Source: Salinibacter altiplanensis (GTDB lineage Bacteria; Bacteroidota; Rhodothermia; Rhodothermales; Salinibacteraceae). Taken from it: a DNA stretch of 63,993 nt. The position numbers and the translations under genes are program-made. Positions 1-63,993 of the stretch are shown one piece after another. Location of the stretch: NCBI RefSeq assembly GCF_002894645.1, contig NZ_NCQY01000009.1, positions 1 to 63,993 of the forward strand. The letters are read 5' to 3'. The notes under the pieces were generated by a model, which was not told the origin of the DNA, searched no databases, and worked only from the letters and a program-made list of their open reading frames with translations. The first letter of the stretch is position 1, and each line of letters opens with the position of its first letter.

Positions 1-213
1 TTCGCTACACCTGACGAAAAGTAGATGCCGTTTTGCTTATCTCTGACGCGTGGAGTCCTTCCTGTGCCCTTCGCACTCGGGGTGCCCCCCTCTTTTCCCA
101 GGTGAGCTTTCCGTTACCCCGCCCATTCTAGGAGTCGATTCTGACTTGGCTCGTCGCTCGTGTCTGCAGGTTCCAACTGTCTTGTCACGGTTCCATCCTA
201 CAGATCCTTCATT

Positions 214-738
214 ATGGATACGCTAACTCTCTTTCATACCGGTTGTGGAATGGCAGCTCTGCTTTCAGGCGGGACGGTTGTAGGGATGCGTAAAGGAACG
301 AGGCGCCACCGATACGTGGGCTGGATTTACGTAGCGACCATGATCCTCTTGTGCGTGACCTCATTTTTTATATACGAACTGTTCGGCGGCTTCGGCCCGT
401 TTCACGTGGCGGCGCTCATCAGTCTCGTCTCGGTTATCGGTGGCATCCTCGCTCCTCTTCTTCGAACCCAAATTGGAGAAGAGTGTATGAAGGCCCACTA
501 CCGGTTTATGCTCTGATCTTACGTGGGGCTGGTGATGGCAACCGGATCCCATTTTTTTGAACCTATAGGGTCGTTTTTCTACAACCACACGCCGTTAGTT
601 CAGCTCAGCAGTCTTATGGCAACTATCCTCGTGTGTTGGGGGGCTCCCGCGGCCATCGGAGCCTATTTTATCTACAGCCGGAAGGAACAGATCAAAGCAC
701 GTGCCCAGTCGGTTCTGGAACGTGTAGAAGGCATGTAG
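214..738 (+). pseudogene. DUF2306-type membrane protein gene interrupted by in-frame TGA
   Basis: One reading frame from ATG 214 to TAG 738 encodes a four-helix membrane protein of the DUF2306 type, but it is cut by TGA at 514-516. The piece before the stop has family hallmarks: RHRYVGWIY after the first helix, GPFHVAALISL, and KAHYRFM at the break. The piece after it continues in the same frame with SYVGLVMATGSHFFEP and a last helix ending YFIYSRKEQ. The stop falls where relatives usually carry an aromatic residue (FML-W-SYVGL), so TGG to TGA is the simplest explanation. A GTG at 160 would add a short N-terminal extension. Function is unknown. It is either a nonsense pseudogene or a sequencing error; no frameshift is needed. 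Confidence 0.7.
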
Positions 739-960
739 GGGTAACACGTCGCTAGAGCTGAAAATGGGCCGGTGCCGCTATCGGGCGAGATCGGCCAAGT
801 GGTTTCGACTTCGCCGATCGAGAGTGACGATATCAGAGAGTAGAGACTTCGGCCATCGACTCTGTTCTAACTTCTAACGAAGTGAGATCTATGTGGTGGT
901 TTCTTGCCCATTTCAGCTGAGCTCCGTCGTTATGCGTATCGCACCCACACCTCTTCTATA

Positions 961-1509
961 ATGACGATTCTTACTGCAGTCGGCGTCATTTCCGGGCTTG
1001 GAGCGTTGCTCGGATTCGGGCTCGGCTGGGTGGTGAAAAAACAACCGGAGACGCGCTTTGGCCTCTTCATTCTCCTGCTCAGTCTTACGTTTGCTCCATT
1101 CTACCAATCCTACCAAGTTCGTAGCCAACAGGTCAGGGGCTGGTACGAAGATGTTGAAGAGCGCCTCGGTGAAGAGGAGTTCGGTCAGTCGAAAGCTGCC
1201 TTGCAAACCTACCAGTGGACCTCTTTAGTAGGAGGCGTTGTGCTCTTCCTGATTGCTCTGAGCGCGACAAAAGTACATCCGATTCTGAGTGCGTGCCTGC
1301 CCGGGGTCGGCTTCGTATTCTACTTTCTCGCTTTACTACGTGGACTACAGGAAGATCTTCCGCGGGGCGTGACGCTCGACAATGTACCTGCGATCTGGCT
1401 GTTTGTCTGGTGTGCCGGAGTTCAAATTTTCCTGCTCGGATATGTGTGGAAGGGATGGGGTTACAAAGTGAATTGGGACGAGGCACGCATAACACGCCAC
1501 TGTAGCTGA
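961..1509 (+). CDS. Hypothetical four-helix membrane protein
   Basis: About 182 residues from ATG 961; an in-frame TTG at 904 would add 19 residues that do not look like a membrane segment. Hydrophobic segments lie near residues 3-22, 31-48, 85-105 and 110-135, with a last one near 150-165. A charged loop (DVEERLGEEEFGQSK) sits between helices 2 and 3. I recognise no family. The gene follows the broken DUF2306 gene by about 220 bp on the same strand and shares its less GC-rich base composition, so both may belong to one accessory insert. The reading frame is intact and the hydropathy is coherent. Confidence 0.6.
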   Translation: MTILTAVGVISGLGALLGFGLGWVVKKQPETRFGLFILLLSLTFAPFYQSYQVRSQQVRGWYEDVEERLGEEEFGQSKAALQTYQWTSLVGGVVLFLIALSATKVHPILSACLPGVGFVFYFLALLRGLQEDLPRGVTLDNVPAIWLFVWCAGVQIFLLGYVWKGWGYKVNWDEARITRHCS

Positions 1510-1620
1510 CGAAGGGCCAGTGCCAATTTCAGGCCCTGAAGGTAGAGCAATTCGCCTTCGTTAATCTGAAGTAATCACACGATTGAATGGATACTTCGAC
1601 ACCCGTTTTGCTTTACCGCT

Positions 1621-1911
1621 GTGCTGAACACCGGACCGCTTCCCGGCCCTTCGCGAGCTGAGTGTGATCGATATGCGCACCCACCCTCGGCTGCTTTCGA
1701 ATCGGTTTCTGGGACGATACCTCAACGTCTGTCCGTGGAGGGCCGAGCCAGCGCGGCGATGCCCTCGGCATCCGCCCAGCAGAGGGACCGCACAGCCCTG
1801 ACGTTCGGCGGTGGGGGGCTCGTGCAGGCCACAGGCCCCCCCTGGACCTACGTGGCGGGATTTCTCCTCATGGTGACGGTTATCCTGGCCGGACTGCCCG
1901 TCGGCCTGTAG
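1621..1911 (+). CDS. Possible small protein with C-terminal membrane helix
   Basis: An open frame from GTG 1621, or ATG 1759 for a 50-residue product. It ends in one clear hydrophobic segment (WTYVAGFLLMVTVILAGL) directly before the stop. It is convergent with the helicase gene and ends 69 bp from it. The N-terminal half is low complexity and could be spurious. Evidence is limited to the membrane segment and the open frame. Confidence 0.3.
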   Translation: MLNTGPLPGPSRAECDRYAHPPSAAFESVSGTIPQRLSVEGRASAAMPSASAQQRDRTALTFGGGGLVQATGPPWTYVAGFLLMVTVILAGLPVGL

Positions 1912-1980
1912 CGTCCCGACCGGCGCGCTGTCCTCAACGGGGACAGGAATCGGCCACGTCGAAGCAGCCCCAGGTCCCCT

Positions 1981-4560
1981 TCATTCCGCGACGGTGCCGC
2001 CCACGGCGTCGTCTTCCGGAACGCCCTGAGGGCTGCTATCGGGCGCGGTACTGTCGGGAGCATGGGCGGCATCGCCTGCGTCGGGGGCCAGCCCGAGGGC
2101 GTCCTCGACGACCGCCCGGCCCTCTTCGAACGCCGTCCGCAGCTGTTGAACGGTCGCCTCGTCCACCGGCGCCTCCGTGGAGGCACCCGCGTCTTGTTCG
2201 GCCGTCTGACCAGCGTGCCCGTTCGCCCCGGGAGCCTCCTCCCCCTCCGTCGGGATGGCGTCGGCGTCGTGCGCTTCGTCCTCGGGGGCGTCGGGGTGGC
2301 GAGCATACGCCGCACTCTCGGCGTCCGCCGTCTCCCGGAGCGCCTCTGCGCGGCCAAGGTGGTCGGTGAGGGCCTGTCGCTGCCCCTCGGTGGGGGTCCA
2401 CCACGCCTCCAGATACCGGCGGAGACGCAGCTCCCCGGCCCCGATGCAGAGCCAGGCCACGTCCGCGGCGGTCCAGTCGTCGGCCGGCCGCTGGGTGGCC
2501 TGCCGCACCCGGTCGCACAGGACGAGGCGGTGCTCGGCGTCGGCCTCCGCCAGGAAGGGCGACGGCGGCTCGGTGCGGTCGTAGGACAGGTGCAGCTGCT
2601 CCTGCGCCCGCGTGAGGGCGACGTAGAAGAGGCGACGCTCCTCCTCTCGGCGGGCGGGCGGGGCGTCGTCCGAAGACGAATCCCCGGCATCAGCGCCGTC
2701 GGGGGCGCCGTCCACGCTGCCCGCGTCGGGACGAGAGGTTCTGCCATCGTCACGGGACGTCGGAATCGTCCCCTCGTTGCAGCCCGGCACAAACACGACG
2801 GGCCACTCCCGGCCCTTCGCCCGGTGGATGCTCCGGATCTCCAGCACGTCCGCCGAAGAGTCGCGCTCGGGGCGGTCGGCGGAGATCTCCTTGATCCGGC
2901 GCAGGACCGACGCGACGTCGGCGTGCCCCCGCGCGAAATCGATGAGCGATCGGGCCGTCTGAATGCGCCGGTCGGCCAGCTCCTCGAAGGCGCTGTAGCG
3001 CCGGAGGTAGTCTTCGTAGTCGAGGGCCTTGAGGAGCCAGTCGACGGTCCTGTGGGCGGGCTCGTCGAGGCGGTCCACGAGCTGGTCGGCCATGTCCAGG
3101 AAGCGCTCCACCCGCTCGGCGGTCCGGTCGTGCATCTGCCCCGTCGAGGCGGCCAAAAGATCTGTGATCGCCGTCTCTTGGCCCACCGCCTCCCGGCAGA
3201 GGCGCGTGATGAGGTCCGTACGGACGTACCGGTTCGGCTCCCGCATGAGCGTCTGGAACCGGTCGACGTAGCGCTGCGCGTTGCGCCGGTGGTCGAACCA
3301 GTCGTCGCGGGCCGTCGCCTCCAGGGTGCCCCAGAACAGGTGCCGGAGCAGCACCTGCACCGGGCGCCGCCGGTAGAACGGCACGTTGCCCACGATCCGG
3401 TAGGGCAGGTCGCGGTCGATGAAGACCTGCTCGAGGGACGGCGTCTGGGCGTACTGCCGGACGAGCACGACCATCTCGGGCAGGGTGCGGCCCGTGTCGA
3501 GCTGAGCCTCGACGGCGCCGGCCACGTGGGTCGCCTCGGCGTCGGCCCCGTCGGCAGCGTGGACCTGCGTGCTGCCGCCGAAGCCGCGGGTGAGGTTGAG
3601 GTGCTTCTCGCGCCGGCGGTCATTGTGGGCAATGACCGCGTTGGCGAGGACCGTGTGCGGGGCCTGCGACCGAAAGGTATCCCGGATGAGGTACTCGTCG
3701 GCGTCGTATGCCTCCCGAAAGTCCAGGATGAACGACGGGTCCGCCCCGCGCCACTCGTAGATGCACTGGTCGTCATCCCCCACGGCCATGTAGTTGCGGT
3801 GCGGCTCGGTGAGCACGTCAAGCATCTCGTACTGGACGCGACTGATGTCCTGAAACTCGTCGATCAGGACGTGCTCGTACGTCTGCTGCGCCCGGGCCCG
3901 CAGGTCGTCGAACCGGAGGAGCGCCTCCCACCCCTCCAGCAGCATGTCGTCGAACGTGACCCATCCCTCCCGCCGCCGCTCCTCCTCGTAGTACTGGTAG
4001 AGCGTGACGAAGTCCTCGTTGTCGTGCTCGGCCTGCCGGGCCTCCTCGCGCGCCGCCGGCGGAAGGGCTGCGTCTTCGAGGTCGGGGTAGCAGAGCTGCG
4101 CCTTCCACGCGCTGACCTGGTCCTCCAGCTCGCCACGGTCGATATCCAGCTCGTGGTCGTCGAGGTCCCGCTCGCGGGCGAGGTGCGTGAGGGCACGGCC
4201 GGCCAGGACCGGTCCCAGGCGGGAGGGGTTGAGGTCCTCGTCCCCGAGCCGGCGCGACCAGTGGTGCTCCGCCTCGGCCCATTTCAGAAACTGGCGGCCC
4301 AGCGAGTGAAGTGTGCGGCAGTTCGCACCCGGCAGCCCGAGCTCTGTCAGTCCCTCCTCCAGGTCCTGCGCCGTGGCGCGGCTGAACGAGCTGGCCAGGA
4401 TGTCGGTCGGGGCCACGCCGCCATCCTCCACGAGGCGCGCGATGCGGTGGACCAGCGACGTCGTCTTCCCCGCCCCGGCCACCGCGAACACCAGCGCGGG
4501 CCCCTCGCCGTGGTGGACGATCCGGGTCTGCTCGTCGGTAAGGTGCTCGCGGGCAATCAT
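1981..4560 (-). CDS. UvrD/PcrA-like superfamily 1A DNA helicase
   Basis: An ATP-dependent 3'-5' DNA helicase of 859 residues. The start is placed at ATG 4560 because the protein then begins MIAREHLTDEQ, the Q-motif-like start of the family; upstream codons run into a tandem repeat. Motifs in order are Walker A AVAGAGKTTS (about 25-35), motif II VLIDEFQD, motif III GDDDQCIYEWRGA, motif IV DTFRSQ, motif V IRSIHRAKGREWPVVF and motif VI EEERRLFYVALTRA (about 640). An Asp/Ser-rich insert separates V from VI. Roughly 200 residues follow motif VI, ending in a very acidic tail. No nuclease or AddAB-type Fe-S cysteines are visible, so UvrD/PcrA/Rep is preferred over AddA. SSB, an exonuclease and a uS10-like protein are encoded upstream on the same strand. 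Confidence 0.93.
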   Translation of the reverse strand: MIAREHLTDEQTRIVHHGEGPALVFAVAGAGKTTSLVHRIARLVEDGGVAPTDILASSFSRATAQDLEEGLTELGLPGANCRTLHSLGRQFLKWAEAEHHWSRRLGDEDLNPSRLGPVLAGRALTHLARERDLDDHELDIDRGELEDQVSAWKAQLCYPDLEDAALPPAAREEARQAEHDNEDFVTLYQYYEEERRREGWVTFDDMLLEGWEALLRFDDLRARAQQTYEHVLIDEFQDISRVQYEMLDVLTEPHRNYMAVGDDDQCIYEWRGADPSFILDFREAYDADEYLIRDTFRSQAPHTVLANAVIAHNDRRREKHLNLTRGFGGSTQVHAADGADAEATHVAGAVEAQLDTGRTLPEMVVLVRQYAQTPSLEQVFIDRDLPYRIVGNVPFYRRRPVQVLLRHLFWGTLEATARDDWFDHRRNAQRYVDRFQTLMREPNRYVRTDLITRLCREAVGQETAITDLLAASTGQMHDRTAERVERFLDMADQLVDRLDEPAHRTVDWLLKALDYEDYLRRYSAFEELADRRIQTARSLIDFARGHADVASVLRRIKEISADRPERDSSADVLEIRSIHRAKGREWPVVFVPGCNEGTIPTSRDDGRTSRPDAGSVDGAPDGADAGDSSSDDAPPARREEERRLFYVALTRAQEQLHLSYDRTEPPSPFLAEADAEHRLVLCDRVRQATQRPADDWTAADVAWLCIGAGELRLRRYLEAWWTPTEGQRQALTDHLGRAEALRETADAESAAYARHPDAPEDEAHDADAIPTEGEEAPGANGHAGQTAEQDAGASTEAPVDEATVQQLRTAFEEGRAVVEDALGLAPDAGDAAHAPDSTAPDSSPQGVPEDDAVGGTVAE

Positions 4561-4578
4561 GTGAAGTAGGGTGGGTTC

Positions 4579-4642
4579 AACGTGGCCGTTGGGAAACGTG
4601 GCCGTTGGGAAACGTGGCCGTTGGGAAACGTGGCCGTTGGGA
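4579..4642. repeat. Four perfect tandem copies of a 16-bp unit
   Basis: The unit aacgtggccgttggga is repeated four times without mismatch, starting 18 bp upstream of the helicase start codon, so it lies in the 5' leader of that gene. Because 16 is not a multiple of three, copy-number change would shift any frame read through it; this also argues against a helicase start further upstream. It has no spacers and is not a CRISPR. It may be a slippage-prone leader or a protein-binding array. Confidence 0.95.
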
Positions 4643-4761
4643 GGAGACGGGGGCCCTACGACACGGACGGGGCCAGTGCACTCCCGGCGGAGGGCATGCG
4701 GGGACGCGGGGTCTTGCTCCGATGGCAACACCGACCCGAGCGGAGCGCGCCGACCGGCGCT

Positions 4762-5274
4762 TTAAAACGGGAGGTCATCGTCGGGCTCGAAGGTCTCTCC
4801 CCCACCGGGCTGGCCGTCTCCGCCGGACGGGCCCGACGGCCCTCCGCCGGAGGATCCGCCCTGGCCGCCGGATCGCCGCTGACTGGGCGCAGGACGCTGC
4901 CCCTGGGCCGACTGGCCGCCGCCCGGCACAGCCCCCTCCGGGCCTTCTCCAAGGAACGTCGCCTCCAGGGCCTTCACCTCCGTCGAGTAGCGGGTGTTGC
5001 CGTCTTGGTCTTCCCACTGATTGGTCTTGATCTTCCCCTCGAAGTACACCTGCGAGCCCCGCTCAAGATATTCGTTGCACACCTCTCCGAGACGGCCCCA
5101 GGCCACCACGTCGTGCCACTCGGTCTGCTGGACCTCCTCCCCATCGCTGTTGGTGTAGGACTCGTTCGTGGCAAGGCTCATGTTGCAGACGGCCGTCCCG
5201 CTGCCGGTGTACCGGAGCTCCGGATCGTCCCCGAGGTTGCCGATCAGGATCACTTTGTTTACGCTTCGCGCCAT
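4762..5274 (-). CDS. ssb: Single-stranded DNA-binding protein
   Basis: 170 residues starting MARSVNKVILIGNLGDDPEL, the canonical SSB start. The OB fold covers about residues 1-108 (ELRYTGSGTAVCNMSLATNE, EWHDVVAWGRLGEVC, YFEGKIKTNQWED). A Gly/Ser/Gln-rich flexible linker follows, then the acidic C-terminal tip FEPDDDLPF that docks partner proteins. It coats single-stranded DNA in replication and repair. It lies 201 bp upstream of the helicase start and 174 bp downstream of the exonuclease stop, all on the minus strand. Length and tip are typical, so this is probably the housekeeping SSB rather than a phage-type variant. Confidence 0.96.
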   Translation of the reverse strand: MARSVNKVILIGNLGDDPELRYTGSGTAVCNMSLATNESYTNSDGEEVQQTEWHDVVAWGRLGEVCNEYLERGSQVYFEGKIKTNQWEDQDGNTRYSTEVKALEATFLGEGPEGAVPGGGQSAQGQRPAPSQRRSGGQGGSSGGGPSGPSGGDGQPGGGETFEPDDDLPF

Positions 5275-5448
5275 GGTTTTTGGGTACGGTTCTCAACAGC
5301 AGTAATGACGTCAAGAGTGAGAGGCAAAGGCCCTACACTCGCCCCGGCCCCCGGTGATGCACGCCCAGTGTGTGATCGTGTAAACAGTCGATGGCCCCCG
5401 GTACGAGCCTTGCCTGAGCTGTGCCCTCCATTCGGACACGGACAGCCC

Positions 5449-6075
5449 TCACCCGGACGCGGGACGACGGACACTCGTCCAGACGCGGCGCGCGAGTTTG
5501 GCGTCGTAGAGGGCGCGGTGGTGGTCTCCCTCCGTGGGGATCGCCACGCCCAGGCGCCGAGCCGCGTCGGTGAGGGCAACGCGTTCCGTGTCTCCGAGAA
5601 CGTGGGTCGCCCGGGGTTGCACGTCTTTCCACGTGTCCTCTTGAATCCGACGACGAGTGGCGGGCCGGTCGGCCAGGGTGGCCGTCTGCAGAAGCATGCG
5701 ACGGTCGTAGGTCGGCCCGAAGGTCCAGACACGGTCGGCGTCCCCGAACACTGCGTCCAGCCGGTCGGCGACCGTCGCAAACGGGGGCGCGTCTGCCAGC
5801 TCCTCGTCCGTGATGCCGTGCACCCGCCGGGCGCCACGGGTGACGGGCGCAAGGGGGGCCACGAGGGTGTGAATCAGCACCTCCCCCTGGGCCGCGACTA
5901 CCCCCACCTCAATCACGGCGTCTTGAGGGCCCGAGCCGGTGGTCTCCGTGTCGAGAAAGACGTCCACTGCCGGATGAGTGAGTTGATCAAGGGTCTTTCG
6001 GACGGGGCGGTCACAGCACGCATCGTCTCTTGACTGTTTCCCAGACGGTTGTTCAGTGCGCTCTGAGGCGCTCAC
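5449..6075 (-). CDS. DnaQ-like DEDD 3'-5' exonuclease
   Basis: About 208 residues from GTG 6075. The N-terminal 35 residues are not conserved, and an internal GTG just before DVFLDTETTG is an alternative start. Exo I is FLDTETTG, with the two acidic metal ligands. HGITDEELADAPPF is the usual segment after the first core strands, and Exo III is HHRALYDAKLA with the general-base His and the last Asp. The fold is that of DnaQ, RNase T and orphan proofreading exonucleases. No UvrC-like or polymerase domain is attached. It follows the uS10-like gene by 106 bp and precedes ssb on the same strand, suggesting a role in DNA or RNA end trimming. Confidence 0.85.
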   Translation of the reverse strand: MSASERTEQPSGKQSRDDACCDRPVRKTLDQLTHPAVDVFLDTETTGSGPQDAVIEVGVVAAQGEVLIHTLVAPLAPVTRGARRVHGITDEELADAPPFATVADRLDAVFGDADRVWTFGPTYDRRMLLQTATLADRPATRRRIQEDTWKDVQPRATHVLGDTERVALTDAARRLGVAIPTEGDHHRALYDAKLARRVWTSVRRPASG

Positions 6076-6181
6076 TGAACGGGCCCGATCCTTCCGCCGC
6101 CGGTGCCCGCCGGTGCTTCCTGTGCATCAACGCTCTGCGGGCGGGAAGGTGTTGGGGGGGCCGGGAATCGTTTCCCGACGG

Positions 6182-7003
6182 TCAACGCTTTGCCTGCCGG
6201 ACGGTGACGTCTACGGCCTCCGGCAGCTGAACCTGTCCGAGCTGGGCGACCAGCTTGGGACTGGCCTGCCACATTTCGATTGCGCGGTGGTGCACGTGTT
6301 GGATAAACGGCTCTTCACTGCCTGGCTTGCTGGTTGCTCCCTCCTGGCGTTCGCCCGCAGGGGATTTCTCTCGGGCCGGCAAGGGAACCGCGACCGGCGT
6401 TCGGTGATGGTGCTCGGACACGAACTGGGTGATCTGATGGACCGCCCGGTCCACCATTTGGTGATCCGTGCTCGAAAGGCGAATTTGGAGCACCGGCGGG
6501 CTCTTGCGTCCCGTCGGGGGAATCGAATCGGGAATGGCGGAGGGCGCGAGGTTAATCAGGCGGCCCTCTCCCCGATACCCCCCGGCTCGAAGGTCGCTCT
6601 CGAGCTTCAGGAGGGCCCGGTCACGCTCGTCGCGCTGCTGGTGCCAGCAGTCGTGGGTGGGCCACGGCCAGCTCAAATCGTCGAAAAGCGTAAAGGCACC
6701 ACCGCCCTCGGTGTGCAGGTACACCTCCTCCGAGCACCACCAGCAGTCGAGCCGACAGGTGAGGGCATGGTCCAGGCCCTGAAGGCTCCAGTCCTGGCTG
6801 ATCGTGGGGATGGATCCACACTCGTGCGGACGGGCCGCTGAGGCCCCCTGTTCACCCGGCTCCAGGGAGCGCCAGGCCCCATCGTCGGACCGGGCCATCC
6901 GGACCAGCTGTCCGCACCGGCTGCACGTCTTGAGGTACGAGCCCCCCTCCGCGCCAGCGGACGTAGAGGCGTGTTCTGCGGCATGTGCGGGCGAATTGGT
7001 CAT
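6182..7003 (-). CDS. Zinc-finger protein with C-terminal ribosomal protein uS10-like domain
   Basis: 273 residues from ATG 7003. Two zinc-binding modules come first: CSRCGQ (27-32) with a distal HEC (60-62), and CWWCSEEVYLHT (87-98) with PWPTHDCW (114-120). Residues about 170-270 align by eye with ribosomal protein S10 (NusE). LQIRLSSTDHQMVDRA matches the S10 start IRIRLKAFDHRLIDQA, PVAVPLP matches GPIPLP, HHRAIEMWQASPKLVAQL matches THLRLVDIVEPTEKTVDAL, and QLPEAVDVTV matches DLAAGVDVQI. S10 normally has only about 100 residues and no zinc fingers, so this is a paralogue, not the ribosomal gene. A role in RNA binding, NusB-type antitermination or translation is inference. It is the first gene of a minus-strand run with exonuclease, SSB and helicase. 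Confidence 0.8.
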   Translation of the reverse strand: MTNSPAHAAEHASTSAGAEGGSYLKTCSRCGQLVRMARSDDGAWRSLEPGEQGASAARPHECGSIPTISQDWSLQGLDHALTCRLDCWWCSEEVYLHTEGGGAFTLFDDLSWPWPTHDCWHQQRDERDRALLKLESDLRAGGYRGEGRLINLAPSAIPDSIPPTGRKSPPVLQIRLSSTDHQMVDRAVHQITQFVSEHHHRTPVAVPLPAREKSPAGERQEGATSKPGSEEPFIQHVHHRAIEMWQASPKLVAQLGQVQLPEAVDVTVRQAKR

Positions 7004-7580
7004 ACAGGCAAGTTAATCTGTGGGGCAGGGCCCTGCGGGATGAACGTAGGCGCTTCCGCATCAGCTTTTCGGCGACTGGAAGCGACCGTGCGGGCTGGCT
7101 GCTGGTTAAGCGTAGAATGCCCAAACGGGCCTCGGTGGGCGAGGGTCTCCACACTGCAGGTCTGTTTTGGAGTTTTTCACGTACCCCGGACGATGGCGCC
7201 GGCACGCTCCACGGCCCCCGTTCGGGCCTCCCACGGGGCCGGGACGCACACCGGCCGGGGCAGACAACCGCAGACGGCCTCGGCGCTCGGCTCGGGGCCC
7301 AGCCGCAGCCGCGGTAGACGTCCACCGGGCCTGCAGGACAGGGAGCCCAACCGATCGGCACGATGATCGCTTGTTTGCACTGCAGGCCCGAGCATCCGCG
7401 TTGTAAACGCATTTAAAAATGCCTCGTCCTGTTCGATAACTCTACTGGAGGTGTATATCAAGACGGCTTCTTGTGTGCCCTTCGTCTCGGCGCCTTGCAG
7501 AGTGCATCTCGTTGTGTACGTTCTCGCATTGCGCCAAAGGACAAGCCCCGCATTGGTCAAACAGATCGCTCCGACCGGCT
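7004..7580. other. 577-bp divergent intergenic region
   Basis: This lies between the divergent uS10-like gene (minus) and the STAS-like gene (plus) and must hold promoters for both. Open frames here on both strands are Arg/Pro/Gly-rich, overlap each other and show no family resemblance. The stretch near 7410-7470 is more AT-rich (gcatttaaaaatgcctcgtc contains the palindrome GCATTTaaAAATGC) and may be the regulatory part. No RNA gene was seen. Confidence 0.5.
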
Positions 7581-8054
7581 ATGCCTTCGATCCGCGACAG
7601 CTCCCGGCTGTACTCGATGGAGGTGGACCCTGAAATCAGGGCCGCCCGGTTTCGGTGGAAAGGACAGCCCACGGGGGAAGAGTTCCGGTACGGGGCCAAT
7701 CAGCTTCTTGAGTTTGTTCGTTCGAGGACCGTGACCGGACTGATCGTCGACACGAGGAAGATGACGGCCCACCAGCGCTCCAGCATGGAGTGGCTTGTCC
7801 GGTCGTGGATGCCAGACGTGGCGTCGGCCGGCATTGAGCACATCGCGGTCGTTCACGGGGACGACTTGATTGCGAGAACGGAGATGAGCGCCCTTGACGA
7901 TCAGTTTCAGCGGGCCGAGTCTTTTCCGTTCTTCTTTGCCACCCATAGCCCAAGGGACGCTCAGGAATGGGTTGCGGAGAAGGACCAGAACACGCTCTCT
8001 TTCTCCCACCTCGCCCGGTACTTCTCCTCCCTGAAACTGTTTTCGTTTTCCTGA
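7581..8054 (+). CDS. SpoIIAA/STAS-like protein
   Basis: 157 residues from ATG 7581; ATG 7617 is equally possible and begins MEVDPEIRAARFRWKG. The pattern is that of small stand-alone STAS-like proteins: a first strand pair with WKGQPTGEEF, GLIVDTRKMTAHQRSSMEWL, WMPDVASAGIEHIAVV, and a final DAQEWVAE helix. Such proteins are often regulatory or of unknown role, and no phosphorylatable anti-sigma-antagonist serine can be assigned. It stands alone, followed by the scrambled alcohol dehydrogenase. Family assignment is good; function is unknown. Confidence 0.75.
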   Translation: MPSIRDSSRLYSMEVDPEIRAARFRWKGQPTGEEFRYGANQLLEFVRSRTVTGLIVDTRKMTAHQRSSMEWLVRSWMPDVASAGIEHIAVVHGDDLIARTEMSALDDQFQRAESFPFFFATHSPRDAQEWVAEKDQNTLSFSHLARYFSSLKLFSFS

Positions 8055-8188
8055 GGGGAGAGTCCGCTCTCGTCCGCATCATGGCGACCGCGCCCTCGCA
8101 TGGGCGACGGGTTGTCTTCTGCCGTGGTCTCCTCGTTGTCATGAGCCCTCGTCTGCGACGACTTCGGCGTCCCCCTAACGCTCCGGGC

Positions 8189-8399
8189 AATTTCGCGCCC
8201 TGTGGCACGTGTGCCCAGTGCCGGGCCGGCCAGCACCAGGGGTGTCCGAATCAATTGTCAGCCCGGCTTCTCGGCCCCGGGGGCCTTTGCCGAGTTCGTG
8301 GGCGTCGATTACGCCGATGAAAACCGAATCCGCCTCCCCGAGTCGATCGACGCGGTCACCGGGGCAAGCCTGGGCTGCCGCTTCGCCACCGCCTTCCGG
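8189..8399 (+). pseudogene. N-terminal-domain fragment of zinc alcohol dehydrogenase, frameshifted
   Basis: From 8189 one frame reads [19 protein letters not shown], the structural-zinc loop of medium-chain Zn-dehydrogenases. At about 8277 the homology moves to another frame, [20 protein letters not shown], continuing to [12 protein letters not shown] at 8399. Homology then stops, and the matching C-terminal part lies on the opposite strand directly beside it. The residues before the zinc loop (catalytic Cys and GHE motif) are missing. This is a decayed piece, not an expressed enzyme. Confidence 0.75.
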
Positions 8400-8404
8400 G
8401 AATC

Positions 8405-9046
8405 CACCCACAGCTCCACCATCACCGTGATCGACGCCCAGTCGTCCATCGCGGCGTAGCCGTCGGGCACCTCCTCCAGGCCGACGGTCGTGTCGAATAC
8501 GGGGGAGGGGTCAAGCGTCCCGGCGAGGACGTCGTCCATCAGCTCGGGGATGTACGCCCGCACCGGCGCAATGCCACCTTGGAGCGTGATGTTCTCGCGG
8601 AAGAGGCGAAACATGTCCAGCCCCCCGTCTTCGGCCCCGAACAAGCTCCCCACGTACCCAACCGTCCCCCCTGGCCGACACACGCCGATTGCCGTCTCGA
8701 TTGCGGAGGCCGCGCCGACACACTCCATGACGTGGCGCGCCCCGCCTCGGGTCTTCTCTCGCACCTCTTCGACGGCCTCCTCCCCGCGGCTGGAGACACC
8801 AGGGCAGGCCCGGATTGGCGATCGGCCTCCGACGAGCAAAAACTCGCGGCACGGCGCGGAAGCTTGATTTGCCAAGGTGCCGGGCGTCCGTCTCGGTTTT
8901 CCCCAGATGGTGACCGTCGCTGCGCGTGCCCCGCCCCCGGAGGCGGAACCTTCCGGCCTCTGAAGAACTGAGATGCCATCAGGGGCATGCCGAAGAGGGC
9001 CCCTGGCTACAGCGGTCAGGCCCGGGAGCGAGAAGGCAGTGTCACC
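8405..9046 (-). pseudogene. Inverted C-terminal fragment of the same zinc alcohol dehydrogenase type
   Basis: Reading the minus strand, the well-preserved part covers about 8785 down to 8417: EEAVEEVREKTRGG, MECVGAASAIETAI, RPGGTVGYVGSLFG, APVRAYIPELMDDVLAG, DPSPVFDTT and [15 protein letters not shown]. This is the second half of the Rossmann domain and the C-terminus of a threonine-dehydrogenase-like Zn enzyme. Upstream, near 9046, a GDT that would open the Rossmann domain is followed by out-of-frame sequence, so further frameshifts are present. The C-terminus abuts the N-terminal fragment tail to tail within about 20 bp, as expected after an inversion. Confidence 0.75.
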
Positions 9047-9111
9047 GAGCACGTCTATTTCGCCCCCCGTGGTGCTCCAGCCTGTTCTCACCCAACGTTC
9101 TTCCAGGTACC

Positions 9112-9354
9112 ATGCAGCGACTTATTCGACCGGAGCTTGCTCGCCACCTAAATGTCTCCCAGGCAGCAGTGACACGAGCAACGCGCCGGCGAGAAATGTG
9201 TGAGGGCTGCCCGGTGGCAGAGTGGGCACTTCGACGGGGTCGACAGGTGTTTTACGAGGTGCCCGATGAGGCAATCTCAAAAATCACAGAACCGGACACA
9301 GGGTACCTCAAGAGACAAAGTCGAGTTCTCAGGGTCCTGATGCGAGGAGGATGA
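9112..9354 (+). CDS. Small helix-turn-helix-like protein
   Basis: 80 residues from ATG 9112. The first 30 residues, RPELARHLNVSQAAVTRATR, read as a helix-turn-helix with a typical turn (LNVSQAAVTRA). CEGCPVAEW follows, then a short basic C-terminus (YLKRQSRVLRVLMRGG). I do not recognise a family. It resembles small DNA-binding proteins of accessory regions, which fits its place between a rearranged gene and a small membrane protein gene. Confidence 0.5.
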   Translation: MQRLIRPELARHLNVSQAAVTRATRRREMCEGCPVAEWALRRGRQVFYEVPDEAISKITEPDTGYLKRQSRVLRVLMRGG

Positions 9355-9380
9355 CCGAAACGGAAGCGCCGGCCGTCGGG

Positions 9381-9764
9381 CTACATGCCCCATCCTGGGC
9401 AAGAGGACCACTCCAAAATGCCCCTCCAGACCCAGCCGATCCGCCACACAACCTGCCAGACTTCTTCTGTCCCGGTCGGGCCAAGGACCCAGATTCCCCC
9501 GGCGACCATCACCAAGACCGCAGCGGTCTCGCCCCACGACGCCTGCACCCACAGGGCCACCAGCATGCCCACCCCGGCCCCCAGTGCTACGAACAACAGG
9601 CCGGCCTGGGTGGGATCCATCCCTGTTTGGATGCCCCCCCATCCAGCGCCGGGCTCCGGAAGCCGGGACTCGCCTTCCAGAAAAAGGCCCCCGAAGAACA
9701 GCAGAAGCAGGCTGATTAGACAAAAAATGGCGCCGTAGGTAAGCGCGCTACGGACGTAGTTCAC
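9381..9764 (-). CDS. Hypothetical membrane protein
   Basis: 127 residues from ATG 9764, with hydrophobic segments near 8-28 (YGAIFCLISLLLLFFGGLF), 54-72 and 78-96. The C-terminal 30 residues are Trp-rich (EEVWQVVWRIGWVWRGILEW). Family unknown. It converges on the small HTH gene with a 26-bp gap. Hydropathy and intact frame support a real gene. Confidence 0.55.
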   Translation of the reverse strand: MNYVRSALTYGAIFCLISLLLLFFGGLFLEGESRLPEPGAGWGGIQTGMDPTQAGLLFVALGAGVGMLVALWVQASWGETAAVLVMVAGGIWVLGPTGTEEVWQVVWRIGWVWRGILEWSSCPGWGM

Positions 9765-10268
9765 GGCAAATGGAATCTGCTGGCACGAAGGGGCTGACGT
9801 TGAAGGCTCTCGTCACATGATCGTCGAGTCGTTCTGCCCCGCGGAGGGGAAGGCGCCGGAGCACTGTCTGCCCTCGTCTCCTGCCTACGCGTTTCAAGCA
9901 CACGAACGGGCTTCGGGCTTTTTGCTTGGCGCCCGAGCAGGAACCGGTTCGGGACGACGCCGATCCGGAAAACAAATTGAGTCTTTCCCCAAGTTCGCAT
10001 GTATGATGTCGGGCAGGTCTACCCATTCGGTCGGGAAAGCGCCCCGCGGAGCCCCGGTCCACGGTACAACCTTTCGACCTTGTTACTCGCAAATCCGGAC
10101 CTCCGGCGAACCGGCTGCCGTCTCCCCCATGCTTGTACTGAGATCTCTTCCCGGTGAAAGGGCAGGAGGGGCTATCGTGCGCAGCGCCATCGCTGCAGGG
10201 CCATTGCCGTGTGCCGGGCCTCCGAGCCACTCCGCCGTTTGCACTCTGCTTCAGCCCCGCCGCACTCC
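9765..10268. other. 504-bp intergenic stretch
   Basis: It separates the minus-strand membrane protein from the TIGR03643-type gene. Overlapping open frames on both strands have no recognisable domain and uneven composition. No repeat, RNA gene or clear terminator was seen. It may contain decayed coding sequence. Confidence 0.4.
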
Positions 10269-10652
10269 ATGGGTGTTCAAAGCGACCACGGCCTTTCCGA
10301 CGAGGAGGTCTCCCACGTCATCGGGATGGCCTGGAAGGACGACGTGCCTTTCGAGGCGATCAAGGCGCGGTATGGCCTCGACGAAGAAGCGGTCATTGCG
10401 CTCATGCGCGACCGGCTGAAGCGATCGAGCTGGACGCTTTGGCGGGAACGGGTCAGTGGACGCCCGTCGAAGCACGCCTCCCGTCGTTCTCTGACCGACT
10501 CGGTCAGCAAGCGGCCCCCTGGCGCCCGTTCACTAGACTCCTTCGAGCAGGAGTCGTCCCGCTCGGGTTCACCGAGGCCTTCCTCTGTCCAGGACCGCCC
10601 GGGCGACCCAGGCGACGCCTCCGGACGCAGCGAAACGAACCCGGAGGAGTAG
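10269..10652 (+). CDS. TIGR03643/DUF2805 family protein with extended C-terminus
   Basis: 127 residues from ATG 10269. Residues about 9-70 match the small TIGR03643 family: LSDEEVSHVIGMAWKDDVPF, EAIKARYGLDEEAVIALM, RDRLKRSSWTLWRERVSGR and the closing SKHA. The core looks like a small helical, possibly DNA-binding, protein of unknown role. Family members usually end soon after the KH signature; here about 55 Ser/Pro/Asp-rich residues follow, probably disordered. Transcription may run toward the double hairpin at 10995-11037. Confidence 0.8.
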   Translation: MGVQSDHGLSDEEVSHVIGMAWKDDVPFEAIKARYGLDEEAVIALMRDRLKRSSWTLWRERVSGRPSKHASRRSLTDSVSKRPPGARSLDSFEQESSRSGSPRPSSVQDRPGDPGDASGRSETNPEE

Positions 10653-10994
10653 AGGCCGTGGAGCCGAGGTGTCGCTGGGCCCTCAGACGCTGTCCGGTGC
10701 ACGTTCGGTGGCCCCGGCCAGAATTCTCGCGCTGCGATGCATCGCCACGACCCTCACTCAGGGCCCCCTGTGGGCACATGGAGGAGCGTACACTGGTGCC
10801 GTTTATGATGCCACGACGGTTCCAAGGACAGGCCTCGAACAGCAACACACCGCCCACCGAGCATGTCTAGCCCCCTATCGCGAGGGGTGCACGAGGGATC
10901 TCGACCGCAGCCCACGTGAGGGGGACGGCCGGCCCAGGAGAAATGAGGATCGGGGCGCAATCGAAAACGGCCCGCTTCGATGATTCGTCCACCT

Positions 10995-11040
10995 CACACG
11001 AGCAGACCGGCTCGTGTGAACAGACCGCCGGTCTGTTTTC
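10995..11040. terminator. Two abutting perfect hairpins with T-run, possible terminator or attenuator
   Basis: Hairpin 1: CACACGAGC (10995-11003), loop AGACCG, GCTCGTGTG (11010-11018), 9 bp perfect. Hairpin 2: AACAGACC (11019-11026), loop GCC, GGTCTGTT (11030-11037), 8 bp perfect, with a T-run at its 3' edge. The heptamer CAGACCG occurs both at the loop of hairpin 1 (11003-11009) and in the 5' arm of hairpin 2 (11021-11027). The 3' arm CGGTCTG (11029-11035) could therefore pair with either. It sits 340 bp after the TIGR03643-type gene and 145 bp before the next gene. Confidence 0.5.
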
Positions 11041-11184
11041 GTTTGGAAACACACTCCGCAGACTGAGATGCATTGGTCTGCTTCTCTCTGCCTCAGCGGG
11101 ATGTGCTCCCGACGGCCGGGTCCGCTCCCTGCTCCCTCAATGCTCGCCGTCGGGGCTCTCCCCCCCTCACAGATTCACAGGCCC

Positions 11185-11499
11185 ATGGACGACACAGACG
11201 CTGTGCCTTCTCGCCCTGACCTTCGCGACCAGTTCGAGCGACTCTTCGGAAGCCGGACGCCTGACTTTGAGCAGCAGGCCGAGGAGCTGCAACGACTGCG
11301 CCGCAGGGTGGCCGAACGTCAGGGGGAGCAGTTTGCGACGGAATGGTACGAGGTGTACGGCCGTCCGGTCGAACTGGGCCGCCTCGCCCATGGGCAGTGG
11401 GCGCAGTTGGGGCCGAGAACCAAGCGGCACGTCGTGGACACGCTCCAACTGGCAGAGCCGATCGGGGACGAGATGAGCTACCTTCCTGCCTCAAACTAG
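11185..11499 (+). CDS. Hypothetical protein
   Basis: 104 residues from ATG 11185. It is helical and charged: DLRDQFERLFGSRTPDFEQQ, then EELQRLRRRVAERQGEQFAT, then LAHGQWAQLGPRTKRHVVDT near the end. No signal peptide or membrane segment. I do not recognise a family. The start is chosen because homogeneous acidic sequence begins at MDDTDAVPSRPDL; the upstream in-frame extension overlaps the hairpin region's downstream flank and is Pro/Ser-rich. Orphan, 145 bp after the double hairpin. Confidence 0.5.
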   Translation: MDDTDAVPSRPDLRDQFERLFGSRTPDFEQQAEELQRLRRRVAERQGEQFATEWYEVYGRPVELGRLAHGQWAQLGPRTKRHVVDTLQLAEPIGDEMSYLPASN

Positions 11500-11618
11500 C
11501 ACACTCAGGCCCGCGACGCGCAGAGGCACGGACGCAAGAGTGTGTCACTCGGGACAGGAAACGACGGCTCTTGTCTGTGCCCAGGGATGTCTGCACACGG
11601 GGATCCATCAGGCCCTTC

Positions 11619-12218
11619 TTACAGATTGCCCCGGCGCTGGCCAACCAGACAGCGCTCCGCCCGATGAGCCACACCGGGCGCGGCCGCAGTCAAGTACTGG
11701 TGGCCCAGCACGAGTTCGGTGCCGGGCTGCGGCACCTCCTCGTTCGTGACCTCAAATGCAACGTGGCTCTGGTCTGGAAGCCCGGCGGTCGGCACCTCCG
11801 AACCGACCTGGACCTCGAGCACGTCGAGGTCGCTGGTCGCGTCCTCGAAGATGTGCGCACCGCCGGACAAGATCTGGTTGACCGCGGACGTTGCACCGGC
11901 CCGCTCCGGGTAAACGACCCGATCAAAAGACATGCCCTCCTCGTCGAGCTGGCCGGGCCGTTTGATCCGGGCGACCGTTCGGATGCTGTCCGTGAGGTGC
12001 GTGACGACCGCACAGATCGCGAAGTTTGTCGCTCCGGTCTCAGTCAGAGCAGCGAGGACATCGGCGTGCTCGGGATCGGCCTGCGCTGGAACGCCCGGAT
12101 CCGTGGCGTCTTCGTCAATGACCGTCGCCCCCAGTGTCTGCCGGGCATCCTCGACAGCCTCAGGGTTCTTGTCGATGAGGTCCGCATCGTGGGACAAGAG
12201 CCATCCACACCGGTTCAT
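11619..12218 (-). pseudogene. 5'-truncated TrkA-type potassium uptake regulator
   Basis: The frame from 12218 encodes most of a TrkA/RCK protein: LIDKNPEAVEDA, GATVIDEDATDP, EHADVLAALTETGATNFAIC, RTVARIKRPG, DEEGMSFDRVVYPERAGAT, SAVNQILSGG, then a TrkA-C-like tail (DLDVLEVQVGSEVPTAGLP to LVLGHQYLTAA). The N-terminal GxGxxG strand that should precede LIDKN is absent; the few residues before it (MNRCGWLLSHDAD) show no glycine motif, and no other upstream frame supplies it. TrkA proteins gate K+ uptake by binding NAD(H) through that segment, so the product is probably inactive. No TrkH/KtrB partner is adjacent. Confidence 0.7.
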
Positions 12219-12328
12219 CGTTCACAGCGCACGGGTCGCCCCGCACCGAAACACCCATCGCTTTCCATCTCGGGAAATCCCCATCTTGAGACATCCCCGA
12301 CACGCCCACTGGACGCTCACATCGGGAC

Positions 12329-13519
12329 CTACTGCGGACGGTACTCTTTCGGCACCTGGTCGGCCACCCGCTCGAACCCGAAGTGTCCCGACACCGTCAC
12401 CCCGTACCGCTCTACGACTTCCCCTTTGTAGTCGACCGTGGCCGGGCCTCGTTCCAACCAAAACTGAGAGGTTTGGTAGCGGGGCGCCCGCCCGCTCCGA
12501 CGCCCGGTGCGCTCCTCCTGCCAGTCCGAATAGGCCTCGCTTTGCTTCTCTCCGAGGTAGACGACCTCGGCCGCGCCCTGAAAGTCGAGGATGTGCTCGT
12601 CCGGCACGTCTCCATCGGTCATGATATCGCCCACCTCGATGGACATCCGTCCCCCGGACCCGCCCGAGAAGCCCGCCCCACCGCTGCCGGGCAGGCCCGA
12701 CGATGAGCGTTCGGGAGGCCCGCCCGGTGCATCTTGGTGGTAGAACAGCTTGAAGCCCTGTCCCTCGACTCGATCCTCAATCATGGCGAGCATGAGATGA
12801 TGGAAGGACCCAAAGAACGCCTCTCGACGGGCCTTCTCCCACTTCGCTTCTTGGGCCGGGCTGCCCTCCAGCTCTTCAAAGAACGGCTCTCCATCATACT
12901 GCGTCCGTCGCTGGGTAACCTTGAAGTCCTCCAGGTGATACTCGACCCGGTAGCCAAGGGCTCGATTCTCAATCACGATGGGCCGGGCCGCAAAGGCCTC
13001 CAGTGAGCCCAGTCCTCCGTCGAAGCTAAGGACCTCCCGGTTCAGAATGTCCGCCCGCTCGGCGTTCGGGGTTTCCCCAAGGAAGGCGGCCCGGAACCGC
13101 TCGAAGCGCCGCTGCCACTGCTCGTCGCGCTCGGCCTCGACGACGACGCCCTCCCCTTCGAGGACCGTCTCCTGCAGTGCAAACTCGAAGCGGTACGTCC
13201 TCGACTCACGCAGGTTGAGGCTCCGGGACTTCGCTTCGTACCCCACGAAGGAGACGTAGAGCTGCTGTGCCCCGAGCGGCACCCCCCGGAGACGAAAGCG
13301 CCCCTGGTCGCCGGTCGTCGTCCCTTGCATGCTCCCCGCAATGAAGACATTCGCGTCCGAGATGGGGTCACCGCTCGCCGAATCCACGACGGTGCCCACG
13401 AGGGTAGCCCGGCCGCGAGCGGGGTCGGACGGCTGGGCATGGGCCTCCTGCCCGGCGGCAAGCAGGGCAAGAAGGCAGAGGGGAAGGAGAAACCGGAAGA
13501 CGCCTGGGCCACGACGCAT
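12329..13519 (-). CDS. Secreted protein with N-terminal carboxypeptidase-regulatory-like beta domain
   Basis: 396 residues from ATG 13519. The signal peptide is MRRGPGVFRFLLPLCLLALL, with likely cleavage after AHA. Residues about 35-120 form a CarboxypepD_reg-like/TonB-associated beta sandwich: GTVVDSASGDPISDANVFI, GTTTGDQGRFRLRGVPLG, LYVSFVGYEAKS. The rest includes RRFERFRAAFLGETPNAERADI and REVLSFDGG, phrases typical of Bacteroidota envelope proteins with this domain, then a Gly/Ser-rich stretch near 285-300. There is no TonB-dependent barrel. It is likely periplasmic or surface-located, of unknown substrate. Confidence 0.75.
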   Translation of the reverse strand: MRRGPGVFRFLLPLCLLALLAAGQEAHAQPSDPARGRATLVGTVVDSASGDPISDANVFIAGSMQGTTTGDQGRFRLRGVPLGAQQLYVSFVGYEAKSRSLNLRESRTYRFEFALQETVLEGEGVVVEAERDEQWQRRFERFRAAFLGETPNAERADILNREVLSFDGGLGSLEAFAARPIVIENRALGYRVEYHLEDFKVTQRRTQYDGEPFFEELEGSPAQEAKWEKARREAFFGSFHHLMLAMIEDRVEGQGFKLFYHQDAPGGPPERSSSGLPGSGGAGFSGGSGGRMSIEVGDIMTDGDVPDEHILDFQGAAEVVYLGEKQSEAYSDWQEERTGRRSGRAPRYQTSQFWLERGPATVDYKGEVVERYGVTVSGHFGFERVADQVPKEYRPQ

Positions 13520-14141
13520 GGGACGAAGGAGTGCGAAAATGTAGAGGGTGGACGAAAGAGGGCAGAGGGAGGGTGGGCCTTGCGCGAGCCTTGTGCGGGC
13601 CCAGAGTGCATGCGCACTCCGCCTGCACACTTGCTCTCCCCCTTGCGTGCGTGGCCGGAGCCACGGAGTTACAGCTCCTCCGAAGCACGAGGCTTGCCGG
13701 CCGGGCAGCGCAACTCGCCATCGCGAGGCAACCGCACAGGAGAGTGAACTCGCCCCCCTCCACAGCAGCGTTGCTTCGTGGATGCATTAGACGCTGTCTG
13801 CCCCCCCGGAAGTACTTGGTCGCTGCGCTCCCAGCGCAAGATGGCTTCTGCATTCGCCCGGTAGCTCCCCACGGGCATGACCTCGCTCCTGCTCGGCCCC
13901 CGCTACAGAGACTCATTACAGAGACTCATTTGAGCACCATTTTGCAGCTTCGCCCACTGTGTGTACTCGGCTGGGCCTCCTCAGTCGCTACGCTCGTGTC
14001 GGTTGAACATCAATCCACGAAACAGCTTCTGAAACATCAGAAGTGCGAATCGCCTTGGGCCACACACGTTTCATAGGAGCTCTTTGGGGTGTCCGACGCG
14101 GAAGCCCCAACGCCCCCCACACGAATCGCGCCGTTTTGCCA
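13520..14141. other. 622-bp divergent intergenic region
   Basis: This is the promoter region for the secreted beta-domain protein (minus) and the carotenoid oxygenase (plus). It contains a short palindrome GAGTGC-ATGC-GCACTC (13604-13619) and a 13-bp tandem duplication acagagactcatt (13905-13917 and 13918-13930). Open frames in it are low complexity and unsupported. The stretch 13930-14060 is less GC-rich than its flanks. Confidence 0.5.
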
Positions 14142-15554
14142 ATGCCTGCCGACTACCGCCGCGGGTTTGAGGACCTCCGCCGGGAGATCCACAGACCAAG
14201 CCTTCCTACGACCGGGGACCTGCCCGAGTGGCTCACCGGAACCCTTCTCCGGAACGGACCGGCCCAGTTTGAGGTCGAGGGTCAGGAATACAACCACTGG
14301 TTTGACGGCCACGCGATGCTTCACGCGTTCAAGATCGGGAACGGGGACGTGGGGTACCGAAATCGCTTCCTCGAGTCGCAGAGTCGGGCCGAGGCGCTTG
14401 AGCAGGGCCGAATTGCGCGCTCGGAGTTTGCGACCGACCCCTGCATGTCGATTTTTGGGCGGGTGATGAGCCTGTTCCGGCCCGGCCATCCCAAGCCCAC
14501 GGACAACGCCAGCATCAACGTGGCCCGGCTCGGTGACGCGCACGTGGCGCTTACGGCGACGCCCCTCCCCATTGCTTTCGACCCAGACACCCTCGCCACC
14601 GCCGGCGTGGTGGAGTACGAGGACGAGATTGGGGCCGACACCTCGACGGCCCACCCGTACGTGGAGCCCGGCTCTGGACGCACCCTCACACAGATGCTCT
14701 CCTTCGGGCGGCAGTCCCAGTACATTGTCGGGTACATCGACCCGGACGGACCCACCCGAGAGCCCATCGCCAGGCTCGACGTGGACAAGCCCAGCTACAT
14801 GCACAGTTTCGGCATGACCGAGCGCCACGTGATCCTGTCTGAGTGGCCACTCGTCGTCGATCCGCTGAGCCTGCTGGCCCAAGGGAAGCCCTTCATTCAG
14901 AACTTCGAGTGGGCCCCTGAGCGGGGCGTTCGCTTCCACGTGCTGCGCAAGAGGGATGGGTCGGAGGTTGCAACGTGCAGGGCCGAGGCGGCCTTCGCCT
15001 TTCATCACGTAAATGCGTTTGAGCGGGACGGAGAGATCATCTGCGATGTGGTGGCGCACCCGGACGCATCGGTCATCGAGGACTACTTCCTCGATCGGTT
15101 GCGGGGCCCGGAGCCCACCTCCGGAACAGGACGCCTGCGCCGGTACCGTCTTCCCCTCGGGGGCGGACCGGCAGAATGTGAGCGGCTCAGCGGGACGCCC
15201 ATCGAACTGCCCCGCATCCACGAGGCACAGGCCCGTGCCCGGCCGTACGGCTACGTCTACGGGATCGGCGAGCGTCACCACGGCCAGTTTGCCGATCAGC
15301 TCGTCAAGGTTGACGTGGAGACCGGAAGCGCTGACGTCTGGCGCGAGGACGGCACGTGTCCCGGGGAGCCGGTGTTTGTGCCGGCCCCCGACGCCACAAA
15401 CGAGGACGAGGGCGTGGTGCTCTCGGTGGTGCTCGACCCCGAGGCGGACCGCTCGTTCCTACTCCTCCTCGACGCGGCGTCGTTCGCCGAACGGGCCCGG
15501 GCCGAGGTGCCTCACGCAATTCCCCACGGCTTCCACGGACAGTTTTTTGCGTAG
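14142..15554 (+). CDS. Carotenoid oxygenase (RPE65/CCD family)
   Basis: 470 residues from ATG 14142. It cleaves carotenoid double bonds using a non-haem iron held by four histidines in a beta propeller. All four are visible in context: STAHPYVEP (H171), YMHSFGMTE (H221), FHHVNAFERDGE (H289) and HGFHGQFF (H465). Other signatures are GTLLRNGPAQFE, WFDGHAMLHAF, DNASINVARL and EPVFVPAP near the end. Length is typical. It could make retinal for a rhodopsin or another apocarotenoid; sequence alone does not set the cleavage site. The GTG/ATG codons upstream at 14043-14141 would add a non-conserved stretch. Its neighbours are degraded genes, so it may belong to a transferred block. Confidence 0.9.
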   Translation: MPADYRRGFEDLRREIHRPSLPTTGDLPEWLTGTLLRNGPAQFEVEGQEYNHWFDGHAMLHAFKIGNGDVGYRNRFLESQSRAEALEQGRIARSEFATDPCMSIFGRVMSLFRPGHPKPTDNASINVARLGDAHVALTATPLPIAFDPDTLATAGVVEYEDEIGADTSTAHPYVEPGSGRTLTQMLSFGRQSQYIVGYIDPDGPTREPIARLDVDKPSYMHSFGMTERHVILSEWPLVVDPLSLLAQGKPFIQNFEWAPERGVRFHVLRKRDGSEVATCRAEAAFAFHHVNAFERDGEIICDVVAHPDASVIEDYFLDRLRGPEPTSGTGRLRRYRLPLGGGPAECERLSGTPIELPRIHEAQARARPYGYVYGIGERHHGQFADQLVKVDVETGSADVWREDGTCPGEPVFVPAPDATNEDEGVVLSVVLDPEADRSFLLLLDAASFAERARAEVPHAIPHGFHGQFFA

Positions 15555-15639
15555 CCGGTCCGCGAGGTACGGGCCGAAGCCACTCAGGGAGCGCCGCCGT
15601 CCAGGGACGGAACGCAGGCGGCTCGGGGGGCCGCGCCCC

Positions 15640-15961
15640 GAGGCATTTACACCGGTCGACTACGGCTTCTACCACACCGAGGCCCTGGTCGACGGAGAGG
15701 GCGGCGCGGTCCGTCTATGCGCGGCGCACAGGGGCAGACCTGACGGACGACCAGACGAACGCGATCTTTGAGGCGACCCTGCCGTGCTTCACACACGACC
15801 CGTCCATGGCGCCCCGGTACTACGAGCACCTGGAAGGCTGGATGGCACGTCGTGGCCTAATTGACGCCTGCCGCGGAGGCGAGGCCTACTGGGCAAAGGC
15901 CTTTGCACTGCCGGCCCCACAGCCCGCCCAGGCAGAGAAGACGACCGCAAAGTCTGAATAG
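15640..15961 (+). pseudogene. Frameshifted C-terminal remnant, possibly of an ABC substrate-binding protein
   Basis: One frame reads FTPVDYGFYHTEALVDGEGG to about 15700. The sensible sequence then moves to another frame, VYARRTGADLTDDQTNAIFE, continuing ATLPCFTHDPSMAPRYYEHL and EGWMARRGLIDA to the stop at 15961. The pattern of a helix with ..GADLTDDQ.., ATLP.FTHD and the closing W...GLID resembles the C-terminal part of NMT1/THI5-like substrate-binding proteins, but that match is weak and from memory. No permease or ATPase is adjacent. It starts 85 bp after the carotenoid oxygenase stop. Confidence 0.4.
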
Positions 15962-16398
15962 GTTGAGCGCGTCTGCGACGAGGGGCGTATGGCGGCCGGT
16001 CGTCCGAGCGAGGGGAGGCTCTTGCCCCGAGCCCCACCGGGACCGGTGGAAATAGTGTGCCCTGCGTTCCGGTCCCGATTATTGCCGTACTTCCCGATGT
16101 CCTCTCTTCCACCACGGGCGCCGTACTGACTGAGCGGCTCGAAGGGGCGTTCTCCTCATTTTCACGCCCGTGGCCGTCGCCCGGCGGTATGGAAGAGTGT
16201 GGGGGGCTGCCCCTGTACGCCGCGCATGCTGCCACATCCTGCTTCATCGTGAGGGACGCCGGGAATACTGCAACGACTTCGACACGGTATGGCACCTGAC
16301 GGCTGCAGGTCCGTAACGGATTGCCAGGGTCTTTCACTCCCAATACGGCAAAATCGCTTCCTCCTTTTCGTGTCTTCTCTCACAACCCACCGACTCTC
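15962..16398. other. 437-bp intergenic region
   Basis: This lies between the decayed remnant and the DUF427 gene. No convincing coding frame, repeat or RNA was found. It marks the boundary between the pseudogene-rich left part and the compact gene-dense part that follows. Confidence 0.5.
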
Positions 16399-16683
16399 AT
16401 GAAAGCCATTTGGAACGACACCGTTCTCGCCGAGAGCGACGACACTGTGACCGTTGAGGGCAACCACTACTTCCCGCCCGAATCGCTGAACGAGAACTAT
16501 TTCCGGAAAAGCGAGCACCGCACCACCTGTCCCTGGAAGGGCAAGGCCCACTACTACGACCTGGTAGACAACGGCGACCGCGCAGAGGATTCCGCCTGGT
16601 ACTACCCGGATCCCTCCGACGAGGCGTCCGAGCTTAAGGACCACGTCGCCTTCTACGCCAGTCAGGTGGAGGTGACGGAGTAG
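16399..16683 (+). CDS. DUF427 domain protein
   Basis: 94 residues from ATG 16399. The signatures are MKAIWNDTVLAESDDTVTVE, GNHYFPPES, CPWKGKAHYYDL, AWYYPDPSDEASELKDHVAF and the final FYASQVEV. The family is a small beta-barrel-like domain, widespread in bacteria, of unconfirmed function. Acidic residues are frequent, as expected for a halophile. It lies 67 bp before the methionine sulfoxide reductase gene on the same strand. Confidence 0.9.
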   Translation: MKAIWNDTVLAESDDTVTVEGNHYFPPESLNENYFRKSEHRTTCPWKGKAHYYDLVDNGDRAEDSAWYYPDPSDEASELKDHVAFYASQVEVTE

Positions 16684-16750
16684 AAGGGCTCCTCACGGCC
16701 CCGCCCGCGGGCCGTCCTCGACCATCTTCGTTCATGACCAGCCGTCTCCG

Positions 16751-17257
16751 ATGTCTTCTCCTGCGTCCGCGCCCACGCTGGACACAGCCGATCGCTACAC
16801 CGACACACGCCGCCGCATCGACGCGCTGCTGGACGGGCCTACCGACTGGGTATCGGCCATGGCCACTGTAGCGTGCGAGCTCCACCACTCATTCGCACAC
16901 TACGACTGGACGGGCTTCTACCGGGCGGTCTCCGACGAGGAGCTGCTCGTGGGGCCGTACCAGGGCCCGCACGGATGCCTCCACATTGACGTAGGCCGCG
17001 GGGTGTGCGGGGCGGCAGCACAGGCTCGCGAGACCCAACTGTGGGCGGACGTGTCCGAGGCCCCGGATCACATCGCGTGCCAGTCGTCCACCCAGTCGGA
17101 AATCGTCGTGCCCGTCCTTACCCCAAGCGACGACCTGCTGGCCGTGCTCGACGTCGACTCCGACACGCGGGGGGCCTTTGATGCCACGGACCAGAAGCAC
17201 CTGGAGGCACTGTGCCAAGACCTCGGGGAGCGATTCGACGCCACAGGGCTGAGGTAG
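16751..17257 (+). CDS. msrC: Free methionine-R-sulfoxide reductase, GAF type
   Basis: 168 residues from ATG 16751. A single GAF domain reduces free methionine-(R)-sulfoxide. All three redox cysteines of the fRMsr family appear in their normal contexts: HGCLHI (C76), GRGVCGAA (C86) and DHIACQSSTQSEIVVPV (C110). The substrate-pocket motif YDWTGFYR and the LLVGPYQG loop are also present. It is cytosolic and protects against methionine oxidation, plausible for a sunlit brine organism. It sits between DUF427 and the FtsX-type permease with no sign of cotranscription beyond orientation. Confidence 0.93.
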   Translation: MSSPASAPTLDTADRYTDTRRRIDALLDGPTDWVSAMATVACELHHSFAHYDWTGFYRAVSDEELLVGPYQGPHGCLHIDVGRGVCGAAAQARETQLWADVSEAPDHIACQSSTQSEIVVPVLTPSDDLLAVLDVDSDTRGAFDATDQKHLEALCQDLGERFDATGLR

Positions 17258-17392
17258 CCTGAAGAGCAGTTCCCCTCCCGGCAAGAACGCACGTATGCCG
17301 GCCGCGATGCGTGGCCTTCTCTTCCCCCCTCCGGCCTCCTTTCTGCACACGTCCCCTTTTCTGCCCCACCACTGACGCTTTCTAGAGCCCGG

Positions 17393-19939
17393 ATGAGCGA
17401 GAACGTCCCATGGACTCTCAAGATGGCCTGGCGCGACAGCCGCGGCAGCCGCACACGCTTGGCCCTCTACCTCTCCGCGATGGTACTGGGCGTCGCGGCC
17501 CTGGTGGCCATTCGGGGGTTCGGGGAAAACCTGACGCAGACGGTCGACCGGGAGTCGAAAACACTTTTGGGGGCCGACCTGAAGATCGAGAGCGATTCGC
17601 CGCTTCGGGACTCGACCGAGGCGCTCCTCGACTCGATTGGTGGCACCCAGTCGCGCCGCGTATCGTTTGCGTCGATGGCCTACTTTCCCGCCACCGGCGG
17701 CACTCGGCTCTCCGCCGTGCGGGCCGTGGAGGGCGGCTTTCCGTTCTACGGCCCCCTGGAGACGCGCCCGGACGACGCGGCGGCCCGCTACCAGGATGAA
17801 GGCGGGGCGCTCGTGGACGGAGCGTTGCTGCGTCAGTTTGGGGTGGAGGTGGGCGACTCCGTCCAAATCGGAGACGTGCACTACCCCATCCTCGGAGAGC
17901 TGAAGCAGGCCCCGGGTGAATCCAGCTTTACCTCGGCTGCGAGTCCCCGCATCTACCTGCCCCGGGCTCGGCTCGACACGTCCCTCTTCGGCCGCGGGAG
18001 CCGCGTGGAGTACGAGGTGATGTTTGCGTTCGCGGAGGCCCGCGACGTTGAGGCCCTGATCGCGGAGATCGACCCGTACCTGGACCGGCACGACCTTGAT
18101 CTCGACACCGTCGAGGAGGCGGCCTCGGGCTGGCAGGATGGCCTCGGCGACCTGTACCGATTTCTGGGGCTCGCCGGGTTTGTGGCCTTGCTGCTGGGAA
18201 GCCTCGGCGTGGCGAGTGCGGTGCACGTGTACGTGCAGCGTCGCCTCACCTCGATCGCCGTCCTGCGCTGCCTGGGGTCGACGGCCGGACGCACGTTTCG
18301 CATCTACCTCGCCCAGGCCGGTGTGCTCGGCCTGATTGGAGCTGGGCTCGGCAGCCTCCTCGGTGTGGCCCTACAGGCCTTCGTGCCCCGCCTTCTGGCC
18401 GACTTCCTCCCCGTCGAGGTCAGCTTTGCGGTGTCGTGGACCGCCGTGGGCCTGGGGCTGGTCGTGGGCCTGGGCGTGACGCTCCTCTTCGCGCTGTGGC
18501 CCCTGCTGGAGGTGCGGGGCGTCTCGCCGCTCCAGGCGCTGCGAACCGAGGTGGACCCCTCCACCGGGGGCTGGCGCGACCCCGCCCGGTGGGCCGTGGC
18601 GGCCGCCGTGGCGGCCGCGGTCTCGGGCATCGCTGTGCTGCAGGCCCCCACCTGGGAAATTGGCCTCGGGTACGCCGCGGGCGTGGGCACTGTGTTCGGG
18701 GTGCTCGCCCTCGTGGCCCGCGGCATCATGGCGGGCGTGCGTCGCTTCTTTCCCACGTCCTGGTCCTACCCCTGGCGGCAGGGCCTGGCCAACCTGTACC
18801 GCCCCCACAACCAGACGACCGTCCTCCTGCTCACCCTGGGCCTGGGCGTCTTCCTCATCACCACCCTCGTGCTCGTGGAGCGCACGCTCCTGGAGCAGAT
18901 TCAGGTGGCCGGCGGCGAAAACCGGCCCAATCTCGTCCTGTTCGACATCCAGAATGATCAGGTCGACGGCGTCCGCGACGCGGTGGAGGCGGCGGGCGCT
19001 CCGGTCTTGGCCAGCGAGCCCATCGTGACGACGCGCCTGCAGGCCCTCCAGGGCCGCTCCCTTGAGGCCCTGCGGCAAGATTCGACGGTAGACGTGGACT
19101 GGGCGTACGAGCGCGAGTACCGCGTCACGTACCGCGACCGCCTCACCAAGAGCGAGACGGTCGTGGCGGGAGAGTTTGTCGGCGCCGTCGAGGGCAATCC
19201 GCTGCAGTCCGGCGAGGCCGTTCCGGTCTCGATGGAACAGAGCATGGCCCGCGAGGAGCTGAACGTGGGCCTTGGGGACACCCTCACGTTCGACGTTCAG
19301 GGCCGGCCCGTCACGACCTACATCTCTAGCCTGCGCGACGTAGACTGGCAGCGCGTCGGCACCAATTACTTCGTCGTCTTTCCGGAGGGCGTGCTCGGTT
19401 CGGCCCCGCAGACCCACGTCCTCCTCGGGCGCACCCCCAACGACGACGTGGCGGCCGCGGCGCAGCGGAACGTCGTTCAGGAATACCCGAACGTGTCCGC
19501 CATCGACTTGTCCCTCATTCTCTCCACCTTCCAGGACCTCTTCGGGCGCCTGGCCTACGTGATCCGGTTTATGGCCCTCTTTAGCGTGTTTACGGGACTC
19601 ATCGTGCTGGCCGGAGCGGTGGTGGTGAGCCGCTACCAGCGGGCCGAGGAGAGTGTGCTTTTGAAGACCCTGGGGGCTTCGCGCCGCACCGTACAGACCA
19701 TCATGACGGTGGAGTACCTTTTTCTCGGGGCCTTCGCGGCCGCGACGGGCCTGCTGCTCGCGCTGGCGGGTGCCTGGGGCCTCTCGTACTTTGTCTTCGA
19801 GGGCCCCTTCGTCGTCGCACCACTCGTGCTTCTCACGGCATTCGTACTCGCCGTGCTCGTGACCATCGGCATCGGCCTCTGGAACAGCCGCGGCCTGTAC
19901 GACCGCCCGCCGCTCGATGTGCTCCGGACGGAGACGTAG
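17393..19939 (+). CDS. Large FtsX/MacB-type ABC transporter permease (YbbP-like)
   Basis: 848 residues from ATG 17393. The N-terminal membrane helix (LALYLSAMVLGVAALVAI) is followed by a large extracytoplasmic domain (about 40-250). An FtsX core holds three helices (about 260-385), two central helices come next (about 400-450), then an FtsX-like helix with TTVLLLTLGLGVFLITTLV (about 480). A second extracytoplasmic domain and a C-terminal FtsX core (VLLKTLGASRRTVQTIMTVE, about 755-775) follow, ending PPLDVLRTET. This duplicated layout matches YbbP-type permeases that work with a YbbA-like ATPase. No such ATPase gene adjoins it here. Likely role: lipid, lipoprotein or peptide handling at the inner membrane. 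Confidence 0.88.
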   Translation: MSENVPWTLKMAWRDSRGSRTRLALYLSAMVLGVAALVAIRGFGENLTQTVDRESKTLLGADLKIESDSPLRDSTEALLDSIGGTQSRRVSFASMAYFPATGGTRLSAVRAVEGGFPFYGPLETRPDDAAARYQDEGGALVDGALLRQFGVEVGDSVQIGDVHYPILGELKQAPGESSFTSAASPRIYLPRARLDTSLFGRGSRVEYEVMFAFAEARDVEALIAEIDPYLDRHDLDLDTVEEAASGWQDGLGDLYRFLGLAGFVALLLGSLGVASAVHVYVQRRLTSIAVLRCLGSTAGRTFRIYLAQAGVLGLIGAGLGSLLGVALQAFVPRLLADFLPVEVSFAVSWTAVGLGLVVGLGVTLLFALWPLLEVRGVSPLQALRTEVDPSTGGWRDPARWAVAAAVAAAVSGIAVLQAPTWEIGLGYAAGVGTVFGVLALVARGIMAGVRRFFPTSWSYPWRQGLANLYRPHNQTTVLLLTLGLGVFLITTLVLVERTLLEQIQVAGGENRPNLVLFDIQNDQVDGVRDAVEAAGAPVLASEPIVTTRLQALQGRSLEALRQDSTVDVDWAYEREYRVTYRDRLTKSETVVAGEFVGAVEGNPLQSGEAVPVSMEQSMAREELNVGLGDTLTFDVQGRPVTTYISSLRDVDWQRVGTNYFVVFPEGVLGSAPQTHVLLGRTPNDDVAAAAQRNVVQEYPNVSAIDLSLILSTFQDLFGRLAYVIRFMALFSVFTGLIVLAGAVVVSRYQRAEESVLLKTLGASRRTVQTIMTVEYLFLGAFAAATGLLLALAGAWGLSYFVFEGPFVVAPLVLLTAFVLAVLVTIGIGLWNSRGLYDRPPLDVLRTET

Positions 19940-20049
19940 TAGCCCCGCGCGGATCTGAGGGCCCCATCCAACAGTCTCGTGCCCCCCGTGGGACCATCGT
20001 GCGGGGTCCGTCGCATTTCGTCCCCTCGCCTCTTCAAACTGCCCCTGCC

Positions 20050-20235
20050 ATGAACGTCCGCGAGCAGACGTTTACGTGCCCACACTGCTGGGAAACAACC
20101 GCCGTCCTCCTCGATCCGTCGGTGCGCGAACAGACCTACATCGAGGACTGCGGCGTCTGTTGCCGCCCCCTTCAGGTTCACGTCGTTGCACAGGGCGGCC
20201 GCGTCGTGTCGTTCGACGTGCAGCCGACCCAGTAG
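20050..20235 (+). CDS. CPXCG-motif cysteine-rich zinc protein
   Basis: 61 residues from ATG 20050. Two Cys pairs, TCPHCWE (10-16) and DCGVCCRP, match the small Cys-rich CPXG family, whose order is CPxC, about 20 residues, CxxC, then strands ending in F. Here the first pair is C-P-H-C and the spacing is kept. It is probably a one-zinc ribbon of unknown role. It sits 110 bp after the permease gene and 143 bp before the YggS-like gene. Confidence 0.85.
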   Translation: MNVREQTFTCPHCWETTAVLLDPSVREQTYIEDCGVCCRPLQVHVVAQGGRVVSFDVQPTQ

Positions 20236-20378
20236 AGGCCGACGCCAGCCCAGCGAGGCACGCACCGCACTCGGCTCGTTCGGCCGTGCGAAACACCCGT
20301 ACGGGATCATGCGCGCCGCTGCCGAGATACCAGTTCCCGACCCGCAACGGCTTCCCAACACACGCCCCCGTTCCGCAC

Positions 20379-21137
20379 ATGAGCAAGATCCCGGATGCCA
20401 CCCCGGAGGTGGAGGCCCAAATCCGCCCCGAGGCCGTCGAGGAACGCGTCCAGTCCGTCCGTAAGCGCATCGTTCAGGCCTGCGAGCGGGCCGGGCGGTC
20501 CCCCGACGAGATCACAGTGGTCGCCGTCTCCAAGACGTTTCCGATGCAGGCCATTGAATCCGGGACGGACACGGGCCTGGAGCACTTTGGCGAAAACCGG
20601 GCCCGACAGCTCCGCGACAAGGCCAAGGCCCGCCCCGGGGCCTTTGAAGGCGGCGACGTAACGTGGCACATGGTGGGCCATCTGCAAAGAAACAAAGCCA
20701 AGTTCATCGCCCGCCACGCCGACTGGTTCGACGCGCTCGACAGTCCCCGCCTGGCGGCGGCACTCAACAAACGGGCCGCGAAGAACGACCGCGTGCTCCC
20801 GTGCCTGGTGCAGGTCAACATCACCGGCGACGAGCAAAAATACGGCCTCGCCCTGTCCGAAACGCACGACTACCTCGACCACTGTGCGCAGTACGACCAC
20901 CTTGCCGTCGAGGGGCTCATGGCCCTCGGCTCGTTCGTGGACGATCCCGAAGAGGTGCGGGGCGAATTCCAAAAGATGCGGGCGCTGTTCGAGACGTACG
21001 ACGCGTCCGACAACCCGCAGGTGGAGATGAGCGAGCTCTCCATCGGAATGAGCAACGACTTCGAGGTGGCCATCGAAGAGGGGAGCACCATGATCCGGCT
21101 CGGCACCTCCATCTTCGGGCCTCGCGACTACGAATAG
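20379..21137 (+). CDS. YggS/PLPBP family PLP-binding protein
   Basis: 252 residues from ATG 20379. A fold-type III alanine-racemase-like barrel without the second domain. The Schiff-base lysine is in VVAVSKTFP. Other signatures are HFGENRARQLRDKA, WHMVGHLQRNKAKFI, LVQVNITGDEQKYG, GLMALGSF, and the C-terminal LSIGMSNDFEVAIEEGST with MIRLGTSIFGPRDY, which binds the PLP phosphate. The family maintains PLP and amino-acid homeostasis rather than catalysing a defined reaction. It is followed 196 bp later by a DivIVA gene, a pairing also seen near yggS/sepF/divIVA blocks of other bacteria. Confidence 0.95.
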   Translation: MSKIPDATPEVEAQIRPEAVEERVQSVRKRIVQACERAGRSPDEITVVAVSKTFPMQAIESGTDTGLEHFGENRARQLRDKAKARPGAFEGGDVTWHMVGHLQRNKAKFIARHADWFDALDSPRLAAALNKRAAKNDRVLPCLVQVNITGDEQKYGLALSETHDYLDHCAQYDHLAVEGLMALGSFVDDPEEVRGEFQKMRALFETYDASDNPQVEMSELSIGMSNDFEVAIEEGSTMIRLGTSIFGPRDYE

Positions 21138-21333
21138 ACGGTCTCTCGACTGGCACGGCCCGCCCCAAAAACCGCACGGTCCCGAAACAGTGTCAGGGCA
21201 GTCCGGTGAACACAGGGTAGCCCCCTGAACCCTCCCAGGCGTCCCACGGCGGATCGGAACGGGCCACCGATCCGGCCGAGACCGCCAACCGTCCCGTTGC
21301 CGCACGCACTTCCACGTCCAACTCGCCATTGCT

Positions 21334-22506
21334 ATGACCCTCACGCCGCTCGACATTCGAAAGCGAGAGTTTGACCGGAGCCTCCGTGGGTACGACCCCC
21401 AGGAGGTGGACGCGTTTCTCGACATGGTGGCCGAGCAGTGGGAGGACCTGGAGGACGAGCGCCGCCGCCTGAACAACAAGGTGGAGGAGCTGCAGAGCCG
21501 GATGGATCACTACCAAGAGGTTGAGGAGGCCCTCCAGCAGGCCCTCGATCAGACGCGCAAGAACGCCGAGGAGACGCTCGAAAATGCCCGCGAGAAGGCT
21601 GAGCGCATCGTGCAGGACGCCAAGGCGAAGGCGGCGGACATCGAGCGGGACGCGGAACGCGTTGTGGAGGATGCCAAGGAGCAGGCCCAGGAAATCAAGC
21701 ACGACGCAGAAACCGAGCGCGAGCAGTTGCGGGCCGACATCCGCCATCTCCAAGGCCGGCGTACCGAGGCGGTGGCGCAGTTGCGGGCCTTCCTGAACTC
21801 GGAGCTGGAGGTGCTGGAAGCATACGACGAGGGCCGTGACCCATCCGGGGCGGTGTCGACGGCGTCTCCAGGACCGGCCTCAACAAGCGGGCAGTCCTCG
21901 TCTCCGCCGTCGTCCGATCCCACGTCCCCATCGGGCCCAGGCGCCCCCTCTGAGGCTCCCCCGGCCCCGGACCTGGCCCAGGCAGACGACGCGCCCGACG
22001 CGGGCTCGGAACCAGCCCCCGACGCGGAACCGGACGATCCCGACCTCCCGTCCCTAGACACCACAGACGCAATGGACGCCGATGCGCCATCCGGCCCGGA
22101 CCGCGTCGACGATCCCGATTCGCCCGAAGCGGATTCCGCGTCGGGCGAGGAGGGCGTTCCCGAGACCGAGCCTCTAACCGACATCGGTTCTTCGACCGAC
22201 GCGTCGGCCGAGGACCGCTCCCCGTCGGAGAGCTTCACGGACGATGTCGCGGAGGAGGAGCCCCCCCCCACTCCATCCGAGGATGATCCTCCCGAGCAGG
22301 ATGAGCAGGACACTTCTCCAACCGATGCACCGGAGAGCTCCCTCGATGCCCCGGGCCACGAGACGGACGACGCCTCCGACGAGCCCACGTCCGACACGGG
22401 ACAGGCGGACGAGTCGAACGCTGAGAATCGTTCCGGGGACGATGAGGACGGCACCTCCGAGGAGATCGAGAAGATCTGGAATATCCTCGAAGACATGGAA
22501 GACTAA
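21334..22506 (+). CDS. DivIVA domain protein with very acidic C-terminal tail
   Basis: 390 residues from ATG 21334. Residues 1-50 are a classic DivIVA N-terminal lipid-binding domain: LTPLDIRKREFDRSLRGYDP and QEVDAFLDMVAEQWEDL. A coiled coil runs to about 160 (RKNAEETLENAREKAERIVQ and similar). The last roughly 210 residues are Asp/Glu/Ser/Pro-rich, essentially disordered, ending EEIEKIWNILEDMED. The family marks curved membranes at poles and septa. The YggS-DivIVA order suggests a cell-division or growth setting. The tail is far longer than in usual DivIVA proteins and fits halophilic adaptation or a partner-binding tether. Confidence 0.9.
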   Translation: MTLTPLDIRKREFDRSLRGYDPQEVDAFLDMVAEQWEDLEDERRRLNNKVEELQSRMDHYQEVEEALQQALDQTRKNAEETLENAREKAERIVQDAKAKAADIERDAERVVEDAKEQAQEIKHDAETEREQLRADIRHLQGRRTEAVAQLRAFLNSELEVLEAYDEGRDPSGAVSTASPGPASTSGQSSSPPSSDPTSPSGPGAPSEAPPAPDLAQADDAPDAGSEPAPDAEPDDPDLPSLDTTDAMDADAPSGPDRVDDPDSPEADSASGEEGVPETEPLTDIGSSTDASAEDRSPSESFTDDVAEEEPPPTPSEDDPPEQDEQDTSPTDAPESSLDAPGHETDDASDEPTSDTGQADESNAENRSGDDEDGTSEEIEKIWNILEDMED

Positions 22507-22565
22507 ACGTCGGTTCTCTTCGCTTCCCGTTCCTCCGCGACAGACTGCCCTCGATTCCCCTCCGC

Positions 22566-23423
22566 ATGCCTACCGCCCCCAACCCCTCCGCCCTCACCGC
22601 CGACGGAACCGCCGCGTACAAACAACAGGTCGACGCGGCGGCCGCCGCCCTCCCCGACGTGGACACGGCTGCCCCAACCGTGGCCGTCGTTCACGACACA
22701 GACCTGGCCCCCATCTTGCAAGAGGGGCGAGTTGAGCGTACGATTCCACACACCGACCTTCCACACTACCCCGGGACGAGTGGAACGCTGACGGTGGGCA
22801 CCCTGGGCGAAACCCGGGTCGTGGAGCTGGACCAGACCCTCCACCTCTACGAGGGGCACACGCCCCGAGAGGTCGCCTTTCCCGTGCGCATGCTCGCCGC
22901 TGCGGGCGTGGATACCCTGTTTCTGACGGCAACAGCCGGCAGCGTTGCCGCACAGGCGGGTCGTGGCGACCTGATGCTACTGACCGACCACATTAACTTT
23001 CAGGGACAGAATCCGCTCGTGGGGCCCAATGTGGACGCCTGGGGCCCACGCTTTCCCGACATGACCGAGCCCTACGACGCAGCCCTCCGGCGACGGGCCA
23101 GCGATGCGGCACGAAGCGAAGGGATCTCTCTGCGAAAAGGCATCTACCTCGGCCTTCTCGGGCCTCACCGTGAAACAATGGCCGAGCACCGGATGGCCCA
23201 CCGGCTAGGGGCCGACGCCGTGGGGACGGGCGTGGTGCCCGAGGTGCTTGCGGCCCGCCACATGGACCTGAACGTCATGGCCCTTGCGCTCCTCACGGCT
23301 CAGCACCGGACGGGGGGACCCGTCGCTTCCTCCCCCGACGGCACGGTCCTCCAGACGGGCCGTTCACAGATGCACCGTCTCCTTGCAACGCTGATCGGCG
23401 GAGACGCCACGGAATCTCGATAA
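22566..23423 (+). CDS. Purine nucleoside phosphorylase homologue with altered active site
   Basis: 285 residues from ATG 22566. The fold signatures of trimeric PNP are clear: LHLYEGHTPREVAFPVR, LLTDHINFQGQNPLVGPN, GPRFPDMTEPYD, GPHRETMAEHRM and LGADAVGTGVVPEVLAARHM. Several residues that bind phosphate in human PNP are not seen. The GSGLG loop is replaced by HDTDLAP, PGHAG is PGTSG (H64 to T), GRFH is QTLH (R84 to T), and VGMS is VGTG (S220 to G). The base-binding Asn of ITNK is LTAQ. E201 and Y88 equivalents are kept. It could be an inactive or repurposed paralogue, so I give no gene symbol. It lies between divIVA and thrA. Confidence 0.85.
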   Translation: MPTAPNPSALTADGTAAYKQQVDAAAAALPDVDTAAPTVAVVHDTDLAPILQEGRVERTIPHTDLPHYPGTSGTLTVGTLGETRVVELDQTLHLYEGHTPREVAFPVRMLAAAGVDTLFLTATAGSVAAQAGRGDLMLLTDHINFQGQNPLVGPNVDAWGPRFPDMTEPYDAALRRRASDAARSEGISLRKGIYLGLLGPHRETMAEHRMAHRLGADAVGTGVVPEVLAARHMDLNVMALALLTAQHRTGGPVASSPDGTVLQTGRSQMHRLLATLIGGDATESR

Positions 23424-23538
23424 GTGCTTTCCGTCCGTTCCGTGTGGGAGCACGAGGCGACCGGCGCCGTGCCTCTCCCGTTTCACGAGGCACCCATCGC
23501 CCGCCACGGGTCCACTTCTCCAACGCGCTCCTCCCCGC

Positions 23539-26004
23539 ATGAGATCGTCCGTCCCTGCCTCCACCGACTGGCGCGTTCACAAGTTTGGCGGGACCAGCCT
23601 TGCCACACCGGCACGCATCCGGCATGTGGCCGACCTTCTTGGCGACCGTGACCGTCCCCTTGCGGTCGTGGTCTCCGCCGTGAGCGGGGTTACAGACCGC
23701 CTGCTCGCCCTCGCCGAGAACGCGCACACCGACCCCGACGGCCTGTCCGATCGCCTTCAATCGCTCCGCGACGATCAGCGGGCCATGGTCTCCGACCTGC
23801 TCGACAGGGACACCGCGGCCTCTGTGCTGGACGCGCTGGACCAGGACCTGGACGACCTGGCCGACGTGCTCCGGGCCACCCACCTCATGGGCACGGCCCC
23901 CGACACGACGCGCGCCCTCGTGGCTGGATACGGCGAGCTGTGGTCTACCCGCCTGCTCGGCGGGGTGCTGCGCAGCCGGGGCCTGTCGGCCGCCGTCTGC
24001 GACGCCCGCGAGGTGCTCGTCGTTACCCACGAGAAGCTGGGGCCTGTGGTCGACTGGGACGCCACCCGAAGGCAGTTTGCCAACTGGCGAGCCGCCCGCA
24101 GCGAGTTCGACATTCTCGTCGCCACCGGTTTCATCGCCACCACGCCCGACGGGGTGCCCACCACGCTGGGCCGGAACGGCTCGGACCACTCCGCCGCCCT
24201 CTTTGCCTCGCTGCTCGGGGCCGAGGCACTCACGATCTGGACGGACACGGACGGGGTGATGAGTGCCGATCCCCGGTACGTCCCCGATGCCCGTCGCCTC
24301 GATGTCTTGTCCTACGAAGAGGCCCTGGAGATGGCCTACTTCGGCGCCGGCGTCATTCATCCGCGCACGCTGTCGCCGGCCATCGAGCACGAGATTCCAA
24401 TCACGATCCGCAACACCTTTGCGCCCGACCGGCCCGGCACCCGCATTCACCTCGAGGACGACGGCGCGTCGGTCGTTAAGGGCTTCTCGACAATCGACGA
24501 CGTGGCCCTTCTCAACCTTGAGGGCAGCGGCATGATCGGGGTGCCCGGCATTGCCCGGCGGCTCTTCGACGCATTGGAGGACGAAGGCGTGTCCGTCATT
24601 CTCATCTCGCAGGGCAGCTCCGAGCACTCGATCTGTTTCGCCGTGCCGCAGGCAGAGGCGAAGGTCGCCCGCAAGGCCGCCGAGCAGGCCTTCTACGCCG
24701 AGCTGGATCGCGGCCAGCTCCGGACGGTCGAGCTGGTGCCCGACTGCAGCATCCTCGCCGTCGTGGGGGACCGCATGACCGGCACGCCCGGCGTCGCCGC
24801 CACCTTCTTCGGAGCCCTCGGCGAGGCCAGCGTCAACGTGCGAGCCATCGCGCAGGGCTCCTCGGAGCGCAACATCTCGGCCGTCGTGGACGGGGACGAC
24901 GCCCACCGCGCCCTGCGGGCCGTCCACGCGGGCTTTTATCTCTCGAAGCGGACCCTGTCCATCGGCGTCCTCGGGGCCGGAAACGTCGGCGCGGCCCTGC
25001 TTGACCAGATCCGTACCGAGGCCGATCGGCTCCGCGACGAACAGGACATCGATCTCCGCGTGCGGGGGATCGCCACGTCCTCGCGCATGCTCCGGGCCGA
25101 ACAACGCCTCGACCTTGGGACGTGGCGCGACGACTTGGCCGAGGGCGACGCGGCCGATCTCGACGCCTTCGTCGACCACGTGCAGACGGACTACCACCCA
25201 CACACGGCGATCGTCGACTGCACGGCCAGCGGGGCCATCGCCCGCCACTATCGGGGGTGGCTGGAGCGTGGCATTCACGTGGTCACGCCCAACAAGAAGG
25301 CCAATACCGGTGCCTGGGACGCGTACCAGGCCCTCCAGGCCGCCAGCCGAGGGCCCGGGCCCCAGTACCGCTACGAGACGACGGTCGGGGCGGGCCTGCC
25401 CATTCTGCGCACCCTCAACAGCCTCACCGAGACGGGCGACCAGGTACACCGGATTGAGGGCATCCTCTCCGGCACCCTGTCGTATCTCTTCAACGCGTTT
25501 GACGGCGAGCGGCCCTTCTCCGCGATTCTTCGTCAGGCCAGGGACGAAGGCTTCACCGAGCCCGACCCCCGCGACGACCTGTCCGGCATGGACGTGGCCC
25601 GCAAGGTGGTCATCCTGGCACGCGAGATGGGCGTGTCGCTGGGGCTGGACGAGGTGTCCGTGGACGGGCTCGTGCCGGGGCCGCTCCGCGACGGCTCGGT
25701 CCCGTCGTTTCTGGATCGCCTCCCCGAACATGACGCGGACATGACCAAGCTCCTCCGGGACGCCCGGGCCAACGACAAGGTCCTCCGCTTCGTAGGCAGC
25801 GTCACGCGCGACGGCGACGCCTCGGTCCGCCTGCGCCGCTACCCCGTCGACCATGCCTTCGCCCGCATCAATCACACGGACAACATCGTCCGCTTTCAGA
25901 CAGACCGGTACGCCGACACGCCTCTCATCGTGCAGGGCCCCGGCGCCGGCCCCCAGGTGACCGCCGCAGGCGTCTTCACCGACCTGCTCCGCCTAATCTC
26001 GTAG
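23539..26004 (+). CDS. thrA: Bifunctional aspartokinase/homoserine dehydrogenase
   Basis: 821 residues from ATG 23539. The aspartokinase domain (about 10-290) starts HKFGGTSLATPARI and includes VATGFIATTPDG, TTLGRNGSDHSAALFA and WTDTDGVMSADPRYVPDAR. Two ACT segments follow (about 320-460; NLEGSGMIGVPGIARRLFDA, GDRMTGTPGVAATFFGAL). The homoserine dehydrogenase domain (about 473-821) starts IGVLGAGNVGAALLDQI, with HVVTPNKKANTG, YRYETTVGAGLPI and GILSGTLSYLFN. It performs the first and third steps of the aspartate family and is usually feedback-inhibited by threonine through the ACT domains. The thrB gene follows at 181 bp. Confidence 0.97.
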   Translation: MRSSVPASTDWRVHKFGGTSLATPARIRHVADLLGDRDRPLAVVVSAVSGVTDRLLALAENAHTDPDGLSDRLQSLRDDQRAMVSDLLDRDTAASVLDALDQDLDDLADVLRATHLMGTAPDTTRALVAGYGELWSTRLLGGVLRSRGLSAAVCDAREVLVVTHEKLGPVVDWDATRRQFANWRAARSEFDILVATGFIATTPDGVPTTLGRNGSDHSAALFASLLGAEALTIWTDTDGVMSADPRYVPDARRLDVLSYEEALEMAYFGAGVIHPRTLSPAIEHEIPITIRNTFAPDRPGTRIHLEDDGASVVKGFSTIDDVALLNLEGSGMIGVPGIARRLFDALEDEGVSVILISQGSSEHSICFAVPQAEAKVARKAAEQAFYAELDRGQLRTVELVPDCSILAVVGDRMTGTPGVAATFFGALGEASVNVRAIAQGSSERNISAVVDGDDAHRALRAVHAGFYLSKRTLSIGVLGAGNVGAALLDQIRTEADRLRDEQDIDLRVRGIATSSRMLRAEQRLDLGTWRDDLAEGDAADLDAFVDHVQTDYHPHTAIVDCTASGAIARHYRGWLERGIHVVTPNKKANTGAWDAYQALQAASRGPGPQYRYETTVGAGLPILRTLNSLTETGDQVHRIEGILSGTLSYLFNAFDGERPFSAILRQARDEGFTEPDPRDDLSGMDVARKVVILAREMGVSLGLDEVSVDGLVPGPLRDGSVPSFLDRLPEHDADMTKLLRDARANDKVLRFVGSVTRDGDASVRLRRYPVDHAFARINHTDNIVRFQTDRYADTPLIVQGPGAGPQVTAAGVFTDLLRLIS

Positions 26005-26185
26005 TCGGACGGGTGCGTGGGAACGCGAGAGACGGGAAGTGTTGAGGCACGGATGGGAGAGCAAAAACACAGCGAGTCGAGAGAAGACAACGAACCCGTT
26101 TCGGCGTGCGAACCGGGCTCGCTTCCAACTCACACGTCCTGCTTCCTGCGACACCGAGCAACGATCCAATGAGAAAGTGACCCCA

Positions 26186-27145
26186 ATGGCCGACCAAGTA
26201 ACGGTATTCGCTCCCGCCTCCATGGGCAACGTCGCCGTGGGGTACGACGTGCTCGGGGGCGCAATCGACGGCCTCGGCGACCGGGTGACGGTGCGGCGGC
26301 TCGACACACCCACGGTCCGGGTCGGCTCCATCACAGGGCGGGCCCCCGACCTGCCCACGGCACCCGCCGACAACACTGCCTCCGTCGCCCTCCGGTCTCT
26401 TCGGGACGCCGTGGGCCTGGACGACGGGTTCGAGGTCTCCATCGAAAAGGGAATTCCGCTCGGGTCGGGACTCGGGGGCTCGGCCGCCTCCGCCGTAGGC
26501 GCAGTTGTGGCCGGGGCCGCGCTGCTTCCGACCTCCTGGTCACCGGCGGACTTGCTGCCCCACGCGCTGGCCGGAGAAGCCGTGGCCAGCGGCGACCTAC
26601 ACCCCGACAACGTCGCCCCCTGCCTGTTCGGCGGCCTCGTGCTCACCCGCGAGATGACCCCGCCGGACGTGGTGCCGATTCCGGTCCCCTCCGACGTCCG
26701 CTGCGTCCTCATCCGCCCGAACCGCGTCCTCCACACCCAGGACGCACGGGCGTGCCTGCCCGACACCGTACCGCTGTCCAAGTCGGTGCGGCAGACGGCT
26801 CACCTGGGCGCGTTCGTGGCGGGCTGCTACCGCGACGACCTCGCACTCATCGGGCGCGCCCTGCGTGACCTGATTGTGGAGCCCCACCGGGCCGCACTCA
26901 TTCCGGGCTTCGCGGACGTCCAGGACGCGGCCCTGTCCCACGACGCCCTGGGCTGCTCCCTCTCGGGCGCCGGCCCCACCCTGTTCGCGTGGTGCACGGG
27001 CCCCGACCATGCCGAGCGCGTGCGGGACGCCATGATCGGCGCCTTCACGCAGCACGACGTGTCTGCAGAAGCCTGGATCTCACCCATTCCTTCTGAGGGC
27101 GCCCGCATCACCAATCTCTCCCCCTCCGACTCGCAGTCCCCATAG
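26186..27145 (+). CDS. thrB: Homoserine kinase
   Basis: 319 residues from ATG 26186. GHMP kinase fold: VFAPASMGNVAVGYDVLGGA at the start, the phosphate-binding loop IPLGSGLGGSAASAVGAVV (about 90-108), HPDNVAPCLFGGL, and GCSLSGAGPTLFAW near the C-terminus. It phosphorylates homoserine for threonine synthesis. It follows thrA on the same strand, and the 181-bp gap could carry its own promoter. A threonine synthase gene is not next to it. The in-frame sequence from 26039 is not conserved, so the later ATG is chosen. Confidence 0.95.
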   Translation: MADQVTVFAPASMGNVAVGYDVLGGAIDGLGDRVTVRRLDTPTVRVGSITGRAPDLPTAPADNTASVALRSLRDAVGLDDGFEVSIEKGIPLGSGLGGSAASAVGAVVAGAALLPTSWSPADLLPHALAGEAVASGDLHPDNVAPCLFGGLVLTREMTPPDVVPIPVPSDVRCVLIRPNRVLHTQDARACLPDTVPLSKSVRQTAHLGAFVAGCYRDDLALIGRALRDLIVEPHRAALIPGFADVQDAALSHDALGCSLSGAGPTLFAWCTGPDHAERVRDAMIGAFTQHDVSAEAWISPIPSEGARITNLSPSDSQSP

Positions 27146-27240
27146 CCCCACAGCTCCAGGCCCTCGGCCCCGGGAACGTGCGGGACGGCGGCCACTCCTC
27201 CGTGCTGCTTCATGCGTCTCCTCCCCATCTACCTTCGCCG

Positions 27241-28101
27241 ATGCCCTTCACGCAAAACGCCCCGGCCAAGATCAACCTGGGCCTGCACGTCCTCCGTCAG
27301 CGCCCGGACGGGTACCACGACATCGAAACGATCCTGCACCGGATCGACTGGGCCGACACGATTGCCGCGGCGCCGGCCGGGACGCTCTCCCTCACGTGCT
27401 CGGACCCGTCGCTGCCCACGGACGAGAACAACTTGTGCCTCCAGGCAGCCCACCGGCTCGCAGACGCATTCGACGTGACCGCAGGCGCTGCCCTTCACCT
27501 CGAAAAACGGGTGCCCTACGGCGCCGGACTGGGCAGTGGCTCCAGCGACGCCGCGGCCACGCTCCGCCTTCTCACTCGGCTGTGGAACCTGGACGCGTCC
27601 CTCGAGACCCTCCGAGAGATCGGCGGGACGATCGGGGCCGATGTTCCGTTTTTTCTCACGGCGCCTCCGGCAGCCCACGCCACAGGACGCGGCGACACGC
27701 TGTCGCCCCTTTCCAAAGACGGGGCGCCCTACCGGTTGCCCTGTTCTCTTCTCGTCGCCGTTCCGACCGTCACGGTGTCCACACCCTGGGCCTACGGCCA
27801 GGTAACCCCCACGGAGGCCAACCGGCCCAGCCTGCGATCCCTCGTGCTCTCAGAGGACCCATCTCACTGGCAAGAGGCCCTTGGCAACGACTTTGAGGCC
27901 CCCGTGGTGGCAGCGGAGCCGGCAGTCGGTGCGGTCCGAGCGGCCCTGCGGGAGACCGACGCCGCCTACGTCTCTCTCTCCGGATCCGGCAGTGCCGTGT
28001 ACGGCCTCTTCAACGCGGCGGATGCGGCCCGGGCGGCCCAGGAAATGCTCCGCGCAGGCCCGCTGGGGGTCCGGACTCACCTCATGCCAGCCACAGACTG
28101 A
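27241..28101 (+). CDS. ispE: 4-diphosphocytidyl-2-C-methyl-D-erythritol kinase
   Basis: 286 residues from ATG 27241. GHMP kinase of the MEP isoprenoid pathway. The signatures are NAPAKINLGLHVLRQRPDGY with the catalytic Lys, HDIETILHRIDWAD, the ATP loop PYGAGLGSGSSDAAATLRLL, GADVPFFL with the catalytic Asp, and the C-terminal VSLSGSGSAVYGLF. Length matches the family. It follows thrB by 95 bp, so two GHMP kinases of different pathways stand in tandem. IspG of the same pathway is encoded at 36.1 kb. Confidence 0.96.
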   Translation: MPFTQNAPAKINLGLHVLRQRPDGYHDIETILHRIDWADTIAAAPAGTLSLTCSDPSLPTDENNLCLQAAHRLADAFDVTAGAALHLEKRVPYGAGLGSGSSDAAATLRLLTRLWNLDASLETLREIGGTIGADVPFFLTAPPAAHATGRGDTLSPLSKDGAPYRLPCSLLVAVPTVTVSTPWAYGQVTPTEANRPSLRSLVLSEDPSHWQEALGNDFEAPVVAAEPAVGAVRAALRETDAAYVSLSGSGSAVYGLFNAADAARAAQEMLRAGPLGVRTHLMPATD

Positions 28102-28221
28102 CCTAAGGGGGGCGACATCCGTTTGGAACGGGTACAGAGTGGGTGTTCGCTCGGAAGCACTCCCCCTAGAGCGGTACGTCGGACGGCGCAGAACCGGGAC
28201 AACGAAGGGCCTCAGCCGCAG

Positions 28222-28779
28222 TCAGATACGGCTGTAATACTGATCGTCGTCGTCCCCTTCGTCATCGACCATGTAGTCGTCCGAAGGAACCTCGAGGTAG
28301 GCCATAAGCCAATCGAGGGCCCAGACCTGCTTCTCAACGCCGTCCCAGTTGTACCCCTTTTCGATCCGATCGGCCACCTCTTCCCAGTCGACCGTCCAGT
28401 CTTCGAAGACCTCAAAGGCAAAGTGGTGCTCGTCGGTTTCGAAGTGAAAGGCTCCCTCGTCGGGGTCGTAGATGGGTGTCGAACCATCATCCTCACGGGC
28501 GAGCTGGGCACCGAGCACGACCAGAGGGACCTTGAAGCGATAGTCCATCTGTTCGACCTGCTCGGCCTGGCTGATCAGGAAGTTGGCCAGGGTTGCACAG
28601 CCGTCGCTCACCTCCATGGCCGCCTCGGCCGCTTGGTAGGTGGTCGGGTCGGCGTCAACCTTGTCAAGCGCTGCCTCAACCAAGGGCCACACTTCGACAG
28701 GCTCTTCCTCTTTGGTCGTGTCTTCCTTTCGCGGGACGACTACGGTGCAATTTTCGATATCCACGGGTGTTTGGTGCAT
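28222..28779 (-). CDS. Hypothetical acidic protein
   Basis: 185 residues from ATG 28779, which begins MHQTPVDIENCTVVVPRKED; the preceding in-frame codons are not homogeneous with it. The sequence is strongly acidic, without membrane segments: AAEAAMEVSDGCATLANFLI, VPLVVLGAQLAREDDGS, FHFETDEHHFAFEVFEDW, and a C-terminus ending DDEGDDDDQYYSRI. No family recognised. The even acidic composition and clear frame argue for a real cytosolic protein of a salt-in halophile. It converges on ispE. Confidence 0.65.
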   Translation of the reverse strand: MHQTPVDIENCTVVVPRKEDTTKEEEPVEVWPLVEAALDKVDADPTTYQAAEAAMEVSDGCATLANFLISQAEQVEQMDYRFKVPLVVLGAQLAREDDGSTPIYDPDEGAFHFETDEHHFAFEVFEDWTVDWEEVADRIEKGYNWDGVEKQVWALDWLMAYLEVPSDDYMVDDEGDDDDQYYSRI

Positions 28780-28989
28780 TGATTGCGAAGCTGTTCGCAC
28801 GGCCTGTGCAGCCGTACGTTTCCAGCTTCGGGCACGGAATGAATAATGGGATGCCCATAAGATGGAGGTAGGTGAGCGGACATTCAACCGTGTCCCAGTG
28901 CCCTCACGTCAATTACAGATTCGGCACGACTACTCCAGGGATGCGGGCAAGCCCAAGAGTCTCCTTCTGGCCTCGTCGGGAAACGGTAC

Positions 28990-30285
28990 TCACCCCGGGT
29001 CCGTCTCGTTGGCGTCCAGTTCGGCCTCGAGCGCCAGGGCTGCCTCTACGAGGTCCTCCTCCATCCCCGACAGCTCGTCGTGCTGCCCCACGTACTGGCG
29101 CACCGCGTCCTCAAGCCCGGACGCGCGCGTGACGGCCGTTCGTCGCTTGCGGTCGGCCGGGTCCACGGTTCGTTCGATGCCAGCGACCGTGTCGGCCGCC
29201 GCCAAGGCCTCTCGGAGCCGTTCGGACTCCACCTGTGCCACCTGCTCCTCCCGCACACGGTAGCGGACCCGCACGATGGCGTCCGTGACGTCTCGCATCC
29301 GAATTGCCGAGAGGATCTGCTCGGTCGGGTCGTCCGCGTCTCGGGCGTCGACCGCCACCGCCACGAACGGACGGGCCGGCGTTTCGACGAAGGTTGTACG
29401 GGTGACCGGGTCGCGCTCCGGGTCGATGTCCACCAATTGAACGCCCTTGTCCTCGCCGGCCTCATTGAACGTCACACGCTCGATGCTGCCGGAATAGACG
29501 ACGGGGGGATGGCCCTCTTCGTTGCGGTTCTGCGGCTGATGCACATGGCCCAGGGCGACGTAGTCGATGGGACGCACGGCGAGCTGCCCGACGGTAAACA
29601 TCGGCTCCGACGCAATTGTGGTGGTGTGCTCCGAGCCCGACAGCGCTGCTCCCTGGACAGTCACGTGCCCCGCCAGCACGGTGGGCACGTCGGGCGACAG
29701 GGCATGCTCAGTGCCCCCGGGCGTGACGCCCGTTGCCTCGTCCATGATCTCGGCGGCCCGGCGCTGAACATACGTGACATAGTGCTCCTCCACGAACTGA
29801 CGGAGCTCGTCCGGCCCCATGCGACGGTACTCGTCCTTGGCCAGGATTTGGCTGCGGATGGGCCAGGGCAGCGGAACGAGCTGGAGCGGCCCGCTCTTCG
29901 TATCGATGACCTGGACATTGGACGCCGGCCGGCGGTAGCAGTACACCTCCCCGGCGATGTGATCGAAGATGTCGAGTGACGAGGCACGGCCGAACGTGAC
30001 GGGGTGATCGTGGTTGCCCACAATCAGCACGACCGGAATGTCCGCGTCGGCGAGGGGCCGAAGGCACTGGACAAAAATGTCTTGCTGCGTGGGGGTCGGG
30101 TCGGCGGTGTGGTAGGCGTCTCCGCAGAACAGAAACGCGTCCACGTCCGCGTCGAGGGCCCGCTGCACCACGGCCTCGAGCGAGTCCTGCACATCGAGCA
30201 GCCGCGTGTTCAGGCCCGTGTCCGAGTCGCGCTGCCCGTGCGTCTTGAATCCCAGATGGATGTCGGCGGTGTGGAGGAGCCTCAC
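28990..30285 (-). CDS. SbcD/Mre11-like DNA repair exonuclease
   Basis: 431 residues from GTG 30285, which puts the conserved VRLLHTADIHLGFKTHG at the very start; the upstream extension is low-complexity. Calcineurin-like phosphoesterase motifs are HTADIHLG, FCGDAYHTADP, IVGNHDHP, LAGHVTVQG and LGHVHQPQ, all metal ligands present. The nuclease core reaches about residue 270, followed by a capping domain and a long helical C-terminus (VEAALALEAELDANE). Its usual partner is the SbcC/Rad50 ATPase, not seen on either side. It lies 130 bp downstream of the PBP1A gene on the same strand. Confidence 0.9.
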   Translation of the reverse strand: MRLLHTADIHLGFKTHGQRDSDTGLNTRLLDVQDSLEAVVQRALDADVDAFLFCGDAYHTADPTPTQQDIFVQCLRPLADADIPVVLIVGNHDHPVTFGRASSLDIFDHIAGEVYCYRRPASNVQVIDTKSGPLQLVPLPWPIRSQILAKDEYRRMGPDELRQFVEEHYVTYVQRRAAEIMDEATGVTPGGTEHALSPDVPTVLAGHVTVQGAALSGSEHTTTIASEPMFTVGQLAVRPIDYVALGHVHQPQNRNEEGHPPVVYSGSIERVTFNEAGEDKGVQLVDIDPERDPVTRTTFVETPARPFVAVAVDARDADDPTEQILSAIRMRDVTDAIVRVRYRVREEQVAQVESERLREALAAADTVAGIERTVDPADRKRRTAVTRASGLEDAVRQYVGQHDELSGMEEDLVEAALALEAELDANETDPG

Positions 30286-30415
30286 GAGATTGAGCGGTGG
30301 GGGTCGGGGAGCGAGTGTTGCGGGGACACGGCCCGTCTTCGCAAAAGGACCGTCTGGGAGACAGGCCGGGACGCCTCCGTTCGCACGTTGCGATGCGGCA
30401 CGCGCCAGCCCTCTC

Positions 30416-32788
30416 CTACCAGCCGACACGTCCTTCATTCTGGCCGCCGGTCGTGTCTTCCGGGGCACCGTACCCCTCCACCAGCGGGAAGGACGTGTCT
30501 GCAAGCGACACCTCGTCCGTCTCGGTGATGCGCCGGTAGTAATCCCCCACGAGGAAGAGGGCGGTGTGCGCCCCCTGTCCCCAAAAGTTCGTCCGGAAGG
30601 TCAGGCGCTGGTCCTCGAAGCCCACCCAGGCCCCACTCACCAACTCCGGGTGCATGAGCATGAACCAGGTGTCCGCCGCCCGATCGGTGGTCCCCGTTTT
30701 CCCCCCCAGATCGTAGTCCCCGAGCCCGAACTGCGTGCGGATGCGCATGCCCGTGCCATAGTCGATCGCCCCGCGCATGATGTCCACGACCGTGTAGGCC
30801 GTCCGCTCGGAGAGGGCCTCTCGGGGACTCGGGGACGCCTCCCAGAGCACGTTGCCGTACCGGTCTTCGACGCGGGTGATGGCGACCGGCTCGTTGTACA
30901 GCCCGCCGTTTGCCAGGGTGCTGTAGCCCGCGGCCATGTCGAGCAGTCGCACGTTGCTGGTGCCAAGCGCGATGGACGGGACGGCCTCCAGGTTCTCTTC
31001 CGGAATGCCCATCCGGCGTGCGTACGTGGTGACCGTGCGCGGATTCAGGTCAAGCGCAAGCCGGGCCGTGATCGTATTTTTGGAGTTGGCCAGCCCCTGG
31101 CTCAGGGTTAACATCTCGCCGGAGGATTTCCCGTTGTAGTTCTTGGGCGACCACGTTGTGTCCGCCCCTGCATCCTCCCACGTAAACGTGCTGTCGAGGA
31201 GCGTGTCGTAGGGCGAGTAGCCGTTGTCGATGGCGGCGGTGTAGGTAAAGGGCTTGAACGTCGACCCTGGCTGGCGCTCCGCGATGCCGACCTTGTCGTA
31301 CTTGTCGGTCTCAAAGTCGCGCCCTCCGATCCACACCTTCACGTGCCCATTGCGAGGGTCGAGCGAGACAAGGCCGGCCCCCAGGCGGCTCTTTGCTGTC
31401 TTCAGCGAGTCCAGAAACGAGTCGGTTTCGCGGAGCCGATCGACCGCCGCCCTCGGTCCCACCCCACGGGCGCGCAGCGTGTCGTAGCGGGTCGTCTGAC
31501 GGATGAAGTCGTTGAGGACCTCAGGGTTGGATTTCCAGAAGTGCGCGAACGGCTCGTGGTCCTCGCCCGGCGTGAGCGAGCGATAGTCCTCAAGCGAGCT
31601 GCTGTAGAGGCCCGGCGAGGGCTCGCTCCACTGGTAGCCCACCACCGTCTGGAGGGCCGTCATGTTGTGTCTGACCGACGCCCGAGCCAGCTCTTGCAGC
31701 TTGGAGTCGAGCGTCGTGTACACCCGCAGCCCGTCGCCGTAGATGTCACGCCCGTGGAGGGGATGGTCGCTGTGCCTCTCCTTCGTGGCCCAGTCCGACA
31801 GGGTCGTGCGCACGTGCTCGGCGAAGTACGGCGCGAGGCTCGCGGAGAGGCGGGACGAGTGATAGTCGGCCCGGACCGGGTCGTCCACATGCTCGCGGTA
31901 GTAGGCCGCGTCGAGGACGTCCTGCTCCCGCATCAGCCGCAGGACCACGTTCCGTCGCTGCTTCGCGTTCTGCGGGTTGCGCACTGGGTTGTAATAGGAG
32001 GTCGCCCGCAGCATGCCCACGAGGGTCGCGGCCTGGAGGGGCCCGAGCTGCGCGGCCCGTTCGCCGAAATACGTTCGCGCCGCGGACTCGATGCCGTACA
32101 CGTTTCCCCCGAAGCTCACGGTGTTGAGGTACATCTCCAGAATTTCCCGCTTCGTGTAGCGTCGTTCCAGCTCGACGGCGGTCACCATTTCTCGGATCTT
32201 GCGCGGGATGGTGACCGCCCGCCCCACCTCCTTGTTGTAGAGATTGCGCGCGAGCTGCTGCGTGATGGTCGACGCCCCCCGGAAGCCGCCCGTCAGGATG
32301 TCGACCATCGCGGCCATGATGGCCTGCGGGTCCACGCCCCAGTGCTGGTAGAACCGCTGATCCTCCGTGGCGATCAGTGCATCGGTGACGGAGGCGGAGA
32401 TGCTATCGTAGGGGGCCCAGGAACGATTCTGGCGGGCATACCGGGCCAGCTCTTCGCCGTCGGCCGTGTACGCGATCGTGGCCAGCTGCATGGTGGGGTC
32501 TTCGAGGCGCTCCGTAGACGGAATGTCGTCGGTCAGCGACCACACATACAGCCCCGCCGCAAGCAGCCCGATTACCATCCCTCCCGTGAGGACAGAGAGG
32601 ACGGCGGCGGCCTGGGCCCTCCATGGATCCGATATTCGCCGGTGGAAGAAGCCCCGCAGCCCCGTGGTAGGGCGCCGGGAACGATCCTCCTCCCCTGGCG
32701 GGCCGCCGTTCGGGGCAGCCCCCTTCCGGGCGGACCGGTCTTGGAAGTACTGATCGAGCTCCTCGTCGGAATAGGACCACTCAGACAT
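30416..32788 (-). CDS. Class A penicillin-binding protein 1A
   Basis: 790 residues from ATG 32788. A cytoplasmic acidic N-terminus and one membrane helix (about 60-85) come first. The glycosyltransferase domain has TEDQRFYQHWGVD (catalytic Glu near 142), GASTITQQLARNLY, ELERRYTKREILEMYLNTVS and YGIESAARTYFG. The transpeptidase domain has GSTFKPFTYTAA (active Ser near 509), LANSKNTITARLAL and GGKTGTTDRAADTW. It polymerises and crosslinks peptidoglycan at the inner membrane. It sits 51 bp downstream of the LpxH-like gene and 130 bp upstream of the SbcD-like gene, likely one transcript. Confidence 0.96.
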   Translation of the reverse strand: MSEWSYSDEELDQYFQDRSARKGAAPNGGPPGEEDRSRRPTTGLRGFFHRRISDPWRAQAAAVLSVLTGGMVIGLLAAGLYVWSLTDDIPSTERLEDPTMQLATIAYTADGEELARYARQNRSWAPYDSISASVTDALIATEDQRFYQHWGVDPQAIMAAMVDILTGGFRGASTITQQLARNLYNKEVGRAVTIPRKIREMVTAVELERRYTKREILEMYLNTVSFGGNVYGIESAARTYFGERAAQLGPLQAATLVGMLRATSYYNPVRNPQNAKQRRNVVLRLMREQDVLDAAYYREHVDDPVRADYHSSRLSASLAPYFAEHVRTTLSDWATKERHSDHPLHGRDIYGDGLRVYTTLDSKLQELARASVRHNMTALQTVVGYQWSEPSPGLYSSSLEDYRSLTPGEDHEPFAHFWKSNPEVLNDFIRQTTRYDTLRARGVGPRAAVDRLRETDSFLDSLKTAKSRLGAGLVSLDPRNGHVKVWIGGRDFETDKYDKVGIAERQPGSTFKPFTYTAAIDNGYSPYDTLLDSTFTWEDAGADTTWSPKNYNGKSSGEMLTLSQGLANSKNTITARLALDLNPRTVTTYARRMGIPEENLEAVPSIALGTSNVRLLDMAAGYSTLANGGLYNEPVAITRVEDRYGNVLWEASPSPREALSERTAYTVVDIMRGAIDYGTGMRIRTQFGLGDYDLGGKTGTTDRAADTWFMLMHPELVSGAWVGFEDQRLTFRTNFWGQGAHTALFLVGDYYRRITETDEVSLADTSFPLVEGYGAPEDTTGGQNEGRVGW

Positions 32789-32839
32789 GGAGCAGCGGGC
32801 CGGTGTTGGAGAACAAGCGAGGGCGACGGGGGCGACCTG

Positions 32840-33592
32840 TCACAGCGGAACGGATTCAATGTCCTGAGCGCGCGCGCCGTTCCACCGCTGGAGGTGCAGT
32901 CCCTCCCCGTCCAAACGAGCAAAAGTCTGCCGTTCGTACCAGGTGCCGGTGTTGAGGTACCCCCCCTCTGGGCCACGATCCAGGGCAGGCACATGGCCGT
33001 GCCCCAGAATCACCCCATCCACTGCCTTCTGCCGGAGAAGCCGGTGGGCCTGTGCACGGAGGCGGGCGGGCGTGGTGGGGTCCTCCTCGTCCCGGTCGTG
33101 GAGCCGCTGGCTCACCCAACGGGCAAGGCCGAGCCCGACGTCCGCGGGCAACAGGGACCGGTAGAGCCCCACCGGCACCGGGTGACGAAGCAGTGCCCGC
33201 AGCCAAGACCGTGGCGGATCGGCCGCCAAGCCGTCCCCGTGCGCGAGGTACAGACGATGTCCCAGGTGTGTGGTCTCGAGCGCGTCCGGAATGAGCGTGA
33301 CGCCCAGCTCCTTCGAAAAGTGGTCTTGGTGCCACGGGTCATGATTGCCGAGCAGATACGTGACCGGAATCCCGCGATCGGTCCAGCGCGCGAGCAGCCC
33401 CTGAAACCGGACGAATCCTTTTGGGACGAGGTGACGATACTCGATGTAGCCATCGAACACGTCCCCCAAGAGATACAGATGGTCAATGTCTGCCGCGTGG
33501 GCCTTTAGACACTCGATCAGCGCCGCCTCCTTCTTTCGCTCCGCCGAGCGGGCCCCGCGCCCAAAGTGCATGTCGGAAACGAAGAGAACCAC
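32840..33592 (-). CDS. LpxH-like UDP-2,3-diacylglucosamine diphosphatase
   Basis: About 250 residues from GTG 33592, just before VLFVSDMHFGRG; an upstream in-frame start is possible but adds non-conserved residues. Metallophosphoesterase motifs are VSDMHFG, LLGDVFDGYIEYRHLVP, LLGNHDPWHQDHF, YLAHGDGLA and ILGHGHVP, then YLNTGTWYERQTFA. The GDVFD..IEYRH segment and AHGDG are typical of LpxH-type enzymes of lipid A synthesis, although distant relatives of unknown substrate exist in Bacteroidota. First gene of the LpxH-like/PBP1A/SbcD-like row. Confidence 0.85.
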   Translation of the reverse strand: MVLFVSDMHFGRGARSAERKKEAALIECLKAHAADIDHLYLLGDVFDGYIEYRHLVPKGFVRFQGLLARWTDRGIPVTYLLGNHDPWHQDHFSKELGVTLIPDALETTHLGHRLYLAHGDGLAADPPRSWLRALLRHPVPVGLYRSLLPADVGLGLARWVSQRLHDRDEEDPTTPARLRAQAHRLLRQKAVDGVILGHGHVPALDRGPEGGYLNTGTWYERQTFARLDGEGLHLQRWNGARAQDIESVPL

Positions 33593-33744
33593 GGGACCGA
33601 ACAGGGAGACAACCAGTGATGAGGAGTCATGATGGGTCCTTTTTCCGCCGGCCCGAACGCACACCCCCGCAAGGCGTAAAACCTATGGATGGTTCCGCAC
33701 ACTCGTGCGGCCCATCCTTCTCCCGAACAAGACGCCCCCCACGC

Positions 33745-34410
33745 ATGCCGCGACGCACCCAGCACCGGCCCCCCACTCGAGTTTCGATGATGCCCCCGGT
33801 GATCAAGAACCTCCTTATTCTCAACGGCCTGTTCTTCCTGGCGCAGTTTGTAACGGTCGAGACGTTGGCACAATCCTCGATACTGGCGAGCGTACTCGAC
33901 CTCATGCCCCTCTACCCCCCCGGGACTGCTGGCCCTGATTTCTGGCCTTGGCAGTTGGTGTCCTACAGCTTCCTGCATGGGAGCTTCGGACACCTGTTTT
34001 TCAATATGTTTGCCCTTTGGATGTTTGGGGTTCAGGTCGAGAATCGGTGGGGGTCGCAGCGATTCGTATCATTCTTCTTCGCGTGCGTCGTGGGCGCCGC
34101 CCTGACCCACCTTGCATTCGTGAGTGCCCCCATTCCAACAGTGGGGGCCTCCGGCGGGGTGTACGGCATTCTCTTGGCCTTCGGCATGATGTTTCCGAAT
34201 CAGCCGATCTACATCTGGTTTCTGTTTCCGATCAAGGCCAAGTGGCTCGTCGCCGGGTTTGGGGCGCTGGAGCTCTACTCGGCGGTCACGGGCACGCAGG
34301 CAGGGGTGGCAAACTTTGCCCACCTCGGCGGCATGGTGATCGGCTTCCTCTTGATCCAGTACTGGCGGGGCAAGCTGCCGGTGCAGCCGGAGCGCACAAT
34401 GCGATGGTAG
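33745..34410 (+). CDS. Rhomboid family intramembrane serine protease (copy 1)
   Basis: 221 residues from ATG 33745; ATG 33787 or 33790 is equally plausible and lies just before PPVIKNLLILN. Six predicted helices. The catalytic Ser is in VGASGGVYGILLAF and the catalytic His in NFAHLGGMVIGFLL. Other marks are FWPWQLVSYSFLHGSFGHLF, FNMFALWMFGVQVENRWG and QPIYIWFLFPIKAKW. It cuts membrane-embedded substrates. It is divergent from the LpxH-like gene and followed by a second rhomboid gene after about 540 bp. Confidence 0.93.
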   Translation: MPRRTQHRPPTRVSMMPPVIKNLLILNGLFFLAQFVTVETLAQSSILASVLDLMPLYPPGTAGPDFWPWQLVSYSFLHGSFGHLFFNMFALWMFGVQVENRWGSQRFVSFFFACVVGAALTHLAFVSAPIPTVGASGGVYGILLAFGMMFPNQPIYIWFLFPIKAKWLVAGFGALELYSAVTGTQAGVANFAHLGGMVIGFLLIQYWRGKLPVQPERTMRW

Positions 34411-34954
34411 GGGCGTCCGGGACTGTGTAGTGCGCTCTTAGAACCTGTTTCACTTTCTGTCTCGGGGCTCCAAGCGGCAGTGAGGGCCTGCACATCGCCT
34501 CCGGGCTCAGGCGGCAGCGCTCTGAACGCACTTCACTGCCCGACAGCACTAGCTTCGCGTCGCGTCGCTGACGCTTAGGGCGCCCCACGACAGCCCTCGG
34601 CCATGCACCGATTGTCGGCTCATCGATGCTCGCGTCCCCCATCCGATCCACAATCAAAGCAGGTCCTCATGGATCAGTCTTTCGAGTGATACGGCATCGT
34701 ACCCCGGGACGTGAAACGTGAAGGGGATGCGCAAGAGGCTGCTCAAGTCACGGTTCACCCTTCGCATCCCCCCTTCCAGGAAGCCGAGCACACAGACGAT
34801 CGACGACCCAGCGAAACGAGGCGTGGGAGCGTTGACGGAGCAAACCTTGCCCTCGCTCCACGGTATAAGCCCGTGTGTTCGGTGAACAGGGCACTCGAAA
34901 CGACGCCCGCTCTTCCTCTGCCTCCGATTGGGGTCAACAGCCCAGCGATCGATC
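34411..34954. other. 544-bp region between two rhomboid genes, no assignable gene
   Basis: A long gap for this compact section. On the minus strand two abutting open frames run through 34968-34286 (for example RVNRDLSSLLRIPFTFHVPG, and GRPKRQRRDAKLVLSGSEVR), but neither matches a family I know. The stretch gaacctgtttcactttctg near 34442 looks like the end of some insertion sequences, without a matching inverted copy found nearby. It may be a decayed insertion. Confidence 0.35.
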
Positions 34955-35869
34955 GTGTACGATTTCAAGACGTGGTACTACCGGCAGCCGTCGGCGCTGC
35001 GCACCATCATCACCATCAACGTGGGGGTGTGGGTCGCCATGCAGTTTCTGAATCTGTGGGGTACCGGACGTATGTTCGTCCGGTCGCACCTGGCGCTGCA
35101 CCCGGTGTTTCCCGACATCCTGCTGGAGCCCTGGCAGCTGGTGACGTACAGCTTTATGCACACCGGGCTGTTTCACATTGGGGTGAACATGTTGCTGCTC
35201 TTCTGGATCGGGCGCGAATTTGAGCGGATGCACGGCTCGGAGCAGTTTTGGAGCGTCTACGTGACGACGGCCGTCGGCGGCGCGCTGATCTGCCTTCTGC
35301 TAAGCCCGATCGCACCTAGCATTTCGGGGGGCATGGTGGGGGGACGCAGCATTCCGGTGCTCGGGGCCTCTGCCTCGGTGCTCGGCGTGCTCACGACCGT
35401 GGCGATCCTATACCCGTACAAGCAGATCCGACTGCTCTTCTTTGGGGTGGTCCCCCTGCTGTGGGTCGTGATCGGATTTTTGGGCATCGACGCGCTGATG
35501 GCCCTGCGTCCCCGCGGCGACACGGCCGTCGCGGCCCACTGGGGCGGCGCCCTCACCGGCTTCCTGTATGCGAAGAATCAGCAGGGGGCCCTCGGGACAC
35601 TGCCCGGAATCGGCGTTCTGTTTCGGGGCCGCTCGTCCCGCCGCTCCGGCGCCGGGCTGTGGGCCCGTGTCAGGGGCTGGTTCCAGTCCTCCTCTTCGTC
35701 GTCGGACTCCCCCCCCACTCAGCGCCCCAGCGACGCCAACGGTGCGTCGAACGCGTCGCCCAGCCCCACCAAGAGGGTGGATCGCATTCTCGACAAGATC
35801 AGCGAGGAGGGATACGACGCGCTCAGTGAGGAAGAAAAGCGCATCCTGTACGAGGCCAGCGAGTCCTGA
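34955..35869 (+). CDS. Rhomboid family intramembrane serine protease (copy 2) with C-terminal extension
   Basis: 304 residues from GTG 34955; TTG 34928 would add nine. Six to seven helices. The catalytic Ser is in VLGASASVLGVLTTVA and the His in VAAHWGGALTGFLY. The usual WQLVTYSFMHTGLFHIGVNM and LLLFWIGREFERMHG are present. After the membrane core comes a Ser/Pro-rich linker (about 235-275) and the closing motif RVDRILDKISEEGYDALSEE with EKRILYEAS, a conserved tail in Bacteroidota rhomboids. It shares little linear identity with copy 1, so this is not a recent duplication. Confidence 0.93.
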   Translation: MYDFKTWYYRQPSALRTIITINVGVWVAMQFLNLWGTGRMFVRSHLALHPVFPDILLEPWQLVTYSFMHTGLFHIGVNMLLLFWIGREFERMHGSEQFWSVYVTTAVGGALICLLLSPIAPSISGGMVGGRSIPVLGASASVLGVLTTVAILYPYKQIRLLFFGVVPLLWVVIGFLGIDALMALRPRGDTAVAAHWGGALTGFLYAKNQQGALGTLPGIGVLFRGRSSRRSGAGLWARVRGWFQSSSSSSDSPPTQRPSDANGASNASPSPTKRVDRILDKISEEGYDALSEEEKRILYEASES

Positions 35870-36058
35870 CGCCTTCTACGAACAAGCCCTTCAAGACCAC
35901 CAGGGCTGCGTCGCGGGGCCGGAACGACCCAGACGTGCCCGAGTGTCTACCGGATCGTTTGCCGGCGCATCAATGCCGAGTCGGCCGCAGACGCGGACTC
36001 AGTGTGCGCCGTCCATTTGCCTTCACGCCCACGTTCGTCACCAAGCTCGCTTCGGTTT

Positions 36059-37228
36059 ATGGAACGTCCTCGTCGCTCGTCCCGCCCCGTTCAGGTTGGC
36101 GATGTTCAGATCGGAGGCGAGGCGCCGATCTCTGTCCAGACCATGACCGTTTCGAAGACGCACGAGGTGGAGACAACCCTCAACGAAATTGAGCGGGTGG
36201 TCGATGCCGGCGCCGACATCGTGCGGGTGGCCGTGCCGCGCCCCGAGGATGCCGACGCCCTCGACGACATCGTGCAGGGCGCCCCTGTGCCCATCGTGGC
36301 CGACATTCACTTCAACTACCAGTACGCCCTCAAGGCCATTGAGGCGGGCATCGACAAGGTGCGCATCAACCCCGGCAACATTGGGAAGCGCGAGTGGGAG
36401 CGCGAGGTGCTGCAGGCCGCCAAGGAGGCCGGCACGCCCATCCGAATCGGCGTCAACTCCGGCTCGCTGGAGGAGGACATCCTCGACAAGCACGGCTACC
36501 CCAAGCCGCAGGCCCTCTTCGAGAGCGCAATGCGCCACGTGGAGGTCTGCGCCCGCAACGACTTCGAGGACCTCGTCATCTCGGTGAAGCACTCCGACCC
36601 CTACATGATGATCCAGGCCTACCGCAAGGTGGCCGAGGAGACGAACTACCCACTGCACCTGGGGGTCACCGAGAGCGGCTCGCTCGACACGGGCACGGTC
36701 AAGAGCTCAATCGGGCTCGGGGCGCTGCTGGCCGACGGCATCGGCGACACAATTCGCGTCTCCCTGGCCGCCGATCCGGTAGAGGAGGTGAAGGTGGGCC
36801 ACCGCATCCTCAAGTCGCTCGGCATCGGGCGGCCCGGCGTCAACATCATCGCGTGCCCCACCTGCGGGCGCCTCGTGGGCGACCTCTTCACCGTCGTGGA
36901 AGAGGTGGAGGAAGCGATTGCCGAACAGAATTTCGACAAGGACCTCGACGTCGCCCTCATGGGATGTGCCGTCAATGGCCCCGGGGAGGCCGAGGGGGCC
37001 GACCTCGGCGTCTCTCTGGGACGAGGCCGTGCCCACTTCTTCAAGCACGGCGAGGTGGTGGATACGGTCCCGGAGGACGAGATCGTGGACACCGTCCTGG
37101 AGGCGATCGAAAACTGGGACGAGGACGCCGAAGCGGGCGATGAGCCCGCCGCGGCCCCTACCGGCGACGGCGCCGCTACGGACGAGAAAGATGCGGGCGT
37201 GACCAAGCCGGATCTTCCGACGTCGTAG
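36059..37228 (+). CDS. ispG: 4-hydroxy-3-methylbut-2-en-1-yl diphosphate synthase
   Basis: 389 residues from ATG 36059. TIM barrel plus Fe-S domain of the MEP pathway: VQVGDVQIGGEAPISVQTMT, VPIVADIHFNYQYAL, VRINPGNIGKRE, GVNSGSLEEDIL, HLGVTESGSLDTGTVKSSIG. The 4Fe-4S ligands are IIACPTCGR (two Cys near 266 and 269) and MGCAVNGPGEAEGADLG (Cys near 303 and the ligand Glu). About 30 acidic/Ala-rich residues extend the C-terminus. It converts MEcPP to HMBPP. Single-domain bacterial form, without the plant/Chlamydia insert. Confidence 0.96.
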   Translation: MERPRRSSRPVQVGDVQIGGEAPISVQTMTVSKTHEVETTLNEIERVVDAGADIVRVAVPRPEDADALDDIVQGAPVPIVADIHFNYQYALKAIEAGIDKVRINPGNIGKREWEREVLQAAKEAGTPIRIGVNSGSLEEDILDKHGYPKPQALFESAMRHVEVCARNDFEDLVISVKHSDPYMMIQAYRKVAEETNYPLHLGVTESGSLDTGTVKSSIGLGALLADGIGDTIRVSLAADPVEEVKVGHRILKSLGIGRPGVNIIACPTCGRLVGDLFTVVEEVEEAIAEQNFDKDLDVALMGCAVNGPGEAEGADLGVSLGRGRAHFFKHGEVVDTVPEDEIVDTVLEAIENWDEDAEAGDEPAAAPTGDGAATDEKDAGVTKPDLPTS

Positions 37229-37276
37229 GCTTGCGGGGCTCCTCGCCTGTCTTCCCGTGGGATCCACCGGTAGTTC

Positions 37277-38227
37277 CTACGTCCCCACCGTCAGGTCGGT
37301 GCGGCTCTCACGGAGGGCCTGCGCAGAGTCGCGAAGGGCCTCCCGCTCATCGTCGCTCAGCTCCGGCTCCACGCGCTTTTCCATCCCCTCCAGCCCCACG
37401 ACACACGGGACACTCAGGCACATGTCGTCGATGCCATAGGCGCCGTTGGTGCGCGTACTGACGGGCAGTACGTTTTGCTGATCTTCGAGCACGGCACGGA
37501 CGATGCGGGCAATGACGAGGCCAATGGCCGTGTCCGTGTGGCCCTTCCGGTCGATGATCTCGTAGGCCGCGTTGCGCGCCTGCTCGAAGATCGACCGCAT
37601 CGCCTCTTCCTCCCACGCCTTTCCCAGTACGGTCCGGCCCTCGATCTGCTGTCCCCCAATCGTGGCGTTGCTCCAAATGGGCACCTCGGAGTCGCCGTGC
37701 TCACCGAGGATGTATGCGTGCACCGACCGGGGGTCTACACCGTAGTGCTGCCCCAGCAGCGCCCGGAATCGGGCCGTATCCAACAGCGTCCCGGTGCCCA
37801 GGATGCGCCGATTCGGCCGGCTGCTTAGCTTCTGGGAAACGTACGTCAGTACGTCAACGGGGTTTGTCGCCACCACGAGGATGGCGTCCGGCGCGTGCTT
37901 GTCGAGCTGGATGATGATCTCGCGGAAAATCTCCGCGTTCCGCTGCAACAGGTCGAGCCGCGTCTGGTCGGTCGACTGCTGACTCGCCCCTGCCGACAAG
38001 ACAATTATCTGGGCATTGCCGAGGGCCGGGTATTCAACGGCCCGGCACGTGATGCCCCCCACCAGTTGTTGACCGTGCATAAGGTCCATGGCCTCCCCCT
38101 CGGCCCGCCGGGCGTCCTGGTCCAGCAGAAGAATTTGGCTGGCGAGGCTTTGGTTGAACATGGCGTAGGCGGCCGCGGTGCCGACGTTGCCGGTGCCGAC
38201 GATGCCGACGGTGCGTCGCTGGATCAT
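37277..38227 (-). CDS. ldh: L-lactate dehydrogenase
   Basis: 316 residues from ATG 38227. NAD-dependent 2-hydroxyacid dehydrogenase: VGIVGTGNVGTAAAYAM, VLSAGASQQSTDQTRLDLLQ, VATNPVDVLTYVSQKLS, GTGTLLDTARFR, YILGEHGDSEVPIWSNATIG with the catalytic His. The substrate-specificity position carries Gln (GASQQSTDQTR), as in lactate dehydrogenases, not the Arg of malate dehydrogenases. It interconverts pyruvate and lactate. It lies 45 bp downstream of the fibronectin-like gene and converges on ispG. Confidence 0.92.
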   Translation of the reverse strand: MIQRRTVGIVGTGNVGTAAAYAMFNQSLASQILLLDQDARRAEGEAMDLMHGQQLVGGITCRAVEYPALGNAQIIVLSAGASQQSTDQTRLDLLQRNAEIFREIIIQLDKHAPDAILVVATNPVDVLTYVSQKLSSRPNRRILGTGTLLDTARFRALLGQHYGVDPRSVHAYILGEHGDSEVPIWSNATIGGQQIEGRTVLGKAWEEEAMRSIFEQARNAAYEIIDRKGHTDTAIGLVIARIVRAVLEDQQNVLPVSTRTNGAYGIDDMCLSVPCVVGLEGMEKRVEPELSDDEREALRDSAQALRESRTDLTVGT

Positions 38228-38272
38228 AGAACAGAGAGGGGGTTGTGGGAAAAACAGGAATAGGTCGCCGGA

Positions 38273-39115
38273 CTACCCGGCGAGCACAATCAGCGCGATG
38301 GTGGCGAGGAAACTCAGCACGGCGAACAGAGACACTGTGACCGAGAGGGTCGTGCTCGTTTGCGCCTGTGTGGCCGGCCCCGCGATCCGGGCCGACGCCC
38401 GCGGATTCTCGGCCTCGGGCGCACGCTCCTCGTCGTCCACGGGCGGAGCGACGACGAACGGCACCGGATCGCTCCAGGGCCCGGGCTGGGCCACGCGGAA
38501 GAGCGGCCGCACGCGCCAGCGGAACGACGTGCCTTCTCCGGAGAGTGTGTCGTAGAGGGTGACCGACATGGTCTGGTCAACCGTGAGGTCGACGACCGGG
38601 GCCTCCGGGGCATCGGCCGGCGCCACCTGAAGCTGATAGCCCGTGGCTTCCGGCACGGCCTCCCATGTGAACGGGACGGCACTCTGATCGAGCGGGGGAT
38701 CCTGATCGCTCGTGGGATGGAGCGGCACCGGCGGCGCCTCCACCCGGACCGTGCCCGTGGCGGACTCCAGGCCCGCCGAAGGGACCGCAACGCGGGCCGG
38801 CTCGCTCCAGTCGGACCGGACCTCTTCTCGTCCCTCCGCCCGCACGCGCCAGCAGGCGGTTTCCACGTCGTCGGGGAGCACCGACCCGAGCGGCACGGCG
38901 CTTCCGCGGTCGGTCGTCTCGTCGTAGTGGACAGCCCCGAAGGCTTCCGTGCTCGCAATTTGGACCCGATAGCGGGTCGCGTCGGGCACCGGTGTCCAGT
39001 CGAACACCGGCGTGGTGGTCTCGACGGGACGCCCCGCTACGGGGGCGGTGGGACACGGAACCGGAAGCGTCGCGGGGGGCATTTCTTGTTGTGGAACGGG
39101 TAGAGACGTGGACAT
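38273..39115 (-). CDS. Tail-anchored protein with two fibronectin-like domains
   Basis: 280 residues from ATG 39115. No signal peptide. Two repeats of about 90 residues share a fibronectin-III-like pattern: TPVFDWTPVPDATRYRVQIA with ETACWRVRAEGREEV, and VPFTWEAVPEATGYQLQVA with TSFRWRVRPLFRVAQPGPWS. After a charged linker, one hydrophobic segment closes the protein (SVSLFAVLSFLATIALIVLA). The layout is that of a tail-anchored protein with its beta domains in the cytosol, or an unusual surface protein. Function unknown. It is between ldh and a UspA gene on the same strand. Confidence 0.75.
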   Translation of the reverse strand: MSTSLPVPQQEMPPATLPVPCPTAPVAGRPVETTTPVFDWTPVPDATRYRVQIASTEAFGAVHYDETTDRGSAVPLGSVLPDDVETACWRVRAEGREEVRSDWSEPARVAVPSAGLESATGTVRVEAPPVPLHPTSDQDPPLDQSAVPFTWEAVPEATGYQLQVAPADAPEAPVVDLTVDQTMSVTLYDTLSGEGTSFRWRVRPLFRVAQPGPWSDPVPFVVAPPVDDEERAPEAENPRASARIAGPATQAQTSTTLSVTVSLFAVLSFLATIALIVLAG

Positions 39116-39236
39116 GAATGCGCAGCGTACTGAAGAAGAACGATGGATGGACGAGGTTATAATGTAACGGAGGCGGGCGACGACGTCCATTTCCGAGATA
39201 GGCGGCGACCGTTTGGCCCCGCCCCGCCGGGCGCGG

Positions 39237-40082
39237 TTACGCCCCCTCGTCGGACGGGAGGAGGAGTGACGGCCCGGCCCCCCGAAGCAGGAACAGAGAA
39301 CAGGCCGTGCGTCTCAGCACACGCGCCCCGACCCTCCCAATCGGGTCCTCTCTTGCGTTCCTGCCGTGGGCCGAAAGCACCGTCAGGTCCATGTCGGCCC
39401 GATCGACAAAGCGGATGATCTGATCCGCAGCGTCGCCGTGCATGATGTGGGACCGCACCTGAACGTTGGGCGCCTCCCCGTCCGCGAGGAAGGCACGGAG
39501 CCGACGGCGCCCGCGGCGCTCCGACAGCGGTTGGGTCCCGAGTGAGAGCCGGTCCGTGGGGGTGAGGGCCACGTACGGCAGGGACTCCATCACGTGTAGG
39601 ACGTCGATGGTGGCGTCGTACAGGCGCGCAAGCGCCACGGCGTGTCGAAAGGCCCAGAGGGCGCGGTCGGAGAGGTCAGTGGGTACGAAGAGGTGCTGCA
39701 CTGCGTCCGGGCTGTCCTGGTGCTCCACCCCGAAGAGGGGACGGGCCAGGCGCCGGGCAAGGGCCTGCAATCGGTCGGTCGTGAGTGGGGCAACCGGCCC
39801 GCGGTCGGGGGAGGCGTCGGCCACCACCAGGTCAATGTCTGCATCAGACACGTATCGGAGGACCGCCGGCACAGAGTCAGTCCGCGCCCTGACAAGGCGT
39901 GTCGGCACCGTCGCCGCCTCCACGGAGATCGGGGCTCCCTTCGTCGGGGTGGAGGCCGGCCGTTCGGACGGTAGAGCGGGCACTACGTGGAGCGTCGCCT
40001 CCAGGCACCGGGCGAGGTGCACAGCCTGCGTCCACGTTGCCGTGGAGGTCCCCAGACACAGAATGTGGGCGGCATGCAGCAT
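39237..40082 (-). CDS. Double-domain universal stress protein
   Basis: 281 residues from ATG 40082. Two UspA-like halves. The first (about 1-130) is divergent: ILCLGTSTATWTQAVHLARC, ADIDLVVADASPDRG. The second (about 131-281) is more typical: HLFVPTDLSDRALWAFRHAV, ALARLYDATIDVLHVM, DLTVLSAHGR, VGARVLRRTACSLFLL. The usual ATP-loop G2xG9xGS is only partly kept (SAHGRNAREDPIGRVGARV). It is divergent from the histidine kinase gene. Confidence 0.85.
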   Translation of the reverse strand: MLHAAHILCLGTSTATWTQAVHLARCLEATLHVVPALPSERPASTPTKGAPISVEAATVPTRLVRARTDSVPAVLRYVSDADIDLVVADASPDRGPVAPLTTDRLQALARRLARPLFGVEHQDSPDAVQHLFVPTDLSDRALWAFRHAVALARLYDATIDVLHVMESLPYVALTPTDRLSLGTQPLSERRGRRRLRAFLADGEAPNVQVRSHIMHGDAADQIIRFVDRADMDLTVLSAHGRNAREDPIGRVGARVLRRTACSLFLLRGAGPSLLLPSDEGA

Positions 40083-40139
40083 GACAGGCCGGGACGGATG
40101 AGAGAAGCATCCCTCAACGGAGACAAACGAGACGAACTC

Positions 40140-40185
40140 TGCTTCGCAAAGACCATTGACAACAAAAGGCCAAAAAATTTCTCCG
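40140..40185 (+). promoter_or_regulatory. AT-rich patch with TTGACA in the divergent UspA/kinase spacer
   Basis: The 235-bp spacer between the divergent UspA and kinase genes contains TTGACA (40156-40161) followed by an A-rich run, the only markedly AT-rich patch there. A clear -10 match at standard spacing is not visible, so this is a weak promoter candidate. Confidence 0.25.
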
Positions 40186-40317
40186 TCGGTCCGGTGGTCA
40201 TCCCACCTTGCTGTAGGAGCTTCCGGAGGGGGACTGTGGGGACTTTCCCCATACGCACCTCCTCCCCCGTTGTCGCCGTCTCTTCGGTGCCTTCATTTCC
40301 ATCTCGCACTCGCTCTC

Positions 40318-41691
40318 ATGTCCCTTCCCGTGCGGCGTATTTTCCTGTGCGTCGGCCTCGGTCTTTTGTCCGGGGCGCTCTTTCTCCTGGACTGGATGCT
40401 GCCGATCGGGGCAACCGTGGAGATGCTTCAGGTCGCGGTCATCCTGCTGACCCTCTTCCTGCCGGGACAGGGGGCCACACTGGGGCTCGGCCTCCTGACG
40501 ACCGTGTTCGTCGGGCTCGGGTGTGTCCTCAAGTTTGAGGCGTTCGTTCCGCCCGAGGCCCTGATGGAACGTGGCCTGGTGCTGGCCGGCCTCTGGACGG
40601 CGGTGGCGGTGGTTCTCCGCTACAAGCGCGTGCGCCAGGCCCAGCGCGAGAGCGAGGCCAAGGCCCAGGCCATCCTCGAGACGACGGTCGACGGCATCAT
40701 CACGATCGACGCGGGGGGCATCATCGAGTCGTTCAATGAGGCCGCCGAGAACATCTTCGGGTACGACGCCGAGGAGGTGATCGGGCAAAACGTGAAGGTT
40801 CTCATGCCCCCTCCGTACCGCGACGAGCACGACGAGTACCTTCGCAGTTACCACGAGACCGGGCGCAAGCGCATCATCGGCGTCGGGCGAGAGGTGTGGG
40901 GCCGCCGCAAGGACGGATCCACCTTCCCGATGGACCTGGCCGTGAGCGAGGTGGAGCTGGGCGATCGGACCCTCTTCACCGGCATCGTGCGTGACATCAG
41001 CGAGCGGCGCCGGCTCGAGAAGGAGATCCTGGAGATCAGCGAAGAGGAACGGCGCCGCATCGGGCAAGACCTGCACGACGGCCTCGGACAGATGCTGACG
41101 GGCATCGGCCTGTTGAGCCAAGACCTGGCTCGGCACCTGGATGACGAGGGCCACGAGCGCGCCGAGGACATGGCCGAGATCACCGACCACGTCAAAGAGG
41201 CCGACCAGTACGCCCGCGACCTGTCGCACGGCCTAATCCCGGTGGACGTGGAGGCCAACGGCCTGACCGAGGCCCTGCGCCGCTTGTCTCAGAATGCGGT
41301 GCGGATGTTCGGCGTGGAATGCTCGTTTCGGGAGGTCGACACCGTTCTCGTGCACAACAGCACGGTCGCAACCCACCTCTACCGAATCGCTCAGGAGGCG
41401 GTGAGCAACGCCGTGCGCCACGGCGACGCCAACGACATCAAGGTCATTTTGGCCTCCGGCGACGAACAGATCCGGCTTCAGGTTCGGGACAACGGCACCG
41501 GCTTCGCCCCCGACGTATCGGATGAGTCCGGAATGGGGATCCACATCATGCAGTATCGTGCTCGCATCATTGGGGGCGCCCTCGAGATCACAAGCGAACT
41601 CGGAGACGGAACGGTGGTAACGTCTACAATCCCTCGATCGGCCGATGTGGCGGTGGAGGACTCCCCGGCCCCCATGCCGGCCAAATCGTGA
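40318..41691 (+). CDS. NarX-type membrane PAS histidine kinase
   Basis: 457 residues from ATG 40318. About four N-terminal membrane helices (about 7-100), then a PAS domain (about 115-235; AILETTVDGIITIDAGGIIE, FNEAAENIFGYDAEEVIGQN, RRKDGSTFPMDLAVSEVELG). A HisKA_3 dimerisation helix follows with the phosphorylated His253 in EERRRIGQDLHDGLGQMLTG. The HATPase domain has LYRIAQEAVSNAVRHGDAN, VRDNGTGFAPD and GMGIHIMQYRARIIGG. It senses an unknown signal and should phosphorylate the NarL-type regulator encoded 210 bp downstream. The PAS resembles FixL-type folds, but no haem ligand can be asserted. Confidence 0.93.
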   Translation: MSLPVRRIFLCVGLGLLSGALFLLDWMLPIGATVEMLQVAVILLTLFLPGQGATLGLGLLTTVFVGLGCVLKFEAFVPPEALMERGLVLAGLWTAVAVVLRYKRVRQAQRESEAKAQAILETTVDGIITIDAGGIIESFNEAAENIFGYDAEEVIGQNVKVLMPPPYRDEHDEYLRSYHETGRKRIIGVGREVWGRRKDGSTFPMDLAVSEVELGDRTLFTGIVRDISERRRLEKEILEISEEERRRIGQDLHDGLGQMLTGIGLLSQDLARHLDDEGHERAEDMAEITDHVKEADQYARDLSHGLIPVDVEANGLTEALRRLSQNAVRMFGVECSFREVDTVLVHNSTVATHLYRIAQEAVSNAVRHGDANDIKVILASGDEQIRLQVRDNGTGFAPDVSDESGMGIHIMQYRARIIGGALEITSELGDGTVVTSTIPRSADVAVEDSPAPMPAKS

Positions 41692-41901
41692 TGCATGCCG
41701 GGGCACGCCCGCCGTCGGGATATTCCCCACGGGGGGAGGCAAAAGGACCCGGTACGGATCGCAGACCCGGCTCGGTACTTTCCGTTCCCCGCGATACTCG
41801 TTATTCTATCCCTCCGGCCGCACGAGGAAGCGGAGAACAGAAGGACCACCTCCTCCTCGTTCGCCGCCCGTCCGTGCCCTTTACGCCAACCGTGTCCTCC
41901 C

Positions 41902-42555
41902 ATGAAAGACATCGTGCTGGTTGACGACCACCCGCTCCTGCGAAAAGGGCTGGCCCGCACCATCGAGGCGGAGGCCGACCTCAACGTGACCGGCCAGATG
42001 GACACCGCCGAGGAGGCCCTTGGCGAGATTGAAAACCTCGCCCCTGCCCTGGTCGTCGTGGACATCTCCCTGCCCGGCATGAGCGGCATGGAGCTCATCA
42101 AGCACCTCGAGTCGCGGGTGCCCGACGTGCAGATTCTGGTCGTCTCGCGGCACGACGAGACCCTCTACGCCGAACGCTGCATTCGGGCCGGCGCGCGCGG
42201 CTACGTAATGAAGCAGGAGGCCGGCGACGACATCGTACAGGCAATCCGCACGGTGCTCAATGGCCGCGTCTTCGTGAGCGAAGAGATCAACGATCGGCTG
42301 CTTCAAAGCATGGCAGAGGGCGGGCGGGAGCGCATCATGCAGTCTCCGCTCGAGGTGCTGAGCGACCGCGAGCTGGAGGTCTTCGAATTGACGGGCCAGG
42401 GCCTCCCGACCCGCGAAATCGCCGAGCGGCTCCACCTGTCCGTCAAGACCATCGAGTCGTACCGGGCCCGCATCAAAAACAAGCTCAACCTCGACTCCGC
42501 CAACGAGCTCATGAAGCACGCCGTGCAGTGGGTGGAGAGCGAAGAGGGCACGTAA
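41902..42555 (+). CDS. NarL/FixJ-type response regulator
   Basis: 217 residues from ATG 41902. The receiver domain has the acidic pocket in VLVDDHPLLRKGLA, the phosphoacceptor Asp54 in LVVVDISLPGMSGMEL, Ser/Thr switch at VVSRHDE and Lys in YVMKQEA. The LuxR-type HTH (about 150-210) has LSDRELEVFELTGQGLPTRE, IAERLHLSVKTIESYRARIK and NKLNLDSANELMKHAV. It is the cognate partner of the upstream HisKA_3 kinase. The UspA gene starts 44 bp downstream, making it a likely cotranscribed target or co-regulated gene. Confidence 0.95.
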   Translation: MKDIVLVDDHPLLRKGLARTIEAEADLNVTGQMDTAEEALGEIENLAPALVVVDISLPGMSGMELIKHLESRVPDVQILVVSRHDETLYAERCIRAGARGYVMKQEAGDDIVQAIRTVLNGRVFVSEEINDRLLQSMAEGGRERIMQSPLEVLSDRELEVFELTGQGLPTREIAERLHLSVKTIESYRARIKNKLNLDSANELMKHAVQWVESEEGT

Positions 42556-42599
42556 TCTTGCTCCCTCACCGTTTCGTCCCTGATTCTGTGACTCCTCCG

Positions 42600-43541
42600 A
42601 TGCTCAACATCAACACCATTCTGTTTCCGACCGACTTTTCCTCTGTGGCCGAGGACGCATTCGCCCACGCCGCGCATCTGGCCCTGCAATCCGGCGCCAC
42701 GATTTGCGTGTTCAACGTGGTCACCCCGGACGAAGGGGGCACGTCGAATCCCATGGACTTCTTGCCGGTGACCCCCGTGGAGGGCGGTTCGGTCGACGAG
42801 GCAGCCCCACAGCGCGTGGAGGTGCAGACCGTGACGCAGGAGCGCGGCACGGTACCGGTCGTGTACGCCCAAACGGACAGCACCTCCCCGGAGACGGCGA
42901 TCGTGGAGCAGGCCACCGATCAGGACACGGACCTCGTGGTGATGGGGACCCACGGCCGGAAGGGCATGGATCGGCTGCTGAGCGGGAGCGTGGCCGAAGA
43001 GGTGGTGCGCCAGGCGCCCTGCCCGGTGTTCACAGTGCTGGCAAGCGACGAAGAGGCCCCTGTAAGGACCCCAATCGACCGCGTGCTCGTCCCCGTCGAC
43101 CTGTCGGAGCAGTCGCCCCTCGTGGTGGACCACGCCACGGCCCTGGCGGATGCCTACGGCGCGTCGATCGACCTGTTGCACGTGGTCGAGGAAGCAACCT
43201 TTCCCACCGCGTACGGCATCGACCCGCTCGCTCCCTCCCAGCCCGACGTCCAGGAGCGGGCCGGCGAAGCCCTCGAAGCACTGGTGGCGGACCTCGACGA
43301 CGTTGAGGCGCCGATCGACACGCACGTGTTGGCCGGCTACGCCGCCCGCGACATCGTCGACTTCGCCGAGGAGCAGGCCGCCGACCTCGTGGTGATGGCC
43401 ACCCACGGCCGCACGGGCCTGCAGCGCTTCCTCATCGGAAGCGTGGCGGAGAAGGTGACGCGAAGCGCCTCCTGCCCCGTCTTCACCGTCAAGAGCTTCG
43501 GCAAATCGCTCGTCCCCTCTCGGAACAGCGGGAACGCGTAG
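42600..43541 (+). CDS. Tandem universal stress protein
   Basis: 313 residues from ATG 42600. Two complete UspA domains. Domain 1 has INTILFPTDFSSVAEDAFAH and DLVVMGTHGRKGMDRLLSGS with VAEEVVRQAPCPVF. Domain 2 has IDRVLVPVDLSEQSPLVVDH and DLVVMATHGRTGLQRFLIGS with VAEKVTRSASCPVF. Both halves keep the ATP-binding G-x2-G-x9-G-S motif. It lies 44 bp after the response regulator, so the three genes look like one unit for stress response. Confidence 0.95.
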   Translation: MLNINTILFPTDFSSVAEDAFAHAAHLALQSGATICVFNVVTPDEGGTSNPMDFLPVTPVEGGSVDEAAPQRVEVQTVTQERGTVPVVYAQTDSTSPETAIVEQATDQDTDLVVMGTHGRKGMDRLLSGSVAEEVVRQAPCPVFTVLASDEEAPVRTPIDRVLVPVDLSEQSPLVVDHATALADAYGASIDLLHVVEEATFPTAYGIDPLAPSQPDVQERAGEALEALVADLDDVEAPIDTHVLAGYAARDIVDFAEEQAADLVVMATHGRTGLQRFLIGSVAEKVTRSASCPVFTVKSFGKSLVPSRNSGNA

Positions 43542-43632
43542 GGGAATCGCGCACGGGGGGCCAGAACGCCTGCCTCCTTCCCTTCGTCCCGGCCTCCCAG
43601 TTTGGGGACACGCTGGCGGCGGGCATCCTTCT

Positions 43633-43926
43633 CTACGTCCAGATCCGGTTCCAGAGCCCTTCCGCACGGCGGCGGAACGGCCGCACATGGCCACGCAGCC
43701 GAGATGCGAGCGGCCCAAAGGCATCGGCGAGCCGCCCACGCAGCTCCTCGCCCGCCAGGGACAGCCGCGCGCGTCGCCAGGCCACGCTGCCTCGAAACTG
43801 CTGCGCCACCTCCTGCTCCGACATGGAGGCCTGGAGGTGAAGGGACCGCCGCACACGACGGGCCACCTTCGCCTCTCGGTCAGTAAGAGAGCGGCGGCCA
43901 TTCGGATCAGAAGGACGGGGCCTCAT
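43633..43926 (-). CDS. Small basic hypothetical protein
   Basis: 97 residues from ATG 43926. Very Arg-rich: PSDPNGRRSLTDREAKVARR, EQEVAQQFRGSVAWRRARLS, SRLRGHVRPFRRRAEGLWNR. No known domain. Basic proteins are rare in this acidic proteome, so it is either a nucleic-acid-binding protein or a spurious frame; codon composition alone does not decide. Convergent with the UspA gene. Confidence 0.4.
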   Translation of the reverse strand: MRPRPSDPNGRRSLTDREAKVARRVRRSLHLQASMSEQEVAQQFRGSVAWRRARLSLAGEELRGRLADAFGPLASRLRGHVRPFRRRAEGLWNRIWT

Positions 43927-44150
43927 AGCAAGGGAGCCACTGGGGACGGGGACCACACGGACACGCGGCGGGCACGTACACGGTCGCCTCAAAAGCGTTC
44001 GTCGGGGGTCATCAGACGTGCCGAGATGTTGGGGAATGGTAACGCTTGTGAGGGGACACTGTCACGACCCGGAGGTTGCAAGGATCGGGTGTGGCAGTGC
44101 CGCCTCTCCCATCGACTCGCGATCCTCCTCCAACCAGTTCTGCACCTCCC

Positions 44151-44450
44151 GTGGCCCCCGAACGAACGTCTCTCCTCGCCCGTCTTCACGCCAAGCCCGA
44201 CAAGGTGGACGAGGTCCGCACATTTCTTGAGGACGCCCTCCCGCTCGCGGAGGACGAGGAGAAAACCCTCTCCTGGTACGCCCTCCAGATCAACGATACG
44301 ACCTTCGGCATTTTTGACACCTTCGCGGGGGAAGAGGGCCGACAGGCCCACCTCGACGGCGACATTGCCGCTGCCCTGATGGAGCACGCCGACGACCTCC
44401 TCGAAGAGCCCCCCGAGATCGAGCACGTGGACGTTCTGGCGGCCAAGTAG
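44151..44450 (+). CDS. Antibiotic biosynthesis monooxygenase-like (ABM) domain protein
   Basis: 99 residues from GTG 44151. Single ferredoxin-like ABM domain: ERTSLLARLHAKPDKVDEVR, TFLEDALPLAEDEEKTLSWY, LQINDTTFGIFDTFAGEEGR, HLDGDIAAALMEHADDLLEE. Related small proteins include quinol monooxygenases and haem-degrading enzymes, but many lack a known role. GTG is chosen because homology begins directly after it. Convergent with aroA. Confidence 0.8.
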   Translation: MAPERTSLLARLHAKPDKVDEVRTFLEDALPLAEDEEKTLSWYALQINDTTFGIFDTFAGEEGRQAHLDGDIAAALMEHADDLLEEPPEIEHVDVLAAK

Positions 44451-44598
44451 CATGGGGGGCAGGCTGGGTCGGCGGTAGGCCTCCACAGATCACGGCGAGC
44501 CGTCGGCGCTCGGTGTCCCTCCCTGTCTGGACCGACGGTGTCCCATGCTCTGTTCTCCCTCCGGCACGTACGGCCCGGCGTCTCCGCTGCGGAATCTC

Positions 44599-45891
44599 TC
44601 AGGACCCCGACACACGCGAGAGCTCGTCCCAGAAGCCCGGGTAGGAGACGCGGGCGCACTCGGCGTCAGCGATGGTGGTCGTGCCGTGTGCCACGAGGCC
44701 GGCCACCCCCATCGCCATCGCAATGCGATGATCGTCGTGGCTCTGCACCGCAGCCCCCAGCAGATTGGGGCCGTTGCCGTCGATGATGAGGCCGTCTTCT
44801 CGCTCCTGCACATCGGCCCCTAGGGCCTTCAGGTTTTGCGCCATGGCGTGAAGGCGATCGGTCTCTTTCACCCGTAGCTCTTCGGCGTCCCGGATCTCGG
44901 TGCGCCCCGCCGCACAGGCCGCGGCCACGGCGATGACTGGAATTTCGTCGATGAGATTGGGGATGAGCGGGCCTCCGATGTCAATGCCGGAGAGCGACGC
45001 GGAGCGGACGGTAATGTCGCCGACCGGTTCACTTCCCTGTACCCGCTCGTTCTCGACTGTGATGTTGGCCCCCATCCCGTCCAGCACGTCGAGCAGGGCC
45101 GTGCGCGAGGGATTGAGCCCCACATCGTCGAGGTGCAGTTCGCTGTCGGGCACCAGCGTGCCGGCCACGAGGAAAAAGGCCGCCCCCGAAAAGTCCCCGG
45201 GCACCGACCAGTCGACCGCCGGCACGGTGTGATCTTCCTCCACAATGATGTGCCGCTCACCGCCCACCTCTTGCACTTCCAGGCCCAGCATGCGCTCGGT
45301 GTGATCGCGCGAGGGAGTCGTCTCGATCACAACAGTGCGCCCCGACGCGTACAGGCCGGCGAGCAGCACGCACGACTTGACCTGGGCCGAGGCCACCGGC
45401 AGCCGGTACTCAAGGGGCTGCAGCCCATCCCGACGCTGCGGGCGGATGCGGATGGGCGCGTGCCCGCTCCGCAGGTCGATGCGGGCCCCCATCGCCTGCA
45501 GGGGGTCGGCAATGCGCTCCATCGGCCGCTGCTGCAGGGACTCGTCCCCAGTGAGCACACTGCCAAACTCCTGCCCGGCCATCACGCCCGAGAGCAGGCG
45601 CATGGTGGTGCCCGAGTTGCCACAGTCGAGCGGCTCGCTCGGCGGGTGCAGCCCGCCCAGCCCGCGACCGTGGATCGCAAGCACCCCCTCGTCGGTCCGG
45701 CCGGCCTCGACCCCAAGGGTGCGTACGCAGTCGAGCGTCGACTGCGGATCGGCTGAATTGGGAAAATTGTACACCCGCGAGCGCCCGTCCCCAAGGGCCG
45801 ACAGGATTGCGGAGCGGTGCGAAATCGACTTGTCGGCGGGCAGGGACACGGTGCCGCGCAGGGAGGCGGCCTGAGCGATCGTCTGAACCAT
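44599..45891 (-). CDS. aroA: 3-phosphoshikimate 1-carboxyvinyltransferase (EPSP synthase)
   Basis: 430 residues from ATG 45891. Sixth step of the shikimate pathway. Visible motifs are VSLPADKSISHRSAILSALG with the substrate-binding Lys and Ser, LDCGNSGTTMRLLSGVMAGQ, GDESLQQRPMERIADPL, FSGAAFFLVAGTLVPDSE, and ELRVKETDRLHAMAQNLKAL. The GNSGTTMRL context has the usual Thr/Gly of class I-like enzymes. It follows add by 174 bp on the same strand. The shikimate kinase gene aroK lies 15 kb away in the window. Confidence 0.96.
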   Translation of the reverse strand: MVQTIAQAASLRGTVSLPADKSISHRSAILSALGDGRSRVYNFPNSADPQSTLDCVRTLGVEAGRTDEGVLAIHGRGLGGLHPPSEPLDCGNSGTTMRLLSGVMAGQEFGSVLTGDESLQQRPMERIADPLQAMGARIDLRSGHAPIRIRPQRRDGLQPLEYRLPVASAQVKSCVLLAGLYASGRTVVIETTPSRDHTERMLGLEVQEVGGERHIIVEEDHTVPAVDWSVPGDFSGAAFFLVAGTLVPDSELHLDDVGLNPSRTALLDVLDGMGANITVENERVQGSEPVGDITVRSASLSGIDIGGPLIPNLIDEIPVIAVAAACAAGRTEIRDAEELRVKETDRLHAMAQNLKALGADVQEREDGLIIDGNGPNLLGAAVQSHDDHRIAMAMGVAGLVAHGTTTIADAECARVSYPGFWDELSRVSGS

Positions 45892-46065
45892 GTGGTGGTG
45901 TTTCGGTCGAAACGAGGAGCGGATAGACTACATGGTAGCCAACAAGATGCTCCTCGACAATCCGGCACCGGAGACGTTGGACGCCCTAAACACTTGGCGC
46001 CCTCGGAGCAGACGGGACGCATTTGACCTCGTCCTCACGCGCATGCGGCACTCGGGCCACTACGA

Positions 46066-47151
46066 CTACCACAGGGGCGTTTCCGAGGTCTTCTCCAGTG
46101 GAAAGTCTTCCGTGACGGACCGGAGAAGGTCTTGCTTCTGCTGGTATGGCAGAAACGCATATCGAAATCCATTGAGGGCAATCTCACGGAGGTGGTGGGC
46201 CTCCAGGTTGCAGTGCTGATACACGCGCCAGAGCTCCTTCGTCACCGTGGTGCGGCTAAAGAGGCGATTGTCGGTATTTACGGTGACCGGGATGTTGGAC
46301 CGAACATACGTCTCGATCGGGTGGGCCTCCAGGCTCGGCACTGCCTGCGTGTCGACGTTGCTCGTGGGGCATATTTCGAGCGGAATGCGGTGATCCGCAA
46401 AGTACTGCATGAGCTCCGGGTCCTTCCGCAGCGAGATGCCGTGTCCGATGCGGTGCGCCCCACAGTAAAAGAGCGCCTGCCGAATGGAGTCCGGGCCCCA
46501 GTCTTCGCCGGCGTGGATTGTGAGGTTAAGAAGGTTGTTGCGGGCCCGGTAGAACGCGTGCAGGTGTCCCTTCGGCGGATTCCCGGCCTCGCCCCCCGCG
46601 AGGTCAAACGCCACCACGCCCTCGTGCTGGTACTCGATGGCCAGCTCCGCCAGCCGCATCGACGCACTCTCGAACCGATCCCGGAGGCCACAGATGATAA
46701 GAGAGGTCGTGAGGTCGAAGTCCGCCTCCGCGCGCCGGAGTCCCTCGATCACCGCGTCGTTCACGGCCTCCAGGGACAGATCCGACTCGACGTGAAGGAT
46801 GGGCGAGTACCGCACCTCCAGGTACCGCACATTCTCCGCCGCGTTGTCGGCCGCCAGCTCGTAGGCCGTCCGACGGAGCGCCTCCCGGGTTTGGAGCAGC
46901 GGAATCGTGTAGTCGAACCACGCGAGGTACGCCTCCAGGGTCCCGGATTCCTCTACTCCCCGAAGTTCGTCTCGGAGCCCGTCGACGCTGTCGGCGGGAA
47001 GCACGTCCAGCTTGCCCTGGTGCTTTGCCAGGTCGAGCATTGTCTCCAGCCGCATCGAGCCATCGAGGTGACAGTGCAGTTCGGCCTTCGGCCAGCCCTG
47101 GATGTCGTCGTGGGTGAGCGTCGTAGCGTCGGGGGCGGTCGTCGAGGACAT
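46066..47151 (-). CDS. add: Adenosine deaminase
   Basis: 361 residues from ATG 47151; the frame continues upstream for hundreds of bases with no homology. Zinc amidohydrolase: KAELHCHLDGSMRLETML (two metal His), RYLEVRYSPILHV, GVVAFDLAGGEAGNP, LTIHAGEDWGPDSIRQAL (metal His and catalytic Glu in HAGE), AHRIGHGISLRKDPEL, ICPTSNVDTQAVPSLEAHPI and VTVNTDNRLFSRTT (metal Asp). It deaminates adenosine to inosine. SNVDTQAV and the D-N-R after TVNT are seen in many bacterial ADA enzymes. Divergent from tatA. Confidence 0.94.
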   Translation of the reverse strand: MSSTTAPDATTLTHDDIQGWPKAELHCHLDGSMRLETMLDLAKHQGKLDVLPADSVDGLRDELRGVEESGTLEAYLAWFDYTIPLLQTREALRRTAYELAADNAAENVRYLEVRYSPILHVESDLSLEAVNDAVIEGLRRAEADFDLTTSLIICGLRDRFESASMRLAELAIEYQHEGVVAFDLAGGEAGNPPKGHLHAFYRARNNLLNLTIHAGEDWGPDSIRQALFYCGAHRIGHGISLRKDPELMQYFADHRIPLEICPTSNVDTQAVPSLEAHPIETYVRSNIPVTVNTDNRLFSRTTVTKELWRVYQHCNLEAHHLREIALNGFRYAFLPYQQKQDLLRSVTEDFPLEKTSETPLW

Positions 47152-47454
47152 TGGCACGCAGGGGCAGGTGGGAAAGAGCCAGCGGGCAGCGCCGACGCCG
47201 AAGCACGAAGATCGGGCGCGCGGCGAAAAAAGTTTTTCTCCGATACACAACCGCTTGGTGAGCTGTTTCAGGGGGAAGTCTCGTCTTTGCCGAGGACACA
47301 CAGGCGGGAACCCCCATTCCCCCGTCTCGTTTGCGTCGCGTCCAGCCGAAAGTAACTCTCCCGGTGTCCTCAGATGCATTGACTCGCCTGGGCGTGACCG
47401 GCAGGCAAGACGCGGACGCTGATTTTTTCTTCCCTCAAGCTCCCCATCCCCCCC
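47152..47454. other. 303-bp divergent spacer between add and tatA
   Basis: It must hold the promoters of both genes. It contains a poly-purine/pyrimidine patch (gcgaaaaaagtttttctcc at 47222-47240) and is otherwise GC-rich. No gene or repeat seen. Confidence 0.5.
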
Positions 47455-47811
47455 ATGGGCGGCATTGGCTTTCCCGAACTGATTATTATTTTCTTGGTCC
47501 TCTTGCTCGTGTTTGGGGCGAAGCGGATCCCCGAGATCGCACGCGGCATCGGCAAGGGCATTCGAGAGTTTAAGAGCGCGACGAACGAGATCTCGCGCGA
47601 GATTGAGAACGAGAGCCAGGGCCCCCAGATCAACGAGCCACAGGCCCCACGGCAGGGCACGCCCCAGCCCCGTGAAGGCCAGCAGCGCCCGCAGAAACAG
47701 CGCCAGGAGCGTTCGTCGGAGTCGACCGCTGACCCATCCTCCAGCACCAGCGCCTCGTCGCCGGACGCCGCCGAATCGGGCTCGCCAGAACAGGAGACGG
47801 AGCCCTCCTAG
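47455..47811 (+). CDS. tatA: Sec-independent translocase protein TatA/TatE
   Basis: 118 residues from ATG 47455. One N-terminal helix (FPELIIIFLVLLLVFGAKRI), the FGAKRIPEIARGIGKGIREF amphipathic helix of TatA, and a disordered Pro/Gln/Ser/Glu-rich tail. The Phe-Gly hinge and Pro-Glu pair are present. It forms the pore of the twin-arginine route that exports folded proteins, a dominant route in halophiles. It is 88 bp upstream of gatA; tatC is not in the window. Confidence 0.92.
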   Translation: MGGIGFPELIIIFLVLLLVFGAKRIPEIARGIGKGIREFKSATNEISREIENESQGPQINEPQAPRQGTPQPREGQQRPQKQRQERSSESTADPSSSTSASSPDAAESGSPEQETEPS

Positions 47812-47899
47812 GCCCCCGTCCGGGCTCGTCTGAGCCAGTCCCCCACGTCGTTTCCCCCTTCGCTGTGCTCCCCTCTCCGCCGAACCCTCTCGTCTACGC

Positions 47900-49444
47900 A
47901 TGGAGTACCCGACATTCGCCGACGCCCGTCGCGCCCTCGACGCCGGAGAGACCAGCTGCGAAGCCCTGGTCTCTTCTTTTTTGAAGCGAATCGACGCGCG
48001 CAATGACGAAATCAACGCGTTCACGAGCGTCGATCAGGATGGGGCCCTCAATCACGCCCGCTACCTCGACAGCCAGCGCGAGCGGGGCAACCCGCGGCCC
48101 CTCGCGGGTCTCGTTCTCGCCGTAAAGGACAACATTTGCATCCGGGGCTATCCGGTCAGTTGCGGGTCAAAGATGCTGGCGGACTTCTCGTCCCTCTACG
48201 ACGCCACGGTGATCGACCGCCTGCGCGACGCGGGGGCCATCTTCATCGGCAAGACGAACTGCGACGAGTTCGCAATGGGCTCGTCGAACGAGACCTCTCA
48301 CTTTGGCCCCGTGCACAATCCCCACGCCCCCGAGTACGTGCCGGGCGGGTCCTCGGGCGGATCGGCGGCGGCGGTGGCGGCCGGCATGTGCCACGCCGCC
48401 CTCGGAAGCGACACCGGCGGCTCGGTGCGCCAGCCGGCCGCCTTTTGCGGCACGGTGGGCCTCAAGCCGACCTATGGCCGCGTCAGCCGCTCCGGCCTCG
48501 TGGCGTTTGCCTCGTCGCTCGACGCAATTGGGCCGCTAACGCGCAGCCCCGAGGACGCGGCCATCATCCTGAACATCATCGCGGGCGAGGACGAGCGCGA
48601 CTCGACCAGTGCGCCGGTCAACGTGCCCGACTACCCGACTGCACTGGGCGACGGCGTGGAGGGCCTCCGCCTCGGCCTTCCCACGGAGTACTTCGCCGAG
48701 GGCCTCGACGACGACATCCGGCGCATGGTGACCGAGCAGGTCGACCGGCTCGAAGACGCCGGCGCGACCGTCAAGGAGGTGTCCCTCCCCCACACCGAGT
48801 ACGGCGTGGCCACCTACTACCTCATTGCCACGGCCGAGGCCTCCAGCAACCTCGCCCGCTACGATGGCATCCGCTACGGCTACCGGGCCGATCTGCAGGA
48901 AACGAAGCAGGCCCTCCAAGAACGCCGCGAGGAGCTGAAGGCGGAGCTCGCCACCGCCCGCACCCAGGGCGAGGAGGCCCGTGTGGACACCCTCGAAGCG
49001 CAGCTCGACGACGAGCAAAGCACCCTCGACGCCCTCTACACCCGCACCCGCACGGAAGGCTTCGGCGACGAGGTGAAGCGCCGCATCATGCTCGGGACCT
49101 ACGCCCTCTCCGCCGGCTACCACGACAAGTACTACGAGAAGGCCCAGCGCGTACGTACCCTCATCCGCCACGACTTCGAACAGACCTTCGAGGAGGTCGA
49201 CGCCCTCGTGACCCCCACTACGCCGACCCCACCGTTTCAGATTGGCGAAAAGGCCGACGACCCACTTGAGATGTACCTGAACGACATCTACACCGTCACG
49301 GCCAACCTGGCGGGCCTGCCGGGCCTCACGGTGCCCATCGGCACCCACCCCGACCCGCCGAACCTGCCCGTGGGCCTCCAGCTTCTCGGCTCCCACTTCG
49401 ACGAGGCACTGCTCCTGCGCGTCGGCGAGACGATCATGGAGTAG
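47900..49444 (+). CDS. gatA: Glutamyl-tRNA(Gln)/aspartyl-tRNA(Asn) amidotransferase subunit A
   Basis: 514 residues from ATG 47900. Amidase-signature enzyme: [20 protein letters not shown] (catalytic Lys), [40 protein letters not shown] (cis-Ser), [20 protein letters not shown] (nucleophile Ser), [20 protein letters not shown]. Length is typical of GatA, with an extra coiled-coil-like insert around 330-375 ([20 protein letters not shown]). GatB and GatC are not adjacent. Confidence 0.95.
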
Positions 49445-49653
49445 GGCGGGAAACATGAGGCGGGAAACGGAGGGCGCACGTCTCCTTCTGCCCTCGCGCA
49501 TCCTGCCTCGCCCATCACGCTCTGGTTTTGGATTGTTTTTCGTTCGTGCCCCTGGCAGTTTGTGGGGATGCTCGTTAGCCTACACCTCCAACCTACCGGC
49601 CGGCCGTAGGCCCTCTTCCACACTCGGACCTTCCATTTCAAACTTCTAGACGC

Positions 49654-50520
<867 letters not shown>

Positions 50521-50730
50521 CGCGGTCCACGCCCTTCCATTCTACCGACGGTGACGCCCCACGGGGCCATTCTGTGGAGACGACAGCCCACCGCGCCCTT
50601 GCGCCCTCTCCGCCGAAGACGTGGCTCGGTTTTCACGGATGCGCCCTAGACGGGGCCGGCCCTCTTGTCGTATTTAATGAGCCCACCCCCACCCGGCCTC
50701 TGTTATTCCAGCGTCCCCACAGCGTGCACC

Positions 50731-52071
50731 ATGGACTCCCCCGAGACACGCTTCCTAAACGATCACTTCGACAAGGCCCTGATCCTGGAGGAGCCCGATC
50801 CGAGCCTTGATGCGCTCCTGCGCGAGCAGGGCATCGAGCCGGATCGGGTGCCCAAGCCGGAGTGCTACGACCAGGCTGCAATGGCCGACCGGCTCCGCAC
50901 GGGGCAGCACGACCTCATTTACAAGCGGAGCACGTTTGTCGTCGACGAGCAGGTGGTACAGGCCTCCGACAACCTGGCGGCCGTTATGCTATGCTGCATC
51001 GGCGACGATACGGTCGACAAGCAGGCCTGCGCCGAGGAGGGCGTGCTCGTGCTCAACGACCCGGTGAGCAATGGCCGATCGGTCGTGGAAATGGTGATCG
51101 GCGAAATGGTCGTGCTGGCCCGCCGGCTCTACACCGCAAACGAGACGGGACGCCGCCACCAGTGGACGAAGGACAGCACCCGTCGCTACGAGCTGATGGA
51201 CAAGACCCTCTCCATCATCGGGCTCGGCAACATCGGCAAGCAGCTGGCCCGCCTGGCCGACGCCTTCGGGATGAACATTTGCTTTTACGACGAGGCAGAC
51301 GTGGCCCGTGAGGTGGGCACCACGCTGGGCTGGACCTCCTGCTCCAACCTCTCGGAGGCATTTCGGAAGGGGGACTTCGTAACCGTCCACGTCTCGGCGG
51401 AAGACCCGCAGGGGCAGCCCAACAGCGGCCTGCTCGACTACAGTCACTTCCGCCAGCTCGGGGCGGACCGGCCGGACAACAGCCCGCGTGCCTTCATCAA
51501 CGCGGCCCGTGGCTTTCTGTACGACCCGGCTGACCTGAAACGGGCCATCGACGAGGAGCACGTGCGCGCCGCGGCGGTCGACGTCTTCCCCGAGGAGCCG
51601 GGCAGTGCGGGCGCGAACTGGACCAATCCGTACGCCGAGATGGACAACGTCTTTACCACGCCCCACATCGGTGCCGCCACGCAGGAGGCCCAGCCCCGCA
51701 TCGCCTCCCGAATGAGCACCTCCACCCGGCTTCTGAATGAGCAGGGCACCGTCCGGGACACCGTCTTCGGGCAGGGGCATACAATCGGTGTGAACGCCGA
51801 GCTGCCCCACTGGGTGTTGGCCGTGGTACACAGCGACGTGCGCGGGACGAAGAAAGCCATCGACGATGGCATTTACGAGGCCGGGGCGAGCAACCTCCAG
51901 TCGAGCCACCGCGACTTTCCCGACCTTGGCATCGCCTACGACGTAAATGCAGTTGATCGCCCCCTGAGCGACGGTCAGCTCCGTCAGATCATCGACGCGT
52001 CCACGTCCCTCTCCGAAGACCCCCACGCCATCCGGGCCCTCCGCCAGTTCAAGGTAAACGACACGGCGTGA
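50731..52071 (+). CDS. D-3-phosphoglycerate dehydrogenase-like protein
   Basis: 446 residues from ATG 50731. D-isomer-specific 2-hydroxyacid dehydrogenase fold: NDPVSNGRSVVEMVIGEMVV, DKTLSIIGLGNIGKQLARLA, FVTVHVSAEDPQ, AFINAARGFLYDPADLKRAI, AAAVDVFPEEPGS and NVFTTPHIGAATQEAQPRIA (catalytic His). A C-terminal ACT-like domain follows (ELPHWVLAVVHSDVRGTKKA). SerA is the closest known relative; the NAD loop, Arg/Glu/His triad and the ACT tail fit E. coli-type SerA, with sequence drift. It would start serine synthesis. It follows sucD by 210 bp. Confidence 0.85.
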   Translation: MDSPETRFLNDHFDKALILEEPDPSLDALLREQGIEPDRVPKPECYDQAAMADRLRTGQHDLIYKRSTFVVDEQVVQASDNLAAVMLCCIGDDTVDKQACAEEGVLVLNDPVSNGRSVVEMVIGEMVVLARRLYTANETGRRHQWTKDSTRRYELMDKTLSIIGLGNIGKQLARLADAFGMNICFYDEADVAREVGTTLGWTSCSNLSEAFRKGDFVTVHVSAEDPQGQPNSGLLDYSHFRQLGADRPDNSPRAFINAARGFLYDPADLKRAIDEEHVRAAAVDVFPEEPGSAGANWTNPYAEMDNVFTTPHIGAATQEAQPRIASRMSTSTRLLNEQGTVRDTVFGQGHTIGVNAELPHWVLAVVHSDVRGTKKAIDDGIYEAGASNLQSSHRDFPDLGIAYDVNAVDRPLSDGQLRQIIDASTSLSEDPHAIRALRQFKVNDTA

Positions 52072-52211
52072 TGATGCCGCGCCTCCGGCGCAGGGGGCTG
52101 TTGAAACAAGGTCTCTCCCCTGGAGCCGTGCCGGACGGGGCATGAGCTGTGCGAGCATCCCGCCCCCGATCCCCAGACATCACGATCGCTGCCCCGTGCC
52201 TGCCCGCCGCA

Positions 52212-53195
52212 TCATGCCACGGCGGGCTCGGCATCGATCGTCGTGGCAATGTGATCCGTAATCTTCTCAGCGTGGGCGCGGCCGTTCTCAATGAACCATC
52301 GGCTCGTGTCGCAGCCGCCACAGATGGTGCCGGCGAGGTACAGGCCGTCCCGGTTCGTTTCGAAGGTGCCCCCCTCGTCGTGCACTGGCGTGCGGGCCTC
52401 GTCGTTGCGGATGGCGATGCCGAGCCGCTCCAAAAAGTCGTAGTTGGGCCGGTACCCCGTCATGGCGAGGACAAAGTCGTTGTCGATCGTCTCCGGGCCC
52501 TCGGGCGTGTCGAGGTGGAGGGTGTCCGGCTCGATGGCCGAGACGGTCGTATTGAAGTAGGCATCGATGGCCCCGTCTTCGATTCGGTTTTCCACGTCGG
52601 GCCGGAGCCAGTACTTGACCCCGTCGTCGAGCTCTGGCTCACGCACCAGCATTGTCACGTTCGCCTCGTGGCGGTAGCAGTTCAGGGCCGCCTTCACCGC
52701 CGAGTTGGCCCCGCCCACGATGGCCACGTCCGTCAGGGCGTACGGGAAGGGCTCCTTGAAGTAGTGCCGCACTTTGTCCTGGTCTTCCCCCGGCACGCCC
52801 ATCTGGTTGGGCACGTCGTAGAAGCCGGTGGCCACCACCACCTTTCGGGTCTCGTACGTGGCGTCTTCCGTCACGACCGTGAAGTGGCCGTCTCGCCCTT
52901 GGAGGTCCGTCATCGGCTCGTAGAGGCGCAGAGCCAGCTCCTCCGTCGTGGCGACGCGGCGGTAGTAGTCGAGTGCTTCTTCGCGGCGCGGCTTGTAGTC
53001 GCGGGTCGGGAACGGGTGCCCCCCAATCTCCAACGGGCCCGGAGTGGAGAAAAACTCCATCCGGGTGGGATACCCGATGAATGAGTTGCAGAGCGCGCCC
53101 TTTTCGATAAGGAGCGCGTCAAGGTCACGGCGCTTCGCCTGAACCCCACAGGCGAGCCCAACGGGCCCGGCCCCAATGATGATCACATCACGCAT
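52212..53195 (-). CDS. ypdA: YpdA-family FAD reductase (bacillithiol disulfide reductase type)
   Basis: 327 residues from ATG 53195, with a GTG two codons earlier. FAD motif RDVIIIGAGPVGLACGVQAK, then EKGALCNSFIGYPTRMEFFS, VVVATGFYDVPNQMGVPGED, KEPFPYALTDVAIVGGANSA (NADPH site) and GLYLAGTICGGCDTSRWFIE. It lacks a CxxC redox pair, as expected of YpdA, and keeps the CNSFIGYP and GTICGGCDTS segments of this family. YpdA regenerates bacillithiol in Firmicutes and many Bacteroidota relatives. No other bacillithiol gene is adjacent. Confidence 0.9.
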   Translation of the reverse strand: MRDVIIIGAGPVGLACGVQAKRRDLDALLIEKGALCNSFIGYPTRMEFFSTPGPLEIGGHPFPTRDYKPRREEALDYYRRVATTEELALRLYEPMTDLQGRDGHFTVVTEDATYETRKVVVATGFYDVPNQMGVPGEDQDKVRHYFKEPFPYALTDVAIVGGANSAVKAALNCYRHEANVTMLVREPELDDGVKYWLRPDVENRIEDGAIDAYFNTTVSAIEPDTLHLDTPEGPETIDNDFVLAMTGYRPNYDFLERLGIAIRNDEARTPVHDEGGTFETNRDGLYLAGTICGGCDTSRWFIENGRAHAEKITDHIATTIDAEPAVA

Positions 53196-53273
53196 AAACA
53201 CCGAAAGGTGGATTCAAAGACGCATGCGACGTTTGAACCTGCGGGCGCGGGGGGCAGTTTCGGGGACCGTGTT

Positions 53274-53297
53274 GGAGAATGGAAGAATGGGGGAACG
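53274..53297. repeat. Short C-rich dispersed repeat in spacer
   Basis: The plus strand reads ggagaatggaagaatggggg; its reverse complement ttcccccattcttcc (53296-53282) matches ttcccccattctccc at 60955-60969 in 14 of 15 positions. Both occur in spacers beside gene starts. Small heptad-like units, probably expanded by slippage. Confidence 0.55.
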
Positions 53298-53345
53298 AGC
53301 GCAGGGGCCTCAACGGCACGCAGGCAGGGCCACTGGGACCCGTAC

Positions 53346-54653
53346 TCACGCTTCTTCGGAGGCATCGCCCGAGGGCGCGGTGTGACGAAGGATCGGGAGC
53401 GTCATGCAGCGCGGCCCTCCCCGTCCCCGTGATAGTTCAGTGCCCCCCAGCTGGATGGCGACCTTCTCTCGACCGGGGTGAAACTCGCCCGACTCGAAGT
53501 AGGACAGGAAGCTCTCGGCGGACACAATCCGGTATCCGTGCTCTCGCAAGCGCTCAAAGGTGCGGCTGTTGCGCTCGTAGCCCAGGATGGCCCCCGGCGC
53601 GGCGGCAAACACATTGGCCCCGTCGGTCCACTGCTCGCGCTCTTGGTGGAGGCGCTCCGTCCCACCGCAGGGGATGAACGTAAGGTCGCGATCGAGCAGC
53701 TCACCGAGCACGTCCCGCAGGTTGCGGCGCATGTCCGTCACAAAGCGCCCCGTCTCGTCCGCGGCCGTGAAGTGCATCGCGTAGCCGAAGCCGTGGGTTT
53801 CGAGGAGCGGGGGAAAGGCGATGATCTCCTCCGGGGACGCGAAGGTAAACACCGTGTCGAGGTGCATGGTGGCCCGCCGCTTGGGCAGGTCCACGGCGAG
53901 CACGTGCTCGACCGCCGTGCGCTCAAACAGCTCGTGCGCAATGGCCATGATGGCCCCCAGCGAGGTGCGTTCCGAATGGCCGATCAGCACCGTATCCGGG
54001 CTCGCCACGAGCAGGTCGCCCCCCTCGAACGTGACGCCCGGGGGCAGCTCGATCACCTTGTCGCTGTGCGGGGCGAACCGGGGGTGGTGGTGGAGAATGA
54101 CGTTGATGATGATGCTCTCTCGCGTCCGCGCCACCGTCGCCGCGTGACTCAGGATGATGTGATCGTGCACCACCGCCGCGAGGTCCCGTGTGAACATCAG
54201 GTTGGGCACCGGCTGGGCCCGAATGGCGAGGTCCGACTGGCCGGTGAGAGCAAACTGCCGGAGCTCCTCGGGCGAAAATCGCTTCAGCTCGTCCTTCACC
54301 GCCCCCAGGTTTTGCTCCGGCAGGCTCCGGCACAGCTTCTCCACGAAGGCATGGCGCGCCGCCTCCTCCGCCTCAAACGCCTCCAGCAGGAGGTCCTTGA
54401 TTTGGAGCACCGCGTCGGGACGGCCCACGATTTTCTCAAAGACCGAGCACATGAGCAGGTGCTCCTGCCGTGCGTGGCCCACGAACAGAATGTCGTCGAA
54501 GAGCAGGTCCTCCCGGTTTCCCGGCGACACGAGCTCCATCTCCGCCCCGGGGGTATGCACGATTACCTGTTCGAGCAGATGCGCCTCGGCGGGAATGTTG
54601 TACGCCGAAGACTGCTCAACAGAAGGGGTAGCGGGCGCCTGGAGGGTGTCCAC
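53346..54653 (-). CDS. arcA: Arginine deiminase
   Basis: 435 residues from ATG 54653. It hydrolyses arginine to citrulline and ammonia. Family motifs: QVIVHTPGAEMELVSPGNRE, PNLMFTRDLAAVVHDHIIL, GVTFEGGDLLVASPDTVLIG, RATMHLDTVFTFASPEEII and the catalytic Cys near the end in LSRGRGGPRCMTLPILR. Glu and His of the triad are in FEGGD and MHLDT. The length is a little over the usual 410, due to the N-terminal leader. Carbamate kinase and ornithine carbamoyltransferase genes are not beside it, so its pathway partner is unknown. Confidence 0.92.
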   Translation of the reverse strand: MDTLQAPATPSVEQSSAYNIPAEAHLLEQVIVHTPGAEMELVSPGNREDLLFDDILFVGHARQEHLLMCSVFEKIVGRPDAVLQIKDLLLEAFEAEEAARHAFVEKLCRSLPEQNLGAVKDELKRFSPEELRQFALTGQSDLAIRAQPVPNLMFTRDLAAVVHDHIILSHAATVARTRESIIINVILHHHPRFAPHSDKVIELPPGVTFEGGDLLVASPDTVLIGHSERTSLGAIMAIAHELFERTAVEHVLAVDLPKRRATMHLDTVFTFASPEEIIAFPPLLETHGFGYAMHFTAADETGRFVTDMRRNLRDVLGELLDRDLTFIPCGGTERLHQEREQWTDGANVFAAAPGAILGYERNSRTFERLREHGYRIVSAESFLSYFESGEFHPGREKVAIQLGGTELSRGRGGPRCMTLPILRHTAPSGDASEEA

Positions 54654-54722
54654 GAGAAACAGGGTTAAGTGGGGAAGACTGGAATACTGACAAGGTGGAA
54701 ATCAATCTGGAGAAAAGCCACC

Positions 54723-54911
54723 CTATCCCGACCGCACACCCTCCAACACGCGAATCACGAGGAGCACCACGAGCACGACGGCCCCGGCCTTGAGGATAAG
54801 TTGAAGCAGCGCTCCCGCGACGTCCACCAGCACGCCCACGAGACTGAGCCCGATGAGCGCAATCACGCCAATGATAAGCCAGCGAAGAACGGTGCGGATG
54901 TCGAGATCCAT
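54723..54911 (-). CDS. Small two-helix membrane protein
   Basis: 62 residues from ATG 54911. Hydrophobic segments WLIIGVIALIGLSLVGVLVD and ILKAGAVVLVVLLVIRVLE cover nearly the whole protein, after a short charged start MDLDIRTVLR. Such orphan double-helix proteins are common in Bacteroidota. It is 69 bp upstream of arcA on the same strand. Function unknown. Confidence 0.6.
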   Translation of the reverse strand: MDLDIRTVLRWLIIGVIALIGLSLVGVLVDVAGALLQLILKAGAVVLVVLLVIRVLEGVRSG

Positions 54912-55091
54912 GGGGAGACGCTGTGTTTTGTGATGGATGCGGGGCGTAAAACGCACTTTGCCCCCGTGATTGTTACGGTCCGGTGGGAACCCGACCGGTC
55001 CCGAAATGGGCCTTCGTCCAGTCCCCCGCACACAGAAGCAAGCGAGGAGATCCACCCTCCCCCGCCGGGCGAGGGTGCGTTCGGTCTTCAC

Positions 55092-58000
55092 CTAGGAGTC
55101 ACGGTCCACGGTCGCGTCGGCGTCCGGCAGGCGTACGACAAAGCAGCTGCCCTCTCCCTTTCGAGTATGAACCTTGATGGCTCCCCCCATTTCCTCCACT
55201 GCTTTTTTCGTCACCGCCAGCCCCACCCCTGTGCCCTCGTACTCTCGACTCATCCCCTCGGAGGCCTGCCGGAACGGCTCAAATAGCTCCTTCGCCGTCT
55301 CCGGCTCCATCCCGATCCCGGTGTCCTCGACGTCCAGAACCGCCGCGTCGTCCTCCCGGTAGACCCGGACCCTGACGAACCCGGTTGAGGTGTACTTGAT
55401 CGCGTTGGAGAGAAGATTGCGGAGCACGATCTGTACCCCACCCTCATCGGCCAGGGCCCAGACGGGGCGCTCGTCCGTGTCTACCTGCAGATCGAGCCCC
55501 TTCTCCGCGGCCTTCGAACGAAGTTCGTCGGCGGTGCGGCGGGCCTGGTCGGCCAGGTTCACGGGCTGCGTCTCCAGCTCCATCTGCCCGGCCTCCAGTT
55601 TCGAGAGGTTCAGCACTCCCTCCAGGGTCTCGAGCAGGCGCTTCCCGCCCTGTTCGATAAGGGGGGCAAAGCGGGGCGCAGCGGCCGTGTCCGTCCCAAT
55701 CGCCTCGGCGAAGCCGATAATTGACGTCAGAGGGGTCCGAATCTCATGGCTCATGTTGGCAAGGAACGACGACTTCATGCGACTGGCCTCTTCGGCCTTC
55801 CGCTTCGTCTCGCGGAGGGTTGTCTCCCGATCGAGCCGCTCGAGCACCAGCGCCGCGTAGGCGGCGAGCACCTCCAGGAGCCGACAGTCGAAGGCATCGA
55901 TGCCGCCCACCTCGGGGCTGCCCACCGAGATGAGGCCGTATGCCCCAACCGGGACGTATGCGGTTGCCCGGATGTCCCCGCGATCCATCCCGTCAACGAC
56001 GGCCGAGAGGTCATCGTAGACCTGCGTTTCTCCGGTGCGGTAGGCCTGGGCGGCCGGCGTGTCCCCGTCGAGGTCGTACGCCGGTCGTTCCGGCATGCGG
56101 TCATGAACAACCGGAGGAACCCGACTCGGCGCGAGCTGACCATCCTGGACCCACCGGATGGTCGTCGCCGGGTGGCCGAGCGTATCGCTGACGAGGGCGA
56201 TCAGACGGTCCGCCACCTCGGCTCGACGTTCCGCTCGCAGAAGCTCCCCCGTCGCCTCGTACAGCGCCTCAATCTTTCGTTCTCGCTCCCGCAAAGCCCA
56301 CTCTCGTTCCCGCTGGTTCGTGATGTCGTGGAGGTGAAACACGACTTCCACGACGTCCCCCGCGTCGCTGCACAGCGGTGCCCCGCTCACCGACAGAATC
56401 CGCTGACGTCCGTCGGGCCGCCGGATGGTATGCTCAACGTCTTGCACCGGCTCTCCGGTGGAGATGACCTGGACGAACGGCAACTCATCCTCCGGCACAC
56501 GGCTTCCATCAAGGGCCGTAATCCCCCACTCCGCGTCGTTGTACGTGCGGCCGACGATTTCCTCCCGGCCGGCCCCCAGCACCTCTTCGACCTGCCCGTT
56601 CGCCTCGCTGAAAGTCCCGTCGCGATCCACCCGCACGATGGCGTTGGGACTGGTCTCAAGAACACGCCCCAGCAGGTCCCGCTCGTCCTGCAGGGCCTGC
56701 GTCTGGTCCAGGCGGTCGAGGATCACCGTGGCGTAGGTGCCAAGAACCTCAATCAGGTGCGTATCGAACGTGCCGATGGCGCGAGGCTCCGGGGAGGCAA
56801 CCGCAAAGGTGCCGTGCTCCCCCATCGGCGCAACAACCACCGACCGCAGGTCGCCGTAGTCGTGACGCGGCTCCACCTCTGCCGTGTCCAGGTCTTCCAC
56901 CGCGAGCGGCTGACCGCTGCGGTACACCTCGGCCACGGCACTGTCTCCGTCGACGGGGACATTGGGGCGCGGCGGCATGAACGTCCGGGTGCGGTCCGCA
57001 ACGTGACTTGCCTCCAGCACTCCGCCCCGCGCAAAGCGGACCGACACGCCCGGGTAGCCGAGCGTCTGGCGCACCAACCGGACGAGCGCGTGTCCCACCT
57101 CGTCCGGGCTGGAGGCCCGGAGCAGCCGATCGGCCGCTGAGTAGAGGGCTTTGATCTTCGCCTGGCGCTCCTCCAAAGTCTCCCGCTGACGCTTCCGTTC
57201 GGTCATGTCTTGCGAAACGGCCATCCCGCCGACCACTTCCCCCTCATTCCAGATTGGAAGGACCTGGACGCGATAATGGCGTCCCTGGTAGCTCTCTTCC
57301 AGCGTGCTCTCCTCACCCTCAAGGGCCCGGCGGTAGTGTTCGGCCTGCCGGTCGGCGATCTCGTCCGGAAAGAGGTCGTGGGGCGTGCATCCGATCAGGT
57401 CCTCCCCCGACATCCCTGCCGTCGAGAGCCCTCGCCCCCCCGCAAGCTGGTAGGTGAGGGTTTCGTCAAATAGAAAAACGCCCCCGTCCGGGAAGTTGTC
57501 GATGAGGGTCTGGTACCGGCGCTTTGATCGACGCAGCGCCTTCTGCCGGCGCCTCCGCTCGGTGATGTCGGTCACGGCACCATCGAAGTACGTCTCGTGC
57601 CCATCGTCCGGCTTCGTCTGGCGCGTGCTGAGCAGCCCGATAAACGTCGATCCGTCCCTACGCCGGTACCGAACTTCTTCGCCGTCGAGCCGGCCCTCTC
57701 GGGCTTCCTTCTCGATAAGCTCCTCTCGTCGGTCCGGATCGGCATAGAACGTTCGAGGATCGGCCTCTTGGAACGCCTTCAGGTCCTCGTAGCCGAACAT
57801 CTCGATGAGGGCCTGATTGGCGTACACGAGTCCGTCTTCTGTCGACCGGTAGATGCCGTCCGAGACATTCTCGGTGATCGATCGGAGCCGGCTTTCCCTC
57901 TCCCGCAGTGCCTCCTGGCTTTCTCGCAGCTCTCGGGTCCGGCGCCGCACGGCGGTCCGCAGGACCAACACCACCGCTCCCGCCCCCAGAACGAGCGCCG

Positions 58001-58799
58001 CAGCGCCTGCCAGGGCCCAGTGCAAGTACGCCCACGGGGTTGGGACCGGAGACAGGTCTCTTCTCTCGCGGACATGGATCTGGTAGGACAAGTCGTACTG
58101 GCCAACGACTCCGACCGTCGTCGCCTCATCCCCGGCCTCAAAGCGGCCCGGCTGAATGCGCTCGACATGCTGATTGGCCACGTAAATGGTGAGTTGCGCG
58201 TCGGTCTCCTGTGTTTCTTCCAGGACGAAGTACTCCCCCCCGCGGTTTGTGCTGCGGGCGGTGACAGTCCCCCGGACGCGCACGAGGCGCCCCTCGTAGT
58301 CCTCAGTGGCCGCGGAGGGAACAGTAAGCGGAATCGGCTTCGGAACCTTTGACGGGGTGTCTACAACGTTCTGGCGAAACACCTCAATCCGCGCGAGGCC
58401 GTTGACGTGCCGGAGAATCCCCCAGACGCGAAGACTGTCGCCGCGCTCAACATTCGTCTCTTCCGTCGCAACGAAATGGAGCCCCCCCGTTGAGTCTTGC
58501 AGGGCCCCCATGCCTGCTTCTGGAAGCGGCAGGCGTCCAGGTGCAGCGGTGACCCGCCCCGCAACACTGACCGTATCGCCTGTCCGGTCGGGCACCGCAT
58601 CCCCATCTGCGTCGACCCGCACCGCAGCGATGGGCGCGGGCGGCGCCTCCTGCACCCCTCGCTGCCGCTCCGGATCGGAAGACGGTCCTGAAGGGGCACT
58701 CTGCGAGAAGGACTCGTCCGGAACGACGCGCTCTCCCCCAAGGACCGGGAGGCCGACCAGTGCGCCTCCGAGGAGCAAAAGGGAGGACCAACGCAACAT
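55092..58799 (-). CDS. Large multi-domain PAS/GAF histidine kinase with OB-fold-like periplasmic region
   Basis: About 1235 residues from ATG 58799. Order: signal/anchor helix (MLRWSSLLLLGGALVGLPVL), periplasmic region (about 66-253) with two OB-fold-like segments (DTVSVAGRVTAAPGRLPLPE; GRLVRVRGTVTARSTNRGGE), a membrane helix (260-283), PAS (300-413), PAS (423-533), GAF (550-697), PAS (710-833) and GAF (846-990). HisKA then has HEIRTPLTSIIGFAEAI (His near 1019), and HATPase has LLSNAIKYTSTGFVRV, DTGIGMEPETA and GTGVGLAVTKKAVEEM. The two GAF domains share a duplication (LGYPGVSVRF / LGHPATTIRW) in a style common in haloarchaeal sensors. No receiver or regulator adjoins it. Confidence 0.9.
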   Translation of the reverse strand: MLRWSSLLLLGGALVGLPVLGGERVVPDESFSQSAPSGPSSDPERQRGVQEAPPAPIAAVRVDADGDAVPDRTGDTVSVAGRVTAAPGRLPLPEAGMGALQDSTGGLHFVATEETNVERGDSLRVWGILRHVNGLARIEVFRQNVVDTPSKVPKPIPLTVPSAATEDYEGRLVRVRGTVTARSTNRGGEYFVLEETQETDAQLTIYVANQHVERIQPGRFEAGDEATTVGVVGQYDLSYQIHVRERRDLSPVPTPWAYLHWALAGAAALVLGAGAVVLVLRTAVRRRTRELRESQEALRERESRLRSITENVSDGIYRSTEDGLVYANQALIEMFGYEDLKAFQEADPRTFYADPDRREELIEKEAREGRLDGEEVRYRRRDGSTFIGLLSTRQTKPDDGHETYFDGAVTDITERRRRQKALRRSKRRYQTLIDNFPDGGVFLFDETLTYQLAGGRGLSTAGMSGEDLIGCTPHDLFPDEIADRQAEHYRRALEGEESTLEESYQGRHYRVQVLPIWNEGEVVGGMAVSQDMTERKRQRETLEERQAKIKALYSAADRLLRASSPDEVGHALVRLVRQTLGYPGVSVRFARGGVLEASHVADRTRTFMPPRPNVPVDGDSAVAEVYRSGQPLAVEDLDTAEVEPRHDYGDLRSVVVAPMGEHGTFAVASPEPRAIGTFDTHLIEVLGTYATVILDRLDQTQALQDERDLLGRVLETSPNAIVRVDRDGTFSEANGQVEEVLGAGREEIVGRTYNDAEWGITALDGSRVPEDELPFVQVISTGEPVQDVEHTIRRPDGRQRILSVSGAPLCSDAGDVVEVVFHLHDITNQREREWALRERERKIEALYEATGELLRAERRAEVADRLIALVSDTLGHPATTIRWVQDGQLAPSRVPPVVHDRMPERPAYDLDGDTPAAQAYRTGETQVYDDLSAVVDGMDRGDIRATAYVPVGAYGLISVGSPEVGGIDAFDCRLLEVLAAYAALVLERLDRETTLRETKRKAEEASRMKSSFLANMSHEIRTPLTSIIGFAEAIGTDTAAAPRFAPLIEQGGKRLLETLEGVLNLSKLEAGQMELETQPVNLADQARRTADELRSKAAEKGLDLQVDTDERPVWALADEGGVQIVLRNLLSNAIKYTSTGFVRVRVYREDDAAVLDVEDTGIGMEPETAKELFEPFRQASEGMSREYEGTGVGLAVTKKAVEEMGGAIKVHTRKGEGSCFVVRLPDADATVDRDS

Positions 58800-59371
58800 C
58801 CAGGCGGGGGGACTTAGGAGCGGGCTCTGTCGCGTACAGAAGGTGTCACGAATCACCGCAAAATGCACACCGATTTCTTTTATCCCCCAGGCCTCCGTCC
58901 TACAGGCCGTCGCTTTTGACCAACGCCGTGTTCGAGGCCCACGTCCATCTCAACGCAGCCCCACGACGCCTCAGACCGGTCACAGGGCGCCTTCCCGAAC
59001 GTCTTCTCCGGGGGTACCAGAAAGCCTGTCGCGTTTTCTTGACCAATAATTTTCTTGTCATTCGCTTCCCGGGCACTGCGGTTTTGCGGCGCCTGCACAA
59101 ACGTTCTTTTGTCCGCCCTGCCGTACCCCCCTTCTCGCCCGGGCCAACCTGTTCCCGTGGGCCGGCTCCGCCGTGGAACAAACCTCGGTGTCCCTTTGGA
59201 TTTGGGGCGTCTCTCGGCCACAGAGCGGCGCAGCTGTCCGACAGTCCCTCTGGAAGACCGGGGCCGGCTTCTTCTCCTTGTTTCCCTCAGCGGGGTGCCC
59301 ACCTGGACTCTCGGGTCGGCCCTCGTCGACGGAGACGTTTCGGTCGCGACGACTCCCCCGGCGCAGCTGGC
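58800..59371. other. 572-bp spacer upstream of the large kinase
   Basis: The region between the truA stop (59372) and the kinase start (58799), both on the minus strand. It contains an AT-richer patch near 59035-59070 (ttcttgaccaataattttcttg). Open frames here are Arg/Pro-rich and unsupported. Likely holds the kinase promoter. Confidence 0.45.
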
Positions 59372-60175
59372 CTAGGTCTTCCGGCTCGTCACCACCGCCG
59401 GCACGAGCGGATCGCCCGACTCGCCCCGGAACAACGGGTGCCCGTACCGGACCGACTTCAGCACCAGCCCCTCCGGCGGCATCGACGGGCCGGCGACCCG
59501 CCGGTCGCGGGCGGCCAGCACGGACGGAAGGCTGTCGGCGGCGCGCTTCTGATGCCCAATTTCCATCAGGGTCCCGACGAGGGCGCGCACCATGCCGTGG
59601 AGGAACCGGGTGCCGACCACCTCGAATCGCCAGTCCCCGCGCCGGTCCTCCTCGACCCACCGCAGGTGGGTAAGGGTACAGACTCGGTTTTCGGTGGCGG
59701 ACTGGGTGAGGCAGAACGAGCTAAAATTGTGCCGCCCGAGCAGGTCGGGCGTGGCGGCTCGGATGCGCTCGAACTCAGGCACGGGACGCACCTGGGTCCG
59801 GGTGTGTCGCTCCAGCGCACAGGGCTGGGTGTGCAGGCGGTAGTGGTAGCGGCGCCGGCGGGCATCGTAGCGGGCATGGAAGTCGTCCGGCGCCCGCTCC
59901 ACCCGACGGACAGCGACGGCGCCGGGCGTGAGGCCGTTCAGCGAGCCTCGCAGCCGATACGGATCACGGGCCTCCGGCAGATCGACATGGGCCACCTGGG
60001 CGCGAGCGTGCACTCCCGCGTCCGTGCGCCCCGAGCCGGTGACTCGGCACGACGTGCCAACCATCGTTTCGACGGCCTCTTCCAGTGCGCCCTGCACGGT
60101 CGGCACGGTCGGCTGGATCTGCCACCCGTGGAAGTCAGTTCCGTCGTACTCGATGAGCAGTCGGTAGCGGGGCAT
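59372..60175 (-). CDS. truA: tRNA pseudouridine(38-40) synthase
   Basis: 267 residues from ATG 60175. [33 protein letters not shown], the catalytic Asp in [49 protein letters not shown] and [17 protein letters not shown]. It modifies tRNA anticodon-arm positions 38-40. Standard length. Divergent from aroK by 131 bp. Confidence 0.96.
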
Positions 60176-60306
60176 CGTGGAGCGGGAAAGCGTGGGGACG
60201 GACCTCGCGGAATGCGGTACGCCCTCGGGCGTCGCGTGGTCTCGCCGGGAAGATCGCCTCCTCGCTCCCGGCCCCTTTTTTCCTTCCGAACGTCAGATCG
60301 CCTCCC

Positions 60307-60840
60307 ATGCGTGTCTACCTAACTGGCTTCATGGCAAGTGGCAAGTCGACCGTCGGCCCCGAGGCCGCGGCGCGGCTCGGCCAGCCGTTCCTCGACCTTG
60401 ACCGCCTGATCACTGCCCATGCTGGGCGCTCCATCCCCACCCTCTTCGCGGAAGATGGGGGGGAGCGGTTCCGCGAGCTCGAAAGCAATCTGCTCCGCCG
60501 AACGGCTACGACCGACGACCTTGTCGTGGCGCTCGGGGGCGGGGCCCTCGTGGACGACGGCAACCGCGCCTTCGCCAAAGACCACGGCCTCGTGCTGTAC
60601 CTGGAGGCCCCGGTCGACACGGTGCTAGACCGCGTGACGGGCGACGACACCCGACGCCCCCTACTGGAAGACGACACGGGCTCTCCTCTCTCTCGGGCCG
60701 AGCAGCGCACCCGCATCGAGGAGATGCTGGCCACCCGGCGGCCCACCTACGAGGCGGCCCATCACACCCTCGACGCCGACCGTCGGGTGGAGGGCGTGGT
60801 CGCCCGGATTGTGGAGGTCGTGTCGGGGCAAGCCGCGTGA
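60307..60840 (+). CDS. aroK: Shikimate kinase
   Basis: 177 residues from ATG 60307. P-loop MRVYLTGFMASGKSTVGPEA, FLDLDRLITAHAG (shikimate-binding Asp), FAEDGGERFRELESNLLRR (substrate Arg and Glu), VVALGGGALVDD and the LID RRPLLEDD. It phosphorylates shikimate. The DxD in DLD and the GGG loop are standard. The start abuts a C-rich leader (cgcctcccatg) rather than a Shine-Dalgarno box. Confidence 0.95.
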   Translation: MRVYLTGFMASGKSTVGPEAAARLGQPFLDLDRLITAHAGRSIPTLFAEDGGERFRELESNLLRRTATTDDLVVALGGGALVDDGNRAFAKDHGLVLYLEAPVDTVLDRVTGDDTRRPLLEDDTGSPLSRAEQRTRIEEMLATRRPTYEAAHHTLDADRRVEGVVARIVEVVSGQAA

Positions 60841-61146
60841 GGGCGACTGCGAGATGGGGCTCGCCCAGGGGGGGACCAGGGCAATCGCATCGTAGCGACG
60901 GGAGCTGCTTGCACGGTCCGGTAGAGGCGGGAATTTGGTTCCCCCACGCTCCCATTCCCCCATTCTCCCGTGCATTTCTGGCTTCCCCCCTACGATCAGC
61001 GGCAGCGGAGCCTCCATCACTCGACGAAGCGTTCACCATGCAATTGCCCTGATGGGGTGCGCGTGCCCGCGGAAACTTCACGGGGGGCCCTTGTTTCAAC
61101 GCCCTTGCCTGTCCGTTGCGCTTTGGTTCCCTTGTGCTCCCGTCCC
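60841..61146. other. 306-bp spacer with C-rich repeat before the PH-domain pair
   Basis: Contains cccccacgctcccattcccc and the following cattctcccg (60941-60970), a C-rich repeat whose core recurs inverted at 53282-53296. No gene seen. It precedes the YdbS/YdbT-like genes and probably carries their promoter. Confidence 0.5.
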
Positions 61147-61680
61147 ATGACCGCTTCCGCCGACACCGACTTTGCGGACGTGGCGGCCGGCGACGCCGTT
61201 CGATCGCTCGACTCGTCGATCCGGACCATCTGGACGATCAAGATGGCCGCCTTCTCGCTGCTCCTCTTTCTGCCCGCCCTGTTTTACGACCTTACCCACC
61301 TGTTCTCGCCGGACTCTTGGCTTCCCGCCGGGGCACTGTCGGGGACGGTGCTCTTGGGCGGCGTGCTCTACTGCGTGGTCTGGCCGCGCCTGCGCCACCG
61401 CGCATGGGGGTTTGCACTGCGGCCCGAAGAGATTTACATGGAGCACGGGGTGTTGCAGCACGTCCGCACGATCGTGCCGCTGCGCCGCATTCAACACGTC
61501 GACGTGTCTCAGGACCTGATTGAGCGTGAGTTTGCGCTCGGGCGCCTCGTGGTGCACACCGCCGGGTCGCGCAGCAGCGATGTCGTGATTCCCGGCCTGC
61601 CCCTGTCGGAGGCCGAGGCCATTCGGGACAAGATCAAGCGCTTCATCCTCGAAGATCCGCTCACTGAAGAGCCGGTGTAA
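61147..61680 (+). CDS. YdbS-like membrane PH-domain protein
   Basis: 177 residues from ATG 61147. Two helices (about 28-50 and 60-78) followed by one bacterial PH (bPH2) domain: RAWGFALRPEEIYMEHGVLQ, TIVPLRRIQHVDVSQDLIER, EFALGRLVVHTAGSRSSDVV, IPGLPLSEAEAIRDKI. It overlaps the next gene by one base (TAATG at 61678-61682), a sign of translational coupling. YdbS/YdbT pairs are found across bacteria as membrane complexes of unknown or envelope-related role. Confidence 0.9.
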   Translation: MTASADTDFADVAAGDAVRSLDSSIRTIWTIKMAAFSLLLFLPALFYDLTHLFSPDSWLPAGALSGTVLLGGVLYCVVWPRLRHRAWGFALRPEEIYMEHGVLQHVRTIVPLRRIQHVDVSQDLIEREFALGRLVVHTAGSRSSDVVIPGLPLSEAEAIRDKIKRFILEDPLTEEPV

Positions 61681-63380
61681 TGCCGTCGCCCCCTACGGAG
61701 CCCAATTCTGATGGGCGCCCGGACACGCCCCCGGCGCCGGACCGCCCCCCCGACGACGAGGCAGAACCCGCCCCGAGTGAGACGGCCGAGGACGCGGCCG
61801 CCACGACGCTCGGGGCCATCCGTGAGCCGCAACGCCTGCACCCACTTACGCTCCTTCTGCGGGTGGGCACCAGCTTGCCGGCCCTGGTGATCATTCTGTT
61901 CCCACTTCTCCGCAACCCCGGCTCCACGGAAAACGTCACCTCCCTCGTGTTCGGCGCGCTGTACGGCGCGTTCGCCCTGCCGGCCATTTTGCTCCAGTAC
62001 TGGCGGTTCAGCTACCGCATCACCCCGAAGCAGATCGTCATCCAGAGCGGTGTGTTGAACCGGAAAAACCGGAGCATCCCGATCGAGCGGGTCCAGAACA
62101 TCCAGATCGAGCGCAACCTCGTCGCCCGACTGTGCGGGATCGCGAAAGTAAAGCTGGAAACGGCCGGCAGCTCGAGCACGGAGGGCAGCCTGGCGTACGT
62201 GCATCAGGGCGAGGCCCGCAAGATCCGACAGGTCGTACGGTCGTTCCAGCGGGGCGCGCAGGAGGCCGACGCGGCGACAAGCGAGGACGCCGCCGACACG
62301 GAGACGCTGCTCGACATGCCGCTCCGACGGGTACTGCTGTCGGGGGCCTTCCGGTTCTCCCTGCTCTACCTCGCCGTCATCTTTACGGTGCTCGAGCTGT
62401 TCAACCCGGAGGCGCTGGTCGAGCGGGTGCTCCGGGCTCGGGGGCGCGTGGGGTGGGTGTCGGAGATCGTTTTCAGCCACCCTGCCCTGGCCATCCTCGC
62501 GACGGTGGTGGCCGCCGTGTTTCTGGGCTGGGTCAGCGGCATCGGGGTGCACGTGGCGCGCTACTACAACTTCCGCCTGTGGCTCGACGGCGATAAGCTG
62601 CGCAAGCGCCACGGGCTCTTTACAGTGACGGAGGGCACGGTGCCCCTGGACAAGGTGCAGGCCCTCATCCTCCGCACAAACCCGTTCATGCGCGCCTTCG
62701 GGTGGTACGAGTTGAAGGTGCAGACAGTGGGGCTGGACGTGGAGGAGCAGGGCCACCGCGTCATCGCCCCCTTCGCCGGTGCGGAGCGCATCCTTGAGTT
62801 GGCCCGCCGGGTGCGCTCCGTGGAGCTGCCCGAGTCGTTTGCCCATGTCTCGCGCCTGACCATCCGCCGCCGGTTCATTCGCTACACGGCGGTGTGGTCC
62901 GCCCTCCTCCTGCCCACCGTTTACTTCTGGCCGGCCGACTGGCTCCACCTGGGCGGCGTCGCCCTCCCCTGGTGGGGCTTCGGGCTCGTGCCCTTCATCC
63001 TCGGCTGGGCCGTGCTCCAGTACCGCAACCACACGTACGCCGCCGGCGAGGACGGCTTCTACATCCGCCGGGGCGTACTGTCGCACTACCTCTGGATTCT
63101 CCCGGTCGAGAAGTTTCACGTCTTCCACGCCACCGCGTCCATTTTTCAGCGCCGCCTCGGCCTCAAGACGCTCTTCGTGGACACCGCCGGGGCCGCCACG
63201 TTTGCGTACCCGGAGGTCATCGACGCGCCCGCCGGGGAGGCCGACGCCCAGTTCAGCGCGCTCTACCGCCGCTTTCGGCAACTGTACCGGGGCCGCATGG
63301 AAGCCGAAGCCGGCGTGCCCGGCACGCGGCTTGCCCCCAGCGAACGCCCTCGCTTGCCGGTGGATGAGCCTCCTGAATAA
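61680..63380 (+). CDS. YdbT-like membrane protein with repeated PH domains
   Basis: 566 residues from ATG 61680, overlapping the preceding stop. An acidic N-terminus, then alternating helix pairs and bPH2 domains: FSYRITPKQIVIQSGVLNRK with SIPIERVQNIQIERNLVARL (about 105-160), RKRHGLFTVTEGTVPLDKVQ with ALILRTNPFMRAFGWYELKV (about 300-350), and GFYIRRGVLSHYLWILPVEK with FHVFHATASIFQRRLGLKTL (about 458-500). The three PH domains with paired helices match YdbT. It is expected to act with the YdbS-like protein in the inner membrane. Confidence 0.9.
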   Translation: MPSPPTEPNSDGRPDTPPAPDRPPDDEAEPAPSETAEDAAATTLGAIREPQRLHPLTLLLRVGTSLPALVIILFPLLRNPGSTENVTSLVFGALYGAFALPAILLQYWRFSYRITPKQIVIQSGVLNRKNRSIPIERVQNIQIERNLVARLCGIAKVKLETAGSSSTEGSLAYVHQGEARKIRQVVRSFQRGAQEADAATSEDAADTETLLDMPLRRVLLSGAFRFSLLYLAVIFTVLELFNPEALVERVLRARGRVGWVSEIVFSHPALAILATVVAAVFLGWVSGIGVHVARYYNFRLWLDGDKLRKRHGLFTVTEGTVPLDKVQALILRTNPFMRAFGWYELKVQTVGLDVEEQGHRVIAPFAGAERILELARRVRSVELPESFAHVSRLTIRRRFIRYTAVWSALLLPTVYFWPADWLHLGGVALPWWGFGLVPFILGWAVLQYRNHTYAAGEDGFYIRRGVLSHYLWILPVEKFHVFHATASIFQRRLGLKTLFVDTAGAATFAYPEVIDAPAGEADAQFSALYRRFRQLYRGRMEAEAGVPGTRLAPSERPRLPVDEPPE

Positions 63381-63497
63381 GGGACGGTCCGGGCTTCCTG
63401 ACACGCCGACACACGCGGAGATCCTCACCCCCGTTTCGGGGACCGTTGATGGCGCCCAAGCCGACACTGCCGATCCCCTCACCAACCGTTCTCTTCC

Positions 63498-63993
63498 GTG
63501 GATTCTCGACGCACGAGCGGCCTTCTCCTTCCAGTCAGCGCCCTCCCCAGCCGGTACGGCATCGGCGACCTCGGGCCGGCCGCGTTCCAGTTTGCCGACC
63601 TTCTTACCCGCACCAACCAGCGGCTGTGGCAGGTGCTGCCGGTGGGGCCCATCGGGCCCGGCGCCTCGCCCTACTCCAGCCCGTCCACGTTCGCCGGCAA
63701 CCCGCTTCTGATTAGCCCCGAGCCCCTCGTGGAAGACGGGCTGCTGACGGAGGACGACCTGGCCCCCCTCACAAAGCTGCCCAACGACCACGTCGACTAC
63801 GCGCGCCTGGTCCCTCGCAAACGGGAGGTGCTCCGCACCGCCTTCCGCCGATTTCGGGACGATGTGTCGCCCCCCGACGCGACGCGCGTTCAGCAGTTTC
63901 GGAAGTCTCAGTCCGCCTGGCTCGACGACTACGCGCTCTACGCCGCCCTGAAGGACGCCCACGGCGGGTCCGCCTGGACCGAGTGGGCCCCGC
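63498..63993 (+). CDS. malQ: 4-alpha-glucanotransferase (amylomaltase), 5' part only
   Basis: The frame opens at GTG 63498 and runs off the window after about 165 codons. The start MDSRRTSGLLLPVSALPSRY and IGDLGPAAFQFADLL, then LWQVLPVGPIGPGASPYSSP and STFAGNPLLISPEPLVEDGL, match GH77 amylomaltases. The catalytic residues lie further on and are outside the window. It rearranges alpha-1,4-glucans, typically in glycogen or maltodextrin metabolism. It starts 117 bp after the YdbT-like stop on the same strand. Confidence 0.9.
   Translation, partial: MDSRRTSGLLLPVSALPSRYGIGDLGPAAFQFADLLTRTNQRLWQVLPVGPIGPGASPYSSPSTFAGNPLLISPEPLVEDGLLTEDDLAPLTKLPNDHVDYARLVPRKREVLRTAFRRFRDDVSPPDATRVQQFRKSQSAWLDDYALYAALKDAHGGSAWTEWAP

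Follow-up and report, generated by a model that had tools for sequence, protein, structure and literature searches.

The window analysed here, a whole stretch of 63,993 nucleotides from Salinibacter altiplanensis, carries a gene that raises the question of what keeps a purine nucleoside phosphorylase (PNP) homologue in being once its active site is gone. The gene (22566..23423, + strand) is an intact open reading frame with an ATG start. It encodes a protein of 285 aa, classed here as a type C PNP-fold pseudoenzyme and proposed to be a loop-donating subunit. Its homology to PNP clearly exceeds what chance would give. Pfam detects PNP_UDP_1 (E 3.7e-41) and no other enzyme family in the protein. 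Its score with the NCBIfam model PRK08202 is 229 bits (cut-off 218), and 51 distinct solved sequences match it at E <= 1e-3. The AlphaFold model (56 sequences as input) has a mean pLDDT of 91.3; VIA-align superposes it on 4m1e with a Z of 34.9 and an rmsd of 1.9 over 263 residues, and TM-scores against solved trimeric PNPs are about 0.8-0.9. The protein is thus predicted to have the trimeric PNP fold, and its family score together with this predicted fold places it in the trimeric PNP-I group. Human and calf PNP (class I, TIGR01697 / PRK08202; PDB 4m1e, 4lna, 8swu) share the fold and an interface loop with it at about 32-36% identity. However, phosphate- and base-site residues are substituted in the window protein, and enzyme status should not be assumed despite the equivalog score. 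Since the PRK08202 model gives an enzyme name to dead proteins, automatic annotation is misleading. Another dead protein, L040, is also labelled purine-nucleoside phosphorylase by this equivalog (246 bits, cut-off 218).

The residue map was drawn by sequence alignment to human PNP, and the reference sequence used for the numbering aligns with PDB 7zsl along its full length of 289 residues. The structural programs yielded ranges and scores but no residue pairs. All features below lie on the + strand. The phosphate loop is degenerate, DTDLA replacing G(S/T)GLG (22695..22709), with Thr45 at the position of human Ser33. The His64 loop is five residues shorter and has lost His64 (PGT, 22770..22778), whose equivalent is either deleted or a Thr; one alignment places a five-residue gap here. 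Thr91 occupies the position of the phosphate-binding Arg84 (22836..22838), Ala122-Thr123 that of Asn115-Ala116 (22929..22934), Thr221-Gly222 that of Met219-Ser220 (23226..23231) and Ala245 that of the base-binding Asn243 (23298..23300); human His257 aligns with Pro257. The first-pass annotation had described a PNP homologue with replaced residues at Ser33, His64, Arg84, Ser220 and Asn243. The last four losses are borne out, and Asn115, Met219 and His257 can be added to them. Ser33 does not belong to the list: Thr is also found here in intact relatives, and the loss around this position concerns the flanking glycines rather than Thr itself. Only Thr45 is conservative among the four phosphate-site positions. 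At the base site Glu203 is retained, as human Glu201, but Asn243 is not. Glu201 and Tyr88 (Y95) had rightly been reported as present, and His86 (H93), Glu89 (E96) and Thr242 (T244) are retained as well.

The conserved feature that had been overlooked is the interface loop FQGQNPLVGPNVDAWGPRFPDMTEPYDA (22998..23081, + strand; residues about 145-172, aligned with human 141-168), which is intact and includes Phe163 (23052..23054, + strand), the equivalent of human Phe159. According to the description of calf PNP in PMC9916683, the monomer-monomer interface is formed mainly by loop 141-168 of one monomer and by residues 87-91 and 196-205 of its neighbour (here called the socket). Phe159 enters the active site of the neighbouring subunit and participates in it, and a figure legend pairs Asn137 and Asn145 with Asn199 and Glu205 of the neighbour (PMC9916683). 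The same source describes a calf PNP mutant with six interface alanines as mainly monomeric, with an activity of 1e-5 to 1e-6 of wild type. The human Phe159->Ala change alone leaves the protein trimeric and its activity without significant change (PMC9916683), so that Phe159 alone is not essential.

A second, canonical PNP, the presence of which had been proposed as a check, exists in the same genome (99.75% complete). This protein, called A (G000:C15:620480), is the sole other PNP-I protein there and is located on a different contig from C. It shows all the expected motifs (GSGLG, EGHSG, QGRVHLYEG, NSAGG, NYET, GMSTVPEV and TITN) and has no interface loop. Four further superfamily members were found. 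One is an MTA/SAH nucleosidase, another a weak nucleosidase-like protein, and the remaining two score far below every DeoD or MTAP cut-off. The genome yielded no DeoD-type protein above its cut-off and no PNP-I besides A and C. As in prozyme-type systems, a dead homologue stands beside a live paralogue in one genome, the latter judged live by its residues.

PNP-I matches were surveyed first in 60 genomes and then in 114 genomes of the order Rhodothermales. The counts rest on strong matches among those listed and leave aside weaker additional ones with E values of about 1e-6 to 1e-3 (for instance G015:C2, G017:C37, G025:C67, G030:C19, G046:C278, G083:C32); G017, G019, G022 and G087 have only fragments of one PNP copy. 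Each protein was scored at nine catalytic positions and for the loop. Two PNP-I types occur in the order: A, and a partner whose active form is called B and whose dead form, in the family of the window genome, is C. Partners comprise 90 intact proteins, 22 dead or largely dead ones (0-6 of 9 residues) and one fragment, that of G022, which is cut by a contig end and was set aside although scored dead by the script. By motif the loop is full in 87 of the intact partners, with one motif residue changed in the other 3, and full in all 22 dead partners. Of the A proteins, 12 have a full loop, 18 a partial one and 71 are full-length with the loop lost, to which four fragments from three genomes were added as lost. 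Each of the 71 full-length loopless A proteins carries 9 of 9 scored catalytic residues. Loop loss in A thus concerns 74 of the 104 genomes with A (3 of the 74 judged on fragments; the A of G087 is cut inside the loop).

The two proteins occur in the following combinations; the genomes behind these counts are not independent of one another. Full-loop A (12 genomes) is accompanied by an intact partner in 10 and by no partner in 2, and partial-loop A by an intact partner in all 18. Among the 74 genomes with lost-loop A, 53 have an intact partner, 18 a dead partner only, 1 a fragment, and in 2 no partner was found. A dead partner was never the only partner beside a full- or partial-loop A (0/30 genomes). 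In 18 genomes, including that of the window, no protein with both active site and loop was found, and a loopless A co-occurs with a dead loop-bearing partner. A was not found in ten genomes, nine of which have an intact partner; the tenth, G025 (56% complete), has a dead one. Genomes with a single PNP-I type have a complete protein, either A with its loop (G027, G075) or an intact partner (nine genomes); only G025, G098 and G099 depart from this, each being an incomplete or gapped genome. In the class outside the order, 16 proteins from 14 genomes were chosen from the listed matches and include 12 intact partner-type proteins from 12 genomes; G242 and G243, of another family of the class, each have a loopless A and an intact partner. 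The A proteins of family f15 (L326-L331, L348-L352) have a loop reduced to about 25 residues over human 131-170, the most extreme loss seen. The partners of G087-G089 (L261, L268, L269) are on a long branch and show His64 -> Asp and Asn115 -> Gly but are otherwise complete; they may represent a stage between an intact and a dead partner.

The two genomes with loopless A and no detected partner, G098 and G099, belong to genus g31, as does G054, whose dead partner is extremely diverged. With this family f5 partner as query, only weak matches (E 0.006 and 0.2) were obtained in them, and a DNA pattern for GxRFPDM hit only stretches that encode unrelated proteins or no protein at all. The contig of G099 stops 25 bases past the DivIVA match, just before the partner slot, and a search of G098 with the neighbouring DivIVA as query did not find the divIVA gene. 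Both genomes are uninformative on partner absence and were counted as no support.

Degenerate copies with an open frame are carried by 18 of the 27 genomes of the window family (all 13 genomes of its genus plus 5 more) and therefore do not result from chance or sequencing error; in the other 9 an intact partner is present, whole or as a fragment. A broad scan of related loci (80 fetched, 1 without usable frame, 79 scored) gave 72 canonical or nearly canonical sequences, the other 7 being window-type copies. Dead partners are found in three families: f1, that of the window (18), f5 (G044, G054, G101) and f9 (G055), and other members of f5 and f9 have intact partners. The window protein and the 17 other dead members of its family form one branch (99/96), each being degenerate in a different way. 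In a tree of 65 partners the dead/intact label changes three times (bootstrap range 3-4). The f5/f9 branches are very long, some of them group across family borders, and a single origin is compatible with the well-supported branches taken by themselves. Based on this tree with its very long branches, on gene position and on family membership, dead partners probably arose at least three times.

The partner gene has a preferred location. In the window it follows a DivIVA-domain gene (21334..22506, + strand; Pfam PF05103, E 4.4e-31), the usual upstream neighbour by synteny. The usual second gene upstream (20076..21137, + strand, start uncertain; Ala_racemase_N, Pfam PF01168) is of a type that we take to be yggS/PLPBP. 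Further upstream lies an FtsX/MacB-like permease gene (17393-19939), seen in 18/29 and 6/6 slot loci. The next gene downstream is, by Pfam and synteny, an aspartokinase-homoserine dehydrogenase of the thrA type (23539..26004, + strand), present in 16/29 slot loci. An 860-aa open reading frame antisense to this gene (23293-25875, - strand) is probably a shadow of G+C-rich codon use. Among the 40 loci with enough flank, the partner follows divIVA in 35 (29 + 6), and yggS precedes divIVA in 33 of these 35 (flank loci: window 17393-23423, L032-L055, L085-L089 and L369-L374). The dead partners of f5 and f9 are also located after divIVA, as are 17 of the 18 C proteins. The type B PNP of Rhodothermia (ITDECFPD type, e.g. 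G028 L085:5866-6732) shares this slot with the window gene but differs from C in that its active site and loop are both complete; C presumably descends from this active form.

Five partners are off-slot: the intact B of G008, G014, G021 and G023 and the dead copy of G018. The four B copies (L042, L052, L054, L056) form one clade (99/98), and an active partner may thus have been transferred horizontally. Three of their four genomes also have a dead C. The G018 copy (L057) is the most degenerate of the family (0 of 9) and the flank read includes no divIVA, yggS or thrA homologue; this copy seems to have left the slot. A predicted structure of it has a pLDDT of 86 and shows the same fold by secondary-structure order.

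We propose, with a probability of roughly two in three, that A and C form a PNP that is an obligate hetero-oligomer: the dead C would bind catalytic A, lend it a loop and thereby activate it. Each subunit of a trimeric PNP docks its long loop on the socket (87-91, 196-205) of the next, beside the active site. These roles would here be split between paralogues, A having the active site and socket without the loop, C having the loop but no active site and an incomplete socket. The loop of C would dock into A and keep its active site in shape. A, with its own loop gone, would have come to depend on its partner, and the partner, needed for its loop only, would have been free to lose catalysis. A similar A:B pairing may exist where the partner is still active. 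At the sequence level the data show reciprocal loss, co-occurrence, purifying selection that is strongest on the loop, and the same pattern in three families. Extended to the order as a whole, the scheme would make PNP of Rhodothermales often a hetero-oligomer, the loop function of A having been handed to a divIVA-linked partner whose catalysis was lost at least three times, giving rise to an obligate two-gene enzyme; we lean slightly towards this broader version. The 53 genomes in which loopless A stands beside a fully active partner count against pairing, since A may simply have another assembly; the placement of A and C on separate contigs in the window genome is a further point against it. 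Moreover, loop loss is common in A, and its coincidence with dead partners is therefore partly expected.

Such another assembly is the basis of an alternative that we regard as unlikely, although it is the best of the alternatives: C would be a homotrimeric pseudoenzyme with an unrelated role (scaffold, regulator or binding protein), and A would work alone as a loop-free assembly. The fully kept predicted fold agrees with it, and the usual location after divIVA could hint at another role. A homotrimer would be expected to preserve both interface faces. Retention was compared at sites conserved in at least 90% of the 90 intact partners. The f1 C proteins retain 0.94 of the loop, 0.68 of the socket, 0.40 of the catalytic sites and 0.64 of the rest. 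Their socket is partly lost, with Gly90, Gly197, Ala204 and Glu205 present in all 18, a conservation that favours the homotrimer. In f5/f9 dead partners, however, only 0.14 of the socket is left against 0.85 of the loop, with catalytic sites at 0.15 and the rest at 0.44. Loopless A proteins show the reverse (loop 0.29, socket 0.91, catalytic 0.95, rest 0.81; 73 rows, scored at sites that loop-bearing A proteins conserve). When Asn137 is counted with the loop, loop retention against all other sites is 0.95 v 0.58 in f1 (18 proteins, p 6e-6), 0.87 v 0.30 in f5 (3 proteins, p 2e-8) and 0.83 v 0.42 in f9 (1 protein, p 1e-3) by Mann-Whitney tests that take sites as independent. The contact pairs behave similarly: Asn137 is present in 22/22 dead partners, Asn145 in all of f1 and at 0.75 in f5/f9, and Glu205 is kept in A (0.96) but mostly lost in f5/f9 dead partners (0.25). 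A homotrimeric C also fails to explain the selective loss of the loop from A and the fact that loopless A was never found alone, except in the two genomes that are gapped at the locus.

A hetero-oligomer of A and C also agrees with the selection acting on C. Its dN/dS is 0.10-0.43 over 12 pairs, of which the 9 whose dS exceeds 0.4 give 0.16-0.30. These values are far below 1, and type C is under purifying selection; as in prozyme-type systems, this accompanies an intact (predicted) fold. For 15/15 pairs among six genomes of the genus, dN/dS is lower in the loop than in the remainder of the gene, in one pair by as little as 0.22 vs 0.23. In a mirror-tree comparison over 11 of the 13 genomes, the partial r of A and C given thrA is 0.79 and that of A and YggS given thrA 0.73, so the two are not separated. 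The first-pass annotation had offered three fates for the protein. That of a pseudoenzyme fits the catalytic residues lost differently in each relative, the kept fold, the purifying selection and the second complete site in A. That of a binding protein has two parts: a ligand binder finds no support, and binding to the active paralogue is supported indirectly.

The third fate, a hydrolase, is very improbable, as is any phosphate-independent nucleosidase or other enzyme. The window copy does have equivalents of Glu201, Tyr88 and His86, but among the 18 degenerate members of the family Glu201 is kept in 39% and Tyr88 and His86 each in 50%, and no new residue is conserved at their active site. 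Open frames in the dead partners of f5 span only 233-267 aa, and little of a match can be recognised in their N-terminal half. A neofunctional hydrolase was rejected on the lack of conserved site residues and on the Pfam result, which lists PNP_UDP_1 only. Just as improbable is a decaying gene without function, intact by chance: C does evolve fast (about 1 change per column on the branches of some members) and its dN/dS exceeds that of A (0.11-0.19) in 8/8 pairs compared, but we reject decay because of the low dN/dS and the loop, nearly invariant across lineages, together with open frames in 22/22 dead partners (that of G101 contains 10 consecutive N close to its end) and a C kept in all 13 genomes of the genus.

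Trimeric PNP is a textbook homotrimer and a drug target. If the proposed A:C enzyme exists, Rhodothermales would provide a natural series, with intermediates still alive, leading from a homomer to an obligate heteromer, and a case of a pseudoenzyme becoming indispensable. Among the open-licence papers listed, judged by titles and abstract openings, no description of a hetero-oligomeric PNP was found. Plant nucleoside phosphorylase-like vegetative and bark storage proteins resemble C as relatives without evidence of a nucleoside-salvage role, as described in PMC3751785. They differ from it by their storage role in plants. We know of no exchange of loop for active site in these proteins. A likeness to the proposed C is found in the trypanosomatid prozymes, where a dead paralogue pairs with a live enzyme and activates it. 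This activation is reported as experimentally demonstrated for AdoMetDC/prozyme and for deoxyhypusine synthase with its dead paralogue (PMC5201418, PMC3663545). The prozymes differ in that other enzymes are concerned, whereas the Rhodothermales split follows a visible exchange of loop and socket, recurs in several families and is known here from sequence. By this analogy, the mechanism itself would correspond to the known prozyme idea, and its hetero-oligomeric PNP form would be the new part.
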